Assembly: GCA_956465555.1 (NCBI GenBank) | Contig: OY101117.1 | Coordinates: 2,046,001-2,110,000 of the forward strand | DNA length: 64,000 nucleotides | Reading direction: 5' to 3' | DNA from: Nitzschia sp. pyKryTriq1 | Taxonomy: Eukaryota > Bacillariophyta > Bacillariophyceae > Bacillariales > Bacillariaceae | Shown here: positions 1 to 64,000 of the stretch, in pieces | How the letters are laid out: every line of letters starts with the position of its first letter | Position numbering within the stretch: the first letter of the stretch is position 1 | The notes under the pieces: model-generated | The model's input: only the letters and a program-made list of their open reading frames with translations | What the model was told of the DNA's origin: nothing | Databases searched by the model: none | Program-made: the position numbers and the translations under genes

Positions 1-3000
1 CGAGTCTAGTTCTCCAGAGTTTACTTGTAGTATCTTCAATGAGAGTATCGATCGTCACCAATAGGTGCTGTGTAATGGCGGAACGAGCTTCCGCCCCTCC
101 TCCCGTCATGCCATTCCACAAGTTCTGCATCTGCGCCCTCGTTTCCTTGTTCGGTGAGTGACACCCGCGCAAAATCCGGGGAATAAGTTTCCCGAGGTGT
201 CCCTTTAGTGCCGTTCGCATCTCAGCTGCATTGCTCCGACTACCAGCGAACGACTGTTGCCCCAAGAGTGCTGATGGACCATAGTCTCGCCCTTCTGCCG
301 ACCAAGCAGGATTGGATACCGAAAGCATCAAAAGTGCATATAGAATATCCGGTCGCCCAAGCGACATAGCAGCTCCTGCCATTTCTCGATAGGCACCAAG
401 GGATGCTTCCCCAATCCCTGATGCCCCTCCGACTTCGGCGTTGGCCATTGTTGTGTCATCTGCAACCGCAGAGGTGTCAGTGTTGTCGTTTCCCTCCAAA
501 CGCCTCCTTTCGGCGGCCTGTTCTGGAGTTTCTTGCATCGCACTGCCACCGTGGATGGTTGTTTGTCCGAAAGCGCGGAGGAGTCTGTTGTTCATGTCGT
601 CACTGACACTGGCGGACGAAATATTTGCGAGGCTGCGACATGCTGCCAAGCCGAGGCAGCAACTTTCACGAGATAAGTGCTTGCTCTTCGGGTCTGCAAG
701 TAGAGTTATGAAGCAGCTCTGGATATCTTCGAGGCGGGTGCAAATCTCTTTCACTAAACAGCGATGAGCACGACTTGAATCAAGGTTAATCTACAAGCAG
801 AAGTGGTAAGGTACCGAGAATAACGACAACGTGTGCGAGTAATTCGTTCAGGGAAAGGCACTCACCTGTTTCGCAGCTCGTGCAACAATAGCAAACAAAG
901 CCGGTGCAGTTGCAGTCTTCTTATGTGGGCTGCTCTCGAAGGTCGCTCTCCGCAGAAGCTTATAAATAACCTAGATAGAATCACAATCGCCATGCTGTTA
1001 GTACAAGATAATTCAGAAAGAGTGAAGCCGAGGTCGGTGAAGCCTACCTGTTGATGTGGAGGCAGTGCCAGGGCAAATTCCTCATTGTTTTCCTCGGGCC
1101 ACACACTCTTCGACGTGCTCCACTCGACGTCCTTTGGGCTATACGCATCACTGTAAGCAGCTAAGGCTTCGCCAGCCCATAGCGCCACCTCTTCGTCTTT
1201 TCGAAAGGCTGTAGAGCCAAGCAAGAGAAATAGAGCATCGACGGCTTTAAGGCGAGCGTCCCCTAGATCTTTGCTGACAACAGTACCCAATTTCGGTGTT
1301 GCTGTGGTACACGCCAGACATGTTCCAGCCGCTTTGGCCAACTTCGACACACGGGGAACATCAATGGTCTCACCGTTTCCATATTTGCGAATGGCTTCTG
1401 TCAAGTTGGAAAGTGCAAGTGATGCCCCAGGAACGAGTGCATCTTCCAAAATTGGCGCATCTTCTTGGTCATAGGAACAAGCAATACCAAGACCATCAAC
1501 AAACGCGTTCCCTATCACATCGTCCGAATTCAGAACTTCCTTCCCCATGAGGCCCAAGACCCTGAAGCAGAAAATGTTAGTACGATGGTGACCGCTGACA
1601 GATCCCAAAAATGGAACAATACTTACGCGGATGCTAGACTTGCCATGGAGTTATCCGAGACATTGAGCGTTGGGTGCTGTCGGTAAACTTTGATGCAAGC
1701 TCCTCCCAGGAAGGCAGCACCGTGCTTGTTACCCATTGATGCCCCCTTTCCTTCAACAATGTCACAACATGAGCGTAAGGCAGCTTCCACTGTCTCCGCC
1801 CACACATTGTTCTCCCACAAAAGGGTATCCTTGTATAAATAACCCCAGGATTCCGCTAAAAGACGCCTTGCTTTGGAAGAATTGCACCCCAATGCTAGCT
1901 CTTTGATGGTCTCAGGTCCCAAGGGGATATTATTAGAAGCAACCAGGGACCGTGCCAATGATGAGGTGGAGAGACAAAGCGACAAAGCTCCAGCACATCC
2001 GTCCAACAGTTCGAGGTATTCCCGCCGGGCTTGGCTGGTAGCATCAATAATGGATGTGGCAATGGCCGAGACAAAAGTTTGCATGGCATCATCGTCGCCA
2101 CCGTAAATGTCATGAAGCAGACACTCTAGCAAGTACTCGACAGCCATCGCTCGTCCCTTGGGAGTGAATTCCCAAAAACTGGGTCTCCACGACGAGGAGC
2201 CGGGAGCACTTTCTGCAAATAAGACTCCTACGAGCTCCGCAAAATCCGCAAGATTTTTGTCGTACGAAGTAGATTCATCGCCCCTTGACAAATTTCCTGC
2301 ATTCAAGGCTTCCCGCGCAATCGCAGCAGCTGTAACATCACTATCACCCGACAAAAAGCAAAGTAGGTGACAAGCATTGGTCAAGTCCAGAAGAGTCAAG
2401 AGGTCGCCTGCCCAACGCGCGGTGGCGACGCGAGATTGTTTGGGCTGAGAATGTTGAGCGGCATTCCACAAGAGAGGAAGAAGCAATTTCGCTAATTCGG
2501 TTTTGGCGATAGTTGTTGTGACCACATTTGCGTCCACTTCTGGAGCTCCATTGTTGGTCATTTGTCCCCAAGGATTGTCCGCCACTGGCTTGCTCGTTTC
2601 TTGCTCAGTTTGGCTCGTTGTGTCGATGCTGCCCTCGGTACTTCCTTGCTTGGAAATGAGTCTGCAATAGGACGCCAAAAGAGCGTCCAGTGCCGCCACA
2701 GCCCTTGGACGAAGAGCTTCTTCTTCTCCCGCAATACACCCAAAAAGCAATACGGCGGTCTCAATTGACACAGTCGAAGGGGGCAATGACGGTGTTTCCC
2801 CAAGAGCAAACAACCACGACATTTTCTCCAGTGGCAAATTGGACCGCGACAAGACACAAATGACACCATACAAGGCATCCCGCACGGACGTGTTTCCCTC
2901 GCTCCCACTGCTTCGGTTTTGGCTGGCGGCGCTGGACATCGTGTTGCTCTTGGATGACACCACAGTAGACAGGCAAGTGCAAGCAATGGCCATGGATTTT

Positions 3001-4688
3001 GCGAGAAGTGTCGGGACAACGTCTTCCTCTATGGAGTAATCATCAGTGCCGTCGGCACTCGCAGGAGTCTTGATTGTCGAAAGTCGTACGACGAGGGCAT
3101 TTAGCAGTTGAGCTGCCGACACGTACTGCTTTCCTCTCAACATGGTCAATCCCGACGAAGTCCGCAACTGAGACAGCATCTTCGTACAGGCCAAGACAGC
3201 CAAGCTCCCGACACTGCCCACTCGTTGCTGTTGTAGCAATGCGTCATCTTGTGAGAACACCTGTGGTACCTCTTCCAAGATCTTGGCCACGTAATCAACC
3301 ATTGTCGCAAAGGTAGTCTCAGATACCATGCGTCGTCTAAAGGACAAGGTAGCTTGTTGGTTGGTATCACCATTTACAATTTCGTGGTATATTCCCAGCG
3401 TCAGAGTTTTCGTTGTTGTCGTCATCGTGGCACTAGATGTCTGCTGCTGCTGCTGCTTGGCGAGAACCAGTTGCGCATTGCTTGCTCCCACACACAAAAC
3501 CAAGAGTTCTTGTAGCAAACGAGCCGGATCCCCATACACTGTATTGACGTCTCGTTCGGCATCCAGATGTTGTTTGAGATAAGTGATGGCGCGTTGCGAT
3601 ACTTCGGGTGTCGGATCTCCTGCCGCGGCAATGAGTAAAGCCAACGTTCGAGTCAGGCCCGAAGTGTCCCCCATAAAGAGACCCCATCGACGAGACGGAG
3701 CAATCCAATCCAAACACCGGGATTTGATTTGGACCAGTCGACTCCGCGGTGCCATTTCGGCGGCCCAATCTCTCGCCGTTTCGGAGGCGCCACTTTTCAA
3801 GCGGATATGGCCCGCCTGGGACAATCCAGGAGGTGGCACACTGGAGTTGCTGGGTGTGGTTTGGTACAAGATAATATCCAATAACAACTCGTAGAAAGCA
3901 CTAGCTGTTGTTTCATCGCGTGCCAAAATGTTTCTCGCAACAACAAGGGGGTCTTCTGTTGGGGTGGTAGTAGCATTGGTATCCGAAGAGTTGCCGCCAG
4001 CAGTCTCACTCGACTTGAGACGTTTGCTAGAGTTTGTTGTGAAGGAGGATGCTGGACTCGTTCTCTGCAGAATTTTCTCTTCGTCTTGCATGATGAGATC
4101 CATGGTTCGAAAGAGCAAGTGTGTGACTTGATGCCACTGCGATTTTGTGGATGGAGATTGCATCAAATCCTCGGGGGACAGTGACGAAAAGTATCCGTGT
4201 AAAACGAGCAAACCTGGCAGTAGTCCCTCCCACTCCTGGAGTGTACTTCGACTCAGACCCAGCGTCAAAAACGTCAAGGAAAGATTGAGTGTAAATGGAT
4301 CCACGGTTTCCTTGGCAGTCAATACGTCTGGTGATGACGACTGGTCCACCAGGAGCTGGAGAATTCCCCGACATGGAATTTGGCACTGCTTATCTTCCCG
4401 CACTCGTTTCATGGTATGCGAGAGCATTTCCACCAATTTAGCATGAATTTTCGTCAAGGCTGCGTGCAGGGAGCCCTGCGAGGAGAGTAGTAATAGTTGC
4501 GATTGATGGTTCTCTCCGATCCGCAGCAGGAGCCGTGGCAACAACTTGTCCAGAACCTGTGCCAACTTTTCGCTGTCGACCATCGCGAGACGATGAGACA
4601 CCCGACTCAAACTAGACAAGTCGTTTTCGGCATCTTTCAACTTTTCTTCTAGAGACTTTTCTTCGCCATCCACTTGCATGCTCGTCAT
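1..4688 (-). CDS. ECM29: ECM29 proteasome adaptor/scaffold, partial (C-terminus beyond window start)
   Basis: HEAT-repeat protein that binds the 26S proteasome and stabilises or anchors its core-regulatory particle assembly. Exons read 4688-1627, 1561-1048, 970-866 and 790-1 (open at the window edge). The three introns (65, 77 and 75 bp) begin GTAAGT, GTAGGC and GTGAGT, and reading frame is kept across all of them. The N-terminus (acidic leader, then LDKLLPRLLLRIGE-like helices) matches the start of the ECM29 family. The last exon carries the diagnostic block LGAYREMAGAAMSLGRPD followed by a PAWSAEGRDYG region and LIPRILRG, equivalent to the conserved [20 protein letters not shown] segment of animal ECM29. 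About 1,455 residues are present; the family is usually about 1,800, so the missing part is beyond base 1. ATG 4688 is preferred (second in-frame ATG at 4679); the open frame upstream to 4799 runs through a repeat and looks like 5'UTR. Family call firm. Confidence 0.88.
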
Positions 4689-5251
4689 GGTGCTGTGCTG
4701 TGCTGTGCTGCGCTGTGTTTTGTTTTTGCTTTTTTTCGTTGTCGTTTGAGGTACGATCACTTGTTTGTAGTCTAGTGTGTAAGAGGAAGGAACTGTCAAA
4801 CTGCTATCTCATCATCACACAATACGATAGATGATACCTGTACCAGTAGTAGATAGATCTAACATCCATCATCCATCATCGTCACAAGAAAGAAAAATGC
4901 GGGTTTGTCGAACGGATCGAACCAAAAGGATGCTCACTGAACCGGGTCTCCATATTCGTGATTGAATTCGTGGCAATACGTGACGTCATCTTCTGCGTTA
5001 GAACCGAACCTCAACGTGGAAGCAATTAAAAACATCTGCATCCTTCCCTCCAATTCTGCTGGTCCGTCAGCTGCCTCCTCTCTGCTCTTCTGAGAGCCGA
5101 CCATGCACCATGCGCCGATGATAATGCTCGAACCTCTTGTTCTGTTTGTGCTCTGTGCTCCTATCTCGTCTCTCGTCTCTCGATCCAAACCAGCGCTAAG
5201 CGTTAGATACTTGTTCGACTCATACTTTGTAATACATTGTAATCCGTCATC
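4689..5251. promoter_or_regulatory. Divergent spacer between ECM29 and clpP
   Basis: The 563 bp between two head-to-head starts must hold both promoters. A GTGCT pentanucleotide repeat (about four units, 4690-4713) lies directly in front of the ECM29 start, in its presumed 5'UTR. No TATA box is obvious. I see no other gene here. Confidence 0.5.
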
Positions 5252-6304
5252 ATGATGAAATCATTAGTGTCTCTGCTAGCCATCCTCGGATCGGCGGCTG
5301 CCTACGGTGAGTGTAACTTTCTCGGCACGTTGAAGGCCGTGATGATGGGTCGATGTGCGGCAAGGCACCGTGCATCGCCGACGGATATCACAAGAGTTAG
5401 TCATCTATCTAGTCCTGGTCCTCACTCCGTCGTATCTCTTTTTACTACTATAGCTCCTTCCTTTGTTCCACGCAGCCACGGTGTCGTTTCTCCCATGGCA
5501 AAGCACGTTGTTGCCTCGCAAGTCTACGGATCCAAGACCAGGCGAGCATCCTCGGGAGCTGCTAGTGTCAAAATGATGCCCATTGGTGTTCCCAAGGTGG
5601 CGTACCGAGTTCCGGGATCTCAGCAAGCAGACTGGTAGGTTTTGGCGCTGCATTATACATGGTTGTTGTTTAGAGTCATGGCTGTTTTTCCTAACACAAA
5701 ATGCAAATTATATTCTTTTGTTCCTACCCCCCTCGTTCCATTATTCTGCAGGGTTGATATTTACAATCGATTGTACCGCGAACGTATCATCTTTTTGGGA
5801 TCTGAAATCGATGACGAACTTGCCAATCAGGTTATTGGAGTCATGCTCTACTTGGATTCGGAAGATTCCTCCAAACCTATCTATCTCTACATCAACTGCC
5901 CCGGCGGATCCGTCATTTCCGGACTAGCGATCTTTGATTGCATGCAACACATCAAATCCGAAGTGATCACCATCAACTTGGGATTGGCTGCCAGTATGGC
6001 TAGTTTCATCTTGGCGGCAGGTAGCAAGGGTAAGCGATTGGCACTCCCCTCGTCGCGTATCATGATCCATCAACCCATGGGAGGCGCCCAAGGACAAGCG
6101 GAAGATATCAAGGTGGAGGCCGCCCAAATTATGAGGATTCGAGACAACTTGGTCAAGATGTATTCCATGTTCACGGGACAGACAACGGATCAAATTACTA
6201 AGGATTTGGATCGGGACAACTTTTTGAGTGCTTACGAAGCTCAAGAGTATGGCTTGGTGGACCGAGTCTTGGATTACAATAAGGAGAACGACACTCAATT
6301 GTAA
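5252..6304 (+). CDS. clpP: Plastid-targeted ClpP protease subunit
   Basis: Proteolytic subunit of the Clp serine protease, which degrades proteins unfolded by Clp ATPases; here it is predicted to be in the plastid stroma. Exons 5252-5306, 5454-5634 and 5752-6304 give 262 residues; the introns are 147 and 117 bp. Spliced, the leader is [20 protein letters not shown]: a signal peptide ending in an AAYAP cleavage site of the diatom ASAFAP type, followed by a transit peptide rich in Ser, Arg and Ala. Intron 1 splits the Ala codon of that motif. The mature part starts near [17 protein letters not shown]. Catalytic Ser sits in [10 protein letters not shown], His in MIHQPMGG and Asp in LDRDNFLSA, so the triad is complete and this is an active-type ClpP, not a ClpR. 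An alternative acceptor at the later CAG would destroy the targeting motif and is less likely. Confidence 0.93.
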
Positions 6305-6597
6305 AGATCGTACTATAGAGTGGTAGTGAACGACCTATGAACACGATTATTTAAAAAATGCCCTTTTGATGAATAGTCCTCCTCCTCGTCGTCCGGTAGA
6401 GTACCATAGGGGGTAGCGAGAGACTGTTGTGGCTTATGAGGGAAAATTTGCCATTGCTCTACTACTACTAGTTGCATACAGAGGGTACTTCGTATGAAGA
6501 AAAGAAGAGAGTATGTACAAGTTCACTCTAGGCGTCTGATTGAAAGAGATTGCGAACGTTAAGACCGAACTGGCGATCCAATGGCCACGGTGGCCTA

Positions 6598-8316
6598 CTA
6601 CCAAAAACTAGCGGCACCTTTCTTGAAGGGTGGACTCTCACGACATGGTACCTTACTCGGCAAGTCCCGATAGTAACACGTGATATTGGGTTCGGGCAAA
6701 CAACACTCCAAGCCACCCGAGCAACTTCCATATTCGTCTTCCTTCAGGTACCACTCACCAAGCTGCTTGAAATCTGCCAATTTGTATTCCTTACTCTTTG
6801 TAAAACTCATGTGGAAGATGAACGGTTCGATTTCATTGTTGATCATTTGTTTCATATAAGCATAATTGTACTTGAATTCTTTGCCGCCAGGGAAAGGATT
6901 TCCATCGCCCATTCTGATCACTTTGACCCGAAGTCCCTTCCAATTGACGTGTTCGTTCAGCAATACATTCAAAGTATCCTGGTGCGATGACTTTCGAGTG
7001 ACAACATCACCCATTCGAATGAACATTCCATACAAAAATACGGTCAGGTCGTTATTACGGATAAAATGAAAGCCTGAATTGGGGTTGAATGGCTTCCCCG
7101 GACTTCTTCGGTCACCGTCGTCCTGAAAGATCATATCATATCCCTCCATTTCTGGGGAATCAAAAAAAGGCAAAGGATTGCGGTTCCAAACGATGTCAAT
7201 GTCTTGATGAAGCACATTGTACCCAAGACTCAGTACCAAGTGCACACAATATATTTTGGCCATTGAGAACCTGACGAAAGTAGTGTCTCCTGCTCGACCA
7301 GCTGCTTCCTCTGGAAACGATCCAAAGATGGGCTCATCAAACCATGCTGCAAGCCCCAACTCATTACATAAATCAAGGGTGGCTTTATCCGTGGCAATCA
7401 CGACGACATGAGACAAGTCTACGGCACCTTTGGCTCGTGCATTGCAAACAAAATTTCGAAGCAACATGGATTGTCCAATATTGGATGTCATAACCACCAA
7501 GGTGTTGGAACCAGGATCAGTTGCTTTCTCCATTACGTTTTCTAGAAAAGGTTTCAATTCGTCAAGTGCTCGGTCCAGGTTCTGCAAATAGTCCAGGAGA
7601 ACATTGTAGAAGGGAGTTGTGTCCTTTTCCAAGCTGGGCAAGTCGAAATAGCCATCGAACTTGCCCTTTTGGCTATGGGTTCGCGCAACAAGGCTCAAGG
7701 GCTTTTTCATATCGATGTGTCCCGTGCCTTTTATGGGGTCGCTTACCCGCATGAACTTGTGGACGTGATAGGACTCCCATTGAGGCAGAATGGCAAAACA
7801 CTGCCGGGATGAGTCGGAATGGAGATCCTGCAACACGACTTTTACGGTGTCACAGTTTTCTAGTGCATCCTCGGCTGTTAAGGCACTGTCACTGTTTGGA
7901 AGAGTTTTATCATTGGTGTAGAGCACCAACACATCCTCTGCTCCCTTCGTGGTTTTGTCCAATGGAACTCCAACGTCTATCAATTGATTGAACTCATCTC
8001 GTGGAACGGTGGAGTAACCTTGAAACACTTTGGATATGCTTTCTGGAAACACACCTTCGTCCACTGAGAGACTTTCAGCATGATCCAAACCATGCTTTTG
8101 CATGCGCCGTACTCGTACAGGTTCCCGAGCAGGGCTATCGTTGATTAACGGAGTTATACATGGGTCAGAACTCCGGCAGAGGAGAGCCGTGGAAAATCCC
8201 GCCGCAAAACACAAAGCACCCCACGGCAAATTCTTCATCATCCCGCCTGGCGACACATGAGTACCTGGGTGTTGTCGTGTAGGACTACTTGATGGACTAG
8301 ATTTCACTCTCCTCAT
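6598..8316 (-). CDS. GT77-like nucleotide-diphospho-sugar transferase, type II membrane protein
   Basis: A 572-residue single-exon protein. An N-terminal cytoplasmic tail rich in Ser and Arg is followed by one hydrophobic anchor (about residues 29-46), a stem, and a catalytic domain in the second half, which is the topology of Golgi glycosyltransferases. The domain resembles the nucleotide-diphospho-sugar transferase family (Pfam PF03407, CAZy GT77-like): MTSNIGQSMLLRNFVCNAR strand, an LGYNVLHQDIDIVWNRNP block near residue 368 with a DxD metal/sugar-nucleotide site, then FNPNSGFHFIRNN and a KSSHQDTLN segment. Plant relatives transfer xylose or arabinose. Donor and acceptor cannot be told from sequence. 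It diverges from another glycosyltransferase gene starting at 8960. The start ATG at 8316 precedes the anchor and no intron signals break the frame. Confidence 0.8.
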   Translation of the reverse strand: MRRVKSSPSSSPTRQHPGTHVSPGGMMKNLPWGALCFAAGFSTALLCRSSDPCITPLINDSPAREPVRVRRMQKHGLDHAESLSVDEGVFPESISKVFQGYSTVPRDEFNQLIDVGVPLDKTTKGAEDVLVLYTNDKTLPNSDSALTAEDALENCDTVKVVLQDLHSDSSRQCFAILPQWESYHVHKFMRVSDPIKGTGHIDMKKPLSLVARTHSQKGKFDGYFDLPSLEKDTTPFYNVLLDYLQNLDRALDELKPFLENVMEKATDPGSNTLVVMTSNIGQSMLLRNFVCNARAKGAVDLSHVVVIATDKATLDLCNELGLAAWFDEPIFGSFPEEAAGRAGDTTFVRFSMAKIYCVHLVLSLGYNVLHQDIDIVWNRNPLPFFDSPEMEGYDMIFQDDGDRRSPGKPFNPNSGFHFIRNNDLTVFLYGMFIRMGDVVTRKSSHQDTLNVLLNEHVNWKGLRVKVIRMGDGNPFPGGKEFKYNYAYMKQMINNEIEPFIFHMSFTKSKEYKLADFKQLGEWYLKEDEYGSCSGGLECCLPEPNITCYYRDLPSKVPCRESPPFKKGAASFW

Positions 8317-8959
8317 CTTTCTTCAGAATCATTTATGCCGCCGTCCAGGAGAGTTCAACTGATTAAGACAAAGGCAAGGGGAAGATGTGAGATGATTCGA
8401 CGGCACACGTGCAGTTCGAATGTGCGTCGACGACGAAACTATCCCTCCTCGGCGATACCTGGTACCAAGAGTAACATGTTGCGTGACTGCAACAAGTCTT
8501 TGGTATGAATGAATATCGACTCATGACAATAACGAGAGACGGGGAAAAATCACGACACGAGGAAATGGAAATGGATCTTGCTTTACACCAAGCAAGCAAG
8601 GAAATTTCTCCGCAATGATTTTGCCGAAAGGCGCACGTGGGCGCGGACATGCGACCGACGTAGACCCCGGTACAGGATCTACGTGAGAAGATTTCGGGGC
8701 GCGTGCAAGCGACAAGCGATCATCTTTGCGAGTCGTGCCAACAGATGGCGGCCACATATGCCCGCAAAGATACTGTACGATGATCCAGATCATCTCCCTG
8801 CTGCGTCCATTGACGAGTACAGTCCTCGTACAGTACCGGTATTTACCACATCTGCCTGCAGCAATAGAGTTCGAACAGCCGTCACAATCATAATCGTCGA
8901 TCCCTGCTGCACCATTTTCATACTTTGTTTTGAGATTTCATCAGTGAGATAGATGAAAT
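8317..8959. promoter_or_regulatory. Divergent spacer between two glycosyltransferase genes
   Basis: The 643 bp between the starts of the GT77-like and GT61/GT23-like genes. It contains several short GTAC and CGTAC palindromes near 8814-8840, including a TACCGGTA core. An out-of-frame ATG at 8953 overlaps the downstream start. The open frames here have no protein-like features, so I treat it as shared promoter and 5'UTR. Confidence 0.4.
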
Positions 8960-11728
8960 ATGGAGTACAAAGTGTGGCGGCTTCGACTTATATTCCTGAG
9001 TTTGACCATAGCATTTGTCATTTTGAATCTTAGCACTCTTTGGTCATTTACGTACCATGACAATGACAACGAATACAGCATTTCGATAGTTCCGCTGGAT
9101 TCGGATCGACCCTCAGAAGAAGACCAAGTCTCGGGAAGGAGCCGCCATTCTCAAACCAGTGACAAGGACGGCCCGCTTCTAGTGGGCACGTTCAATGGGC
9201 ATGACCTGTACTTCGTGGACGAGCCCCCCAAGAGCAGAGTTCATTGCGTCGGGGATACGTACCAAGAAGAGACTTCTTGGCTGTATCGCTCCTGCGAATA
9301 CACCCAACTTTGTTTTGATCTAGATAGGTTGGACTTTGTCATTTACAAAGACGATATCTCCGCCCCGCTCCCCGAAGGTTGGTATTCCAGCACCCTGCGA
9401 GAGGAGGATCCCGTTACGGGCATGGAAGTGAACGCCAGGCCACGCGATGGTGCGATTCACGCTACCCCCAATTTGCAACCGAAAGGACTGTTTTATCCGC
9501 GTACCATCAATGCCGAGCCCCCTTCCTCGCATTACCAATTGAATGTGACAATAATTCCATTCTTCAGGTACAAAATCGGATACCGAAATCCAGGGCATCA
9601 TCTATGGCAAGATCTCATTTCGCTGTATACATTGATCGAGATGTTTGGAAGAGAGGACACTGAAATTTTGTTGGTGCCACTGAAGCAGAGAATCGCGAAA
9701 AAATACTACCGAGAAGGTGGTGCTGATTTGATGAACAAATGGGGTGCAAAGCTGATGGGCATGCCCAACTTTGACGAGTACAATCCCTTTTGGGAAGACA
9801 GCGACTTTGATTTGCGAATTGCAGGACAACCTGCGTCGCTCAAGTCCCTTTCCTCACGAGTTATCTGCGCCCATGGGCTGACGGGAGTGGGACATTTTTC
9901 GCATCATGAGACCCACCATCAGAATGGAACGCATATTCGAGACCGTCTCATGAATCGGGAACTAGTTCCAGCAAATAATGGAAGGGGAGGGTTCTTTCGA
10001 CGAATGCGACAATTTATGATGCGAAAGGTCGGCATCGAAGGAGGGAAATTAAATTCGAAGCCACGCCTCACCATGCTGTTTTCCCAACATTCGAGCACCA
10101 GAGGGAATCGCGCAAACAACACCTTCCAAACGCAAATAGATTACCTTCAAAGCGTCTTTGCGCAGGCTCAGGTTCAAATTGAGGGTGTAACTCTCTCGAA
10201 AATGACCATTGAAGAGCAGATACAAAAACTTTCGAGCACAGATGTATTTGTGTCAGCCGTGGGTGGAGGGACAGCTTCCGCCTTCTTTCTACCACGTGGC
10301 TCTCATCTAATTCTCTTCTATGAAAGCGGATTGTTGGACTGGGACTATTGGAACAACATCCCGGACATTCACGTTCACTGGATCCCAATTCAACACCTCG
10401 ATGATCCGGCGCATCTTCCGAATCTCAAACTTCTCGTTGAGGAGTGCTTGGGTCTAGCCAAACTATCACCGAGGCAAAGGACTTACAAGTATTTTAGAAT
10501 GGGTCGAATAGCAGCTGGCGAAGAATCGTCAAGAGAAACTGATGACACCACGGCAATGCCGCCGACGTCTCCCACATTCTTGGCTCACGCGAAATCAGGT
10601 CTCTGCAATGGCTACGACGGAATACTGCGAATCTCTCGCGTTTTCAAAAAAGCCGCCACTGGCACATTCTTCTTCCAGTCAATGGTGGATTCTTTGTTAT
10701 ATGCACGACAGCACAATCTCTATCCGTTCATATGGATCGACCAGATGGGGAAAAGTCAGCCATGCTTCGATCCAATTGTGCACGGGAACGAACTGCAAGC
10801 CACGTACTCTCACCTTTTGGGGCACATCAATAGCGTGCATCGCCTCAATGAAACCAGTCAGTGTCGACATGAGCCTGGCCCTCCTGTTTTCAATCAAGTC
10901 AAACAAGGTAACGTCGAGCTGCGAGGAAACGGAATCTGGCAATCTTATTTTCAAATGACACATCCTATTCCCTTCGATGATCTCTCGTGTCACGACAAAC
11001 CGACGTTTTCGTTGTCTCAAACTCAGGTTCTCCCTGGGCTTCATTACTGTTCCGAGACTGCCGTTCGTGGGTGGGTGTATCCGAATCTCGACCCAAGCCT
11101 GAAACCAAACTTATCAAAGAATCAAACCATGAAGGGGTGGCTGACCGAGCATCGGAAACGAGCATCTTCGGTTATTCAGGAACATTTCCGGCTTCAACCC
11201 TGGCTGCAAGAAAAGGTAGATATGGTCCAACCAAAGAACACCCGATGTCTGGCAGTCCACATTCGGTTAACCGACAAGGGCAGCGGGCGAATCAAGCAAG
11301 GGGTTGATTCATACCTGCCATATGTGGAATCTTATGTCAAGGCAACACGGGAGGATCCCGATGCTACCATATTTTTGGCCACGGATGACTCTACCGTTAT
11401 GCACCAATTGCTGAATGCCTCGCAAATCCTCGAATCAAGTCGAATCCGTAGTCAACAAGGCCTCCTGCTATCCGATTCCAATTCCCCAACCTTTTCAACA
11501 TTCAAGGCGGAAAGGCATCGCATCAACACAGAAACCCTGGTCGACATTTATGGGTTGTCCCGTTGTCAATACTTGGTGCATGGTGCTTCGGCAGTGGCCG
11601 AGGCTGCCATTTACCTGAATTTACAATTGGATCAATTCAGTGTAAATATTGACGACGAGAATACTCTGACTCCACGAGAATTTCAAGTCTTGATCGAGTC
11701 GTCGGCAAAACCACCCATAAAACCGTAA
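8960..11728 (+). CDS. Two-domain glycosyltransferase: GT61-like half fused to a fucosyltransferase (GT23-like) half
   Basis: A 922-residue type II membrane protein with an anchor at about residues 10-31. The first catalytic half (about 190-510) looks like GT61 (DUF563): NPGHHLWQDLISLYTLIE, then a VFVSAVGGGTASAFFLPRGS block near residue 430 that corresponds to the GT61 GAGLTN-type site. The second half (about 540-910) resembles GDP-fucose transferases of the GT23/NodZ/FUT8 class: an AVHIRLTDKG motif near residue 766 (the HxRxTDK donor-binding motif), IFLATDDS near 807, and an IYGLSRCQYLVHGASAVAEA motif near 870. Each half is about the length of a stand-alone enzyme. It is one uninterrupted frame, so the fusion is not a splicing guess. 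Likely Golgi, building a branched or fucosylated glycan; substrates unknown. Confidence 0.78.
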   Translation: MEYKVWRLRLIFLSLTIAFVILNLSTLWSFTYHDNDNEYSISIVPLDSDRPSEEDQVSGRSRHSQTSDKDGPLLVGTFNGHDLYFVDEPPKSRVHCVGDTYQEETSWLYRSCEYTQLCFDLDRLDFVIYKDDISAPLPEGWYSSTLREEDPVTGMEVNARPRDGAIHATPNLQPKGLFYPRTINAEPPSSHYQLNVTIIPFFRYKIGYRNPGHHLWQDLISLYTLIEMFGREDTEILLVPLKQRIAKKYYREGGADLMNKWGAKLMGMPNFDEYNPFWEDSDFDLRIAGQPASLKSLSSRVICAHGLTGVGHFSHHETHHQNGTHIRDRLMNRELVPANNGRGGFFRRMRQFMMRKVGIEGGKLNSKPRLTMLFSQHSSTRGNRANNTFQTQIDYLQSVFAQAQVQIEGVTLSKMTIEEQIQKLSSTDVFVSAVGGGTASAFFLPRGSHLILFYESGLLDWDYWNNIPDIHVHWIPIQHLDDPAHLPNLKLLVEECLGLAKLSPRQRTYKYFRMGRIAAGEESSRETDDTTAMPPTSPTFLAHAKSGLCNGYDGILRISRVFKKAATGTFFFQSMVDSLLYARQHNLYPFIWIDQMGKSQPCFDPIVHGNELQATYSHLLGHINSVHRLNETSQCRHEPGPPVFNQVKQGNVELRGNGIWQSYFQMTHPIPFDDLSCHDKPTFSLSQTQVLPGLHYCSETAVRGWVYPNLDPSLKPNLSKNQTMKGWLTEHRKRASSVIQEHFRLQPWLQEKVDMVQPKNTRCLAVHIRLTDKGSGRIKQGVDSYLPYVESYVKATREDPDATIFLATDDSTVMHQLLNASQILESSRIRSQQGLLLSDSNSPTFSTFKAERHRINTETLVDIYGLSRCQYLVHGASAVAEAAIYLNLQLDQFSVNIDDENTLTPREFQVLIESSAKPPIKP

Positions 11729-12010
11729 ACAGTGTTCAACGAATTCGGCAGCAATTTGTGTTGGTTTGCTAATTATTTTTGAGGATGCTGATTGATGACG
11801 TGATTCTTCGAGTCGCCTTCTATCTACTACTAGCTCCAGATCACCGATATCACTTCGATGATTCCTCATTATCGCTTTGAGTAGGCGCTCACGATGGATG
11901 ACTTACAACTAATCTACAATCTTGTACTGTACGGTACTAGCGGTCTCATCGGAAGCGGAAGCGGGAGCTCCTCTGTCGATCAAACTCAAACCAGCGTCTA
12001 ATATGATGAG
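11729..12010. other. 3' spacer before the copia element
   Basis: Downstream region of the glycosyltransferase gene, ending in the target site of the LTR element. A run of short palindromes with GTACGGTAC lies near 11930. No gene seen. Confidence 0.4.
12005..12010. repeat. Target-site duplication, left copy (GATGAG)
   Basis: GATGAG lies directly before the left LTR and again directly after the right LTR at 13786-13791. If the LTR is taken to begin one base earlier, the duplication is the 5 bp usual for copia elements. It marks a clean insertion into single-copy DNA. Confidence 0.85.
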
Positions 12011-12365
12011 TGTTAAAATCCGTGAGTTCTAGGCAGTGGCTAGCGGCTCAGGGATTCGGGCTAAAGGACTAATTTGACTGTGGGATAACGAAGTGTGTTA
12101 TCTTAAATTAATGAGCTGATTGCTCTATTGATGAAATGAACTTTGGTTCATTTCTATTTTCTTGAATGTGTTGACATGTATTTCGATAGAAGTCTGTGGA
12201 CTTCTTATAGTTTCTTGGAGGATCATAGACTGTCTCCGATAGTCTTAGAAAGAATCTCTGAGTCGTGATCCAAACGTGTGTCGAACGTAATCGTGCGTAA
12301 TCGTGAACGCTGGTCGCGTCCGTCCGTCATTCCATGATCGTCCGTTGTAGGTAGATATTCGAACA
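12011..12365 (-). repeat. LTR (3' LTR in element orientation)
   Basis: 355-bp terminal repeat, identical to the copy at 13431-13785. In element orientation it begins TGTTCGAATATC and ends GATTTTAACA. Confidence 0.92.
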
Positions 12366-12394
12366 CTCCCTCTCGCGAGTAGTTAGTGAGTCGA

Positions 12395-13390
12395 TTACCA
12401 TCCGTTCATTCTCTTTCGGTGACGCTTGAAATCCGGCTCGTTCAGTGGCTTGGTCAGAATGTCCGACGGTTGGTCGTAGGTTCCGATTGGGTGAATTGAG
12501 ACCCATCCCTTCGTCACGTAGCTTCGAAAGTGAAAGAGCTTGTTGTTGAGGAACTTGGTTCGGGGGCGGAACTTGTGGTATCGTGCAATCTCAACTGCCC
12601 CGGAATTATCCTCGAATACTTTGCAGTGTACCTCGGTGCGCGAAGTGTTAATCTCGAAACCGCGTTTCTTCATCTCTCGCAATAAGCTGATAATCGGAAT
12701 GGCTTCTCGGAGCGCATATGATAGTCCCGTAATTTCGCTTTCGGTCGATGACGAATCCAGGAGTTGGCGACTGTGCTGGTTCATCTTGGAGATGTCGTAC
12801 CCAACTTGTGCGAGGTACGCGTGCAAATCGATTAATTGATCGCGTATGGTCGAGGTAGTCGCATTCGTGTCGATGTGACTCTCGCGCACGATAATTTTGA
12901 GGAACAGGATTCCCACTTCGATTCCATCGATAGTGTACTCCTCGGAGTACAGTGTGACCTTATCACGTCCGATCTTGGAGAGGCTGTCGTGAAGTGCGGT
13001 GAACAGCATCATCGAGTCTTGGGCCACTCTAGTTGGAGTGTCCGCGTAGATACGTGCATTCGCTTGCAAGTGTTCTAGCGTGATACTGCCGTAGTGGTCC
13101 AAGTAGTCCTTGGCTGGACCTGCGACGTCGTCCGGATCATCCAAGATGGACATGACGGAGGTGTCCCATCCCATGAGTTTGGATCGCTTCTTGGTTAGCT
13201 CGAGGAAGTCGCGGAGTCCTTCGGGGACACAGTCGAAGAGCTCTTCCGAGAGTTTCTTGGATCCGCTTTGCCAGATCGCAGCACCTTGCTTGGTGTTGTA
13301 GTCGATGACGTCATCTGTCGCCTTGGCTGGCGTCAGAGCGAAGTGGGTTGCTGCAGCGGCAGCAGGAGGGTTGTTGTTGGCGTCAGCCAT
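12395..13390 (-). pseudogene. Copia coding remnant: Gag-like and RNase H-like parts
   Basis: The remaining coding part of the element, about 331 codons. Its first part is Gag-like (LMGWDTSVMSILDDPDD and a following helical region). Its last part resembles the C-terminal RNase H of copia polyproteins: EDNSGAVEIARYHKFRPRT, HFRSYVTKGWVSIHPIG and DILTKPLNEPDFKRHRK. The other pol domains are not present. It is part of a broken element and is not a host gene. Confidence 0.85.
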
Positions 13391-13430
13391 GGTCGATGTT
13401 TGTTTGTTTTACTTTAGCGCAGAGGAAGCG

Positions 13431-13785
13431 TGTTAAAATCCGTGAGTTCTAGGCAGTGGCTAGCGGCTCAGGGATTCGGGCTAAAGGACTAATTTGACTG
13501 TGGGATAACGAAGTGTGTTATCTTAAATTAATGAGCTGATTGCTCTATTGATGAAATGAACTTTGGTTCATTTCTATTTTCTTGAATGTGTTGACATGTA
13601 TTTCGATAGAAGTCTGTGGACTTCTTATAGTTTCTTGGAGGATCATAGACTGTCTCCGATAGTCTTAGAAAGAATCTCTGAGTCGTGATCCAAACGTGTG
13701 TCGAACGTAATCGTGCGTAATCGTGAACGCTGGTCGCGTCCGTCCGTCATTCCATGATCGTCCGTTGTAGGTAGATATTCGAACA
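13431..13785 (-). repeat. LTR (5' LTR in element orientation)
   Basis: 355-bp terminal repeat, base-for-base the same as 12011-12365 as far as I can check by eye. The right target-site copy GATGAG follows at 13786. Confidence 0.92.
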
Positions 13786-14002
13786 GATGAGCGAAACAAA
13801 AAATAACAATCATATCGCCTCTCGAATCCGACGATTGACTCGCACGACTTCCATTTACGACTAATACGAAGCTTGTGACCTTGGACGGTGGCATGGAAGA
13901 ATTATCAGCATCATCATCACGGAGAGCGGAGCAAATAGCATTTCTAGTATTTCCTTGTTTCTATGATTACTTTTTAGTATGGTTTTAGTCTTCGGTGTGG
14001 GT

Positions 14003-14089
14003 CTTTTCTATTGTGTTGGTCTTGAGGTGGCTCTTTTCTATTGTGTTGGTATTTTGTGAGGTTCGTTTCTATTGCGTTGGTCTTGAGTG
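14003..14089. repeat. Tandem repeat, about 30 bp x 3
   Basis: Three imperfect units of 26-31 bp, each built on TTTCTATTGTGTTGGT (the third has TTGC), at 14003, 14033 and 14064. They lie in the 3' spacer of the cysteine-rich gene, between it and the copia element. The remainder of 13792-14187 shows no gene. Confidence 0.8.
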
Positions 14090-14187
14090 GTGGCGTGGCT
14101 CGGCGTTTCTATGGCCTTGCTCATCAAGAGCCTTTGCTTGGTGGTCGCAATCCTTTCACGACCAAAAGTGCATCACAGCGCCTGCTT

Positions 14188-15189
14188 CTAGGGTATGTCC
14201 CCGCCCGCTACCAGCGAAAAGCTACGAGTTGTAGAAGTCGGCGTGGAACAGACTTGTCGGGCCTGGCCGTTCCCAATTTGCTCGCATGTGCAGGTCTTAG
14301 CGGTGAAATCAGGAGCGACAAAGGTCATCGAGCTACCAGCAACTTGGCAAATAATCGAGTCGGCTGTGCGAACCTGGCAGTAGTTGCACAAAGTCTCCGT
14401 CCCAGAGCAAGTGCAGGAGTACTCAGGTAGCATGTCGCACGTCACCGGAGTGGCGTCACAGAAATTACTACCCTCCTTTTCAAGGCAGAGATAGGAATTG
14501 AATTGGCGTTTGGCTTCGCAGCTCCCCTGGCTCGGTAGCACTCCGGTCGCAACTCCTAGAGTAGGCTCAGGGACAGATTCATCACCAACAACTGGAGCTC
14601 TGATGACGACAGGCGACGGAGTGGTGGGAGCGGTCACGGGAGGTGCAACTGGCGCAACAGGTGGGTCAGTTGGGCGTGGGGTCGGCGTCCAGCAAGTTTG
14701 TCGGGTCTGACCGTTTCCAATATATTCGCAGGAGCAAGTCCTGACGCCTCCCAGGTTAACGTCGGTGTATGTGGTGGAAGATCCAGTAACCTGGCAAAGT
14801 ATATTTGGACCAGGCCTGATATTGGTTTCAAGTCTGCAATAGTTGCAGGATGTCTCGGTCGATCCAGTACAGCTGCATGAATATGTACCACTGCAATCAC
14901 CATCATCACCATCATCATCATCTTTATCATCTTTATCTTTACCATTTCTGTAATCACCATCAAAGAAACTCGATGCAGGGCTGGTTGCCCGACAAACCCC
15001 AGCGGTCTGCATTTGTCGTCGGAGATTACCGGTATGTTTGGGAGACGCCTCCTCGTTGGTGGGATCGATGTAGGAAAAGAAGTCTTCGTACAAGACCATG
15101 CTGCTGGTATTGAGCAGCAGGTTGTCATGAAATTGTTGGCCGGCGACCGGGGCCAAACTCACGACGAGGCAAAGGTTTCGAAAGTTCAT
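14188..15189 (-). CDS. Secreted cysteine-rich protein with two tandem domains
   Basis: A 333-residue protein starting at ATG 15189, where MNFRNLCLVVSLAPVAGQ gives a signal peptide; the frame opens earlier (15279) but without a leader-like sequence. After a propeptide-like stretch and an acidic Asp/Lys run (84-98) come two homologous Cys-rich units, about 99-166 and 251-314. Each has the pattern YSCxCxGxxTxCNYCxxxT, a ILCQVxGSS strand, a TCxCExIGNGQxRQxC end. A Pro/Thr/Val linker rich in VAP and PT repeats (167-215) separates them, like linkers of extracellular cell-wall proteins. Spacing suggests three or four disulfides per unit. I do not recognise the family; a wall- or surface-associated role is inference. 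It diverges from the channel-like gene at 16103. Confidence 0.7.
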   Translation of the reverse strand: MNFRNLCLVVSLAPVAGQQFHDNLLLNTSSMVLYEDFFSYIDPTNEEASPKHTGNLRRQMQTAGVCRATSPASSFFDGDYRNGKDKDDKDDDDGDDGDCSGTYSCSCTGSTETSCNYCRLETNIRPGPNILCQVTGSSTTYTDVNLGGVRTCSCEYIGNGQTRQTCWTPTPRPTDPPVAPVAPPVTAPTTPSPVVIRAPVVGDESVPEPTLGVATGVLPSQGSCEAKRQFNSYLCLEKEGSNFCDATPVTCDMLPEYSCTCSGTETLCNYCQVRTADSIICQVAGSSMTFVAPDFTAKTCTCEQIGNGQARQVCSTPTSTTRSFSLVAGGDIP

Positions 15190-16102
15190 GTTGCAAACGA
15201 GTGTGTGTTTGTATGAACAAGTTTGTGATTTTATGAGATGAGAGTTGCAGCAAAAAAAATATTGTGAGAAATCGCACAATCCGCCAGAACAGGAATTTGG
15301 AGATCGGATTCATCCGAATTAGAAGGGCGGGATCCGTTGCCCTTTCTCCAAATATGCCCCCGGATGGTGGAGACGACCTTGCTTTTTCTTGTCCTTCTAA
15401 TGCACGACCCAGATACATAAGCCCATTGGTTCTCAGCAGATGCAGAAGAATAGCAACAACCTGGCGTTTCAGCCAAGTTTCAGCGAGCGGCTCGTCACGA
15501 CGCACCATATAAAAAAAATGAGCGGAGTAGTTCGTGCTAAAACTCTGAGAACTGGCGATGCTGTCACAGCAAGGGACAACGGCTACTTGAACTACTACTA
15601 GGAACGAATAATACACGACTTCGGTATTATTCAACGCTTTGCCCGTGCATCTATCTACAGTAACACCAACAGGGTATCATGGTACGAGCAGGAGCGGCTC
15701 CATTCCGACGCAAAGCAGGAGGAGACTTCATCCTTCTCTGCTCTAGCTAGTAGAGTCCACTATGAAGCAGAGCCACCGTGCGTGTCTGTCATGTAGCATG
15801 ATAGCTACCCCAAAAATTATTAATGCTCCAGCATGCATCAAGAGAGACAACAGCTCTGGCTATTGAGTTGCTTGCTCCCGCACACTGACTGAGACTGTTT
15901 TACAGTAATAGAAAATGCAGCGAAACAACGCTCACGAAAGTGAAAAGGCGACTCGTACGACTCGAAGAATCTCAAAAGTCATTAGCAGAACAGAAGAACA
16001 AATCTTGAGCCATCACAGCCGTTGAAAGAACAACTGTTTGCTATTGTCGACATACAATGCCATTGAGGAAAGCAAAAGCCCATTCACCAAAGGACGAAGC
16101 CC
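15190..16102. promoter_or_regulatory. Divergent spacer (cysteine-rich gene / channel-like gene)
   Basis: 913 bp of 5' flank for two genes. It contains CTAGCTAGTAG near 15743 and a short ATG-started frame at 16057 that overlaps the downstream start out of frame, a possible upstream ORF. The longer open frame on the minus strand (15125-15634) crosses the neighbouring start and has no domain, so I do not call it. Confidence 0.4.
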
Positions 16103-17035
16103 ATGTCCAAATCACAACAACAATCGTCATCCCATCCAGGTACGCCGGATCTTCCAGCGGAAACAACACCAAGCGAGAACGACGAAGAACGACGAATCCA
16201 AGTGAACTATGGCCAGAGAGACAGCCGAGCATATGGCGATGAAGGATCACCGTTTACATGGAAACGCTTTGTCGCTTTGGCCGTTTTTCAAATCACATTT
16301 CCTCTTCTTGCACTATTGATCGCTTGTGTCTTTGGCGGACTCATGGCCTGGGTCGAGAATGAAAAATTCTTGACGGGGTTTCTGTACGTGGCAAGTAATC
16401 TCCTGTCCATGTCTAATCCGCTGACCGAGTTCAACCCCGCCAATGCCCCTGGTGTCGTCATCGACATTTATGTGAGCGTACTTGCCCTTCTACTGTTTGG
16501 TGTTGTTCTGAACGTGGTGAACTTATTTCAAGTTCCGCTGGCAATCAATCGCATGATTGAAGTATTTGTGACAGGAGCTTTTATTGTTCCCTTCGTAGCA
16601 ATTTTTATTCTGATTCCACTGAGCGTGGGGGTAACTGCTGGAGTATTTGGGTCGATTTTGGCAAAATTCGAGGGTTGGTCGGTGAAAGATGGTGTGTTCT
16701 ATGTTATCGGGAATCTTCTGGGTCTAGGGACGCCATTGACAGACGTGTTGCCGCTGACACTCGCTGGAGACGTCTTCGACATTATTATATCGTCATTTGC
16801 TCTCGGCACTTTGGCCGTTTTTGTGGATTACGTCACTATTTTGAATCCGGCAAGATACGCCCGAAAACGAATGAGAGATTTCCTACGACGAATTGGGATT
16901 TTTAAACAAGATGATGATAACGACAGGAGTTATCCAGCTGACGATGCTAGGGCAACCGAGGAAACTCATGACGAAAAGTTGTCAAGAGAATCCCAGAAAT
17001 CACCTGATACGCTGGAAGAAGAAACGAAGATGTAG
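16103..17035 (+). CDS. Membrane protein with two pore-loop-like repeats
   Basis: A 310-residue protein. A polar N-terminus (1-55) and a charged C-terminus (255-310) flank four long hydrophobic segments (about 57-82, 118-145, 155-188, 226-248). The helices come in two units, each helix, short re-entrant-like loop, helix. The loops are clearly homologous: FLYVASNLLSMSNPLTEF (93-110) and FYVIGNLLGLGTPLTDV (199-215), each followed by a stretch with an Asp-Ile pair and a long helix. This arrangement resembles two-pore-domain channels, yet the TxGYG potassium filter is absent. No family recognised with certainty; ion channel or transporter function is inference from topology only. Confidence 0.65.
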   Translation: MSKSQQQSSSHPGTPDLPAETTPSENDEERRIQVNYGQRDSRAYGDEGSPFTWKRFVALAVFQITFPLLALLIACVFGGLMAWVENEKFLTGFLYVASNLLSMSNPLTEFNPANAPGVVIDIYVSVLALLLFGVVLNVVNLFQVPLAINRMIEVFVTGAFIVPFVAIFILIPLSVGVTAGVFGSILAKFEGWSVKDGVFYVIGNLLGLGTPLTDVLPLTLAGDVFDIIISSFALGTLAVFVDYVTILNPARYARKRMRDFLRRIGIFKQDDDNDRSYPADDARATEETHDEKLSRESQKSPDTLEEETKM

Positions 17036-17091
17036 CTGCCACTTTTGTCGAATCCAGCTCTATAAATGTCACTCTAATAGACGAAGAAAAT

Positions 17092-19516
17092 TCATGAATG
17101 GCCACCCCGGGCATTCGCTTTCTTGACAAAACGCAAAAAACGTTCATGTGTATTCGTCATCATACCCGGGGTCTTGTGTGGATGCAATGTTATGGTATTG
17201 GGTAGCTCCCTAGCTCGGGGGAAATTGTTGGAACCACGAAAGTTGTGCGCAAAGGCATCCCCCCGATAGGACTTTTCGTCCCAACACCCGATTCCGATGC
17301 GACGTTGGAGACATATTCCAAAAACAACATCATCGTACACCACAGTTTGATTTTTTAGGGCGTCATTGATACAATTTCGAATGTTGTCCACCAGAATTCG
17401 AAACGTGTGTTTTGCCATGAGAATACCAGTTCCGCCCATGCAGTACGGTTTTTCCAACCCGCTCTTTTGGAGCATCTCACGAATCGCCATTGCGCCGTTG
17501 CCCCGTTTACCGATATATGCGTGTTGACGAAAGTCTCGTTTCACAAGGAACTCCTGAAGTCCGTCCACATTCACATAGGTGTCGTCGTCGACATCAAAGA
17601 CCCAGTTCACATTGTTCTCTTTCGACTCTCGCTTCAGTTTTAAAATTGCCTCGTCCATGTGTTCCAATACGGCTGCGGCCTTTTGAACCAACGGATACTC
17701 GTCGTCTTGAACACCCTTCATGACCACAATCGTGCTGTTGTCAAGAATTCCTGCTTCTTTTGCCAGTGTTGTAATGTCGTCATCCGAACCACTAGCGTAA
17801 GGGACGGACTTGTCAACTAGATCTCCCACATAGAATCGAACAAATACACCTTTTGGTAGATCCTTTGCCCACGTCTGCACAAGCTCGGCCACACGAGTCG
17901 AGAAGGTTGCTCTAGACGCAGTCACACCGATAAGAATTCCTCCGGCATTTGATCCCTTGAGTTGAGGAAGCGTTTGATTCGTGAAAGCGAGTGCTTGGAT
18001 AGTCTCTAGCTTTGCCCTATGTCTGCTGCGGGATTTCGCCGCCGCGCTATACAGCTTCGACTCGATAATGAACGCAACAATTTGACTGAAGTGCCGCGAC
18101 GAGGCAAGAACTCCGTGGACTATCGAGCTATCGGCAGCATTCCAGCGAACTAAAAATTGGCCAAAGTTGGATCCTTCCATGGTGTCCCGAGACTTGACGC
18201 TGTGCAAAAACAAACGGACATTGTGTGAGCATGCACCACTCGTCGATCAGAAGCCCCACCCCCACCTGGTGCCAAATCACGGTCATCTCTTACCATCCTC
18301 GTAGTTTGTCCGGCTCGACAAAACCTGTGAGATCGCACACTTTAGCGTGCCATCTATGAACCAAGTCGTATTCCCTTTCGCGGACAACCGTGATGTTAGG
18401 AGTCTCGCGCACACGCCAGTAGAATTCATTATCCTCCCCTCCCCATCCTTATCAATTCATTCACGTTGTACGCGGAAGTAACAGCGTCAGAACAATGCAG
18501 TACAGTACGAGAACTACCTGTTCGAGCTCCGCCATCCAAGCTAGTTTCCACACAAACTCACCTGTGAACGATTCATTCATTTTGTGGAGAGAAACATCTG
18601 CGCCTGACACAGCGTACATTCCATAGCCAAAAATGCGCCACAACCCCCGATGTTTGGAATATTTATGCTGTGGACCCAAGAATTGTTCCACCAGCATCGT
18701 GTTGCTCGGTCGATACTGCGAGAATACAATGGGAAAATAGAAACGACTCTTGGCAACCTCCGCAAGGGAATTGAACAAAAACCTCGGACCTACATCCATA
18801 TCAACGTCCACAATGGCCAGGACAGATGTGTTGTCTTGTTTGGTTGCATTGTGCAAGAGATTAATGGCATAGGCACGATGGAATTTCGGCTCGTTGGTCG
18901 TAGCAAAGACAACCCTATCTTTCGGGAGAGCTGCTTCCGCTGCCAACCGCTCTCGGAAGCTGCTAGATGTATCGTCCTGCGAATACCGAGTGACTATGGC
19001 ACGAATGGTGACACCATCATCTGCCGAGCGATCAGTCCGCCGATAAAACCCTTCGATCGCGTTGCCGAGAGTACGGAATAACTCCAGCAACTTCTGATCT
19101 TGACCCGACACGGGAATCCCAATATCAATGTTGGTATTCGTAAGTGGCGTCGTCCAGTCAATAGGAGGTAGGAGACCATCTGGAATGGAGGCTTCATCTC
19201 TCGTTTCCTCGTCAATCCGATCTTGGGATTCATCGGGCTGATGCTTCCGCGACGACAACAACGACGTTGGACCTTCAAATTCTTTCTCAAAGGTCTCCGA
19301 CAGCCGCTGAGCCTCCTCTGTAGACACATTGTTGGAATGGTTACTACCGGTAGAGGGTTCGGTTTGCTGCTCTTCAAGGTCAATTAAGCGTTGGAAAGCC
19401 CAGATATTGTAAGATGCCAATGTCAACGACACTGCAATCATGGAGACTAAAATTACAATTGTGTTGATTCGCGGCCGAAAGGTACGTGTACCTCGCGTTT
19501 TCGGAGACGACAGCAT
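17092..19516 (-). CDS. Chondroitin-synthase-like bifunctional glycosyltransferase with swapped domains (GT7-type then GT31-type)
   Basis: Three exons (19516-18562, 18447-18294, 18199-17092; introns 114 and 94 bp) give 738 residues with frame kept at both junctions. An anchor at about 17-41 indicates a Golgi type II protein. The first domain matches chondroitin N-acetylgalactosaminyltransferases: LAIVDVDMDVGPRFLF near residue 238, FPIVFSQYRPSN, HRGLWRIFGYGM, and, encoded by exon 2, GWGGEDNEFYWRV with DLVHRWHAKVC. Exon 3 finishes this domain and then encodes a Fringe-like GT31 domain with VNWVFDVDDDTYVNVDGL near residue 571 and PYCMGGTGILMA. Animal chondroitin synthases carry both domains in the opposite order. 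The exons could be misread as two genes, but the GT7 C-terminal GWGGED and HRWH elements only fit if joined. The polymer made is unknown. Confidence 0.8.
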
Positions 19517-20534
19517 TATTTTGGAGTGAGTTGAAGTGAGTTGAGTTGAGTTGAGTGGATGGCAATGCAAAGTCAAACTTCTGTGGAAAACCGAAACATG
19601 CACAAAATGGCCAATTGATGCAAAAGAAGATGAAGGATGGAATGACAATGACGACTAAGAAGTAAACTTGTGTACGAGTACTATCATACTTGTGCTGTGG
19701 TACCAGGTATCATCCATCAGAATGGCTTTAGCCCGAACTGATCAGACGCAACAACAACAACAACAAAAATGCCTAATGCAACAAACACGACAGCGCGCCG
19801 CGCGCCGTGCTTTTATCGTGTTGACAATACATACGAAGCGCCACAAAGAAATAAAATTCACGAACAGAAATTTCAAACCGAAAGCGCGCATGCCGCCCAC
19901 AATGCCAGCTTGCCCCCAAATCTGAAATCGATCCCCCGCCTTCCAGATTGGATGCGACGGGCGGCGGGCGGGCGGGCGGTTCCACGCGTCTGAAAAAATT
20001 TTCGCACCGTACACCACTACATGTACTTGTACAGTGTACTTGTACAGTACTCTACCAGTACGCTAGCTAGTAGAGCTGTCATCAAGCGCGCTTTTGGGTA
20101 TCAAGCTAGCGGCGGCGTCGCCGCGCGTTCAACGATCTTTTTCTTTGGCAGCAGGCATCAATCAGTTTCTTGGGGCGGAACCTTCTCTGGACCCAGCACT
20201 CTAGAAACGAGTGCCCTTCATGCATCAACCAACAACAGCAGCAACAAAATCTCTTGAGTTATAACATACTATTGAAACTCTACTTGCAAGAAACATAGAC
20301 ATCAGTTCATCGCTAATAGAATGGTATTTTAAAATAGAAGTCATTATTCCTTGTATTCGGTGATAGTTTTGAAACGAAAATAAACCCGAGCAAGACAACC
20401 AGCAATGGCTCAGCTGTATGCCCTCGCCTGTGACAATCTTAGCGGCAGGATACCTTGAATCCACAAAAGATAGTATGCATAGATTATGACAGAACATGAT
20501 ACCTTCTGCCAATCACCAGCCCCTGAAACGCTGC
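19517..20534. other. Spacer with GTAC-rich short repeats
   Basis: About 1 kb between two minus-strand genes. It has a CAA repeat (19750-19767), a CG-rich stretch (19795-19810), a G/C-rich GGCGG repeat (19958-19980) and a doubled TGTACTTGTACAG unit (20028-20053). AGTTGAGTTGAGTTGAG near 19540 lies in the presumed 5'UTR of the upstream glycosyltransferase. The open frames here have no protein-like features. Confidence 0.4.
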
Positions 20535-20849
20535 TTAGTAGTCGCTGTCGTCGCCTTCATCTTCTTCGGCAATGTTCATGCCGGGCATCTTGTTGGCAAG
20601 CTCATCGATTGAACCAACTCGAGCGGAGGGCGACGTGAGATCAAAGCAATCCGCTAGAATCGCGTCCCCAGCACGTCGAGGGAGATGCGTCTGCACAATT
20701 TCTCGCAGACGGTCATTCTCGTCACGGAGAGCGTAATAATCTTGACGAAGAGACTCGATCAAGAACTTGGTTCGGACACCACTCTTTTTCTTCTTCTTGT
20801 CCTTCTTGTCTCTGGAGTCTCGGGATTTTCGGCTGCGGCGAGGATCCAT
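20535..20849 (-). CDS. Small basic/coiled-coil protein
   Basis: A 104-residue protein. The first 25 residues are strongly basic (Arg/Lys/Ser/Asp repeats, nuclear-localisation-like), followed by one amphipathic helix, TKFLIESLRQDYYALRDEN and on to about residue 56, with heptad-spaced Leu/Tyr, then a short acidic tail ending EEDEGDDSDY. It looks like a truncated bZIP-type module, but the basic region lacks the N-x7-R signature of true bZIP factors. Function unknown; nuclear location and dimerisation are inferred. Confidence 0.6.
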   Translation of the reverse strand: MDPRRSRKSRDSRDKKDKKKKKSGVRTKFLIESLRQDYYALRDENDRLREIVQTHLPRRAGDAILADCFDLTSPSARVGSIDELANKMPGMNIAEEDEGDDSDY

Positions 20850-22013
20850 GGTTACGAATTGGAATCAATCAATTACAGAAAAATAAAATAAATCCCAAAT
20901 GAATTTTATGACACCCTCTCGGCGGCTTTCTTGCGTGCATCTTCTGCTCCTCGGCGTTGTCGTCTCCGCCCGCGGCAAGCATGATGGTGTTGAAGGATGT
21001 CGCCGATCCAAAAAGTCATCTTGAATGACCCAATCTCAAATCTGTCAGTTTTTTACCCAGGAAGTGCTGACCTCAGCATCTGTTCGGTTCCCCTTTGTTA
21101 AATACCATGGTAATGTCGTTAAGTAAGAACGCCGTTCGTTTGTGGAAAATGGTGCTGACGCACGAACTATTGTTCCATCTTCGATTTTGATTGGAGAGAT
21201 CTTCGACGATTGATGATTGAGATTGGGCCAGTTTTGGGCCTTTTTCAGAATGCCAGGCGGGAAGCCAAAGAACTTTCACCGGTAGCCGGACGGTCGGGGA
21301 GCAGACCATTCTGTCCTCGTCCGTCGGGTCTGTGCGCCTGTCCGACAAAGTGTGATTATCGGGATCTTGGTTTTTGGCGCGAGAGACGAGGGACCAATGT
21401 TCGTCGTTGCTCGGGAGAGGTGGAACAATCATCCGAGAGCTCACTTTTCACAGAATCGATCATCGTCGAAAGCATTGGTAGTGAGAAAACATAGATTGTA
21501 GAGTAAAAGTCTTGCTCATAACTAAAAGATTTCGTGGGATGATTCTTCGATGCATATATATGCATTCGGCAGTGACCCGAACCCATATTTATCACCGATC
21601 CAGTCGTTCGAGTCGTTTATCAAAGTTCCGCGTTCCCACCGCCAGTTTTGGTCCCGCCTTTTTTCCCGACATCTCGCTATCATACTGTACTGTAGGAATA
21701 CTGTACCGGTACGTTTATGGTGGACGCGGACGGCAATTTGAACTGCGGAAGCCATCAAAAAATCTCAAACGACCATTTTCAATTTCAAATCATTTTGCAT
21801 TGTCATCGGCGTGAGAAAGTTTTCTGTGATCATTCATTCGATTATTTATTCTTCACTCTAGAGAGAGAGGCCTCCCAAAAGTCCTAGAGGAAAAATCTTG
21901 GTGATTGTGATCCATTCATTGGTCGCTGACATTCAATTCTCGTACCACTGCTAGAGAGGAGATTGAGAGAGTCCGTCGGTCCCCAAATCATCGAGGCTAC
22001 CTCCCGCTTCACC
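20850..22013. promoter_or_regulatory. Divergent spacer before poly(A) polymerase
   Basis: About 1.16 kb. It contains a perfect GTACCGGTAC palindrome at 21703-21712 and a nearby CTGTACTGTAGGAATACTG. A minus-strand open frame of 123 codons (21073-21444) has no recognisable feature. The ATG of the downstream gene has a CACCATGG context. Confidence 0.4.
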
Positions 22014-24168
22014 ATGGCAACCCGCAAAATGGAGGCATCCGCCAACCAGAAAAGACCACCACAAGGAATAGGGAAAGGGAAAAAGGGCCGCCCTCGCCGG
22101 CGTCCACCAAATGAGCAAGAGATTGTTCGCGGAGAATCGCAAGGCCTCGAAGCATTGTTGCGGGCGCGTGGTTGCCTTTCCGTCGACAGACTCGAAGACG
22201 AACAGCGCCGCCAAAGTGCGCTCAAAATCCTGGAGAAGATTCTCTGCGAGTGGGCCTCTGCTGTTCAAGCGAAATCCAGCGACAGCAAATGGCGGCAAGC
22301 AAGAGTGTCTCTCGTTACATTTGGAAGCTACCGACTGGGAGTGCATCGCGCCGAATCGGATCTCGATGTCCTAGCAATGTCACCACCTGCTTGTTCCCGC
22401 GGCGACTTCTTTACGAGTCTCCCTGATCTTCTTCAGAAGGATTCTAGAATCGAAGATGTTCATGCTATTCCATCAGCCTATACGGTGCGTAGTCAGTCCT
22501 TGATATCTGCGTGCGATGAGTTTTCGTTTGCTCACATTCATTCACCCCCCCCCCCCCCCCCCATGCGCATGCCTCACAGCCTGTTGTCAAGTTTCGTCTC
22601 AATGGGATCCAAATCGATTTGCTCTTTGGACGCGTCGCAACAGTGTCGAAACTGCTTGAGTTTCAGCGAAAGAGCCCGCCTCCGCTTGTCTCACAAGGAG
22701 GAGAAAGCAACAAAGGCGATGAACCTCGGAGAGAGTATATGATAGACGACACAGATCTTGTTGGAGCGGTAAGTGCGATGTTTCGCTCGGATCCTTCCTA
22801 CGAATCATCATTATCATCATTTACTCAATAGTATTCCGTGTTGTTGTGGTGCAACTAGGATGACGCGGGGGTAAGAAGTCTCAATGGAGCGCGTGTGACC
22901 CAGCTCATTCTCGAGACGGTGGCATCGAATCCGGAAGCATTTCGAATCACGCTATGTGCTGTGAAGGAATGGGCCATCATTCATGGGGTGTACTCTAATA
23001 TTCTGGGATTTCTTGGGGGGATCAATTTTGCTATTCTAGTTGCCTGGGTGTGTAAGCACCACCCGGAGCACAAGCCATCCACGTTGCTGAGAATTTTCTT
23101 TCGAACCTTTGCCATGTGGTATGTCGATGGTTGCGAACGGCCGACCTTGTTTCGGAAATTGCATGCTTTACCGACAATCTCAAACTTCGACTTCTTCTTT
23201 GTCATGTGTAGGGAGTGGCCGAGACCTGTTTCTATTTGCCCTGTCCAAAAAGATCCACCCGTCGATGTTCGCATATCGATGCCTGTCTGGGATCCACGTG
23301 AAAATCCCCGCGATGCCACCCATTTGATGCCAATCCTGACCCCGGCTTACCCATGCAGTAAGTGGTGCACATCATTATGTCTCATGGACTGCTCGTCTTG
23401 GAAAGATCGTCTAACACATCGATCAACCTCCTCGCTCTATTTGTCCCCAACCCAAAACAAGTGAATTCTGCATACAATGTTGGTGTACCCCAGCTCCGTC
23501 GTTTGCAAGAAGAAATGATCCGGGCAGCCAAAATTTTGGAAAAAGGGGAGGAGCATTGGAGAGATATTTTCACCAACAACGACTTCTTCTATCGGCATAG
23601 CAATTTCTTGCAGGTCTCGGTCCGTGCAAAAAATGCCAACGACTTCCTCCCTTGGCAACGTTTCTGCGAATCTCGGCTTCGTCTACTCATTGCTGCATTG
23701 GAAACACCGAATGTATCATCTTGGCCGTTCGCCAGATTCTTTGCGCAACATTTTACAAAACATGGAAAGGTCAGGTCGTTCAAGCAAAAGAGTGACGAAA
23801 CTTGTAAGCAAGAAAATCACTTTTTCATTGCCCTTCGATTTGCTCCCTGGGTCGAAAGTGTTGATTTGCGGTTTTACATTTCTGACTTCTTGTATAAAAT
23901 GAACTCATGGGAGGAGCGAAAAGAGGGAATGGATCTAGGTATCTGTCATGTTTTGCAACAAGACCTGCCAAGCTTTGTTTTTGATCACCCTTCAATCCAT
24001 AAAGTGCACTCTACCACAAATCCAGAAATGCCGGGCAAACCTCACGGTACCGACAACGGGGGCAGAACGAAACTAACTCCAAAACTGGAGCGATCGACTC
24101 TCTCGGATGAAGATATCGGACTCCAATCGCCCACAAAGAAAGCTCGAGGTCAAGATGGATGCAAATAG
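22014..24168 (+). CDS. PAP: Canonical poly(A) polymerase (nuclear mRNA 3'-end)
   Basis: Adds poly(A) tails to pre-mRNA after cleavage. Five exons: 22014-22484, 22580-22768, 22859-23118, 23212-23357 and 23462-24168; the four introns are 90-104 bp and the 590-residue frame is continuous. Nucleotidyltransferase signature FGSYRLGVHRAESDLDVL (about 103-120) supplies two catalytic Asp; the third is in GIQIDLLFGR. The central domain has ARVTQLILE, IIHGVYSNILGFLGGINFAI and WPRPVSI, followed by MPVWDPRENPRDATHLMPI and TPAYPCMNSAYNV, all hallmark stretches of eukaryotic PAP. The RNA-binding domain follows, then a short basic tail with SPTKKARG. Intron 1 contains an 18-base run of C. The first ATG in frame with a good context is 22014. 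A longer N-terminal leader (GKGKKGRPRRR) is nuclear-localisation-like. Confidence 0.92.
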
Positions 24169-24588
24169 ACTCTTCAGCACTCGAAATTTGTGAAAACATG
24201 CTTTTGCAAAGAGGGCATGTTGAGAGGCTATTGAGAACGATCGTGGCAGCAACGATTGCCCCCACTGTCTTTCGGAATAACTTTTAAGTAGCCGCCATGA
24301 TGAAAGTACTCGTACTTGTTTGAAACAACCAGTTTCGTTTGGGTAGGAAACAAGGGCATTCAATTCGCCAAACGTTTCAAGTCCATCACCAGGGTCACAA
24401 AACGTGAGGGTCATCACTGGTCAAGGCATGCATCGCACAGCTAAGACGTTGGGTGTAAATTGTAAAGGGCTCGGGCAACAGGAGAATGAATCGTAGGAAA
24501 CTCTGGTGCATTGTACCGGTATTATATCTGCTATGACAGCCACGAAGAAGCAGCTCAATCCTTGAGAGAGTTATCGACAGTGCGACCG
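24169..24588. other. Convergent 3' spacer
   Basis: 420 bp between the ends of the poly(A) polymerase and methyltransferase genes. It contains TTGTACCGGTATTAT near 24511. No gene seen. Confidence 0.4.
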
Positions 24589-26373
24589 CTATGAGTCTTT
24601 TGTGAATACAAAATAGTAGTAGCTGAGATCAGCCCTGGCATATGCCTGTTGCCGTACTCTAGTTGCTCGATCCTTCTCTGCCAAATTCTTGGCCAATTGA
24701 ACCAGTTGCAACGGAGTATTTTTCTCAGTTTTATTCCCACCTCCAAACCAAGCCGTCCACTGCCCAGCTAGTGTCTGGGCAATGCGGTATCGCCAATGGC
24801 CCAAGATATCCAGCACACTGGACTCGGCCCCAACACCTCCAACCAAATCACGCATATCAAACTCCATTGTTAAGTCCCAGACTACTTTGTAACCCAGCGA
24901 TTGTGTTGATTTGATGATGCGTTTCCATTCTTCAAACGTTCGCAAAGAAGGCGTTCCCAAGGCATTTCGAAGCTCGTTTGCTGATTTTTCCGATACCCAT
25001 GGTGCCAAGATATCTTCCGTAATAATCAAAAGACCGCCTTTACTCAGAGCCGACACCAGATTGTTGATCGTATTTGCCAGATCGGGACTGTAAGCAAGGG
25101 ATTCCAATGCAACAATCACGGAATAGGATTGTGGTGGCAACGGATCATCGTAATCACGTTGCTCCAAGACGATTTCACTGTTGGTATTCTCTGCCGCCTC
25201 GGGAGTATCCAATTCATGCAACGTCACATATTGCTTGGCTTGATAAATCTCTGGAGCGCTCAAGGCGATTCCATGGTATCGAAAGTGTTTGGCCGGACGT
25301 GACAAGTCGTACAACATGGAATAGAGAGTCCCTCCGATTCCACATCCACAATCCAGCATGGAGATGGTAGCCGAAGCGGACGGGTTGAGGTATTGGTAGA
25401 CACTCTCTCGAACTAATCGATTGATATTGCTGTCTCCGAGCCATCGGAGGGCGGGGTCTTTGGGAGGAGACGAGGCTTGGCGACGAAGAGGCCACGATCT
25501 CTTGGAGAACGCCTTGCGAGGCCTATCAATCTCTGATATGGGCATGAAAGCAACGCGAACAATAGTATGCATTGCATATAGCGGATAGTCCAGTTGTCCT
25601 TCCACCACTGGACAATCCGTGAGTGTGCATCCAGAGAGGGCCAGCCGATGAGAGGGATTGCAATATTCCCAAACGCGAGTGGCAGCCAATCGACACGCTT
25701 TGTTGGATTGGCAGGATCCCTCTTCCTCCCCGCCCATAAATCCATATTCAATCAAGGTTGCTCTCATACTAGAAGTGCTCCAAAACACCAAAACGAGCAG
25801 AATTGCCAGTATGATAAAGGGAGTGACATTTCGCTGCACCCGTCGGCGTTGACGTCGAAGTCGTATCCGAGAGAGTGCCGCCCTTCGCATGGAACGACAG
25901 TACGCCACCAGCTCCACAGCCGATGGACCATTGTGCTCTTCTGGGTGTTCCTGAATAGCAGCTACAAGACCTGACAATATAATCGGCGTCATGGCTTGTT
26001 TCTGGGCCACCGAGACGGGGGAAGAGGAGTCCGATGGAACTGGTTGTTGTTTGCGAGGCGACAAAGTTTGACGAGGGACTGCCGTCTGTTTTTGCAAATT
26101 CAACAAGGCTTGAGCAAATGCTTTCTGATTATAGATTGGACCAGACTCTAGAGGGACTTTTAATATAGAATCGTCATCGTCCGCGGCTCCTATTGACTCG
26201 TCAAAGCGAATCGCCAACGCGATCACCGAGAACGGATCTCGTAAGTCGATCGAATTGGATGTCAAATGACGCCGCTTTTCGCGACGTCGGATCATGATAT
26301 CCTCTTGCCGAGAAGCAGGGGAGGACGAAGGTGCCCCGACACTGTCATCGTGAGAAGAAATTGTGGCTGGCAT
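24589..26373 (-). CDS. Membrane-anchored SAM-dependent methyltransferase
   Basis: A 594-residue protein starting at ATG 26373 (the frame opens slightly earlier without ATG). A long polar N-terminus rich in Ser, Gln and Arg is followed by an RQRRRVQRN basic cluster and one transmembrane helix (about 180-197, FIILAILLVLVFW), so the catalytic part is probably luminal. After a Cys-rich stem (CQSNKACRLAATRVWEYC) comes a class I Rossmann methyltransferase domain: motif I MLDCGCGIGGTLYSML near residue 336, motif IV-like SYSVIVALESLAYSPD, and a GGLLIITEDIL strand. The family resembles small-molecule or sterol-type methyltransferases, but acceptor specificity cannot be read. It converges on the poly(A) polymerase gene. 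Confidence 0.75.
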   Translation of the reverse strand: MPATISSHDDSVGAPSSSPASRQEDIMIRRREKRRHLTSNSIDLRDPFSVIALAIRFDESIGAADDDDSILKVPLESGPIYNQKAFAQALLNLQKQTAVPRQTLSPRKQQPVPSDSSSPVSVAQKQAMTPIILSGLVAAIQEHPEEHNGPSAVELVAYCRSMRRAALSRIRLRRQRRRVQRNVTPFIILAILLVLVFWSTSSMRATLIEYGFMGGEEEGSCQSNKACRLAATRVWEYCNPSHRLALSGCTLTDCPVVEGQLDYPLYAMHTIVRVAFMPISEIDRPRKAFSKRSWPLRRQASSPPKDPALRWLGDSNINRLVRESVYQYLNPSASATISMLDCGCGIGGTLYSMLYDLSRPAKHFRYHGIALSAPEIYQAKQYVTLHELDTPEAAENTNSEIVLEQRDYDDPLPPQSYSVIVALESLAYSPDLANTINNLVSALSKGGLLIITEDILAPWVSEKSANELRNALGTPSLRTFEEWKRIIKSTQSLGYKVVWDLTMEFDMRDLVGGVGAESSVLDILGHWRYRIAQTLAGQWTAWFGGGNKTEKNTPLQLVQLAKNLAEKDRATRVRQQAYARADLSYYYFVFTKDS

Positions 26374-26893
26374 GATTGATGAATGAAACAAATAGTACTC
26401 GTAGTCTACTCACTCTAGATGAGAGAGATGAGAGATGAGAATGAAAAATGAAAGGAGAAATAAATGAAAGGTTTTGTTTTTGCCGCAACGCGTCGCTCGC
26501 CTCGCATCGCTGCGCTTCGCTCGCTCGCTCGCCGCAGGAAGGACTTCTCGACTTCGATGACCACATCTCTGTCTCTCCTGTCAAGGAATGTAGAATCCGG
26601 AATCCAGAGAATTAAAATATTCTTGAATTGAAATGAAATCCATGATATTGATGGCAAAAGAGGACAGATGAACAGACCTGGAGAGTGGAGAGCCCTTTGT
26701 CCTTCATCTATCTTGGCAAAAGAGGATAGGTCAGACCTGGATAGCCCCTTATTCTGGTTATCCTTGATGACATTGCTGAAACATCTTCGGTGCCCCAAAA
26801 GCCAACCAAGGAGGGCCAAGGCTCGTAAAGGATGAAAAAAGCGAGAGACACCTTGGTACGTGGTCTACAAGTCCGACGAGGCCCGTATTCGCA
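26374..26893. other. 5' spacer with CG-rich and short duplicated sequence
   Basis: It holds a GCTCG/CGCTTCG-rich patch (26485-26537) and a duplicated unit GGCAAAAGAGGA...CAGACCTGGA at about 26652-26682 and 26714-26739. A minus-strand open frame over this DNA has no protein-like features. No gene called. Confidence 0.35.
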
Positions 26894-27220
26894 TCAATGG
26901 CGCCCATCGGTGCTGTAGGTCGAATGAACCCGGGGTCTGAAATACGCTCCCGCTAGCATCCCGGCGTTTTCCTTGAAGGTTCGCTGGACGTAGTGGGCTA
27001 TCGCCTTGGTGGTTCGAAGGAATTGGTCGGCCTGGCGACTCTCGGAGGTATCGTAGACATCATTCTTAATGTCGTCAGTTTTGCCCTCGAACTTCTTGTT
27101 CGGTGGTACAGTTCGTTGTTTGTTCGGAGGTGTTACGGCTGGGCGTCTTTTATTCATACGACCCCCGCGGTACCCGCCGCCACCTTGGTTACTGGGCGTT
27201 TGGGATGGTTGTTCTACCAT
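26894..27220 (-). pseudogene. Gag-like fragment of a diatom copia element (fossil)
   Basis: A short coding remnant resembling the N-terminal Gag region of diatom Ty1/copia polyproteins: a Gly/Arg/Pro-rich leader, then KKFEGKTDDIKNDVYDTSES, and an RTTKAIAHYVQRTFKE helix. No LTRs or pol parts are seen beside it. It is a broken, isolated piece; the age cannot be judged without LTRs. A small host gene is a weaker alternative. Confidence 0.5.
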
Positions 27221-27591
27221 AACCACGTGATAAAAATTTAATAATTTTGAAGCAAGTAGCTATTTGCAACGAATCTGGAATCCAATAAAGATATCCACTT
27301 GATTGTTGTAACAGTCTACTGCGATCTGATATTTCATGCAAATCGGATTATTGAATTTTTATGCGTCTATCCGATGATATCTTGTTTGTTTCACATTTCA
27401 CTTGTTTCTTCTCCAAATAATGGTTGGTCGTCAGACAGTATCTTTCTCCCTTTCGTTGATGTCTAATACCACCATAGATCATATGTATGTATACTGCCTT
27501 CATACCTTGGTATGGTCGGCGTCCGACCAGTTTACTCAACACCAACAACGGTAGCAGGAAGGTGCCAGGTGCCCATACACTCCTTACTCCT

Positions 27592-27645
27592 TCGATCTTC
27601 GATCTTCGATCTATTCCATTCCATTCCATTCCATTCATTTCATTT
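27592..27645. repeat. Short tandem repeats (TTCGATC)3 and (ATTCC)4
   Basis: Two adjacent simple repeats in the presumed 5'UTR of the SET-domain gene, 24-77 bp before its ATG. Confidence 0.8.
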
Positions 27646-27668
27646 CCAGCAGTGGAACCAGATCGAAC

Positions 27669-30311
27669 ATGTTTCGTGGCAGGGACACTTTTCTTTTATT
27701 CTTTCTCCTGTTGACTTACCCGGAGTTACACGTAGGCGCGGGGGCAGAAACCCAACCCGCTACTTGCACAAACACAAACTCCAAGTCGGAGGAGGATATC
27801 CAACAAGAAGATGCTCGCGACAAAACAAGTAACCAAAATAATGATGTTACTGTCTGCGGTCTTTGGATGGCCGAATCCTCGCTTTATGGCAATCGGTTTG
27901 GCCTTTTCACAGGTGTCGAAATAGCAGAAGGAAACAATATTTTGGAGGATCGGGATGTGTTGATACCCATTTTCGATGCGAATCAAAACGAATGGTCGCC
28001 GTGGCACGAGATCGCTCAAGAAGGTGCACCAACGCAACAACATGCGCAAGCCGATCTCTTTCTTCAAAACTACTTTCAAATTAGAACTTTTGTGCCTGGC
28101 CTTGCCAGTTCCATGCTGTGCTCTGACGAAGTAGCGACTGTTGCGACAAAGAAGGAGGACGACGATGATGATGATTCTTTAAGAAATGTTTCCTACGACA
28201 GCCAGGGCGTCCACCGTTCCAAGGATCCGACCGCAGGGAGTTTCAGCTACCGAGAATCCATGCCGTTTGTGGCTACCACCAATTTGACGGCGGGCAGGGA
28301 ATTATTTGCCAACTGCAACGACAGTGGCGATATGAATAGGAACCCCTTCTTTGGATTCTCTGATTACATCAAGCAACAAATGAAAAAGCCAATTCCAATG
28401 CTGCAAGAAGAAGGAATTTGTGTCGACAATATTTCGGTGAGACCCTCGACGATACCGAAAATTGGCAAGGGAGCTTTTGCCAAACGACGAGTCCGAAAAG
28501 GTGGAACTATTATTTCCTCTCCGGTGGTGGCTCTGGATCGCTCTCAAATGGAAATTGTTCGTCAGCGAGAAAGCGAGATGGAACGTGTGGAATACTCTGA
28601 AGAGGTTGTTCACCAGAATCTGTTGCTCAATTATTGCTATGGCCATCCCAACTCGACCGTCCTCCTCTTACCGTACGCTCCTGGAGTCAACTACATCAAC
28701 CATAACCATCAAGAGCCCAATGCTATTGTGGATTGGTCGCAGTCACGGGCAATGCAAAACGACCTTTTGGAAATGACGGCTCATGAGGTGCTCTCCGAAC
28801 CATTCATATTGATCTTTGACTATTTGGCCTTGCGGGACATTGAGCCGGGCGAAGAAATCTTTCTGGATTACGGACAAGCCTGGCAGGCAGCCTGGGAAAA
28901 GCACGTTCGAGAATGGAAAGCTCCACTGAATAGCGAAACCTATGTCAGTGCCGTCGACTACTATCGAAGCGCCGACCCAGACAGTGCTATTCGAACGGTA
29001 ATAGAGCAGAGAGCGAATCCCTACCCGTCCAATATTATTACAACATGCTTTTACAAAGAAGACATTGATGATGATGACGACGACGATGATGATGACGAGG
29101 AAGAAGAATCTCTGTTTATTGTGTGGAAAGAGGACGAACACAATGATTGTCTCCGACCGTGTACGATCCAGCAACGATACAGCGAGGATGACGAGATTTT
29201 CTACAATGTGCAGGTTCATGAAATGACGAATCATATGGCACCCGACGAATGCGACCTATCAAAGGAGACTCTTTGGGTGACGAGAGTACCAGCCTCTGCG
29301 ATTCAGTTAGCCGACAAAGAGTACACGTCAGACCAGCTGATGCAATCGTCATTTCGCCACGAAATTGGAGTTCGCATGAATACACCTCCCGATCATTGGA
29401 AGGACATGTATCCGGATAGTTGGATGATGGCAGACGCAGAACCGGGAGACTTCATACAAGAGCCATTGATCCCGGGACAAATTGAACAAATCAGGTGGAA
29501 AGATGACGGAAAAGTAGTTGCCCAAAATGCACATGTGATGGGGCTATCACCGCGCGTGCGGGAAGTACTCCTAGAGTACTGCGACAGGATGGGAATCACG
29601 GAACGTTTCCGAGATCTCACCTACCGAGGGAACGCTTTGCAACCAGGAGTGGATGAGCAAATTGTCCTTAATGAACTTAACTGGCTCGTTCAAAGACCCG
29701 CCTCCCATTGGAAATCCAACATGCATTGGATCAGCCCGAGAGATGCGGAGGCTCAAGTGGATTACCTAAAGGCCCTCAGTGCTGCAGGGTTCGACGAAGT
29801 ACTCCAGCAAGTAGGGCAAAAGTTTGGTATGGATGGATTGGCGGCCTATCATGTCACCTTTATTGCCGTGTCACATTGCAATCGTGGGTTTCTGCACTAT
29901 GATGTAAGAGCAACTGGCAACAGTGTCTTCAATGTGATTATTCCGCTGATTCTAGCCAACGAGACGGGACCTGAGTTGGACTTAAAACAAGATGGATCGA
30001 GGGACCGCAACGATGTGGGAAGACTACGATATCAATACGATGTGGCTTCCATGATGGGAGATGACGCCTATCATGGTACTTCGGCCGTGGACTACCGCAT
30101 GAGTAAAGAAATGCGAATGGCTGCAACGGTGTATATTGCCGATATCAACGAGAAAAATGTTGACGCCATCTTACAAGATTACACTCAATCTTACCCTCCC
30201 AAAGGAAGGCCAGACATTCTTCTACAAATGGCAGGGACTCATTGGAAGAAAGATGATCCTTCCATCATGCTACCGAAACCCACACATGATAGGGTAGCTG
30301 CGAAGGCCTGA
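27669..30311 (+). CDS. Secretory SET-domain protein with a C-terminal 2OG-oxygenase-like region
   Basis: An 880-residue single-exon protein. A signal peptide (about 1-26) sends it to the secretory pathway. A SET-like domain starts with IGKGAFAKRRVRKGG (about 266-280), continues to VNYINHNHQEPNA (about 340) and ends with EPGEEIFLDYGQAW (about 390-404), the NH and GEEI...YG core motifs of SET lysine methyltransferases. An earlier YGNRFGLFTGVEIAEGN (71-90) looks like a second, partial SET start. An Asp/Glu run follows near 460. The last 200 residues contain GFLHYDVRAT near 741, DAYHGTSAVDYR near 801 and MRMAATVYIAD near 815: an HxD...H...R order typical of 2-oxoglutarate iron dioxygenases. The SET call is good; the oxygenase call is inference. 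Secretory SET proteins occur repeatedly in diatoms. Confidence 0.8.
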   Translation: MFRGRDTFLLFFLLLTYPELHVGAGAETQPATCTNTNSKSEEDIQQEDARDKTSNQNNDVTVCGLWMAESSLYGNRFGLFTGVEIAEGNNILEDRDVLIPIFDANQNEWSPWHEIAQEGAPTQQHAQADLFLQNYFQIRTFVPGLASSMLCSDEVATVATKKEDDDDDDSLRNVSYDSQGVHRSKDPTAGSFSYRESMPFVATTNLTAGRELFANCNDSGDMNRNPFFGFSDYIKQQMKKPIPMLQEEGICVDNISVRPSTIPKIGKGAFAKRRVRKGGTIISSPVVALDRSQMEIVRQRESEMERVEYSEEVVHQNLLLNYCYGHPNSTVLLLPYAPGVNYINHNHQEPNAIVDWSQSRAMQNDLLEMTAHEVLSEPFILIFDYLALRDIEPGEEIFLDYGQAWQAAWEKHVREWKAPLNSETYVSAVDYYRSADPDSAIRTVIEQRANPYPSNIITTCFYKEDIDDDDDDDDDDEEEESLFIVWKEDEHNDCLRPCTIQQRYSEDDEIFYNVQVHEMTNHMAPDECDLSKETLWVTRVPASAIQLADKEYTSDQLMQSSFRHEIGVRMNTPPDHWKDMYPDSWMMADAEPGDFIQEPLIPGQIEQIRWKDDGKVVAQNAHVMGLSPRVREVLLEYCDRMGITERFRDLTYRGNALQPGVDEQIVLNELNWLVQRPASHWKSNMHWISPRDAEAQVDYLKALSAAGFDEVLQQVGQKFGMDGLAAYHVTFIAVSHCNRGFLHYDVRATGNSVFNVIIPLILANETGPELDLKQDGSRDRNDVGRLRYQYDVASMMGDDAYHGTSAVDYRMSKEMRMAATVYIADINEKNVDAILQDYTQSYPPKGRPDILLQMAGTHWKKDDPSIMLPKPTHDRVAAKA

Positions 30312-30355
30312 GAGGAGGCTCGACGGCCATGGCAAGCAACAAGAGGAATTCGCGG

Positions 30356-32902
30356 TTAGGAAAGTGCCCCCACCTTGCATGCCGCCACATTACTTCTGGA
30401 AATATCCCAGACTATTAATTGCAGTGTAGTTCCTGATCGACATTCTGGTAATTTCTTGTTGGTCAATCCACCAGCCTTATCGTCTGAAAAGCCCTTGTCG
30501 ATCTCATTGAAAAGAATAGATGCTCGTCCCACCCCCTTTTCACCGGATTGTGCCACTCGTGATGTTGGTTTTGTCGTTTTCAATATGGTCTCTTCCTCCT
30601 CGACTGCATGAAATACTACATACTGAGACCCCGCCTTGGCCGTGGCAGGATCCTCCCGGGACGGTGATCGAATCGTCAAGGGTGCAGCCTCCTCGGACGG
30701 GCCACTACTCTTTGCATGCAACATGGTTAGTTTGGATGCCGATAACGCCACCAGCCGTCTAATCATACTGGGCAAAACAAATGATCCTTCGATTTCCACA
30801 ATACCACTCGTTCCTTGGACCCCTTTGACTGGTTTGACGGGTCGGGTCTCGAGCGATTTCCATGAAGCATGCCAAACGGGACCAATTTCCCGGGGACATA
30901 TCAATTTGGGAAGACATACCCGCAGACAATTGTTGTCGCCATTCATTTCTTTCACCATTCCAAGCCGATTCAAGTAGACTTCAAAAAAGCTCGCCACATC
31001 ATCGTAGCCAGACACAGTAATGGCCAGGTCTTTGGGTTGCTCTGTAGGTTTGTGGTCCTTTGTTTTCGTTTTGATTTTGATAGAAACGTCGGCACCAGCC
31101 ACTTCTCCGTAGGCTTGTGCCTTCCGCAAAGCCTCGAGATCGGCCTTGACCGTGGGACTCATGGCCTTCTGTTTGTCTTCCTTCTCGTTTCCTTTGTCGG
31201 CATCGGAACTATTAGTTAAAGGATCTTCCAAGACCTTCATGGTTTCGACCCCACTATCTCGCAGTAGTTGCAAAAAGGTGTCCCCACATTTGGATATCAA
31301 GACTCGAGGCGTGAAATGTTCTTTTGTCGCGTCGACCCGAAAGAGTACGATATGATCGTCTGACACGCAGTAAAAGTAGTAGTCTAGAATCGCAGTCGTG
31401 ATGTTCTCTTCCGCCTCGACTTGTTGACACCATTGAAAATAGAGTGATCGAAAACTTTGTTGCCATTCTCGGATATGTAGCTGGGACGAGGAGTAGGCAT
31501 CGGTCGTCTCGTTACTTCGCTTTCCGTCGGCGACCAGAGTGGGCCGAGTTGACGTGCTGCTGCTGCTGCTGTTGGTAGTAGATTTCCCCCGTGACGCTCG
31601 GACACTTCGCACTAATCGCGTCGCCAATTCAGCCACTGGATCCTTGGGTTTAGTATCACCCCCGTCCAACGTCGATAATCCTTCGGTACTCTTTAGAGCT
31701 GCTGCAACCTTCTCCGTTGACGATTTCTTGACGACGGGAACGGCAGTCGTCGTTACGCTATCGTCCAACAATGAATCTTTGGACGGACGCATAAACACAA
31801 CAACATCACTATTCGATGCATATTCCCAGTATCCCAACGTTTCCCTCCATTCTCTAGTGTTCAGAATGCCCAGGAGGGTCTCGGGTGGATGACACTCCAG
31901 CTGCCATTTTCGGGAAAGAGTCCAATCCAAAATTTCGGCTTGTCCACTATGAAGGGGCGCCTCCCTCCAGTTGTCATCATCATGTAAACTCGACATGGAA
32001 TCTTCATTCGCAGCAGATTGCTGCTTTTGTTTGTGCGGTGAGGGAGTGGCCAGAAAAGAAGAAGGAGAAGAATCATCCCTTCTGGCTCGCTTTCGTTGAG
32101 GCGTCGAGAGCAATGCCGCCGAGGAGTCTCTACTATGAGAAGGCGACGAGAGTAGCCGTCGTTTCGCTTTACCAGGAGACGAAAAGCGAAAGGGACTCAT
32201 GACGAACTGATTGACAATATTCATGATCGATTTCCCGGAAGGACTCATAAAGCCAGGAGGCTTGTTGTGATTTGTCTTTTTCTTCTGCTGAGGTGTCCCC
32301 GGCGGCGCCTTTAATTTCTCCATGACGGCTCCGAAGAGAGAACCACGGGGTTGGGAAGGGCGCTTCGCACTAGCATTACCAGTAAAGTGAGACAGAGACA
32401 CTTCATCGTCCTCATTGTCATTTGGTAAGTTTGTCGACAAGTCTTCGCCCAACAACGTGGTATTTTCAGAGAGTCGTTGAAAAAAGGAAGGAGGAGAGGC
32501 TCTGGTCTCCGGCACCGCCATTAAGGATCCTGCTCGACTTCGTCCTGGCAAACTATCAAACAAAGTCGATCGCCGTCTCACCAGAGGTTTACCGAAATTC
32601 ATCAACGACGGCTGATTGGAAGTCGATGAGCCGCCCAAAGAAGACGATCGACGGACGGGAGGCGGCGGTGGCACTGATGATTCTTCGGGGGCGTCGATAC
32701 CTCCATTGCTTATACTACCAGTGTCGTTATCTAGTAGAGACGAAGACATTTCACTCCGCGGTCGTTTTAGAGGGCTCTTCAAAGAGGACGGCCTTTCATA
32801 GAGGGCACCGTTCCTCGATGTCTTCTCTAAAGACGAGAGGACACTCTTTCGAAAGGCTTCGGCTGGTGGCGCCGGTGGGAGCTCCTCGCGCGACGACGAC
32901 AT
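30356..32902 (-). CDS. DONSON: DONSON-like replication protein
   Basis: DONSON assists CMG helicase assembly and replication-fork stability in animals. This 848-residue single-exon protein has a disordered N-terminus rich in Ser/Pro/Arg (1-290), with SPLKRPR and GKAKRRL clusters that look nuclear. The conserved half begins at AEILDWTLSRKWQLECHPP (the LDWS-K family block), then REWQQSFRSLYFQWC (about 477), DYYFYCVSDDHIVLFR and LLRDSGVETMK, matching the animal WxxSFxSLYxxx...FYVCxxxxTVLFR...LRxxGIEF order. The end has VEIEGSFVLPSMIRRLVAL, equivalent to the ITGPIMPHSLHSL segment, and a terminal LQLIVWDIS. An E2F-like site lies 205 bp upstream of the start. Remote homology, so the symbol is by family. 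The last residues (after CK) could be altered by a weak splice site at the end. Confidence 0.75.
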   Translation of the reverse strand: MSSSREELPPAPPAEAFRKSVLSSLEKTSRNGALYERPSSLKSPLKRPRSEMSSSLLDNDTGSISNGGIDAPEESSVPPPPPVRRSSSLGGSSTSNQPSLMNFGKPLVRRRSTLFDSLPGRSRAGSLMAVPETRASPPSFFQRLSENTTLLGEDLSTNLPNDNEDDEVSLSHFTGNASAKRPSQPRGSLFGAVMEKLKAPPGTPQQKKKTNHNKPPGFMSPSGKSIMNIVNQFVMSPFRFSSPGKAKRRLLSSPSHSRDSSAALLSTPQRKRARRDDSSPSSFLATPSPHKQKQQSAANEDSMSSLHDDDNWREAPLHSGQAEILDWTLSRKWQLECHPPETLLGILNTREWRETLGYWEYASNSDVVVFMRPSKDSLLDDSVTTTAVPVVKKSSTEKVAAALKSTEGLSTLDGGDTKPKDPVAELATRLVRSVRASRGKSTTNSSSSSTSTRPTLVADGKRSNETTDAYSSSQLHIREWQQSFRSLYFQWCQQVEAEENITTAILDYYFYCVSDDHIVLFRVDATKEHFTPRVLISKCGDTFLQLLRDSGVETMKVLEDPLTNSSDADKGNEKEDKQKAMSPTVKADLEALRKAQAYGEVAGADVSIKIKTKTKDHKPTEQPKDLAITVSGYDDVASFFEVYLNRLGMVKEMNGDNNCLRVCLPKLICPREIGPVWHASWKSLETRPVKPVKGVQGTSGIVEIEGSFVLPSMIRRLVALSASKLTMLHAKSSGPSEEAAPLTIRSPSREDPATAKAGSQYVVFHAVEEEETILKTTKPTSRVAQSGEKGVGRASILFNEIDKGFSDDKAGGLTNKKLPECRSGTTLQLIVWDISRSNVAACKVGALS

Positions 32903-33317
32903 GGCGACTTTAGGGACAGTATTATCGATAGCCTGCTGCAGTTGAACGTGAAGGATCTATAAAATGTTGGTGTATGCTGCTACTGTAAGGCACGAATGAA
33001 GATGAAATAATGTCGAAGGGCATCCATTGCCGTCCCTCCATTTCTTCATTTCCGCAAAAGCAAGAAGGAAATGCACAAATAGCGCGTGAGACCTTCAAAC
33101 CGCGAGTTTTGGCGGGAAGACTGTCATTGGAAATCCTGCTCCAAGTGGGAACGTCGTGAAGATTCCAGATTCCGTCGCGCCATAATGCACGAGAAGGCAA
33201 AGTAGTGACAAAACAATAAAGGGTGCTTATTTTCAACAAGACGCGAATTCAGAAAAACCCGCGGTTTGCCCCTTCGTCGCGTCGCCTGCAGTCGCCAGCT
33301 CTCCGCCGAAGCAGAAC
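32903..33317. promoter_or_regulatory. Promoter region of the DONSON-like gene
   Basis: 415 bp between two minus-strand genes, serving as 5' flank for the DONSON-like gene and 3' flank for the F-box/WD40 gene. Its only clear element is the E2F-like site at 33107-33118. Confidence 0.5.
33107..33118 (+). promoter_or_regulatory. E2F-like site (TTTTGGCGGGAA)
   Basis: A full match to the canonical E2F/DP binding consensus (TTTSGCGC / TTTGGCGGGAA). It lies about 205 bp upstream of the DONSON-like start. E2F controls S-phase genes in plants, animals and algae; action here is inferred. Confidence 0.6.
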
Positions 33318-34397
33318 TTAGGACCGAGGTATCCTCCAGAAAGCAATTGTTCCGTCAGAACCCACCGACACCATACTCGGTCCTTGGAATGCAAGTGCAC
33401 ATACCAAGAAACTACTATGACCTTCCCATTTGTCAAGATAGACCTCCTCTGATGTATTCCATAGACGGATAGTCCCATCGCTGCAAGCAGAGGCCACCAA
33501 GTCTCCGTCATGGGAAAAGGCTACCGAACGAATGTTGCTATAATGACCTTTCAAAACCTTCGTCTGCTGCAGGCTATTGTCATACAAAAGTACAGTCTTG
33601 CCACAGGCTACAGCAAATGTTTCCTTGTGTACAGCAAAACCTCGAATATCGCCCAAATTTGGTAAGGGGACTCGATGGTGCTGAGGAGCTGCTAAAGAAC
33701 AAGTTGGAGATTCTGGATAGGTACTGCTGCTGCTGAGATCCCAAGCCAGTAGCTGTTCATCCGAGCCTCCCGACACTAGGAACTCGCCTGTCTTGCAAAT
33801 GGCATGGATTGGACCTCGGTGCAACGTCTCAATAACTGGAAACTTTGAGTCCTCCCAACATTCAATCGCCTCATCAAGAATCTCGTGCACTTGAAATATG
33901 CGAATCTTGCGGTCCGTACAAGCAATGGCGATTCGAATCCCCCGACACTCATCACTAGACCAAGCACACATACAGGTGATTCCACCCTTGCACACCGAAA
34001 AGGGATATGCTTTGGACAAATCCTGTTGTTTCCAGACGAGTAGTGACCCATCTTCCGAACCGGTTATTAATAAGTCATGAATCACGATAGTCGAATGCAC
34101 CCGGCGTTTGTGCTGGTCACGCAATACTCTCGTAGTTCCATTTCGTCGGTTCCAGATTTGAATTCTTCCTCGCTCTGTACCACACGCCACAAAATCACCC
34201 CCAAAGGCCACCGACCATGCTCTACCAGCCGTGACGCGCAAACGAACCTGGGGCCAGGGTGCCTTAACGGTGTTTTCTTCTTTGCAGAGGTTGTAGAGCT
34301 CTTTGTTGACCATCACCAAAGCATTCCAAGTCGTCCTGTCTTCAAGGAACGGCGCCACATGATAAAGAAGGATCGAAGCGGGTAATTGGACATCCAT
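33318..34397 (-). CDS. F-box-like / WD40 repeat protein
   Basis: A 359-residue protein. The N-terminus (LPASILLYHVAPFLEDRTTWNALV and VNKELYNLCKE) has the spacing of an F-box, which would link it to SCF ubiquitin ligases. Six to seven WD40 repeats follow with ends such as RIQIWN, SLLVWKQ, KIRIFQV, QLLAWDL, TIRLWN and TIAFWR. The sixth (HYSNIRSVAFSHDGDLVASACSDGTIRLWN) is the most typical. Probably a substrate receptor of an SCF complex; the target is unknown. ATG 34397 directly precedes the F-box. The stop lies 415 bp from the DONSON-like start. Confidence 0.78.
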   Translation of the reverse strand: MDVQLPASILLYHVAPFLEDRTTWNALVMVNKELYNLCKEENTVKAPWPQVRLRVTAGRAWSVAFGGDFVACGTERGRIQIWNRRNGTTRVLRDQHKRRVHSTIVIHDLLITGSEDGSLLVWKQQDLSKAYPFSVCKGGITCMCAWSSDECRGIRIAIACTDRKIRIFQVHEILDEAIECWEDSKFPVIETLHRGPIHAICKTGEFLVSGGSDEQLLAWDLSSSSTYPESPTCSLAAPQHHRVPLPNLGDIRGFAVHKETFAVACGKTVLLYDNSLQQTKVLKGHYSNIRSVAFSHDGDLVASACSDGTIRLWNTSEEVYLDKWEGHSSFLVCALAFQGPSMVSVGSDGTIAFWRIPRS

Positions 34398-34775
34398 TAT
34401 TTAAAATATTTGTGGTTTTGAGGAGATGGATGATGAGAGATGGACCCATCAACCAAACACAAGATCATTCTTCTTTATTGTGCCGCTGTTATGATGTGGG
34501 TGGAACGAAATTCTGAATTCCGTGCGACTTCTATTACGCGTCGTTTATTTCTTCGCGACTGACGCACTGGGAAGTCGAGGCAGTCGATTTTGCAAAAATT
34601 GACCATTCGAATCAGTCAAAAATGGAAACTATTAAAACTATAAATACGCGCTCGCACAGCGGCTCATTATTATTGCTTTTTCCACTCCCCCATCTTTGTT
34701 TTCGGCATGACCACACAAAGCACCCTCTGACAACTTACAACCCAGCTGGTCTATTCTGAGATCCCGGTGATAATC
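34398..34775. promoter_or_regulatory. Divergent spacer
   Basis: 378 bp between the F-box/WD40 start and the next plus-strand gene, A/T-rich, with CTATAAATAC near 34638 that could be a TATA-like element. No gene. Confidence 0.35.
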
Positions 34776-35408
34776 ATGAGAGGGAGGCTGATGAACCCGA
34801 TTGCTTCCGCTTTGGTTAAACGGAGGCGACAGATATTGCCAAAATTATTTTCATCCAGCTCAAAGTCGACCCAAGTGACAGGTCCTACCGCGAAGTTGAA
34901 ATCATGGGAAAGCTGAGCTGCACTTGTGAAAAATACAAAGGTCGACAATCAGTACCTTGAGCACATCAGGGCGACTCATGACCCTTCACTCCACGTCAAA
35001 ACCATCGAAGACGAACTTAAGGGAACCATCGGAAAGGCGTTGGGAAAGCAGGGGGAGAAAGTGTTGATGTATCTACGAGCTATGGAGCAAGAAAGGGTGC
35101 AATATTTCCAGCTTCTGGAGGACAACGAAGTAACCGATCCCAAAATCCAGAAGACCGTCGAGAAGCATAATCAATACAGGAAAGACTGTCTCCAAGCGCG
35201 ATGGGAACTTATCGTTCACAGACAGGCCGTTGGATTCATCGTGGGCAACCACAAATATGTCATGGAAAAATTCCCGATTGGGGAACCCCTTCCGACTGCC
35301 GAGGAAGTCAACTGTACCGAGAATAGTGACTCCGAGCCTCAAACAACTCAGAAAAAAACATTTGGTGATCAGCTTGACTGGTGGCAACGTGTCGGTCGTT
35401 GGCGATGA
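34776..35408 (+). CDS. Small helical protein, possibly mitochondrial
   Basis: Exon 2 (34941-35408) is secure: 156 codons of charged, helical sequence with ELKGTIGKALGKQGEKVLMY, KHNQYRKDCLQARWELIVHR and GFIVGNHKYVMEKFPIGEPL blocks. There is no ATG in its own frame. The nearest upstream in-frame ATG is 34776, reading MRGRLMNPIASALVKRRRQ, a basic amphipathic leader like a mitochondrial presequence, up to CAA at 34874. A 66-bp intron 34875-34940 (GTGACA...AAAG) joins the two in frame and gives 188 residues. Donor and acceptor are weak and a shorter intron is possible. I do not recognise the family; function unknown. Its end is 70 bp from the convergent F-box gene. Confidence 0.5.
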
Positions 35409-35477
35409 ATTTGAGGGACTCTTTCTCTCTCTCTCTAGAAGTAGGCGACCACCACTCTATAGTAGTATATTCATGTA

Positions 35478-38114
35478 TTATTGCGAGGAAACCCTGGTCT
35501 TTGCTCGTTTCTTATCGACAGACGACTCCTCTACTTTCTTTCTAACGTTGCGCTTCTTCTTGTTTGCTGTCTGTTTCGGTCGTTTTGGGCGCGACGCCTT
35601 TGCAACTGCTTGTCGCTCGTGATATGTGTAATGCATAGCCTCCAAACGTTCACTCTTCAAGACATGATAGCACCCAACGTAGGAGCAAGTGCGATGTTTC
35701 CACCCTGTTCCTTGGTGACGCCGATGTAGCAGACTGCGTTCAACAATAAACTTTTGGATAAAGAGGCGCTTCCAATTTTCCTGCTGGGGGCTACTGGCTT
35801 CCTGCAACCCCCCACGTGGGTCAGACGGGCGCAATGGGAAACGACTTCGGTAAACCTCATGCCAAAGACTATTCGCAGAGTCAATCATCGTCATCCATGC
35901 GCCACACACCTGCCTGCATTTCACAATCTCTTGGTAGCCCGAGTATTGGAAAACTTGTAGCAACAAGTCAGGATTATCAATATAGTCCGTCAGAGGTGGT
36001 CCTGTACTGGCCCTACGAATTTTCCCTTGTTTTCGATCCTCGAGTAAACGACCCAGATGCTCATCAAAATCAGGATTTGTGAGAAGACTTTCCCAATCCT
36101 CAAATTTTGTTCTCCCATCTACTCCAACACGTTCATACGCAGACCGTAGATCGTAAGGTTTACAAAAGGGCCAATCCCGCAAGGCTACCTCCGAATACTC
36201 GTGTCTGGTTTCAACGTTGTCCGTCTCGCTCTTCGCGACATCCAAAGCTGGACTTTCGTTCTCTTCATGAAAGTTCAAACTACTTGTCAATCCAAGAATT
36301 CCTAGTCTTTGTAGTGCACAGAACGGAGCATTGGTCCCATCCAGAACATCCATTTCCTTCGAGTCAAACCACCAGCTCATCTCCCCAAAGTGAATTGTTA
36401 GATGAGTGACAAATAATTGAAAGTCCTCTTGGATCTTTGTGTCGCATAATAGAAAAAGGCGACTCCGACGAGAAAGAATATGGGCAAGACACTGAAATAA
36501 GCCTTGATGTTGACGATTGTGGTATGGTTTGTCTTCCAGTAATCGTTCATCGTCCACCATCCCTTCGACAATTTTCATCACATGGTCAATGAGAGGTCGA
36601 AAGGCCTTCCAACAAGCGTCTGCGTTGTCAAAACAAGACCATTCTGTGACAACTTCAGAGTATATTCGTAGCCAAGTAGGGTCCCTCGTCGATACAAATC
36701 GTGACCAAGTCATTCGGCACACATATTGAATGGCAGTAGAAGACTTGTGATGACAAGCCAGTAGCAATAGCAAAAGTCGGATACATGGCGATTGATATTC
36801 GGCATGGGCCGCCTGAAGCAAACAATGAAAATCAAACTTATTGCCCGGCGGCAGCAACACACCTAGCTTTCCCATCATTGGTTGTTTCCGGAATAGTGCC
36901 AGGAACTTTTGGTAGCCCCGACATCTCACCACTGCCCACTCATTGGGCAACAATGGTTGACGGGCAGCTCTGTGTTTGGTGGCATTCCTATTGACACATA
37001 GGCACGATGGACATTTCACCGCTGTGGCGCTCGGGGTATGCCCCTTGGCGGCAAGAACTTGCTTTAAGGATATGCCTCCCAGTGGTAATGCACGCTGTGA
37101 TACAAGATACTTGGGGCGATAATCAGTGGTAGAAAGAATGTCCTTGTCATGAAGATCTTCCAATTTTGCCAGTCGCACTCCTCGCGGTCGCTTTTGCGAG
37201 GTCAAAATGGAAGCAGCGACCTTGTCCCTCGAGCAACGAGCACATTGACCCGTTGGATCATGACTGCTGCTGGCAACAGATCGGGCGCCCGAGTTTGCCC
37301 CATCGCTTTCACCAACAGTTTCCGACTGTCCTATTAGAATATCCATTTCCATTTGATCCACATGCTCCAGAATCTTCAAGAGAAAGACTAATATCGTCGA
37401 GTGGGCCCTGGGGCAATCGCCGGCCAGATGAGAGGCGGCAGATAGCAGCCGGTTCCATTTGTGGGGACTGAAATGATGATGATGATGACCATCATTTTTT
37501 TGCGACGACTTGAGCAGCAGCGACGTACTCCAATCACGAAACGAGTCATTCAAAGACGGACACACATTCCACAGAGTTGTAATGGATCGAAGCAAAACAA
37601 GCTGCGACGGAGTCCAACGGGTTGCCGTCGTCGCAGCAGAAGTCGAAGCACCATGGCTGTAGTTGTAGTTCCGGATAGTCGTGGTGGCAGCTCGACGTGG
37701 CGATTCCAAGAGCGCTTCCAATAACACTCCCACGACTACACCCGCACAAGAGCGTGGAACCACAGTAGGATCGAGTAATACCGTAATGACTTCCTGCAGA
37801 GGTGTCGTCGCATCCTCACCACCACCACCACCGAAGTCGTGCTGGTCGTGAAACTGACAAAGTTCATTCCAAGGCAAGCCCTTCCATCCCTCCTGTAACG
37901 CCTCCGATTGGTGACGACTCCAACACAGCGTAGTTTCCTTACCATTGTCCGAAAGTTTCTGTTCGGAAGAGACTGCAAGTATTGTGTCTACTAGGCAACT
38001 TCTCAATTGACGACGAAAGCTGCCAATGGGAGTCGAACGAAAAGAAGCTACCGACGCGGCGATCTCTAGCCTTTCTCTCAGCGAAGACATAATCATCGAT
38101 GCGTATTCATTCAT
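35478..38114 (-). CDS. Large F-box protein with the F-box near the C-terminus
   Basis: An 878-residue single-exon protein. The first 650 residues are helical and Cys/His-containing (CARCSRDKV and CPSCLCVNRN pairs at about 275 and 345 could bind zinc) but match nothing I know. The F-box is at about 708-755: NPDLLLQVFQYSGYQEIVKC, then RQVCGAWMTMIDSANSLWHE, with the usual LxxxV...C+xVC+xW pattern. Behind it, CSYVGCYHVLKS and a following HYTYHE may form a zinc site, then a Lys/Arg-rich nuclear tail. F-box domains are usually N-terminal, so the order is uncommon. Probably an SCF substrate receptor. Start 38114; in-frame ATGs at 38096 and 38090 are equally possible because the ATG lies in an ATTC repeat. 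Confidence 0.7.
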   Translation of the reverse strand: MNEYASMIMSSLRERLEIAASVASFRSTPIGSFRRQLRSCLVDTILAVSSEQKLSDNGKETTLCWSRHQSEALQEGWKGLPWNELCQFHDQHDFGGGGGEDATTPLQEVITVLLDPTVVPRSCAGVVVGVLLEALLESPRRAATTTIRNYNYSHGASTSAATTATRWTPSQLVLLRSITTLWNVCPSLNDSFRDWSTSLLLKSSQKNDGHHHHHFSPHKWNRLLSAASHLAGDCPRAHSTILVFLLKILEHVDQMEMDILIGQSETVGESDGANSGARSVASSSHDPTGQCARCSRDKVAASILTSQKRPRGVRLAKLEDLHDKDILSTTDYRPKYLVSQRALPLGGISLKQVLAAKGHTPSATAVKCPSCLCVNRNATKHRAARQPLLPNEWAVVRCRGYQKFLALFRKQPMMGKLGVLLPPGNKFDFHCLLQAAHAEYQSPCIRLLLLLLACHHKSSTAIQYVCRMTWSRFVSTRDPTWLRIYSEVVTEWSCFDNADACWKAFRPLIDHVMKIVEGMVDDERLLEDKPYHNRQHQGLFQCLAHILSRRSRLFLLCDTKIQEDFQLFVTHLTIHFGEMSWWFDSKEMDVLDGTNAPFCALQRLGILGLTSSLNFHEENESPALDVAKSETDNVETRHEYSEVALRDWPFCKPYDLRSAYERVGVDGRTKFEDWESLLTNPDFDEHLGRLLEDRKQGKIRRASTGPPLTDYIDNPDLLLQVFQYSGYQEIVKCRQVCGAWMTMIDSANSLWHEVYRSRFPLRPSDPRGGLQEASSPQQENWKRLFIQKFIVERSLLHRRHQGTGWKHRTCSYVGCYHVLKSERLEAMHYTYHERQAVAKASRPKRPKQTANKKKRNVRKKVEESSVDKKRAKTRVSSQ

Positions 38115-38548
38115 TCATTCATTATCCATTCTTGCTTCTGATCATCTTATTTACTGTATGTGTGCAGTTGGAGTATATGTCGTTGTTATGGATTGTGAAG
38201 AGTTGGAGTGCTAGTGGAGATGAAAAGGATAAATGATGATGATGAATGTGAAGCTTTTTGTTCGTTTTTACGTTTGGTGGCGGGTGTGAGAGTGGTTGGA
38301 GCTTGCGTTATTCCTTCGAGTCGACTGATTTGTCGACTACGCCGACCAATGGTAGAAGTACAGACGGCCACAATACGAAAGCGTGACCGCCGCAATATTA
38401 TTAGTTGAGAATGACCATGACGTTCCAGTTTTGAACTGAACGCAAAGGAGCTTACAGTACCAGTATTACCACCCCTACGCCCAACGCCTCTCTCTCTCTC
38501 TCTCTCTCTTATTGTAACTCCTAAGCACCCGTAGTTCTTCTCTCGACG
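38115..38548. promoter_or_regulatory. Divergent spacer with CT tract
   Basis: 434 bp between the F-box gene and the cyclophilin-like gene. An (ATTC)n repeat sits at the left edge and a (CT)n tract of about 22 bp at 38488-38509, 40 bp before the downstream ATG, forming a pyrimidine-rich leader. No gene. Confidence 0.5.
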
Positions 38549-39876
38549 ATGGCCAAGGGAGAATCCAATCCAGTAGAAGGGTCATCCTCGTGGATCGCTA
38601 CCCCCAAGAAGACCGATGGCGCATCAGCAAAGAAGATCCCTGTCGTTAGCAATTCATTATCATCGTCGTCACCATCATCTCTTGTCAATACTCTTTTGAG
38701 TCTTTCCATCTTGGTGGGGGTCGGTGCCATTGTGGGCTACATTGTCTTCTCTTCAATTTACAATCATCGTTGTTCGGACTTGATGGACGATGCCGAGCGT
38801 CGATTCAATCAGACGCGAGAAGACTTGAATCACAAACTCGTCGAAGCCATGCACCAAAACACCGCTAATGAGGGTGCCGAGTCGGAACTGTTGGAATTGC
38901 GGGGACGTCTCGAGGGACAAACTGATTTGATGGGAAAACACGAAGCTTTGTTGGACAAACATCAATCGACAGTAGAGCGATTGAATCAACTCCAAGCGAA
39001 ACAAGACAAGGCCTCACTACAGTCATCGCAGTTGGAGAGAGAATTACAAACGTCCCAGAAAAAAGTGAGCGAATTGGAGGGAAAGTTGAATGTGGCGTCC
39101 GTTCAAAAAGAAGCATCCGAAAAGCGATTGCAACAGGCGAATGCTAGAGTCGAAACACTCCTAGAACAAGCCAAGGCGCCGGGAGACTCGTCCGCCTGTG
39201 AAGCGAAGCAGCAACAGTCCATGTCGCACATTCAAGCTATCCATAGTGCTATTTGCAAAGAAAAGTACGTATTGTATTGTACTGACGAAAGTTGATTTCT
39301 AGAAAGATTGTATGCATTCACGGGTCACTGACATGTCTTGTCCTTTCTCTCTCTCCTTTCTTCCGCAGGTACGGCGAAAGTCCCTATTATATACAATTCG
39401 ACATTGAAATCGAGGGTGACAAGGACGAGGCGACATTATTTTTTGTGGTGGAGATTGAGACTCTGGATGAGCTACCACATTCTGTATTTACCTTTTTGAC
39501 GTTGGTGGAGAATGATGTATACAAGGATGCCGAGTTTCTGTCGACGCTAAGTATCATTCATTTGGATAGTGACGAGGACAAGGTGGCGTCCCTGGGATAC
39601 GCCACATCCGCGTTGAGTTTGGTGGAGGGGGCTTCGTTGGGAGCTTGTACTCCATATTCCGTTGGGTTTGTGGGAGCCAATGGTGGACTCAAAATAATAA
39701 TGACCAGCGATGCTACCAAGCATGGTTCTCTAGCATGTTTTGGAAGTATAGCACAAGGACGACAAACGGTGACTCGCATTCAACGGGCAGGCCGAGAGGG
39801 CAAGACAGTCTCCATTACGGGCACGGAGGCCGTAAAATTAACAACGAAACCTACCCAAGGCGAAGGAGAGTTTTAG
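38549..39876 (+). CDS. Membrane-anchored coiled-coil protein with divergent cyclophilin-like domain
   Basis: Two exons (38549-39264, 39369-39876; 104-bp intron GTACGT...CAG) give 407 residues. A Ser-rich N-terminus precedes one transmembrane helix (about 49-70, NTLLSLSILVGVGAIVGYIV), then a long coiled coil (about 80-220) rich in Glu/Gln/Lys/Leu. The exon-2 domain begins YYIQFDIEIEG and has the cyclophilin order: VVEIETLDELPHSVFTFLTL, a VGFVGANGG stretch, and GSLACFGSIAQGRQTVTRI, equivalent to FGxVxxGxxVV. The catalytic Arg/Phe/His of active prolyl isomerases is not visible, so it may be a binding rather than an enzymatic domain. Likely in the ER or Golgi; role unknown. Confidence 0.72.
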
Positions 39877-39967
39877 CTAATCCTGTTGCGTGTCCCCATT
39901 ATGTATATAAAAATGTGCTATTATACGATCTAGAGATTACAATCTATAGAATTTTCCCAATAGTTCT

Positions 39968-40390
39968 TCAATTCCATATACGGGTGGTGGGTTTTCGTTT
40001 CTTCTCCTTTTCCAGTTCCTCATGCTGCTCCTTCATAATTTCCATACCCCGTCGGTCGATCTCCACCATAAAATTAGGCGTCCCGCCATGAGGTCGACCC
40101 GGCAACATGAAACGTTCTTGGGCCGTTGCCGCGTTGTTCAAATTTTCTTGCCAACTGCTGGTTTGGGCATTTTCAATCATAGCACGCAACTTGGCTTCTT
40201 CCATGGTCATGGGCTGTTTCTTATTATTCTGAGAATCATTGTCTGCACCTTCTAAAAACTCCATCACCTGCCAACTGACCAGACCCGCCATCGTGAACAA
40301 TCCGACCGTACCGGCAGTTACAGTGAGGGGATGCGTATCCAACTTTTGGAGAAACCATCGAGTGGCACGTTGCATTTGTTGCAGGACCAT
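39968..40390 (-). CDS. Small single-pass membrane protein
   Basis: A 140-residue protein with a basic N-terminus, one hydrophobic stretch at about 23-42 (LTVTAGTVGLFTMAGLVSW) and a charged tail with a PGRPHGGTPNFMVEIDRRG segment and a Glu/Lys-rich end. The shape is typical of small mitochondrial or ER membrane assembly factors. I do not recognise it. It converges on the cyclophilin-like gene (91-bp spacer). Confidence 0.6.
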   Translation of the reverse strand: MVLQQMQRATRWFLQKLDTHPLTVTAGTVGLFTMAGLVSWQVMEFLEGADNDSQNNKKQPMTMEEAKLRAMIENAQTSSWQENLNNAATAQERFMLPGRPHGGTPNFMVEIDRRGMEIMKEQHEELEKEKKRKPTTRIWN

Positions 40391-41842
40391 CGCTTATTAA
40401 AATGACTACTCTACCAGATATGTACTGTACAGAGGGAGTGCTTCGTGAGGCGATGTTTATTGCAGTGATCTATTGCAGAATGATAACAACGACAACTTAC
40501 AACACAACCGACGATGGATTCGATTTTTTCTTTTCAACAAAATTCTGCTGACTCGGATTTTGATTTTCCGACTCCATCGACCCTTTTGATTCCATCGACC
40601 AAGAAATAATCATCTTCTCTCTCCCCTCTCTACTCTAGGCTTCTGAAGTTTCTTGCAAGGATGTTCTCCGCAGGTTCTCCGGTGGAAGTTTCCGGAAGTT
40701 TCTATGCCCGATTATTGGAAGATCCCGCAACTTCTGAATGCTGATGGGAGGACAGACGTCTACTCCGGTACTGAGGGAGTCTGTGTGGGGTGTTGGTTGT
40801 CGGTGGCAAATTTCTCTTTACTCCACTCTACTAAAATCGGGTCCCGCGGGTGCAGCCCTCGTCCCGTTCGGCATCTTGCCCACAGCGATGGGCCCCACTT
40901 CGGACCCTTACTATCTAGCGTATTACCCGGACGCAAGCAACTGCCCTTTGGGGGGGCAGTATGCTCAAGCCTACTCGGAATACGAGGTTCCCAGCGCTGG
41001 GAACCCCACCAACACCCCGGCGGAGCTTCGTCAGAAAGTGTTCGATGCCGCCGCTCTGGGGCACGGCATGGCACACGTTCTCCTCGTCGTCATAACTTGC
41101 AAAACCTCTCAATATCGATTAGCGATAGCGAGAAAATTCATAGCCCACCCGCCCAACCCGCTTTGCTTTTTGACCGAGCTCGCTGCAAGCTATGCTTCAA
41201 GCTCGCCCGGTCAGAAAATTGGAAAGGCACGGTTCGAGCATATGCTCCAGTAACTAGACCGCAAATTTTCCAACTATTCCAGTCCTACGAGTCCGGCGGA
41301 AGAAGACTAGCAGAAGCGGTGAGCGGAGCGTGCCGCCCTGCACCGACCGCTCCGCGCCAAAAAAAGAAGGTCGGAGGCAAATTCTGTCGACATACTTGTA
41401 TCGCGACGTGCTTTCCAGTAGACCACAGTAGATATTCTACGGCATTGCTTCATCCGCGAAGCACGCAGGCCTGCCGCCACCCGCGGGCCGGCTGCAGCCA
41501 CAAGCGCGGGAAAGCCTGCTGCTTGGGTGTTTGGTTTTATGTTTGAAACACACAACTGCACAGTACCTGGTACGATCATCAATCAGATAACTTCCCTTGC
41601 AGGTCTTTGTGTTGGAGCAATCTCATCGCAAAGCTATCAAGACCAGACAGAAAGACTCAAGAAACAAGGTAAGTTGTTGTATTTCGAAGAGGGAGCGATA
41701 CATGTCTCATAGCCGCGGAGGATGTTGAAGATGATAGGATATCGGTATGAAGTAAATGCCAAGTCTCGTGACTCACCGATGTTGTCGTTATGGTTCTCCT
41801 TTATAGTTTGCTATTCATTTTAATATCGAGTAAAAAGAAAAA
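40391..41842. other. Long spacer with a GC-rich, coding-like island (about 40660-41560)
   Basis: The 1.45 kb between the small membrane protein and RPA1. The middle is more GC-rich than its surroundings and open in several frames. A plus-strand stretch at about 40840-41093 reads like real protein (LPTAMGPTSDPYYLAYYPDA, then GGQYAQAYSEYEVP and PAELRQKVFDAAALGHGM) with G/C-ending codons. A shorter stretch from ATG 40661 (MFSAGSPVEVSGSFYARLLE) is in another frame. I cannot link them into a gene with confidence nor name a family. An inverted E2F-like site is at 41352-41362. Confidence 0.35.
41669..41806 (+). other. Possible 5'UTR intron of RPA1
   Basis: GTAAGT at 41669 and a pyrimidine-rich TTCTCCTTTATAG ending 41806 would remove 138 bp just before the RPA1 start at 41843. 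Sequence signals only. Confidence 0.35.
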
Positions 41843-43765
41843 ATGAGTTTCAGTGAAGCCTCCTTGACCAAGGATGCCATTTCCACCCTCGTGAATATGC
41901 AATCGGCCAGCGCCGATCGAAGTTTCGAACCCACTATCCAAATCTTGAACCTCAAGAACGTGGGCCCCGGAAAAGCCGGCCAAGAAGGCCAGGATCGCTG
42001 GCGAGTCATTCTGAGCGACGGTGTACACTTTGTTCAGGGTATGCTAGCCACGCAGCTCTCGGCGTTGGTAGAAGATGGTCAACTACAGCAGTTCTCGATG
42101 ATCAAAATTCAAGATTTCATGAACAACAAAATCCAGGACCGCAACATTATCATCATCTTGCGTATTGATATTCTGGGAACGACGGACCGCAAGCTAGGAA
42201 ACCCCGTGGATCTTCAAAAGGCAGGCAATGCTGGTCCCAACCCTGCTTCTGCCAGTGCGGCGGCTCCCATGTACAACCGGACCAACACGGCTCATACTCC
42301 CGCCGCCATTGGCAGCCCCGTCAAGTCCAACCCGTACGCGTCTCCTCGCAATCCGTACAGCCCGGAGAAGAACCGAAGCAGCGGTGGTCGCGCCCCCATT
42401 GTGGCCCAGGGCAATAGCCCCGGAGGAACTCCCATTACTTTGATTTCCCAGCTCAACATGTACCAGAATCGTTGGACCATCAAGGCCCGTGTTGTCACAA
42501 AAAGCGACATTCGCACCTGGTCCAACGCCAAGGGAGAAGGGTCTCTCTTCAGTGTCGAATTGCTGGACAGCAGTGGCATGGACATTAAGGCGACCATGTT
42601 CAAAGAGTATGTCGACAAGTACTACAACTTTTTGCAAGTTGGTAGTGTCTATACTATTTCGGGGGGCAAAATCAAGGTTGCCAACATCAAATGGAACACC
42701 TGCAAGTCGCAGTACGAAATGACTTTGGATGCTGGCGCCGAGATCAAACTCGCCGATGATGAAGGCGAAATCAAATCCCAGTCGTTTGATTTCACCAAGA
42801 TTGGTGATTTGGAACAAGTCGAGACAGGCAAGGTTGTCGATGTCATTGCTATCGTCCAAGAGATTTCTGATGTTCAGTCCATCATGAGCAAGAAGAACGG
42901 AAAAGAGATGCACAAGGTCGATTTGACTTTGATTGATGATACTGGTGTCCAAGTGCGCCTGACCTTGTGGGACACCCAAGCCATGAATGCCCAGCGTGAT
43001 ATTGGGGTACACAAACCTGTAGCCTTTCGACGCGTCAAGGTCGGCGACTATGGTGGTGTGTCGTTGAGTGGTGCGCAGGGAACCTTTGTGGAACCCAAGA
43101 TTCCCGAAACCGAAGCCCTTCAAGAATGGTGGAGCACTCAAGGCAGCCGCGGGCCACCTGTCAAGTCCCTATCCTCGCAAGGTGGTTCTGGGGGCAAGAT
43201 GGACGTCTTTGCCGATCGCAAGACAATCGGGGACATCAAGGGACAAAATATGGGATACCAAAACGAAAAGGGCGATTACCTTTGTTTCAAGGGGATGTTT
43301 ACCTTTTTCAAGAAGGACAAGGAAGGCGGAGCCTGGTACACGGCTTGTCCCAACAAGGACGAACCCTGTCGCAACCGCTGCAAGGTTACTCAGACCACTG
43401 ATGGCAACTGGCAGTGCGACCGTTGTCAAGGTGTCTACCCTACCTGTACTCGCAAATGGATCTTTTCTGGAACTGTGGCGGACGACACTGCTTCGACTTG
43501 GGTATCTCTCTTTGACGAACAAGCTTTGACGCTCTTTAATGGCGCCAAGGCCGATGACGTCTTTGAAGAGTTCGAGAACCAAGATTCCTATGATGGATTC
43601 TTTGCCAAGGCCTGCTATTCCGAGTGGAACTTCAAGTGCCGAGTCAAGAATGAAATGGTCAATGACGAGCCTCGTATCAAGACGTCCATCGTGCGCATGG
43701 ACCCCGTCGACTATGCGGCAGAAAGCAGGGATATTATCGCCCAGCTGGAAAAGTGGCAAATGTAA
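41843..43765 (+). CDS. RPA1: Replication protein A large subunit (RPA70)
   Basis: Single-stranded-DNA-binding subunit of RPA, needed for replication, repair and recombination in the nucleus. The 640-residue single exon is the standard length. Order: N-terminal OB fold (1-110, WRVILSDGVHFVQGMLATQL); a Pro/Ser/Asn linker (115-190); DBD-A (about 200-310, RWTIKARVVTKSDIRTWSN and GSLFSVELLD); DBD-B (about 325-440, DVIAIVQEISDVQSI and VRLTLWD); and DBD-C (about 470-635) with the zinc ribbon formed by Cys residues near 501-530 (ACPNKDEPCRNRC ... CDRC). The end, KTSIVRMDPVDYAAESR, is the usual RPA70 terminus. The plus-strand neighbour at 44502 also has an E2F-like site. Confidence 0.95.
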   Translation: MSFSEASLTKDAISTLVNMQSASADRSFEPTIQILNLKNVGPGKAGQEGQDRWRVILSDGVHFVQGMLATQLSALVEDGQLQQFSMIKIQDFMNNKIQDRNIIIILRIDILGTTDRKLGNPVDLQKAGNAGPNPASASAAAPMYNRTNTAHTPAAIGSPVKSNPYASPRNPYSPEKNRSSGGRAPIVAQGNSPGGTPITLISQLNMYQNRWTIKARVVTKSDIRTWSNAKGEGSLFSVELLDSSGMDIKATMFKEYVDKYYNFLQVGSVYTISGGKIKVANIKWNTCKSQYEMTLDAGAEIKLADDEGEIKSQSFDFTKIGDLEQVETGKVVDVIAIVQEISDVQSIMSKKNGKEMHKVDLTLIDDTGVQVRLTLWDTQAMNAQRDIGVHKPVAFRRVKVGDYGGVSLSGAQGTFVEPKIPETEALQEWWSTQGSRGPPVKSLSSQGGSGGKMDVFADRKTIGDIKGQNMGYQNEKGDYLCFKGMFTFFKKDKEGGAWYTACPNKDEPCRNRCKVTQTTDGNWQCDRCQGVYPTCTRKWIFSGTVADDTASTWVSLFDEQALTLFNGAKADDVFEEFENQDSYDGFFAKACYSEWNFKCRVKNEMVNDEPRIKTSIVRMDPVDYAAESRDIIAQLEKWQM

Positions 43766-44501
43766 GCAAGGATTGATTGATTGATTCTCTCTTGGGGGTA
43801 ATGAATGGTAGCCGCAGCTGCTGCCACAGAGTACGTAGATTTCGTGGATTTTTCAATTAATGGAGACTACTACGTAGACCTTCTATAACAAAGCATACAT
43901 ACACAGAAGAATACCCCACAAACAAGTCGTGGTCTAGTGGTATGCACAAAGTCAAACAACATATGGTACTCACACAAAGTCAAACAATATATTATTCAAT
44001 CATTAGATGATAGTCTATTGCAGTAGTATCAACAATCTAGGATGTAGTTAGTCTATTATTATAATTACTACAGGCGTACGAACTTTCTGCACAGTCACTA
44101 CTCGTACCATCAGTAGCGAAGTCATTATTCGAACCGCGCTCCATAGACGACTCCTCCATAACTCCCATGACTCCATACCTCGGCAATCTTATTCGGTTTA
44201 GTCCACCACTGTTATTTAGTCCAACGAGTCGTAGCAATTGATAATGTCGAAAAAAACATTTTGGCGCGGAGTTTTTCTCGCGATGTCGACGCGTCTTTCG
44301 ACGTTCACGTGCTTCACGTAACGATAGCAGGCGATCGTAGGCGATGCGGCTGTGTAGACGTTGAGATCATGGTGGATGTGACCGATGGGTTGTTGTTGTT
44401 GTTGTCATTCATTCCTCCCTTCGTATGTTTCTTCATTGCACCCCCAACAGTAGTTTCAATTCACCTGCTGTCCCATCTTTCCATAAATCAAGATCGCTTT
44501 C
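43766..44501. promoter_or_regulatory. Spacer upstream of the acidic repeat protein
   Basis: 736 bp. An A/T-rich 3' part of the RPA1 flank contains a doubled CACAAAGTCAAACAA unit (43948 and 43975). The right part carries the E2F-like site at 44259 and a GTTGTT repeat. No gene. Confidence 0.45.
44259..44269 (+). promoter_or_regulatory. E2F-like site (TTTTGGCGCGG)
   Basis: Match to the TTTSSCGC E2F consensus, 233 bp upstream of the ATG of the acidic repeat protein. The same TTTTGGCGCGGAG string occurs inverted at 41350-41362 upstream of RPA1. Confidence 0.5.
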
Positions 44502-47500
44502 ATGACATCAACATCTCCTTCTGCTCGAACAAGACGCCACATTTCAATCCCGGCAACACGAACTCGTCCGACTGGCTCATCCTCGGCGATTCTTCGGAGC
44601 AGCGGCGATGAAAACGATAATGATGATACTTATTCATCTGGTGACGATGATGATTTCATCTTGGCCCAGTCGTCCAAGAAGGCTCCCCCAACCAGTACCA
44701 CTCCACGCATTCCAAAAGTGCTGCACGACAGCGACGACGACTTGAGCAGCAGTGACGAGGACGATGAGTTTTTGAAACGAATCGCTCGCTCCTCTCCGAC
44801 CTTTTCACGGAAGAAGAAGCATGCTCAGAAGCCTCCTCCGCCTCCTCGCGTCTCTCTAGGAGACTCGCACCAAAAGAAGACTGCAGTCAAATCGAGAAGG
44901 GGAAACTTGAGTGACAGTGATGATGATGACGATTTACTCCAGGACAGTATTTGCGGTGATAATGATGACGCCTCTTCGTCGTCGGTAGAGACGGCAGAGC
45001 TTGTGAGACGACTGAATAAAAAGAGAATGGGCTCACCATGCCCCACAAAAATGGATTCAGGTAATTGTGTGAATGAACATGGAGCTGGATACGATGAGGA
45101 GTTGTTACATCCATCCACCAATCGTGCATTAAAAGGAGGCGAAGAAGAAGAAGAAGAAGAAGAAGTCGACTCTCTGGTAGAACCAAAGAACGATGATTCA
45201 GATGAAGAGAAATCGGTAGACACTACCGAGTTGACACGTCGTCTAAAGGCCAAATTTGGTCCTCCAAATGGGTCTTCTCCTTCTCAAGAGTCATCATCGG
45301 TACCCAACGAAATTGCAGCAACGAACCAGTCTCCTGCTTTGTCTACTAGTCCTGCCAGCAGACAAAGATTCGCTGGTCCTCGTGATGATGGTGTAGCTTC
45401 TTGGATGAAAGACGATGACCAGAAAGAAGATTTTTTGTTCGAGCCAGCCGAGGAAGAATCGTCATCGTCCGAGGGAGAAGATTCCACGGATACCACCGAA
45501 TTGACGCGGCGTCTCAAAAAGAATCTTTGTCCTCCTGCTCCTACTACCAACCCTTTCCATGATCGAGAATCATCGGTACAATCTCCTTCGAGCTTGCGTC
45601 GAAGCTTTCACGAAGACGCGAGTGATAATGATGTAACGCCTCCTCCACAAAGGCGACAGGAAGATGTCACCACGGATCGGACTACTGATAACTTATACGA
45701 GGACCTGGACGTCGATGATGATGACGACGACGATGATCAATCTGCCGATACGGCCGAGCTTACGCGTCGTCTTCGTGCCAAATTGTGTCCCTCCGAACCT
45801 TCTGCGAGTACGGACATTGCTCCTGTCGTTCCCACGGAAATTGGTGCCGATACGAATCCAAACGAGGATCTATCTCGTGGACGGCAACTACAAGAAGAAA
45901 GTGTCCAATTTCGGCTTCCATCACAGTCGGATTCCTCGTCGGACGACGACTCAGAGGGGGACGAGGAGGAAGGCGACGATCAAAGTCAGAACGAGCAGCA
46001 GTCTTGCCCTCCAGCAGAGAAGCAGCTCGCCCAAGGGATGGTATTGACAACACAGAGAGCCTCTATGGAAACGGACCCTCGGCCAAAAACAACTGTGTCT
46101 AAACCTCCGCAGCGACCTCAAGGTCCACCCAGCCCTGGTCAACTCAAACCGCCGCCACCCCAACGAGCGGATGTTCCAGCGGCCGCTGCGCCGTCGACCA
46201 CGCACAGCAATATCAATCCGTACCTTCAAAAGAGTCGTCATAGTTTGCCACCGTCACACTCAACCAATCCCTACACGAAGAACGTTCCTAGGAAATTGCC
46301 AGCGAGACCACAGGGGCATGAAACGAACAACCAGAGGAATGAGCGGGATTCAGCACACCAGCATGTATTGTCGCCACAAAAGAATCATCATCATGACCAC
46401 TGGTCTGAGCCAAACCGGCAGCTGCACCACAATCACCACGGACAGGAATCATCATTATCTGAAAATGTTGCCCGAAGACTGGACCAATTCTACCCAGAAG
46501 AATCATCATCGCCCCCCGACATGTACCAAGCAGCGTTTGGTTCGTCGCCGCTGCCCCCTCGAGATGCTTTAGCAACTCATGATCATGCCAGGCCTCCACG
46601 TCGACCAGCACCCGGCCCGACGTACGAGGATGCATTTGGTTCGTCGCCTCCACGCTATCAAGAGGATTCCTTTGTCAACCATGCTCATAATTCGTGGAGA
46701 TTGGCACACTCATCCACGGCCGTCCTGGATAGGAATCATCATCAGCCAGCTCGGATCTCCGAGAATCATCGTGAAGCAAGGACGGAGGAAGACCTGTACA
46801 GTGAGGCTTTTGGTGGCCCTGATGGACGCCACGAGGCTTCAAATACGAATACCAATGACGACGACTGCGTCGTTTTGGTGGATAGCGATTCCGATGACTA
46901 TGGTGGCAGCCCTCAAACGCATCAAACGAGGGCACAACAAGCACCGACGGTGCACACTGGTTTACGAACTGCCCAAAGAAGCCCGCGATTCAACATTGTA
47001 TCCCGTGCATTCCCGAAACGGCAACACTCTGCTGCTTTTGTGAGGGATCAACCTGCTAGCGACATTGAAGACTATTCCGACGAAGACGACTACGACCAAA
47101 CATACCGACCAACTGAAAAAGTAGCCAGGCGTGTCACAGACGACCACGCTGTCCGTTTACGCCAACAACGACCAAGGAGGTCGACAACCATTGGGAATAC
47201 GACAGCAACTGCCATTCTGGTAGACGACTCCTTTAATGCAGCTGCTACTACGATGGGGGAAAGTGCCAACCCAAAAGGTGCCAGTGGTTTGCTACGACCT
47301 TGGAAAAGAAGTCAAAAGCCCCGGCTTCGAGATGCCGTTGCTAGTAACCCATTCAATGTTGCGTCTGCGGCACCTAGACAGAGGATGCAGCAGCAACAAA
47401 GACCAGCTATCCCTTCTGGACCAAGCCGATTCGGCTCTACTTCCTTGGCCGAACAACGCCACCGGATTCAGACTCAACGCAATGACATCCATGGTGGATC

Positions 47501-47933
47501 GGGAGTGGGGGCAGGAGGCTTTGCCTACGCTGACAACAGGAAACAGAACGAAGAGAGTGATGATGATTCTATTGAAGAAGAGCAAACGGCTCCGGCTCCA
47601 CGACGACGGGCAACTCGGAAACCTGCGGCCAGAAAGACTGCCACAAAAGGTAGAAAGAGAGGAAGAAGCGGGGGTGCAAAGAAGACTACCAGCAAAAAGA
47701 AGAAAAGTGGAGGAAAGAGAGGAGGAGGTTGGTCTGGAGGTGGTCGAGGCCGAGGGCGCAGAGGGGGTTCAGGAGGTCGAGGTTCCTGGGGTGGCCAAAA
47801 CCGAAACGCAGACGGCGGTGGCGGAGGAGGTGTATGGGGCGATGGAAACGAAGGGGGCTGGCAAGTGTCCGAAAACTTCACAAGAGAAGACCCAGCTATG
47901 CAACATGTCGGCGGTGCCGAGATTGTATTTTGA
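44502..47933 (+). CDS. Long acidic, disordered protein with repeated ELTRRL motifs and an RGG-like tail
   Basis: A 1,143-residue single-exon protein of low complexity. Acidic Ser/Asp/Glu runs alternate with four copies of a short motif: VETAELVRRLNKK, DTTELTRRLKAKFGPP, DTTELTRRLKKNLCPP and DTAELTRRLRAKLCPS (about residues 163-430). Further on there are three copies of an AFGSSP-type motif (YQAAFGSSP, YEDAFGSSP, YSEAFGG) around 670-780, and a DCVVLVDSDSDDY stretch resembling a SUMO-interacting motif. The C-terminus is a Lys/Arg/Gly block (RGRGRRGGSGGRG, a nucleic-acid-binding type) ending in DPAMQHVGGAEIVF, which looks like a conserved tail. No enzyme domain. A nuclear scaffold or adaptor acting on DNA or chromatin is inference, supported by the E2F-like site upstream. 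Confidence 0.65.
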   Translation: MTSTSPSARTRRHISIPATRTRPTGSSSAILRSSGDENDNDDTYSSGDDDDFILAQSSKKAPPTSTTPRIPKVLHDSDDDLSSSDEDDEFLKRIARSSPTFSRKKKHAQKPPPPPRVSLGDSHQKKTAVKSRRGNLSDSDDDDDLLQDSICGDNDDASSSSVETAELVRRLNKKRMGSPCPTKMDSGNCVNEHGAGYDEELLHPSTNRALKGGEEEEEEEEVDSLVEPKNDDSDEEKSVDTTELTRRLKAKFGPPNGSSPSQESSSVPNEIAATNQSPALSTSPASRQRFAGPRDDGVASWMKDDDQKEDFLFEPAEEESSSSEGEDSTDTTELTRRLKKNLCPPAPTTNPFHDRESSVQSPSSLRRSFHEDASDNDVTPPPQRRQEDVTTDRTTDNLYEDLDVDDDDDDDDQSADTAELTRRLRAKLCPSEPSASTDIAPVVPTEIGADTNPNEDLSRGRQLQEESVQFRLPSQSDSSSDDDSEGDEEEGDDQSQNEQQSCPPAEKQLAQGMVLTTQRASMETDPRPKTTVSKPPQRPQGPPSPGQLKPPPPQRADVPAAAAPSTTHSNINPYLQKSRHSLPPSHSTNPYTKNVPRKLPARPQGHETNNQRNERDSAHQHVLSPQKNHHHDHWSEPNRQLHHNHHGQESSLSENVARRLDQFYPEESSSPPDMYQAAFGSSPLPPRDALATHDHARPPRRPAPGPTYEDAFGSSPPRYQEDSFVNHAHNSWRLAHSSTAVLDRNHHQPARISENHREARTEEDLYSEAFGGPDGRHEASNTNTNDDDCVVLVDSDSDDYGGSPQTHQTRAQQAPTVHTGLRTAQRSPRFNIVSRAFPKRQHSAAFVRDQPASDIEDYSDEDDYDQTYRPTEKVARRVTDDHAVRLRQQRPRRSTTIGNTTATAILVDDSFNAAATTMGESANPKGASGLLRPWKRSQKPRLRDAVASNPFNVASAAPRQRMQQQQRPAIPSGPSRFGSTSLAEQRHRIQTQRNDIHGGSGVGAGGFAYADNRKQNEESDDDSIEEEQTAPAPRRRATRKPAARKTATKGRKRGRSGGAKKTTSKKKKSGGKRGGGWSGGGRGRGRRGGSGGRGSWGGQNRNADGGGGGGVWGDGNEGGWQVSENFTREDPAMQHVGGAEIVF

Positions 47934-48171
47934 ACCAATCGTTACACGGCTTTTCTCTTTATATTGCGTCAAGACAAACACTGTTCAATTCGAAAGCATA
48001 CATGTATATTCTTTACAAGAGAGCTGGAATCGAATCATATCACTACGAATGCATGCTTCGGGGCACATCAATAGTTACTCCGATACCGTATAAGTTGTGT
48101 GCTACTCCTAAATAAAGTCGATAGTTCTGTGCTTTCTGTGGTCACATTCCGCCATTTCACCGTCTCTTCGA

Positions 48172-49483
48172 TTACACAAATGGTATTTGTTGGTATTGTT
48201 GCTGCTGGTGGAAGGGAACACCCAATGTATGTGATAGTCGCTTCGAAGGATGCCCATTATAGTTTCCTTGCCGAATCCACACCTGTGACACGTATTTCGT
48301 GAAGGGTTCCATGGCTGGTAATGCGGCGTGCAGTGCATTGCGATCTAGCAATCCATCCACAGTAGCTGGGAAAAAGACCAACGCCATACCTCGTCGGGGT
48401 TGCACCTTCAAATTCAAAGCTGGAAAGAAAGTGGATCCGCCTTGGGGAACATCATTCAAATACACCAGAACGGTTACCACGCGCTGGCCCCCATTGGCCG
48501 CAAAGCGTCGACCATCTTCATTGCTCAAATCAAAGGCATCGAAATGCTATATGAGGGGGAGAAAGAATTGGAATGTTAATTCAAAAAAAGAGACCAACCG
48601 AAAGGAAGCGTGTCAACTGCCCAAGGAACCAGTCGCCATCCATCCTGAAGTAACTTTTTAGTATACATCGACTCACCTGTAGGTACTGTTGCGTGTGCAA
48701 ATATCTTCCCACTTGCGGCAATTCACAATGCTCGACTGGCTTTCCAGTCAACAACGAGACTTTTCTCAAATAGTCCGGTAAATCTTCCCGTGCCAGATAA
48801 CACGTCGAACTGGTACGGCTTGCCGAGACCTCACCGGCGCCCTTTCCCACCACGGGAGCGGGGCTCCAAGAATCGTTGGCGGCAGCCACTAGAAAATCGC
48901 ATTCAAAGGGCGTCAAAAAATTTTCCACTGCGTAAACGGGTGGCGTGGCATGGAGCATATGAAGACCTGGATAATTGAGATTGATTCCGTTATACACGGG
49001 AGGTACCGTTGGACGGTCTTGAACTGTATAAATAGGGGCCGGAGGAGCCGGTGGAGGCATAATGGAGGGCGATGGTGCCATAATTCCGGGGTGGACGAGG
49101 GGCTGCTGATACCCCGGCGTTCCGTGGAGAGATGCGGCGAGTACGGTAGCCTGAAAGTGCTCAGGAATCAGATTATGTGTTAAACCTGCAGCTGCAGCCT
49201 GTTGTTGAAGGGCCGCGAGAACTGCCGGTTGAAGCCCCATGCCGGCATTTTGTTGGGCAACAGCGAGCAAAAGTTGCTGCTGCTGATGATGATGATGATG
49301 ATGCATTAGGGCATTTTGAAGAGGCAGCGGACCGTGCGCCACTTGTTGGTACTTCTGGAAATCATGACCGTTTGCCAAAATTGGAGTTTGTTGTTGCTGT
49401 TGAACGTTACTATTTACACGATTTTCCTGGGCCTCTTTTGTTTCATGCTCTTCCGCCATTATTCTTATTTCAAATGGAGCCAT
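48172..49483 (-). CDS. Prolyl 4-hydroxylase-like 2OG-Fe(II) dioxygenase
   Basis: Two exons (49483-48677, 48546-48172; intron 130 bp, GTGAGT...CATATAG) give 393 residues. The N-terminal 170 residues are Gln/His/Ala/Pro-rich, with runs of Gln and His, and look disordered. The catalytic domain starts near VENFLTPFECDFLVAAA. It has SASRTSSTCYL, the first iron ligands in HFDAFDLS (HxD) at the very start of exon 2, YLNDVPQGGSTFFPAL, and the last His with the 2OG-binding Lys in ALHAALPAMEPFTKYVSQVW. This is the full P4H set. There is no signal peptide, so a cytosolic or nuclear role (as for HIF-type or translation-factor hydroxylases) is more likely than collagen hydroxylation. An in-frame ATG at 49459 is an alternative start. 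Confidence 0.85.
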
Positions 49484-50235
49484 TTTCGTCTACTCGTGTT
49501 GCCTTCCTCTTCTTCGATTGATTTTCTTCTCAAAATCATTCACAACGACTAGATATTTACTGTCAGTGTTCTTTGGGATGCCGATGGTCGGTGGCGATGG
49601 AACGAAACGGTAGGTATGAGAAGAGTAGTGTAGTACTCGTAGTGTGATGATGATGGATGACTGTGTTGTGACGGGCGGGCTTGCCTGCAGTTTCGGGTTT
49701 CGGTTGGATCGAAGTTCGAAGAGACCTCGATTTATTTTGCCACTCACCGGCGACCATCGGTTGTGGCATTTTTTCATTGGCTGTCATTTTTCTAGGAGCA
49801 CACGTGCAATGTGTACTTATCATGATTGGTCCGTAATCGCACGTACGTAGAAATCCTACCGAGGGTGGCATCGATCCAAACCCGACCGTTCTCAATGTGA
49901 AATGTCCAATCCACGTCAATTATGGTACTGTAGGTTACGTCGTCGAGCACAAAAAACTTTGGAGGCATTTTTGACCGAGATGACTACTAACTTCAAGAAG
50001 CCAACAGCGGCGCCTATCATAACATTTCATTTTACACATCAATCATCAATCATCACGAAATAACAAGCATTGTTGGCACTGCACCAAATCTGTGCTTTGA
50101 TGTGGAGCACGTTTCACTGTTCCCTGCAACAAATCCCATTTGATCTCCAAGAACAAACTCTTGTTCGTTAACAGGGTCGTAGCTTTCAGCCCTTGGAGAT
50201 ATCGGTATTAGCTATTCTAAATCGCGGAAGCGGCG
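49484..50235. promoter_or_regulatory. Divergent spacer (hydroxylase / kinase)
   Basis: 752 bp. A minus-strand open frame (49563-49919) is His/Ser-rich and not protein-like. TACGTACG-type elements lie near 49840. No gene called. Confidence 0.4.
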
Positions 50236-51450
50236 ATGACAACCACATCGTCGTCCTCCTTAGTCTTGGATACCGTCATGTCTTCCTCCTCACAACTTCC
50301 CGCCGACCTTCCTCAAGATGACACGGCATATAGAATACCACAACCTCAAGCCATGCAACCCCAAGACCCGCTTCCAGAGACAGATGAGCCCCAGATCGAT
50401 CCCTGTTTAACAGATCAAGCGGCGTGGTTGGTCCCTCATAACTCGCCCGACCCGGATGAAGGAGTTGTTGATATTGTCAGGCGTGACAAGCCGACACAAG
50501 CCTATAAAATACTTCCCTCCAGGGAGAAGAGAAACTTGGATCATCATGCGCCTGGGTGGGGATTTGTGGCCTTTGGAATTGTTTTACGACGCCTACATGA
50601 TGGGATCTATCAAATGCCTCACCCCGATACTGTCGAGTACGTTGCCATCAAACGCCTGGACAGAAAGGTCGTAGACCAGTCGCTAGCCCAAGGCAAGCGC
50701 GAGAACCCTTACAAGGAGATTAGTCGCATGCAGACCCTAGGAGATAACATTCATGTCCTGGGATGCATCGAAGCCCTCCAAGATGAAAACTTTTTGTATA
50801 TTATCATGCCCTACTGCGAACAAGAATCTCTTGTCGAATGGATTCCTTGGGACCGAGGCTTTCCAGAAGAAAAAGCCAGACAAATATTCCAACAGATTCT
50901 CGAAAATCTGACTTATTTGCGGCAACATGGCGTCTGCCATCGTGATCTTTCACCCGACAACTGTATGGTCTACAAAGGACGCGTCGTCTTTACTGACTTG
51001 GCCATGTCCTTTCGAGTCCCCAAAACTACCTCATTCATCACACCCCTTGGTGGATTTGGTAAGCCTGCCTACCTTCCCCCCGAAGTATTTTATTCTTTAC
51101 CATTCGATGCCCATAGTTGCGATTTGTGGTCCGCGGTGGTCATTTTCTTCAATTTGTTGACTGGAGAACTACTCTACCGCAATCCTACGCCCAGTGATAT
51201 CAACTTCCGGTATTTTATTCTGGCACGGGGTATTTCGAGCACCCCAGTCAATGAACGGACCGTCGAAGTATTGATGGGTCTGGAGGGAGCGGAGCAAACG
51301 GAACTGTGGAAAATTGCCTCGCGGTGTCTTCACATGAGCCCAGAAGTGCTGGAAATTCTGGATCGGGTTCTTCGAGTGGCATTGCAGGAGCGGTGGACTA
51401 CAGACGACATTGTCAGATCTCCTTTTATTAGGAATCAGCATCCTAAATAA
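50236..51450 (+). CDS. Serine/threonine protein kinase with DLA in place of DFG
   Basis: A 404-residue single-exon protein; the first 100 residues are polar and the rest is a kinase domain. Gly-loop GWGFVAFGIV (about 112), VAIKRL Lys (about 138), an Asn-Pro-Tyr-Lys-Glu helix, hinge IIMPYCEQESLVEWI, catalytic loop HRDLSPDNCMVY (about 236) with Asp and Asn intact, metal loop FTDLAMSF (DLA rather than DFG, Asp kept), activation segment GKPAYLPPEV (PPE for APE), and LWSAVVIFFNLLTGELLY. The C-lobe ends at DIVRSPFI. It appears catalytically competent. It resembles fast-evolving diatom kinases of the CAMK-like outline, but no subfamily is assigned. Confidence 0.82.
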   Translation: MTTTSSSSLVLDTVMSSSSQLPADLPQDDTAYRIPQPQAMQPQDPLPETDEPQIDPCLTDQAAWLVPHNSPDPDEGVVDIVRRDKPTQAYKILPSREKRNLDHHAPGWGFVAFGIVLRRLHDGIYQMPHPDTVEYVAIKRLDRKVVDQSLAQGKRENPYKEISRMQTLGDNIHVLGCIEALQDENFLYIIMPYCEQESLVEWIPWDRGFPEEKARQIFQQILENLTYLRQHGVCHRDLSPDNCMVYKGRVVFTDLAMSFRVPKTTSFITPLGGFGKPAYLPPEVFYSLPFDAHSCDLWSAVVIFFNLLTGELLYRNPTPSDINFRYFILARGISSTPVNERTVEVLMGLEGAEQTELWKIASRCLHMSPEVLEILDRVLRVALQERWTTDDIVRSPFIRNQHPK

Positions 51451-51805
51451 GAAATTAATATCCTGCACCCGGACAGTCGGTGGTGGTCCACAATAGACTA
51501 CCAGTCCTGCGTCGGCGGTTACTCGTTAAGAACTTCAAAACTCAAAACATCTCTGTAACTACAAAAAATTCTTGCACACCACCCGTCAACAAAGCTACAT
51601 AAACTAATTCTCTCAATAAATCATTGACATCTTGTCCAGGGATCTTCCCCTTTGGCATGATGATGACGATGATACTCGCCTCGGTCTTCATTTTGCGTTG
51701 CTCTCTAGTCTAGCTATGAGCGTTGCTCTATCTCTCTCTACTCTACTAGAGTATAGAGAGAGAGAGGAGTCAGTCGTCTACGAGTACTCTCTAGAGCTAG
51801 TACTA

Positions 51806-51845
<40 letters not shown>

Positions 51846-52206
51846 GAGAGTAAAGAGTAGCAGTGATTATCCTCCGATTTTGCAAACAGGTAGGTGTAGT
51901 CTCTAGTCAATCGAGTCGTCAAGGATCGCATTGACGCGCGCGCCAGTTCCAAAAAGGAGGTAGACCGGCGCGCGCCTGCCTCCACGCGTTACATAACCAT
52001 ATTATTATTATTACGAGTACGTATCGCGCTCTGCACTTCTCATCACATTCTCAAGAACCAGAAAACATCATCTGTGCAATTTCAAATCGTCATAACCATG
52101 ACGACGCTTCTTCGCATCGCCCCCCTTCTCTCCGAGTGCCACTCCATCTCTACCCTCCCCTTCACAGCCGACGAAGACTCCCCATCAGCTCGAACAAGTG
52201 TTCACA
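51451..52206. other. Spacer with CT/GA microsatellites and a perfect palindrome
   Basis: 756 bp. Alternating CT and GA tracts occupy 51727-51770 and 51811-51841. A perfect 20-bp CTAG-centred palindrome lies at 51792-51811, so the region can fold. A GCGCGCGCC inverted pair (51936-51943 and 51969-51977) follows. No gene seen. Confidence 0.6.
51811..51841. repeat. (CT)n microsatellite
   Basis: About 15 CT units next to the palindrome at 51792-51811. Confidence 0.9.
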
Positions 52207-53211
52207 ATGGATGAGCTCCCAAGACCTAGCTGGATGGACGTAGAAAACGACGATAGCCACAAGGCTGAAATTGAGCCTCTTTTCGGGACAGGGAATCTTT
52301 CCCTTCACGACGGCGAAGGCGACAGCAATATCAAGAATAATAAAGAAAGAACTATTGACGTGGAGCAACCGTCCGGAAAGCCAGCGAGTTATGGTGCTGT
52401 TTCAACGGAACACTCCGACGACGATGATGAGGACGAAGACGAGGTGGAACATACAGTAATTACTACGGCCACTAGTGCGAGCGGAGGATCCTCCAAGGTT
52501 TCGAGCAAGGCAGGAAACAAGAAAAAACAACCCAAGAAAGTAGTGAGGCAGATTGTGATCACGGAATCGGGAAAACCAGAAATGCCTCGCCCAAACTGTT
52601 TGATGGCGACGTTCCATTTCGTTGAGAGCTTGGGTGTCATTACTTGTCTGGCCTTGATGGCATCTCAGGTCATCCCACTGGTTGTGGTTCCATTCAACGA
52701 GTTAGGAGTGGCCAATGTTTGCTTGAAGGTATACATTGCGGTATTTTGTGTACTTTTTGTTTTTATCGAATGGGATGCGCCATTTAGATTCCTGAGGGAT
52801 GCCTCGTTCCTGCAGACCTATGTACGTATACGAAGACGTGATGGAAGATGTGTCCACGAGTATGTGTCGTTCGTTCGCATGTGGGGGCAAGCAGCTCATT
52901 CAATGACTCTTTTTCTTTTACAGTTTTCCCGTGGATTTTTATACTCCTTCATTGGTCTTTCGGCTTTAGAGGAAGCCTACTCAGAACGAGTTGCTGACAT
53001 GATAGCGCATTCGAAAGATCAATTTCACGTCAGTTGGTTTTCACTGTTCATGCAGATCTCGTCGTGGATGATGCTGGCATTGGGTATCATTTACATGCTC
53101 TTTGGACTCTGCTGTCTCAAGGCTCTTCGGGACAAGGTGAAAAAGGACCACATAGAAAAATGGGAAACCTATCGTGAAGCAATGCGAGTGTACCGACGGG
53201 AGAATCCGTAG
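52207..53211 (+). CDS. COPI-associated / TVP15-like Golgi membrane protein
   Basis: Start at ATG 52207 (the open frame begins earlier without ATG). Exons 52207-52821 and 52924-53211 give 300 residues. The 102-bp intron (GTACGT...TTTTCTTTTACAG) is itself in frame and has no stop. An acidic, Lys-rich cytoplasmic N-terminus (1-135) is followed by four hydrophobic helices: LGVITCLALMASQVIPLVV, VYIAVFCVLFVFIEWDAP, a short FSRGFLYSFIGLSALE helix and MLALGIIYMLFGLCCL. The FSRGFLYSFIGL junction, made by splicing, matches the SRGxxYxFxG block of the COPI-associated family (PF08507). Function in Golgi or vesicle membranes inferred; family call moderate. Confidence 0.65.
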   Translation: MDELPRPSWMDVENDDSHKAEIEPLFGTGNLSLHDGEGDSNIKNNKERTIDVEQPSGKPASYGAVSTEHSDDDDEDEDEVEHTVITTATSASGGSSKVSSKAGNKKKQPKKVVRQIVITESGKPEMPRPNCLMATFHFVESLGVITCLALMASQVIPLVVVPFNELGVANVCLKVYIAVFCVLFVFIEWDAPFRFLRDASFLQTYVRIRRRDGRCVHEYVSFVRMWGQAAHSMTLFLLQFSRGFLYSFIGLSALEEAYSERVADMIAHSKDQFHVSWFSLFMQISSWMMLALGIIYMLFGLCCLKALRDKVKKDHIEKWETYREAMRVYRRENP

Positions 53212-53274
53212 AAAGCCCGTATGCGGGATTATAGTACAGTATGAATTTTCCAAATTAGAATCACACCTATTTGT

Positions 53275-54621
53275 TTAGCAATTATTGGGGCTTCTCTGAC
53301 GATCACCACTCGGACGATATCGCCCTGCATCTGGATTACCTCTTTGCCACTTGCGCCGCCGATCCTCGGCCATGTCTTCGATCAACTTTTCGCGGTCGAA
53401 CCGTGTTTTTCTTCGTTCGCTCGCTCTCGTGTGACTGGCGACCTTAAATCGCTTTCCTATCGACCGTCGTGCCAAGCTCTGTCGGGTCCTTTGCGAAACA
53501 GATGATCCCAGCGATTCTACTAGGTCATTCACTACCTTGGAAGCCACTTTTTTGTTCATTTTGCGCCCGCGTTTTGGTACTCCTAGATGGGCCCGAAGTA
53601 CGACTTTGGATCGATACTTTCGTGCTTCCAAATGGATCTGTCCATCAAAGAAATCCCCCTTGAGCGATGTCAAAGTCACACTTGTATCCCTATCCGTCTC
53701 TTGCTGTTGGGTGATTTGCCATCGAATCAATCCATAGCGCCCCATTGCTCCAAGGCCAGGGACCATCAGGATGCCATGCTTCTTCGCCGAAACAGCCGAT
53801 TTCAGGGACTTGCTTCCAGGCGCAAACTCGGTCCACTGTCGTTCCGTCAGTGTCGTAGAAGCGCTCTCAAAAATGAGATCCAAAAGTTCTTCCTTCGCGT
53901 CAAGGTCCTCCTCAATATCGTCACCTTCCACAAAGTCATCGAAAGTCAGAGTAAACTGCGCGGATACGGCTTGGGTGAGCTCGGACGATCGAGGCAATTT
54001 ATGAATTTCGACCCCGTCACTTTCTAGTTTCAAATCGTCCCACTTGGTCTTTTTTGTTTGTATGCTCAGAGCGCATCGTTCTAGAGAAGGAGAATCGGCG
54101 AGCTTTTGCAAGTACCGTTGATGGGGAGGAAAGAGTGCAGTGCCTCGTGTGACATGCATTCCTGTTCTCGGTATCACGACCCTCGCATAAATCAAGAACA
54201 GTAGGATGGAAACCGTCATGGCAAAGGAACGGGGATTTTTCTTGGCCGACTGTGAAATCATTACCCCGACCGAAGCCAAGACTTTAGTAATCACACTGAC
54301 CACAGTGGTGGGTTGAGCTAACGAAGGGTTCTGTTGCAAATCGCGGTTATTCTTGTCCAGCATGTTTATAAGATCTTGTGGGGACATTCCATTTTGCTCT
54401 GCTACTTGCTGCAGAGTGCCATTAGGATCAGGCGAAGAGCGAATGACTTGATCCAACTGAAGCAGCTGCTGCCGTTGACGCATGGAGAGTGGGAGAGGAG
54501 CATTTTCTGCGTCCTCATTGGCGGTCCATTTGATCTCTTCTTCGCAGGATCCGAAGACGACAGAACCTAGTAGCAGCATGATTCGGAGAATGCGGCGGAA
54601 ACTCATTGTTGCGCTTCCCAT
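53275..54621 (-). CDS. Secretory-pathway membrane protein of unknown function
   Basis: A 448-residue single-exon protein. A hydrophobic leader (RILRIMLLLGSVVFGSC) is followed by a Gln/Leu-rich helical stretch, one transmembrane helix (about 132-150, MTVSILLFLIYARVVI) and a 290-residue domain with a conserved look (KKHGILMVPGLGAMGRYGLI, RWQITQQQE, GDFFDGQIHLEARKY). The C-terminus is strongly basic. I do not recognise it. Its end is 63 bp from the convergent TVP15-like gene. Confidence 0.65.
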   Translation of the reverse strand: MGSATMSFRRILRIMLLLGSVVFGSCEEEIKWTANEDAENAPLPLSMRQRQQLLQLDQVIRSSPDPNGTLQQVAEQNGMSPQDLINMLDKNNRDLQQNPSLAQPTTVVSVITKVLASVGVMISQSAKKNPRSFAMTVSILLFLIYARVVIPRTGMHVTRGTALFPPHQRYLQKLADSPSLERCALSIQTKKTKWDDLKLESDGVEIHKLPRSSELTQAVSAQFTLTFDDFVEGDDIEEDLDAKEELLDLIFESASTTLTERQWTEFAPGSKSLKSAVSAKKHGILMVPGLGAMGRYGLIRWQITQQQETDRDTSVTLTSLKGDFFDGQIHLEARKYRSKVVLRAHLGVPKRGRKMNKKVASKVVNDLVESLGSSVSQRTRQSLARRSIGKRFKVASHTRASERRKTRFDREKLIEDMAEDRRRKWQRGNPDAGRYRPSGDRQRSPNNC

Positions 54622-55086
54622 CCTGGTTAGCTATGCGTGTAGTATTTCTTTGCCTTTCGACTCTCTACCTGAAATCAACTGGAGAGATTGGATAATGTCG
54701 CAAGGGGGCAAAAGGCCAAAAAGGTGCGAGGTGTGTGGGATGTGGGATGTTTCATGGGGGGGGAAATAAGATATCTCTCATTCATGCAGACCATCCATCT
54801 CGATACAGTGAAAAAAGAACGGAATTTCCACGTGGAATTTCATTGGTTGAATCGGGAGAATAGGTTTTGTGCCATGGTATACATCCAATACCAAAATACA
54901 CTGATACTGTAAATCAGCTGTGTGTGAACGACCTGTACCGGTACGGTACGTACCACCCTGTACGCCGGTAGTGTTTTAGCGCTAGCAGATAATATGAATA
55001 GTTCCTCGCGGGATCACAAAATACAATGGTTTCTACTTTATCGTTATAGCTGACTTGTCAGCTAGATACTCTTAGTATTTCGTTAT
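54622..55086. promoter_or_regulatory. Spacer with GTACCGGTAC palindrome
   Basis: 465 bp between two minus-strand genes, forming the 5' flank of the unknown membrane protein at 54621. A perfect GTACCGGTAC lies at 54935-54944, next to GGTACGTACC. No gene. Confidence 0.45.
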
Positions 55087-56493
55087 CTAACGAGCGGCAT
55101 GGGCAACAGATACGCCATTCATCAAACGATTTGCCTTCTTGTCCATGCGATTCATATTCAGTTTTGTTCTGTAATGCAATCGCCGACCAACATCATCCTC
55201 GCGCCGTTGCTTGCGAACGGCAGCTCTGTATCGGTACAACGACAAGGCCGAAAATCCCTCCGCACCTTCCTTCATTGGCACCAGAATACCCCTACCAACA
55301 CCATTGAGTTGATCACGGGGCACTACATTTCCAGAGACATTGATTACCTGTCCATCGTAAATCCGTTCTCCTGCGGCTCTCTTTGCCGCAACAATCGCTG
55401 TACTGTTTTGGGTTGGACGATGATTTTGTTTGTAGTATCGATTCAATGCACGATGTCCAATTATTCGACCATCCGGAAAGACCAGTTCGCCCAACGGTGT
55501 GACATCCAACCCAAAGCGTGCAATTTCTCTCTCGTATCCATCAAAGACTTCCTCTTCGTCGTTTCCTTCTTCAGACATAGCTTCCCATCCATCCTCATCT
55601 CCATCATCTTCGACTACTACAGCGCCCATGTCCACATCGCCATCATAGTTCGCATTCTTGCTCTCCGATACTTCCGATTTGGCAAGCTCATATTCGGTAT
55701 TTTCCAACTTGAAATCATAAAAGGGGTCCAATTCATCCCAGAATCCCTTCTCATATCGAAGTTTGGTGTGCTGCTTACTAACCATGTGGTTTTGGCACCC
55801 CTGCCAAGTAGGAAACACTTTTTCGCAATAGAGGCAATAATGCCCGAGTTTGATTTTTTCCTGACAATATCCCAGCAGCCCTTCCAGATCGACGAGGGAC
55901 TCTATATAATAATAGCATTGCGAAGCAAAATTGACAAGACGGGTAAGATGCAAACAATCCAATCCCACTTTGTGACATTCGTACTTGATGTGACGAGATG
56001 TGCACGTACCTCGATCCGGGATGAAAAATCCAAAATTCAGTCGCATATAATCCACATTTGCTTCCAGCGTGTCCGACATTTGATTGTCAAACAAGGACTG
56101 CTTGGGATCGATAGTAGGATTCTCCTGGCTTTCCACTAGCGCTTGTGGCATTTTCTTGGTTGCGGGTGCCATGGGAGTGTCGCCGTCGTCTGCAGCAGCA
56201 GCTTCCTTGCTATCCTTGACACTCGTATTTGCCGCCGCCTGCTGCTGGTGCTTTTTGGAAGAGGATCGCTTGTGTTTGAGATGATCCGTTCCCATGCTGT
56301 GAGCCTTGGACTCTTTTTCCTTGCGCAATGCCAATGCGGCTTCCCATCGGGCTTGAAAATCAGCCTCTTCCAACAGAGGCAATCCTGCTTCTCTTCGTTT
56401 CAAATTGTACTTGTGCCAGTCGGATTTGTAGTGTTCGGCGATTTCCGCGCGGGAGGAAAAGGTTTTCCCTGGTGCGGTGGTTGAAGTCAACAT
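55087..56493 (-). CDS. REI1: REI1/ZNF622-like 60S ribosome maturation factor
   Basis: Cytoplasmic factor that helps release Arx1 and completes pre-60S maturation. The 468-residue single exon has the family order: N-terminal finger remnant with EHYKSDWHKYNLKRREAGL (20-38), a Lys/Ala-rich linker, RLNFGFFIPDRGTCTS (about 151-166), LEGLLGYCQEKIKLGHYCLYCEK (about 203-225), the second C2H2 finger CLYC...CQNHMVSKQH, an acidic region (290-330), RIIGHRALNRYYKQ (about 365) and a basic C-terminus. The first finger lacks its CxxC pair in the sequence from ATG 56493; an unseen upstream exon is possible. A (GATT)n repeat abuts the start. Confidence 0.88.
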   Translation of the reverse strand: MLTSTTAPGKTFSSRAEIAEHYKSDWHKYNLKRREAGLPLLEEADFQARWEAALALRKEKESKAHSMGTDHLKHKRSSSKKHQQQAAANTSVKDSKEAAAADDGDTPMAPATKKMPQALVESQENPTIDPKQSLFDNQMSDTLEANVDYMRLNFGFFIPDRGTCTSRHIKYECHKVGLDCLHLTRLVNFASQCYYYIESLVDLEGLLGYCQEKIKLGHYCLYCEKVFPTWQGCQNHMVSKQHTKLRYEKGFWDELDPFYDFKLENTEYELAKSEVSESKNANYDGDVDMGAVVVEDDGDEDGWEAMSEEGNDEEEVFDGYEREIARFGLDVTPLGELVFPDGRIIGHRALNRYYKQNHRPTQNSTAIVAAKRAAGERIYDGQVINVSGNVVPRDQLNGVGRGILVPMKEGAEGFSALSLYRYRAAVRKQRREDDVGRRLHYRTKLNMNRMDKKANRLMNGVSVAHAAR

Positions 56494-56520
56494 GATTGAT
56501 TGATTGATTGATTGATTGAT
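56494..56520. repeat. (GATT)n tetranucleotide repeat
   Basis: About seven GATT units directly upstream of the REI1 start codon, within the presumed 5'UTR. Confidence 0.9.
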
Positions 56521-57278
56521 AAGTGAAGAGGCTGAAGAGAGTCACTCACTCGGCAACACTGGGTTATGTGACGATATATCTAATGACACTTGGGGTTGTC
56601 GTCGGGTTTATGGTAATTGTACGAAGACAGGAAGGAAGAAGAATCGAATGCTGTTATCGGTACGTGTACCTGGTACCGGTAGGAATGAAGCATGAAGCGG
56701 AGGGAAATTTTTCAGCGTGGTGGCAAAAGCGACAAGCGACGAGGATGAAAAAGGCGATGGCACACGATTGGGTGGTGCGCGCTTCCGAGTTTTGACACAC
56801 GGGACGGACAAATGGCAGACTGGTGGTCGGAGAAGTCGTTGTGGTCGCATGGGTCATCACGTATGGGTTGGCCGGCGAGCACGCGCGGGCGAAGCCTGTC
56901 GTGCGAGAATGCATGCAGGGGGGGTCGTGCCAATAAACAACGACACCGTGATGAATTTTTCGTGCGCCGCCCTCTTCGTTCTTCTCGTCGGTGGTGTGAC
57001 CCTCGACCATCACAGTTGAAATTCAATTTCAACTTTGAAACTCAATTCATTTTGTCTGCTGTTGGCCTTCTTGTTGGTGCTGGTGTTACGAGTAGACTAC
57101 GTATGCAATAAAAGAGAGCAACCGCAAGCACTCCAAAAACTCAATAGATTGATTGATTTTCTATTCTGCATCCAAGGCCAATTTACTACCGCTACGAATT
57201 ACCGTATACCGCACTATCAAAGCAACCCCGAAATTGCGCATACGGAAGCTATTCAGTCCAACAAAACGAAGCTTCATC
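56521..57278. promoter_or_regulatory. Divergent spacer (REI1 / PA-TM-RING gene)
   Basis: 758 bp with GGTACCGGTAGG near 56671 and an inverted TTGAAATTCAATTTCAA block near 57015-57032. No gene. Confidence 0.4.
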
Positions 57279-58611
<1,333 letters not shown>

Positions 58612-58859
58612 AGCTGATATAATTTACCGCCATAGATCTACTACTGCTACTACTGCTAGAGAGAAATAACATGATGTATTGTAATGCTCTATAGGGTATC
58701 CGTACGTATGCGTTGTCAATATTATATGATGTGTGATATAAACGGCTCACTTTGTGACCTAGAACAACCCGAGTTCCGAGGTAAAACCGATATTAGAAAC
58801 CTGATGTGGCGGCGATCATACAGTTCCGCCTGGAGATTTCATCTTATAGCGGGGACTTG
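58612..58859. other. Convergent 3' spacer
   Basis: 248 bp between the PA-TM-RING and GDNP-motif genes, with CTACTACTGC repeats near 58638. No gene. Confidence 0.4.
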
Positions 58860-59447
58860 TTAGGCCATCCTTGGCGCAATCGCAGTCTGAGTTGGCTGAG
58901 GCTTTGTTTTGTTGACAATCTTCTTCAACCTACGAGTAGCAGACTCAAAGACAAATGAGAATTTGTCCCATTTCTGACTGCTAAGGGTTTCTTCCCTCTC
59001 TTGTCTAGCCTTTTGAGTCTCGAGCGCGGCGGTCGCAATGTCTTCCATGGTAAATCCCAGCGCCATCAATCTGAAGAATATTCAGATCGAAGGTTTGGAC
59101 GTTTAAAATTGAAGAAATGTGAGAACTAAGGGCCATCCAATGAGGCAAAATAGAAACAACAAATAGAACACTTACAATCTTGAGCGTTTGGTGGCACTTA
59201 GAACCAATTGCTTTCGATGTCGGCGTGATTTTCGCGTTGCTTCGAATTCGTTGAGATCCAGTTTCCGTTGCTTCTGGCACTCGTCACTGATGCAAAGCGG
59301 AGCACCTTCACAAGACGGATTATCCCCGATCGTGATTAGAAACTCGTAAATCTCCAAGCTCGAGAAGTCTACCTTTTTCTCGCTGTTCTTTGCATTCTGC
59401 TTGCCGTTCTTCTTTAGATTCCCTTTCAAAGGTAATTCTTGTACCAT
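58860..59447 (-). CDS. Small basic protein of the diatom GDNP-motif type
   Basis: Two exons (59447-59176, 59070-58860; intron 105 bp, GTAAGT...TTCAG) give 160 residues. The motif VDFSSLEIYEFLITIGDNP then GAPLCIS (26-54) matches a short block (aromatic and hydrophobic, GDNP, GxPL) seen in many small diatom proteins of unknown function, as far as I recall. A strongly basic central stretch (ATRKSRRHRKQ) and a helical C-terminus with an LMALGFTMEDIATAALETQK segment follow. Likely nuclear. Role unknown. Confidence 0.65.
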
Positions 59448-60399
59448 GATGCGGGGCCTGATTGAGCTTCAGCGATGTTCACCGTTTTGTTTTTTAACAA
59501 GCTATTCTAATTCGACTGAAGCTCGGAGAGAAGAAGCCTGTTGAGATGAAAATAACTGTTTCTAATCAAGCTGAAGCTTCAGTTGAATGCAAGCGTGGAT
59601 AGCAACTGGGGGGACTGCGTCTTGTATCAACAGCAAGAAGAAAGAAAGAAAGAAGAAATAACCGATCTCAGCAGAAGACAGAAGAGAACAGCTGTGTGCA
59701 TGGTGCATGCAAAAGAGGCAGCAAAGAGGGCATGCGGCGATGCATGCGGCCGACGCTCAAAGCGGCATCGCTCTCTTCCGTGCGTGGTGCGTCTCCGTTC
59801 GATCATCGCGATGAGAGGACTACAGTACCGTACTGGTACTGTACCAGTACTGTACCGGGGAACTGTAGAACCGGTACGCATACAAGCACCGTACCGGTAT
59901 GTACCTTGCTGTGAGTACCTGGTACACAGTCCCTATGTACTGTACACATTGTACTTGTACCGGTAGAGCGACCCGACCGACCGGGGGTGCGGGGTACAGC
60001 AGTACTTGTACAGTACGTACGGTAAAGTACTTTACCAGGGGTCGCTCGGCGTGCGCGCGCAGGTACCCCGGTACAGTACGATACGCAGTCCGCGGGAGGA
60101 GCGGCCGGCGTGGGGTGGGCGTGGGGGATACATGGATGATAGCTGTCCCCTTTTCACTTTTTCAAAGGATTTATAGACAGCCCCCTTTTTAACTGCCAAA
60201 ACTTCGCCCTTTTTGCTTCGTTGGCTGTTGGCTTCGCTATCTATCTAATAAACACTTTTCAACACTTCCATTTCCTCACCGTTACTACCAGAATAGTTGA
60301 TGAGAAGAGATCGAAGTGGGCTGATCAGGAACTACGCAGAACAAACAGTCAGTTGAGGCCCTATACAGATCCTTGCGTGTGGTATTCTGCGGTCTTTCG
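59448..60399. other. Spacer dense in GTAC-type palindromes
   Basis: 952 bp. About 59820-60085 is crowded with GTAC, GTACCGGTA and CAGTAC elements, far above chance. Open frames here are low-complexity and not called. It is the divergent spacer between the GDNP gene and the radical-SAM-like gene. Confidence 0.55.
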
Positions 60400-61239
60400 A
60401 TGGGGGAAAACCCCTGTTTCATGCTACTTTTTCCGCCCGAAGAACTCTGGTCTTCACAGCAAACAAGAATAATGAGGACCACTCATCCGTTGGCCTCATT
60501 TTTCACCTATACAATCGGGAAGAATCTCTATGTGCCACTCACCAGTCGGTCCAACGCAAGAACGCTCCCGGAAACTAGGGGTCCAAATTTCTTGCTGGGA
60601 GCCGATGTAGTGGCATCTCTTTGTCGAGTCCGCGACGAAGAGCAGGGGACGCAGCAATGGGCTCCCTGGTGCCTTTACTTGGATACACAGGAAACCAAGC
60701 AAAAGCTGCCAGCTTCTTTGGAAACGATTGAATCCTTACCGAAAAGCACAAGTAAGCGTCTACCCAGAATCCAAGATCTTTGTTCCGAGATTATTGAAGC
60801 GTTGAAATCGCGACCCGACTTGGAATCCATAGTTTTGGCGGGGGAAGGCGAGCCTACTTTACGAATGGATGACATGCTCAAGCTAGTAGAGGATCTCACA
60901 AATTCTTCTGGAGCTCAAACTCCAGAAGTTCGCCTAACAACAAATGGATTGGTAGGTTCACCAGAATCGGTCGTCGAACAACTGAAGGCCGGTGGTGTTG
61001 CATCGTTGAGTGTCGCTCTCATGACGGCGGATCCAGCTCAGTACGAGGAACTGATGACACCCATCGTTCCAAGTGGACACGGTCGGGTATGTGATTTTAT
61101 CGAACATGCCGTCAATGCTGGACTTGAGGTAGAGACAACTGGAGTAGACCGACCAGATGTCGACAAGGCGAAGGCCGAGGACTTGTCGCGTAGCTTGAAG
61201 GTTCTGACACCAATGAGATGGAGACCATACTTTGCATAA
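60400..61239 (+). CDS. Radical-SAM-like protein without cluster cysteines
   Basis: 279 residues from ATG 60400 (an in-frame ATG at 60472 is an equally good start). The fold markers follow the TatD-associated radical SAM family: FFTYTIGKNLYVPLTSRS (about 34-51), LEEIVLAGEGEPTLRMDD-like block with GEPT (about 150), RLTTNGLVGSPE (about 178), then ASLSVALMTADPAQYEELM and a terminal RWRPYF. At the site where active enzymes carry CxxxCxxC the sequence reads SRSNARTLPETRG, with no Cys. It therefore cannot bind the usual 4Fe-4S cluster and may be a non-radical derivative of the fold. No introns. Function unknown. Confidence 0.65.
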   Translation: MGENPCFMLLFPPEELWSSQQTRIMRTTHPLASFFTYTIGKNLYVPLTSRSNARTLPETRGPNFLLGADVVASLCRVRDEEQGTQQWAPWCLYLDTQETKQKLPASLETIESLPKSTSKRLPRIQDLCSEIIEALKSRPDLESIVLAGEGEPTLRMDDMLKLVEDLTNSSGAQTPEVRLTTNGLVGSPESVVEQLKAGGVASLSVALMTADPAQYEELMTPIVPSGHGRVCDFIEHAVNAGLEVETTGVDRPDVDKAKAEDLSRSLKVLTPMRWRPYFA

Positions 61240-61670
61240 ATCCTCTTGGAATTGTGTAGCAAAGCCCTATCGATCGAGACTGAGGATTATGTGCTCGCAT
61301 GGATCACTCTAATTGTCACTCTAATGGCGAGTGTTTGGAATTTTCCTAGGCGAGGTGAGCTGCACGGGCAAAGCTCGATGATCAATGTTCGCGTAAGCAT
61401 GAACGACGATTTTAGCGAGCGAATACGAGAAAGATGACAATTGAGGCACTTGACCTCCTTATCGCAACTCAATTCAAACTGTGCAGCGGTTTGGCATGGT
61501 GAAGTGTGTTTCGTACGGACACACTACTCTACTCTAGAAATACGCTCAAAATCACATAGTGGCAAAAATTCCCGCCGCAAAGTAGTTCGCACACACGTGT
61601 AGTAGTCGAGGAAAGAGCAGCTATCAACTTTTTTAACACACTTTACGGATAAAATTGAGATGGGGAAAAA
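61240..61670. other. Convergent 3' spacer
   Basis: 431 bp between the radical-SAM-like gene and glutamine synthetase. An isolated TTCCCGCC (about 61569) is E2F-core-like but lies downstream of both genes. No gene seen. Confidence 0.4.
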
Positions 61671-63121
61671 TTATGCTTCTTGCTTGTTCAAGGCGGCGAT
61701 CTCGGGCGCATCAGGTCCCATGATAGTAGTCATGATCTTTCCAGTCACGACGTAAGGGTCGGCGTTGGAAGAGGGTCGACGGTCCTCGAAATATCCCTTT
61801 CCTTCGGCCATGGTGTCACGTCCAATACGGATGGAGGCACCCCGGTTGGCAACACCGTAAGAAAAGTCGTTGATGGAGGCAGTCTCGTGCTTTCCGGTCA
61901 AACGAAGCTCATTTCCTTCGCCATAGACAGCAATGTGTTCAGCATGTTTTGATCCCAACTTGTAGATGGCCTTCTTGATGACTTCCAAACCACCTTCCTC
62001 TCGCATCTTCTTGGTCGACACGTTGGTGTGCATACCAGCTCCGTTCCAGTCTCCTTCGACAATGGGCTTGGGGTGAAGAGTGCAGAAAACTTGGAAATCT
62101 TCGCAAACTCGTTGCAAGAGGTATCGGGACATCATGAGTTGGTCACCAGCATCGATTCCGACACATGGTCCAACCTGGTATTCTTGCTGTCCAGGCATGA
62201 CTTCTCCGTTGGTTCCCGAAATCTCGATTCCAGCATACAAACAGGCCTTGTAGTGTGCGTCAGTGATATCACGCCCGAAACTGTTCTCGGGTCCAACAGA
62301 GCAGTAATATGGGCCTTGGGGGCGGCTGGGCATGCCACCTTCGGGCCAACCGAGAGGAGTTCGCTCGTCAAGGTTGAAGAGGGTAAATTCTTGTTCCAAT
62401 CCGAACCAAATTTCTTCGTCTTCTTTTCCGGCGAATGCCTTTTCAGCTGTCGTGGTCAAAACATAAAAACGTGAAATAATGAGAAATCGAATACGGGAAA
62501 TTTTTGGCAGACATGTTACGGAAATGACACAACCTATCAATAGGAAGGACTTACCAACAGCACGAGCATTAGTCGGAAGTGGCTCTCCGGCAGGAGTCCA
62601 GGTATCGCACATGACCAAAATGTTGTCAATACCGTCACTTCTGGCACGGAAAGGGTCCTTGAAAATTCTGCAAGGTCGGAGAATGACCTCCGAATCGTCT
62701 CCAGGGGCTTGTCCAGTAGAGCTTCCATCGAAGTTCCACTTGGGGAGGCTCTCGACGCTGGCGGCCTGGTAAAGCAAAATAATAATTGTGAGGAAAGCGG
62801 TGACAGGTTTAGATAATGATCTATTCAAACGTTGGATTTGTCGAGTAAACAACTCACCTTGGCGACAGGAAGAGTTCGGGTCTTGGAACGGCAGTTTCCG
62901 GCGGCGTCAACCCAGACATATTCAGCCAACACCTTGTCGGCGGGGAAAGGAAGAGCGTCGTATTTGGCGATAACGGCGGGGTCCAAGGCCGACTTTCCTG
63001 TGATCTTGCCTAGCACACCAGACATGTGCAAGGCCGACGACTGGCGTTGTGGGTTGGCAGGGGCAAAGGCCGAAGTTTGCACGGCCCAAGCCGCAAGTGT
63101 GATAGCACAAGCAAATTTCAT
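61671..63121 (-). CDS. GLN2: Plastid glutamine synthetase, type II (GSII)
   Basis: Joins ammonium to glutamate using ATP; in diatoms the plastid enzyme takes up nitrite-derived ammonium. Exons 63121-62858, 62765-62555 and 62446-61671 give 416 residues; introns are 92 and 108 bp. The leader [21 protein letters not shown] is a signal peptide ending in a perfect SAFAP site, then a transit peptide ([13 protein letters not shown]). Catalytic landmarks: [51 protein letters not shown] (Glu ligands), [67 protein letters not shown] and [13 protein letters not shown]. All conserved. Intron 2 is a multiple of three and stop-free, so one longer frame also reads across it. Confidence 0.95.
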
Positions 63122-64000
63122 CGTTTCTTTTTTAAAGTTTGCAGAAGACTGTCGAAGGAGAAAAATTATGACCGTCGAGAAGCGGACCGATCGCCGATGG
63201 ACTGATGCATGGATGGCCGTCGAAGATCTTGTTTTGATGCCGAATGCCGATCTCTCGAGTTTCCGCCTTGCGCGGTATCTTTTTGACGGAAACGAGAACC
63301 CAGATCGGCAGTGCCCGCCATGTAAACGTAGAGATCGACCAATCTGACTAAATGAAAATGCCGGATGATGAGTACCGGGCACGAGATTCCGTAATATTTT
63401 CCGGAACTTGGTTCGATTGGAGGCCACGTAAGCCGACACAAATATGCCTATCCGTCACTTCGCCTCCTAGCCATGTCATTGAGACCAATGAAAATAAACT
63501 ACTAGCTAGTAGTAGGAGTGAAGATGGCGCAAGATGAAGTACCAGTAGATTCATTCAAGATACCGCTATCAGTACTTGCATTCTCTACTGTACTACCGGT
63601 ACGTACTCTCTCTACCAGTTAGTAGAGAGAGTGTCGAGGAGTCGTCAGATTCTGTTCCATCGTCCATTTCCATTGGAAGGAAGCATTCGCCATGGTTTGT
63701 GTCTTGCAAATGCCAATAAATCGACTTCGAGTTGGGAGCACATACAGCGGCTGAGAACTTTGAACTTGCAATAGGTCTCTCTTCTCTACAGCTACCACAT
63801 CATCTTGGTCGTATTTTGTTCGTTCCCTCCCGTTTTTGTTAGTCACACTCCCACTGTTCGAGTACCTGTAGTACAGCAGGGCTAGTTGAGTCATGAAACA
63901 CGAATTGGCTTTTCGAGGAGAGGTCGAGCGTCGTCCTCTACCCAACTCGTTCATCTCGTCACGAGTACCAATACTCAAGCTACTACTATTAGACTTTGGA
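63122..64000. promoter_or_regulatory. Promoter side of glutamine synthetase; hairpin and palindromes
   Basis: 879 bp to the window end. It holds CTACTAGCTAGTAGTAG near 63493, TACCGGTACGTAC near 63596, and a perfect inverted repeat with 11-bp arms at 63605-63615 and 63622-63632 (6-bp loop). A minus-strand open frame (63619-63978) lacks an ATG and protein-like features. No gene seen. Confidence 0.5.

Follow-up and report, generated by a model that had tools for sequence, protein, structure and literature searches.

The minus strand of the 64,000-nt stretch of Nitzschia sp. DNA analysed here (the window) carries a three-exon gene that runs from an ATG at 19516 to a stop codon at 17092..17094 and would encode a 738-residue protein with a single terminal stop. 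The gene model, including both introns, is predicted from sequence; among 144 junction combinations tried, only one has GT-AG borders at both introns, and this one yields the 738-residue product. Exon 1 (19516..18562) encodes a short N-terminal tail, a hydrophobic stretch, a stalk and, from about residue 130, a GT7 glycosyltransferase domain with its DxD motif (D237 and D239). Intron 1 (18561..18448; 114 nt) splits the first glycine codon of the GWGGED motif, and exon 2 (18447..18294) supplies the GT7 core with GWGGED (E323 and D324) and HRWHAKVC (H349 and H352). Intron 2 (18293..18200; 94 nt) would, if retained, introduce an immediate TAA in the exon 2 frame. Exon 3 (18199..17092) encodes the end of GT7 (to about residue 385), a linker (about 386–455) and a GT31/Fringe-like domain (about 456–725) with the motifs WVFDVDDD, YDDV and TLHPHK. 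These coordinates and junctions are exactly those proposed in an earlier note on this DNA, and the motifs named there are all present: GWGGED across intron 1, HRWHAKVC in exon 2 and VFDVDDD in exon 3.

Two further glycosyltransferase-like genes bring the number within about 13 kb to three, an observation of proximity only. The product of 6601–8322 (minus strand) belongs to the nucleotide-diphospho-sugar transferases (PF03407, E = 6.7e-28). The 923-residue frame at 8957–11725 (plus strand) has a GT61-like stretch at residues 340–451 (E = 1.1e-5) and a FUT8-like stretch at 752–818 (E = 0.0022), both weak and under the Pfam cut-offs, and is possibly another fused two-domain glycosyltransferase. 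Neither product has a match in the PDB at E = 1 or better. Between these genes and the GT7-GT31 gene lie two minus-strand frames without a Pfam match at E = 0.01: 12395–13408, which by eye resembles the terminal RNase H part of a Ty1/copia-type retroelement, and 14188–15309, which is Cys-rich and possibly secreted, and in which a cysteine pattern occurs twice, by eye, together with a Pro-rich spacer. Towards the far end of the window, 61671–63454 (minus strand) encodes glutamine synthetase (PF00120), and the upstream frame (62825..63454) contains the sequence SAFAP, resembling the ASAFAP plastid-targeting motif described for two diatoms and other algae (PMC4329603), a feature that points indirectly to a diatom.

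Pfam profiles place both catalytic domains on the 738-residue protein, GT7 ahead of GT31. CHGN (PF05679, GT7) matches residues 172–377 (E = 1.8e-30; 106.7 bits against a cut-off of 23), the better of two CHGN stretches, and Fringe (PF02434, GT31) matches residues 457–674 (E = 8.8e-16; 58.4 bits against a cut-off of 21). Weaker matches are to Glyco_transf_7C (E = 7.4e-6) and, below its cut-off, Galactosyl_T (E = 0.022). NCBIfam profiles gave no match for exon 1, exon 3 or the two neighbouring glycosyltransferase genes. The GT7 domain starts ahead of the best Pfam stretch, near residue 130, where IDIGIPVSGQ aligns with VHILVPLIGR of CHSY3.

The resemblance to animal chondroitin synthase is crossed. 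Among all PDB chains the top match to the whole protein is CHSY3 (9q8z_B, E = 4.2e-31), with residues 527–725 aligned to chain residues 74–261 and residues 194–377 to chain residues 529–708. CHSY3 is also the closest solved structure for each half taken alone, bearing out the description of the enzyme as chondroitin-synthase-like. For the GT31 half it comes first at E = 1.5e-16, followed among other proteins by CHPF (6.6e-5) and a beta-1,3-glucosyltransferase (5.6e-4); C1GALT1 (0.19), B3GALT5 (0.55) and Manic Fringe (1.3) lie at noise level amid unrelated proteins. For the GT7 half it comes first at E = 5.1e-13, followed by the K4 chondroitin synthase (0.77) and B4GALT7 (0.79 and 1.2). When each half is aligned locally with its own CHSY3 counterpart, GT7 scores 156 and GT31 scores 218, while 200 shuffles reach no more than 54 and 43, respectively; the two cross-pairs of each half with the other CHSY3 domain give 29 and 31, which shuffled sequences also attain. 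Global alignment scores 207 against the native CHSY3 chain and 291 against a construct in which the CHSY3 domains are swapped and the middle segment is omitted, a gain that is partly due to the omission; 100 shuffles of the swapped-order alignment gave a mean of 8 and a maximum of 24. The domain order is thus opposite to that of the animal enzyme, as the earlier note had proposed, with an identity to CHSY3 of about 24–29% per domain. A structure predicted for the exon 3 product by itself, from the single sequence, was of unusable quality (mean pLDDT 34.7).

The active-site residues named for CHSY3 are almost completely retained. In its GT31 domain these are R187, D231, Y233, K238, D261, D262, D263, H394, K397 and the base D342, and in its GT7 domain P626, R630, R697, D718, D720, E806, D807 (the base), H831 and H834 (PMC12748766). 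All 10 GT31 residues have identical equivalents here (R472, D536, Y538, K543, D574, D575, D576, H709, K712 and D660, the last aligned with the catalytic base D342). In GT7 the equivalents are P135, Gln139, R214, D237, D239, E323, D324, H349 and H352, so that the set formed by DxD, the E/D pair and the histidines is complete (6/6) and two of the three residues of the proposed donor site are kept. The replacement of R630 by Gln139 is the sole departure among the 19 sites; the donor contact of R630 in CHSY3 is a proposal from superposition, and R630 is not among the mutants described (PMC12748766). In CHSY3, D261N/D263N, D718N/D720N and H831A each lose the respective transfer and H394A nearly loses it (PMC12748766), and every residue whose mutation had such an effect is kept in the diatom protein. 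As a control we compared CHPF, which is inactive (PMC12748766), at the 17 sites covered by a printed alignment that goes by way of a CHSY1 sequence entered by hand: CHPF keeps 5 of these and the diatom protein all 17. By sequence, then, this is an intact gene for a two-domain enzyme with CHSY-type halves in reverse order.

The protein has one strong hydrophobic segment only (about residues 17–40), as expected of a type II Golgi enzyme, and a stalk (residues 41–127) rich in Glu, Asp, Ser and Thr. In the animal complex CHSY3 and CHPF are joined via their middle domains by strand swapping, and both the complex and its activity require CHPF or CHPF2 (PMC12748766). The linker between the diatom glycosyltransferase domains is about 70 residues long, against 219 for the CHSY3 middle segment, and a phmmer search with this segment found no match in the 738-residue protein, although a strongly diverged domain could escape. 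Nor does the 64,000-nt window contain a second, CHPF-like gene, the GT7 and GT31 profiles matching this gene only. That no middle domain was found suggests action without a CHPF-like partner, as is stated for the bacterial polymerase (PMC12748766); the dependence of the animal enzymes on CHPF or CHPF2 counts against this.

The earlier note had located the seam between the domains within exon 3, and this is what we find: the exon completes GT7 (C370 and S373) and enters GT31 in one frame, so that a single open frame runs from the Cys/Ser tail of GT7 across the linker and through the entire GT31 domain. Methionine is absent between residues 377 and 530, and a separate GT31 protein would therefore either miss the first strand of the domain or start inside GT7, in each case without an anchor. 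We also applied a codon model trained on 11 long frames found elsewhere in the window (7,805 codons). The annotated frame outscores the other five in all seven segments of the gene, including the linker, which is the weakest segment at 0.048 bits per codon (no other frame exceeds −0.184). Because intron 2 scores 0.029 bits per codon in its best frame, barely below the linker, the codon test does not by itself prove the linker to be coding; the open frame through the linker and the methionine-free interval carry more weight as evidence for one gene. We consequently judge it very unlikely that the locus comprises two separate genes or reflects an annotation or assembly artefact. Such readings could draw on the weak codon signal of the linker, on the fact that both introns are predicted from sequence and on the prospect that retention of intron 2 would end translation just after the GT7 histidines and leave GT31 out. 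Against them stand the position of the seam inside an open exon in the top-scoring frame, the truncated or anchorless form that a separate GT31 protein would take, and a hydrophobicity maximum of just 1.15 beyond the first 60 residues.

On balance we favour the view that this single gene encodes a Golgi-type dual glycosyltransferase that builds an alternating beta-1,4/beta-1,3 polysaccharide and needs no CHPF-like partner. We infer the Golgi location, both activities, the linkages, their alternation, the sugars and the partner independence from the features above. The enzyme would be a single-pass type II Golgi protein with both glycosyltransferase domains on one chain. Using UDP-sugars as donors and a divalent metal bound by DxD and histidine, its N-terminal GT7 domain would form beta-1,4 linkages, with GalNAc as the sugar expected from homology to CHSY and Gal as another possibility, and its C-terminal GT31 domain would form beta-1,3 linkages, for which homology points to GlcA. 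The presence of two seemingly intact sites in the same protein suggests that the transfers alternate: both would act in turn on the same growing chain, probably distributively as has been proposed for CHSY3-CHPF, and independently of a partner, like the bacterial K4 polymerase.

GalNAc and GlcA are the sugars expected by homology, but at 24–29% identity the donors may have changed, and the product is not necessarily chondroitin. Genes for UDP-GlcA are predicted in diatoms, and glucuronic acid is treated as a regular component in a review of diatom polysaccharides whose main text contains none of the terms N-acetylgalactosamine, GalNAc, galactosamine and chondroitin (PMC4584364). UDP-GalNAc appears in the legend of a figure on diatom sugar pathways (PMC5932028).

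The same fold and the same alternation could accordingly serve other sugars, with GT7 acting as a beta-1,4 galactosyltransferase and GT31 as a beta-1,3 GlcNAc-, Gal- or Glc-transferase that together make a chain resembling lactosamine or a galactan and perhaps sulfated. We regard this as rather unlikely, even though several donors are used among GT31 and GT7 enzymes, and the glutamine at the R630 position and the low identity leave room for a changed donor. Red algae offer precedents: homologues of chondroitin synthase and of GalNAc transferase are candidate galactosyltransferases for agar (PMC9127767), and Chondrus GT7 enzymes are candidates for carrageenan (PMC7359372). Among solved GT31 and GT7 enzymes, however, the match to CHSY3 stands far above those to C1GALT1, B3GALT5, Manic Fringe and B4GALT7. 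Carrageenan, moreover, also contains alpha linkages, which inverting GT7 and GT31 enzymes would not make. An enzyme that does not polymerise at all and places a fixed two-sugar unit onto a glycoprotein or glycolipid seems to us distinctly improbable: sequence does not prove repetition, but CHSY3, which both domains match best among solved enzymes, is a polymerase, and the other fused dual glycosyltransferases considered here, K4CP and LARGE1, are described as making alternating chains.

Beyond the favoured reading of an alternating polymerase, we put forward, as less likely than not, the more specific possibility that a chondroitin-type GT7 and a CHSY-type GT31 were fused independently in the diatom lineage, in the reverse of the animal order and without the middle domain that forms the dimer, to give a self-sufficient polymerase of a glycosaminoglycan-type chain undescribed in diatoms, its functional order being convergent with that of the K4 polymerase.

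Searches for relatives covered prokaryotic and viral sequence. The full protein found no relative among prokaryote genome contigs or viral contigs; nor did an alignment of GT31 among viral contigs, an alignment of GT7 among viral and prokaryote contigs, or each single domain among viral contigs. Each of these scans used between 2 and 6 short peptide patterns and may therefore miss distant relatives. With tblastn, the GT31 half found nothing in plasmids and the GT7 half nothing in phages. The DNA pattern for GWGGED[D/N][D/E] retrieved 85 viral stretches, from all of which we took six-frame open reading frames of at least 60 residues. A GT7 profile made from the query and CHSY3 matched 66 of the 85 at E ≤ 0.01 (best 3.7e-8), as expected for a pattern taken from the GT7 motif; tblastn of the whole protein gave 0.007 at best, and the GT31 profile matched none. 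The viral stretches thus contain distant GT7-like enzymes without a GT7-GT31 fusion. No sequence with both domains emerged from the prokaryote and viral contig scans, and a viral or bacterial origin is unsupported by these scans and by the tblastn searches of plasmids with the GT31 half and of phages with the GT7 half.

If active, the diatom enzyme would be a polymerase of the CHSY type, and one that may be able to work without CHPF. It would also mean that the GT7/GT31 pair has been joined more than once or rearranged, and hence that the chemistry does not dictate the order of the domains; the GT7-then-GT31 order may be common among protists. It would further indicate that algae of major ecological importance make an alternating polysaccharide not yet characterised, and provide a concrete gene with which to find it.

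Red algae have already been reported to contain GT7 relatives of chondroitin synthase. Chondroitin synthase homologues are annotated in Gracilaria changii (PMC9127767), and the Chondrus GT7 members have their closest non-algal homologues among the animal enzymes that synthesise chondroitin sulfate (PMC7359372), so the mere presence of a chondroitin-synthase-like gene in an alga is no novelty. A study of the green alga Caulerpa reports no match for chondroitin synthase and ascribes the enzyme to red algae (PMC7554865). Set beside the diatom gene by their published descriptions, the red-algal genes share its GT7, chondroitin-synthase-like character, but the passages describing them mention neither a GT31 part nor a domain order, and the term GT31 occurs zero times in the two main texts (PMC9127767, PMC7359372). 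The literature searched, which included few subscription papers and in which the reversed order was not queried by name, yielded no GT7-GT31 fusion and no diatom chondroitin synthase gene; this does not show their absence from print.

Animal CHSY1 and CHSY3, in which GT31 is followed by a middle domain and GT7 and which work with CHPF or CHPF2, share with the diatom protein two homologous catalytic domains and an N-terminal hydrophobic anchor, but differ from it in their domain order, in the middle domain that was not detected here and in the arginine at position 630, as well as in sequence. LARGE1 and the exostosins (GT47 plus GT64) are likewise described as fused dual glycosyltransferases that make an alternating polymer with GlcA (PMC9746966, PMC9178029), from other family pairs than GT7 and GT31. 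A parallel in presumed function is E. coli K4CP, which consists of one polypeptide and is described as acting as a monomer (PMC12748766). Its N-terminal A1 domain transfers GalNAc and its C-terminal A2 domain GlcA (PMC7826918), the GalNAc-type domain coming first as we propose for the diatom enzyme. The K4CP domains belong to family GT2, and bacterial and protist chondroitin polymerases of this family (GT2-CHS) have been placed adjacent to GT7 (PMC7185993). The match of the diatom GT7 half to the K4CP structure (2z87) is non-significant (E = 0.77), and K4CP does not appear for the GT31 half in the PDB search at E = 10. By presumed function, a GalNAc-first, GlcA-second order therefore already exists, in K4CP, where it is built from GT2 domains.
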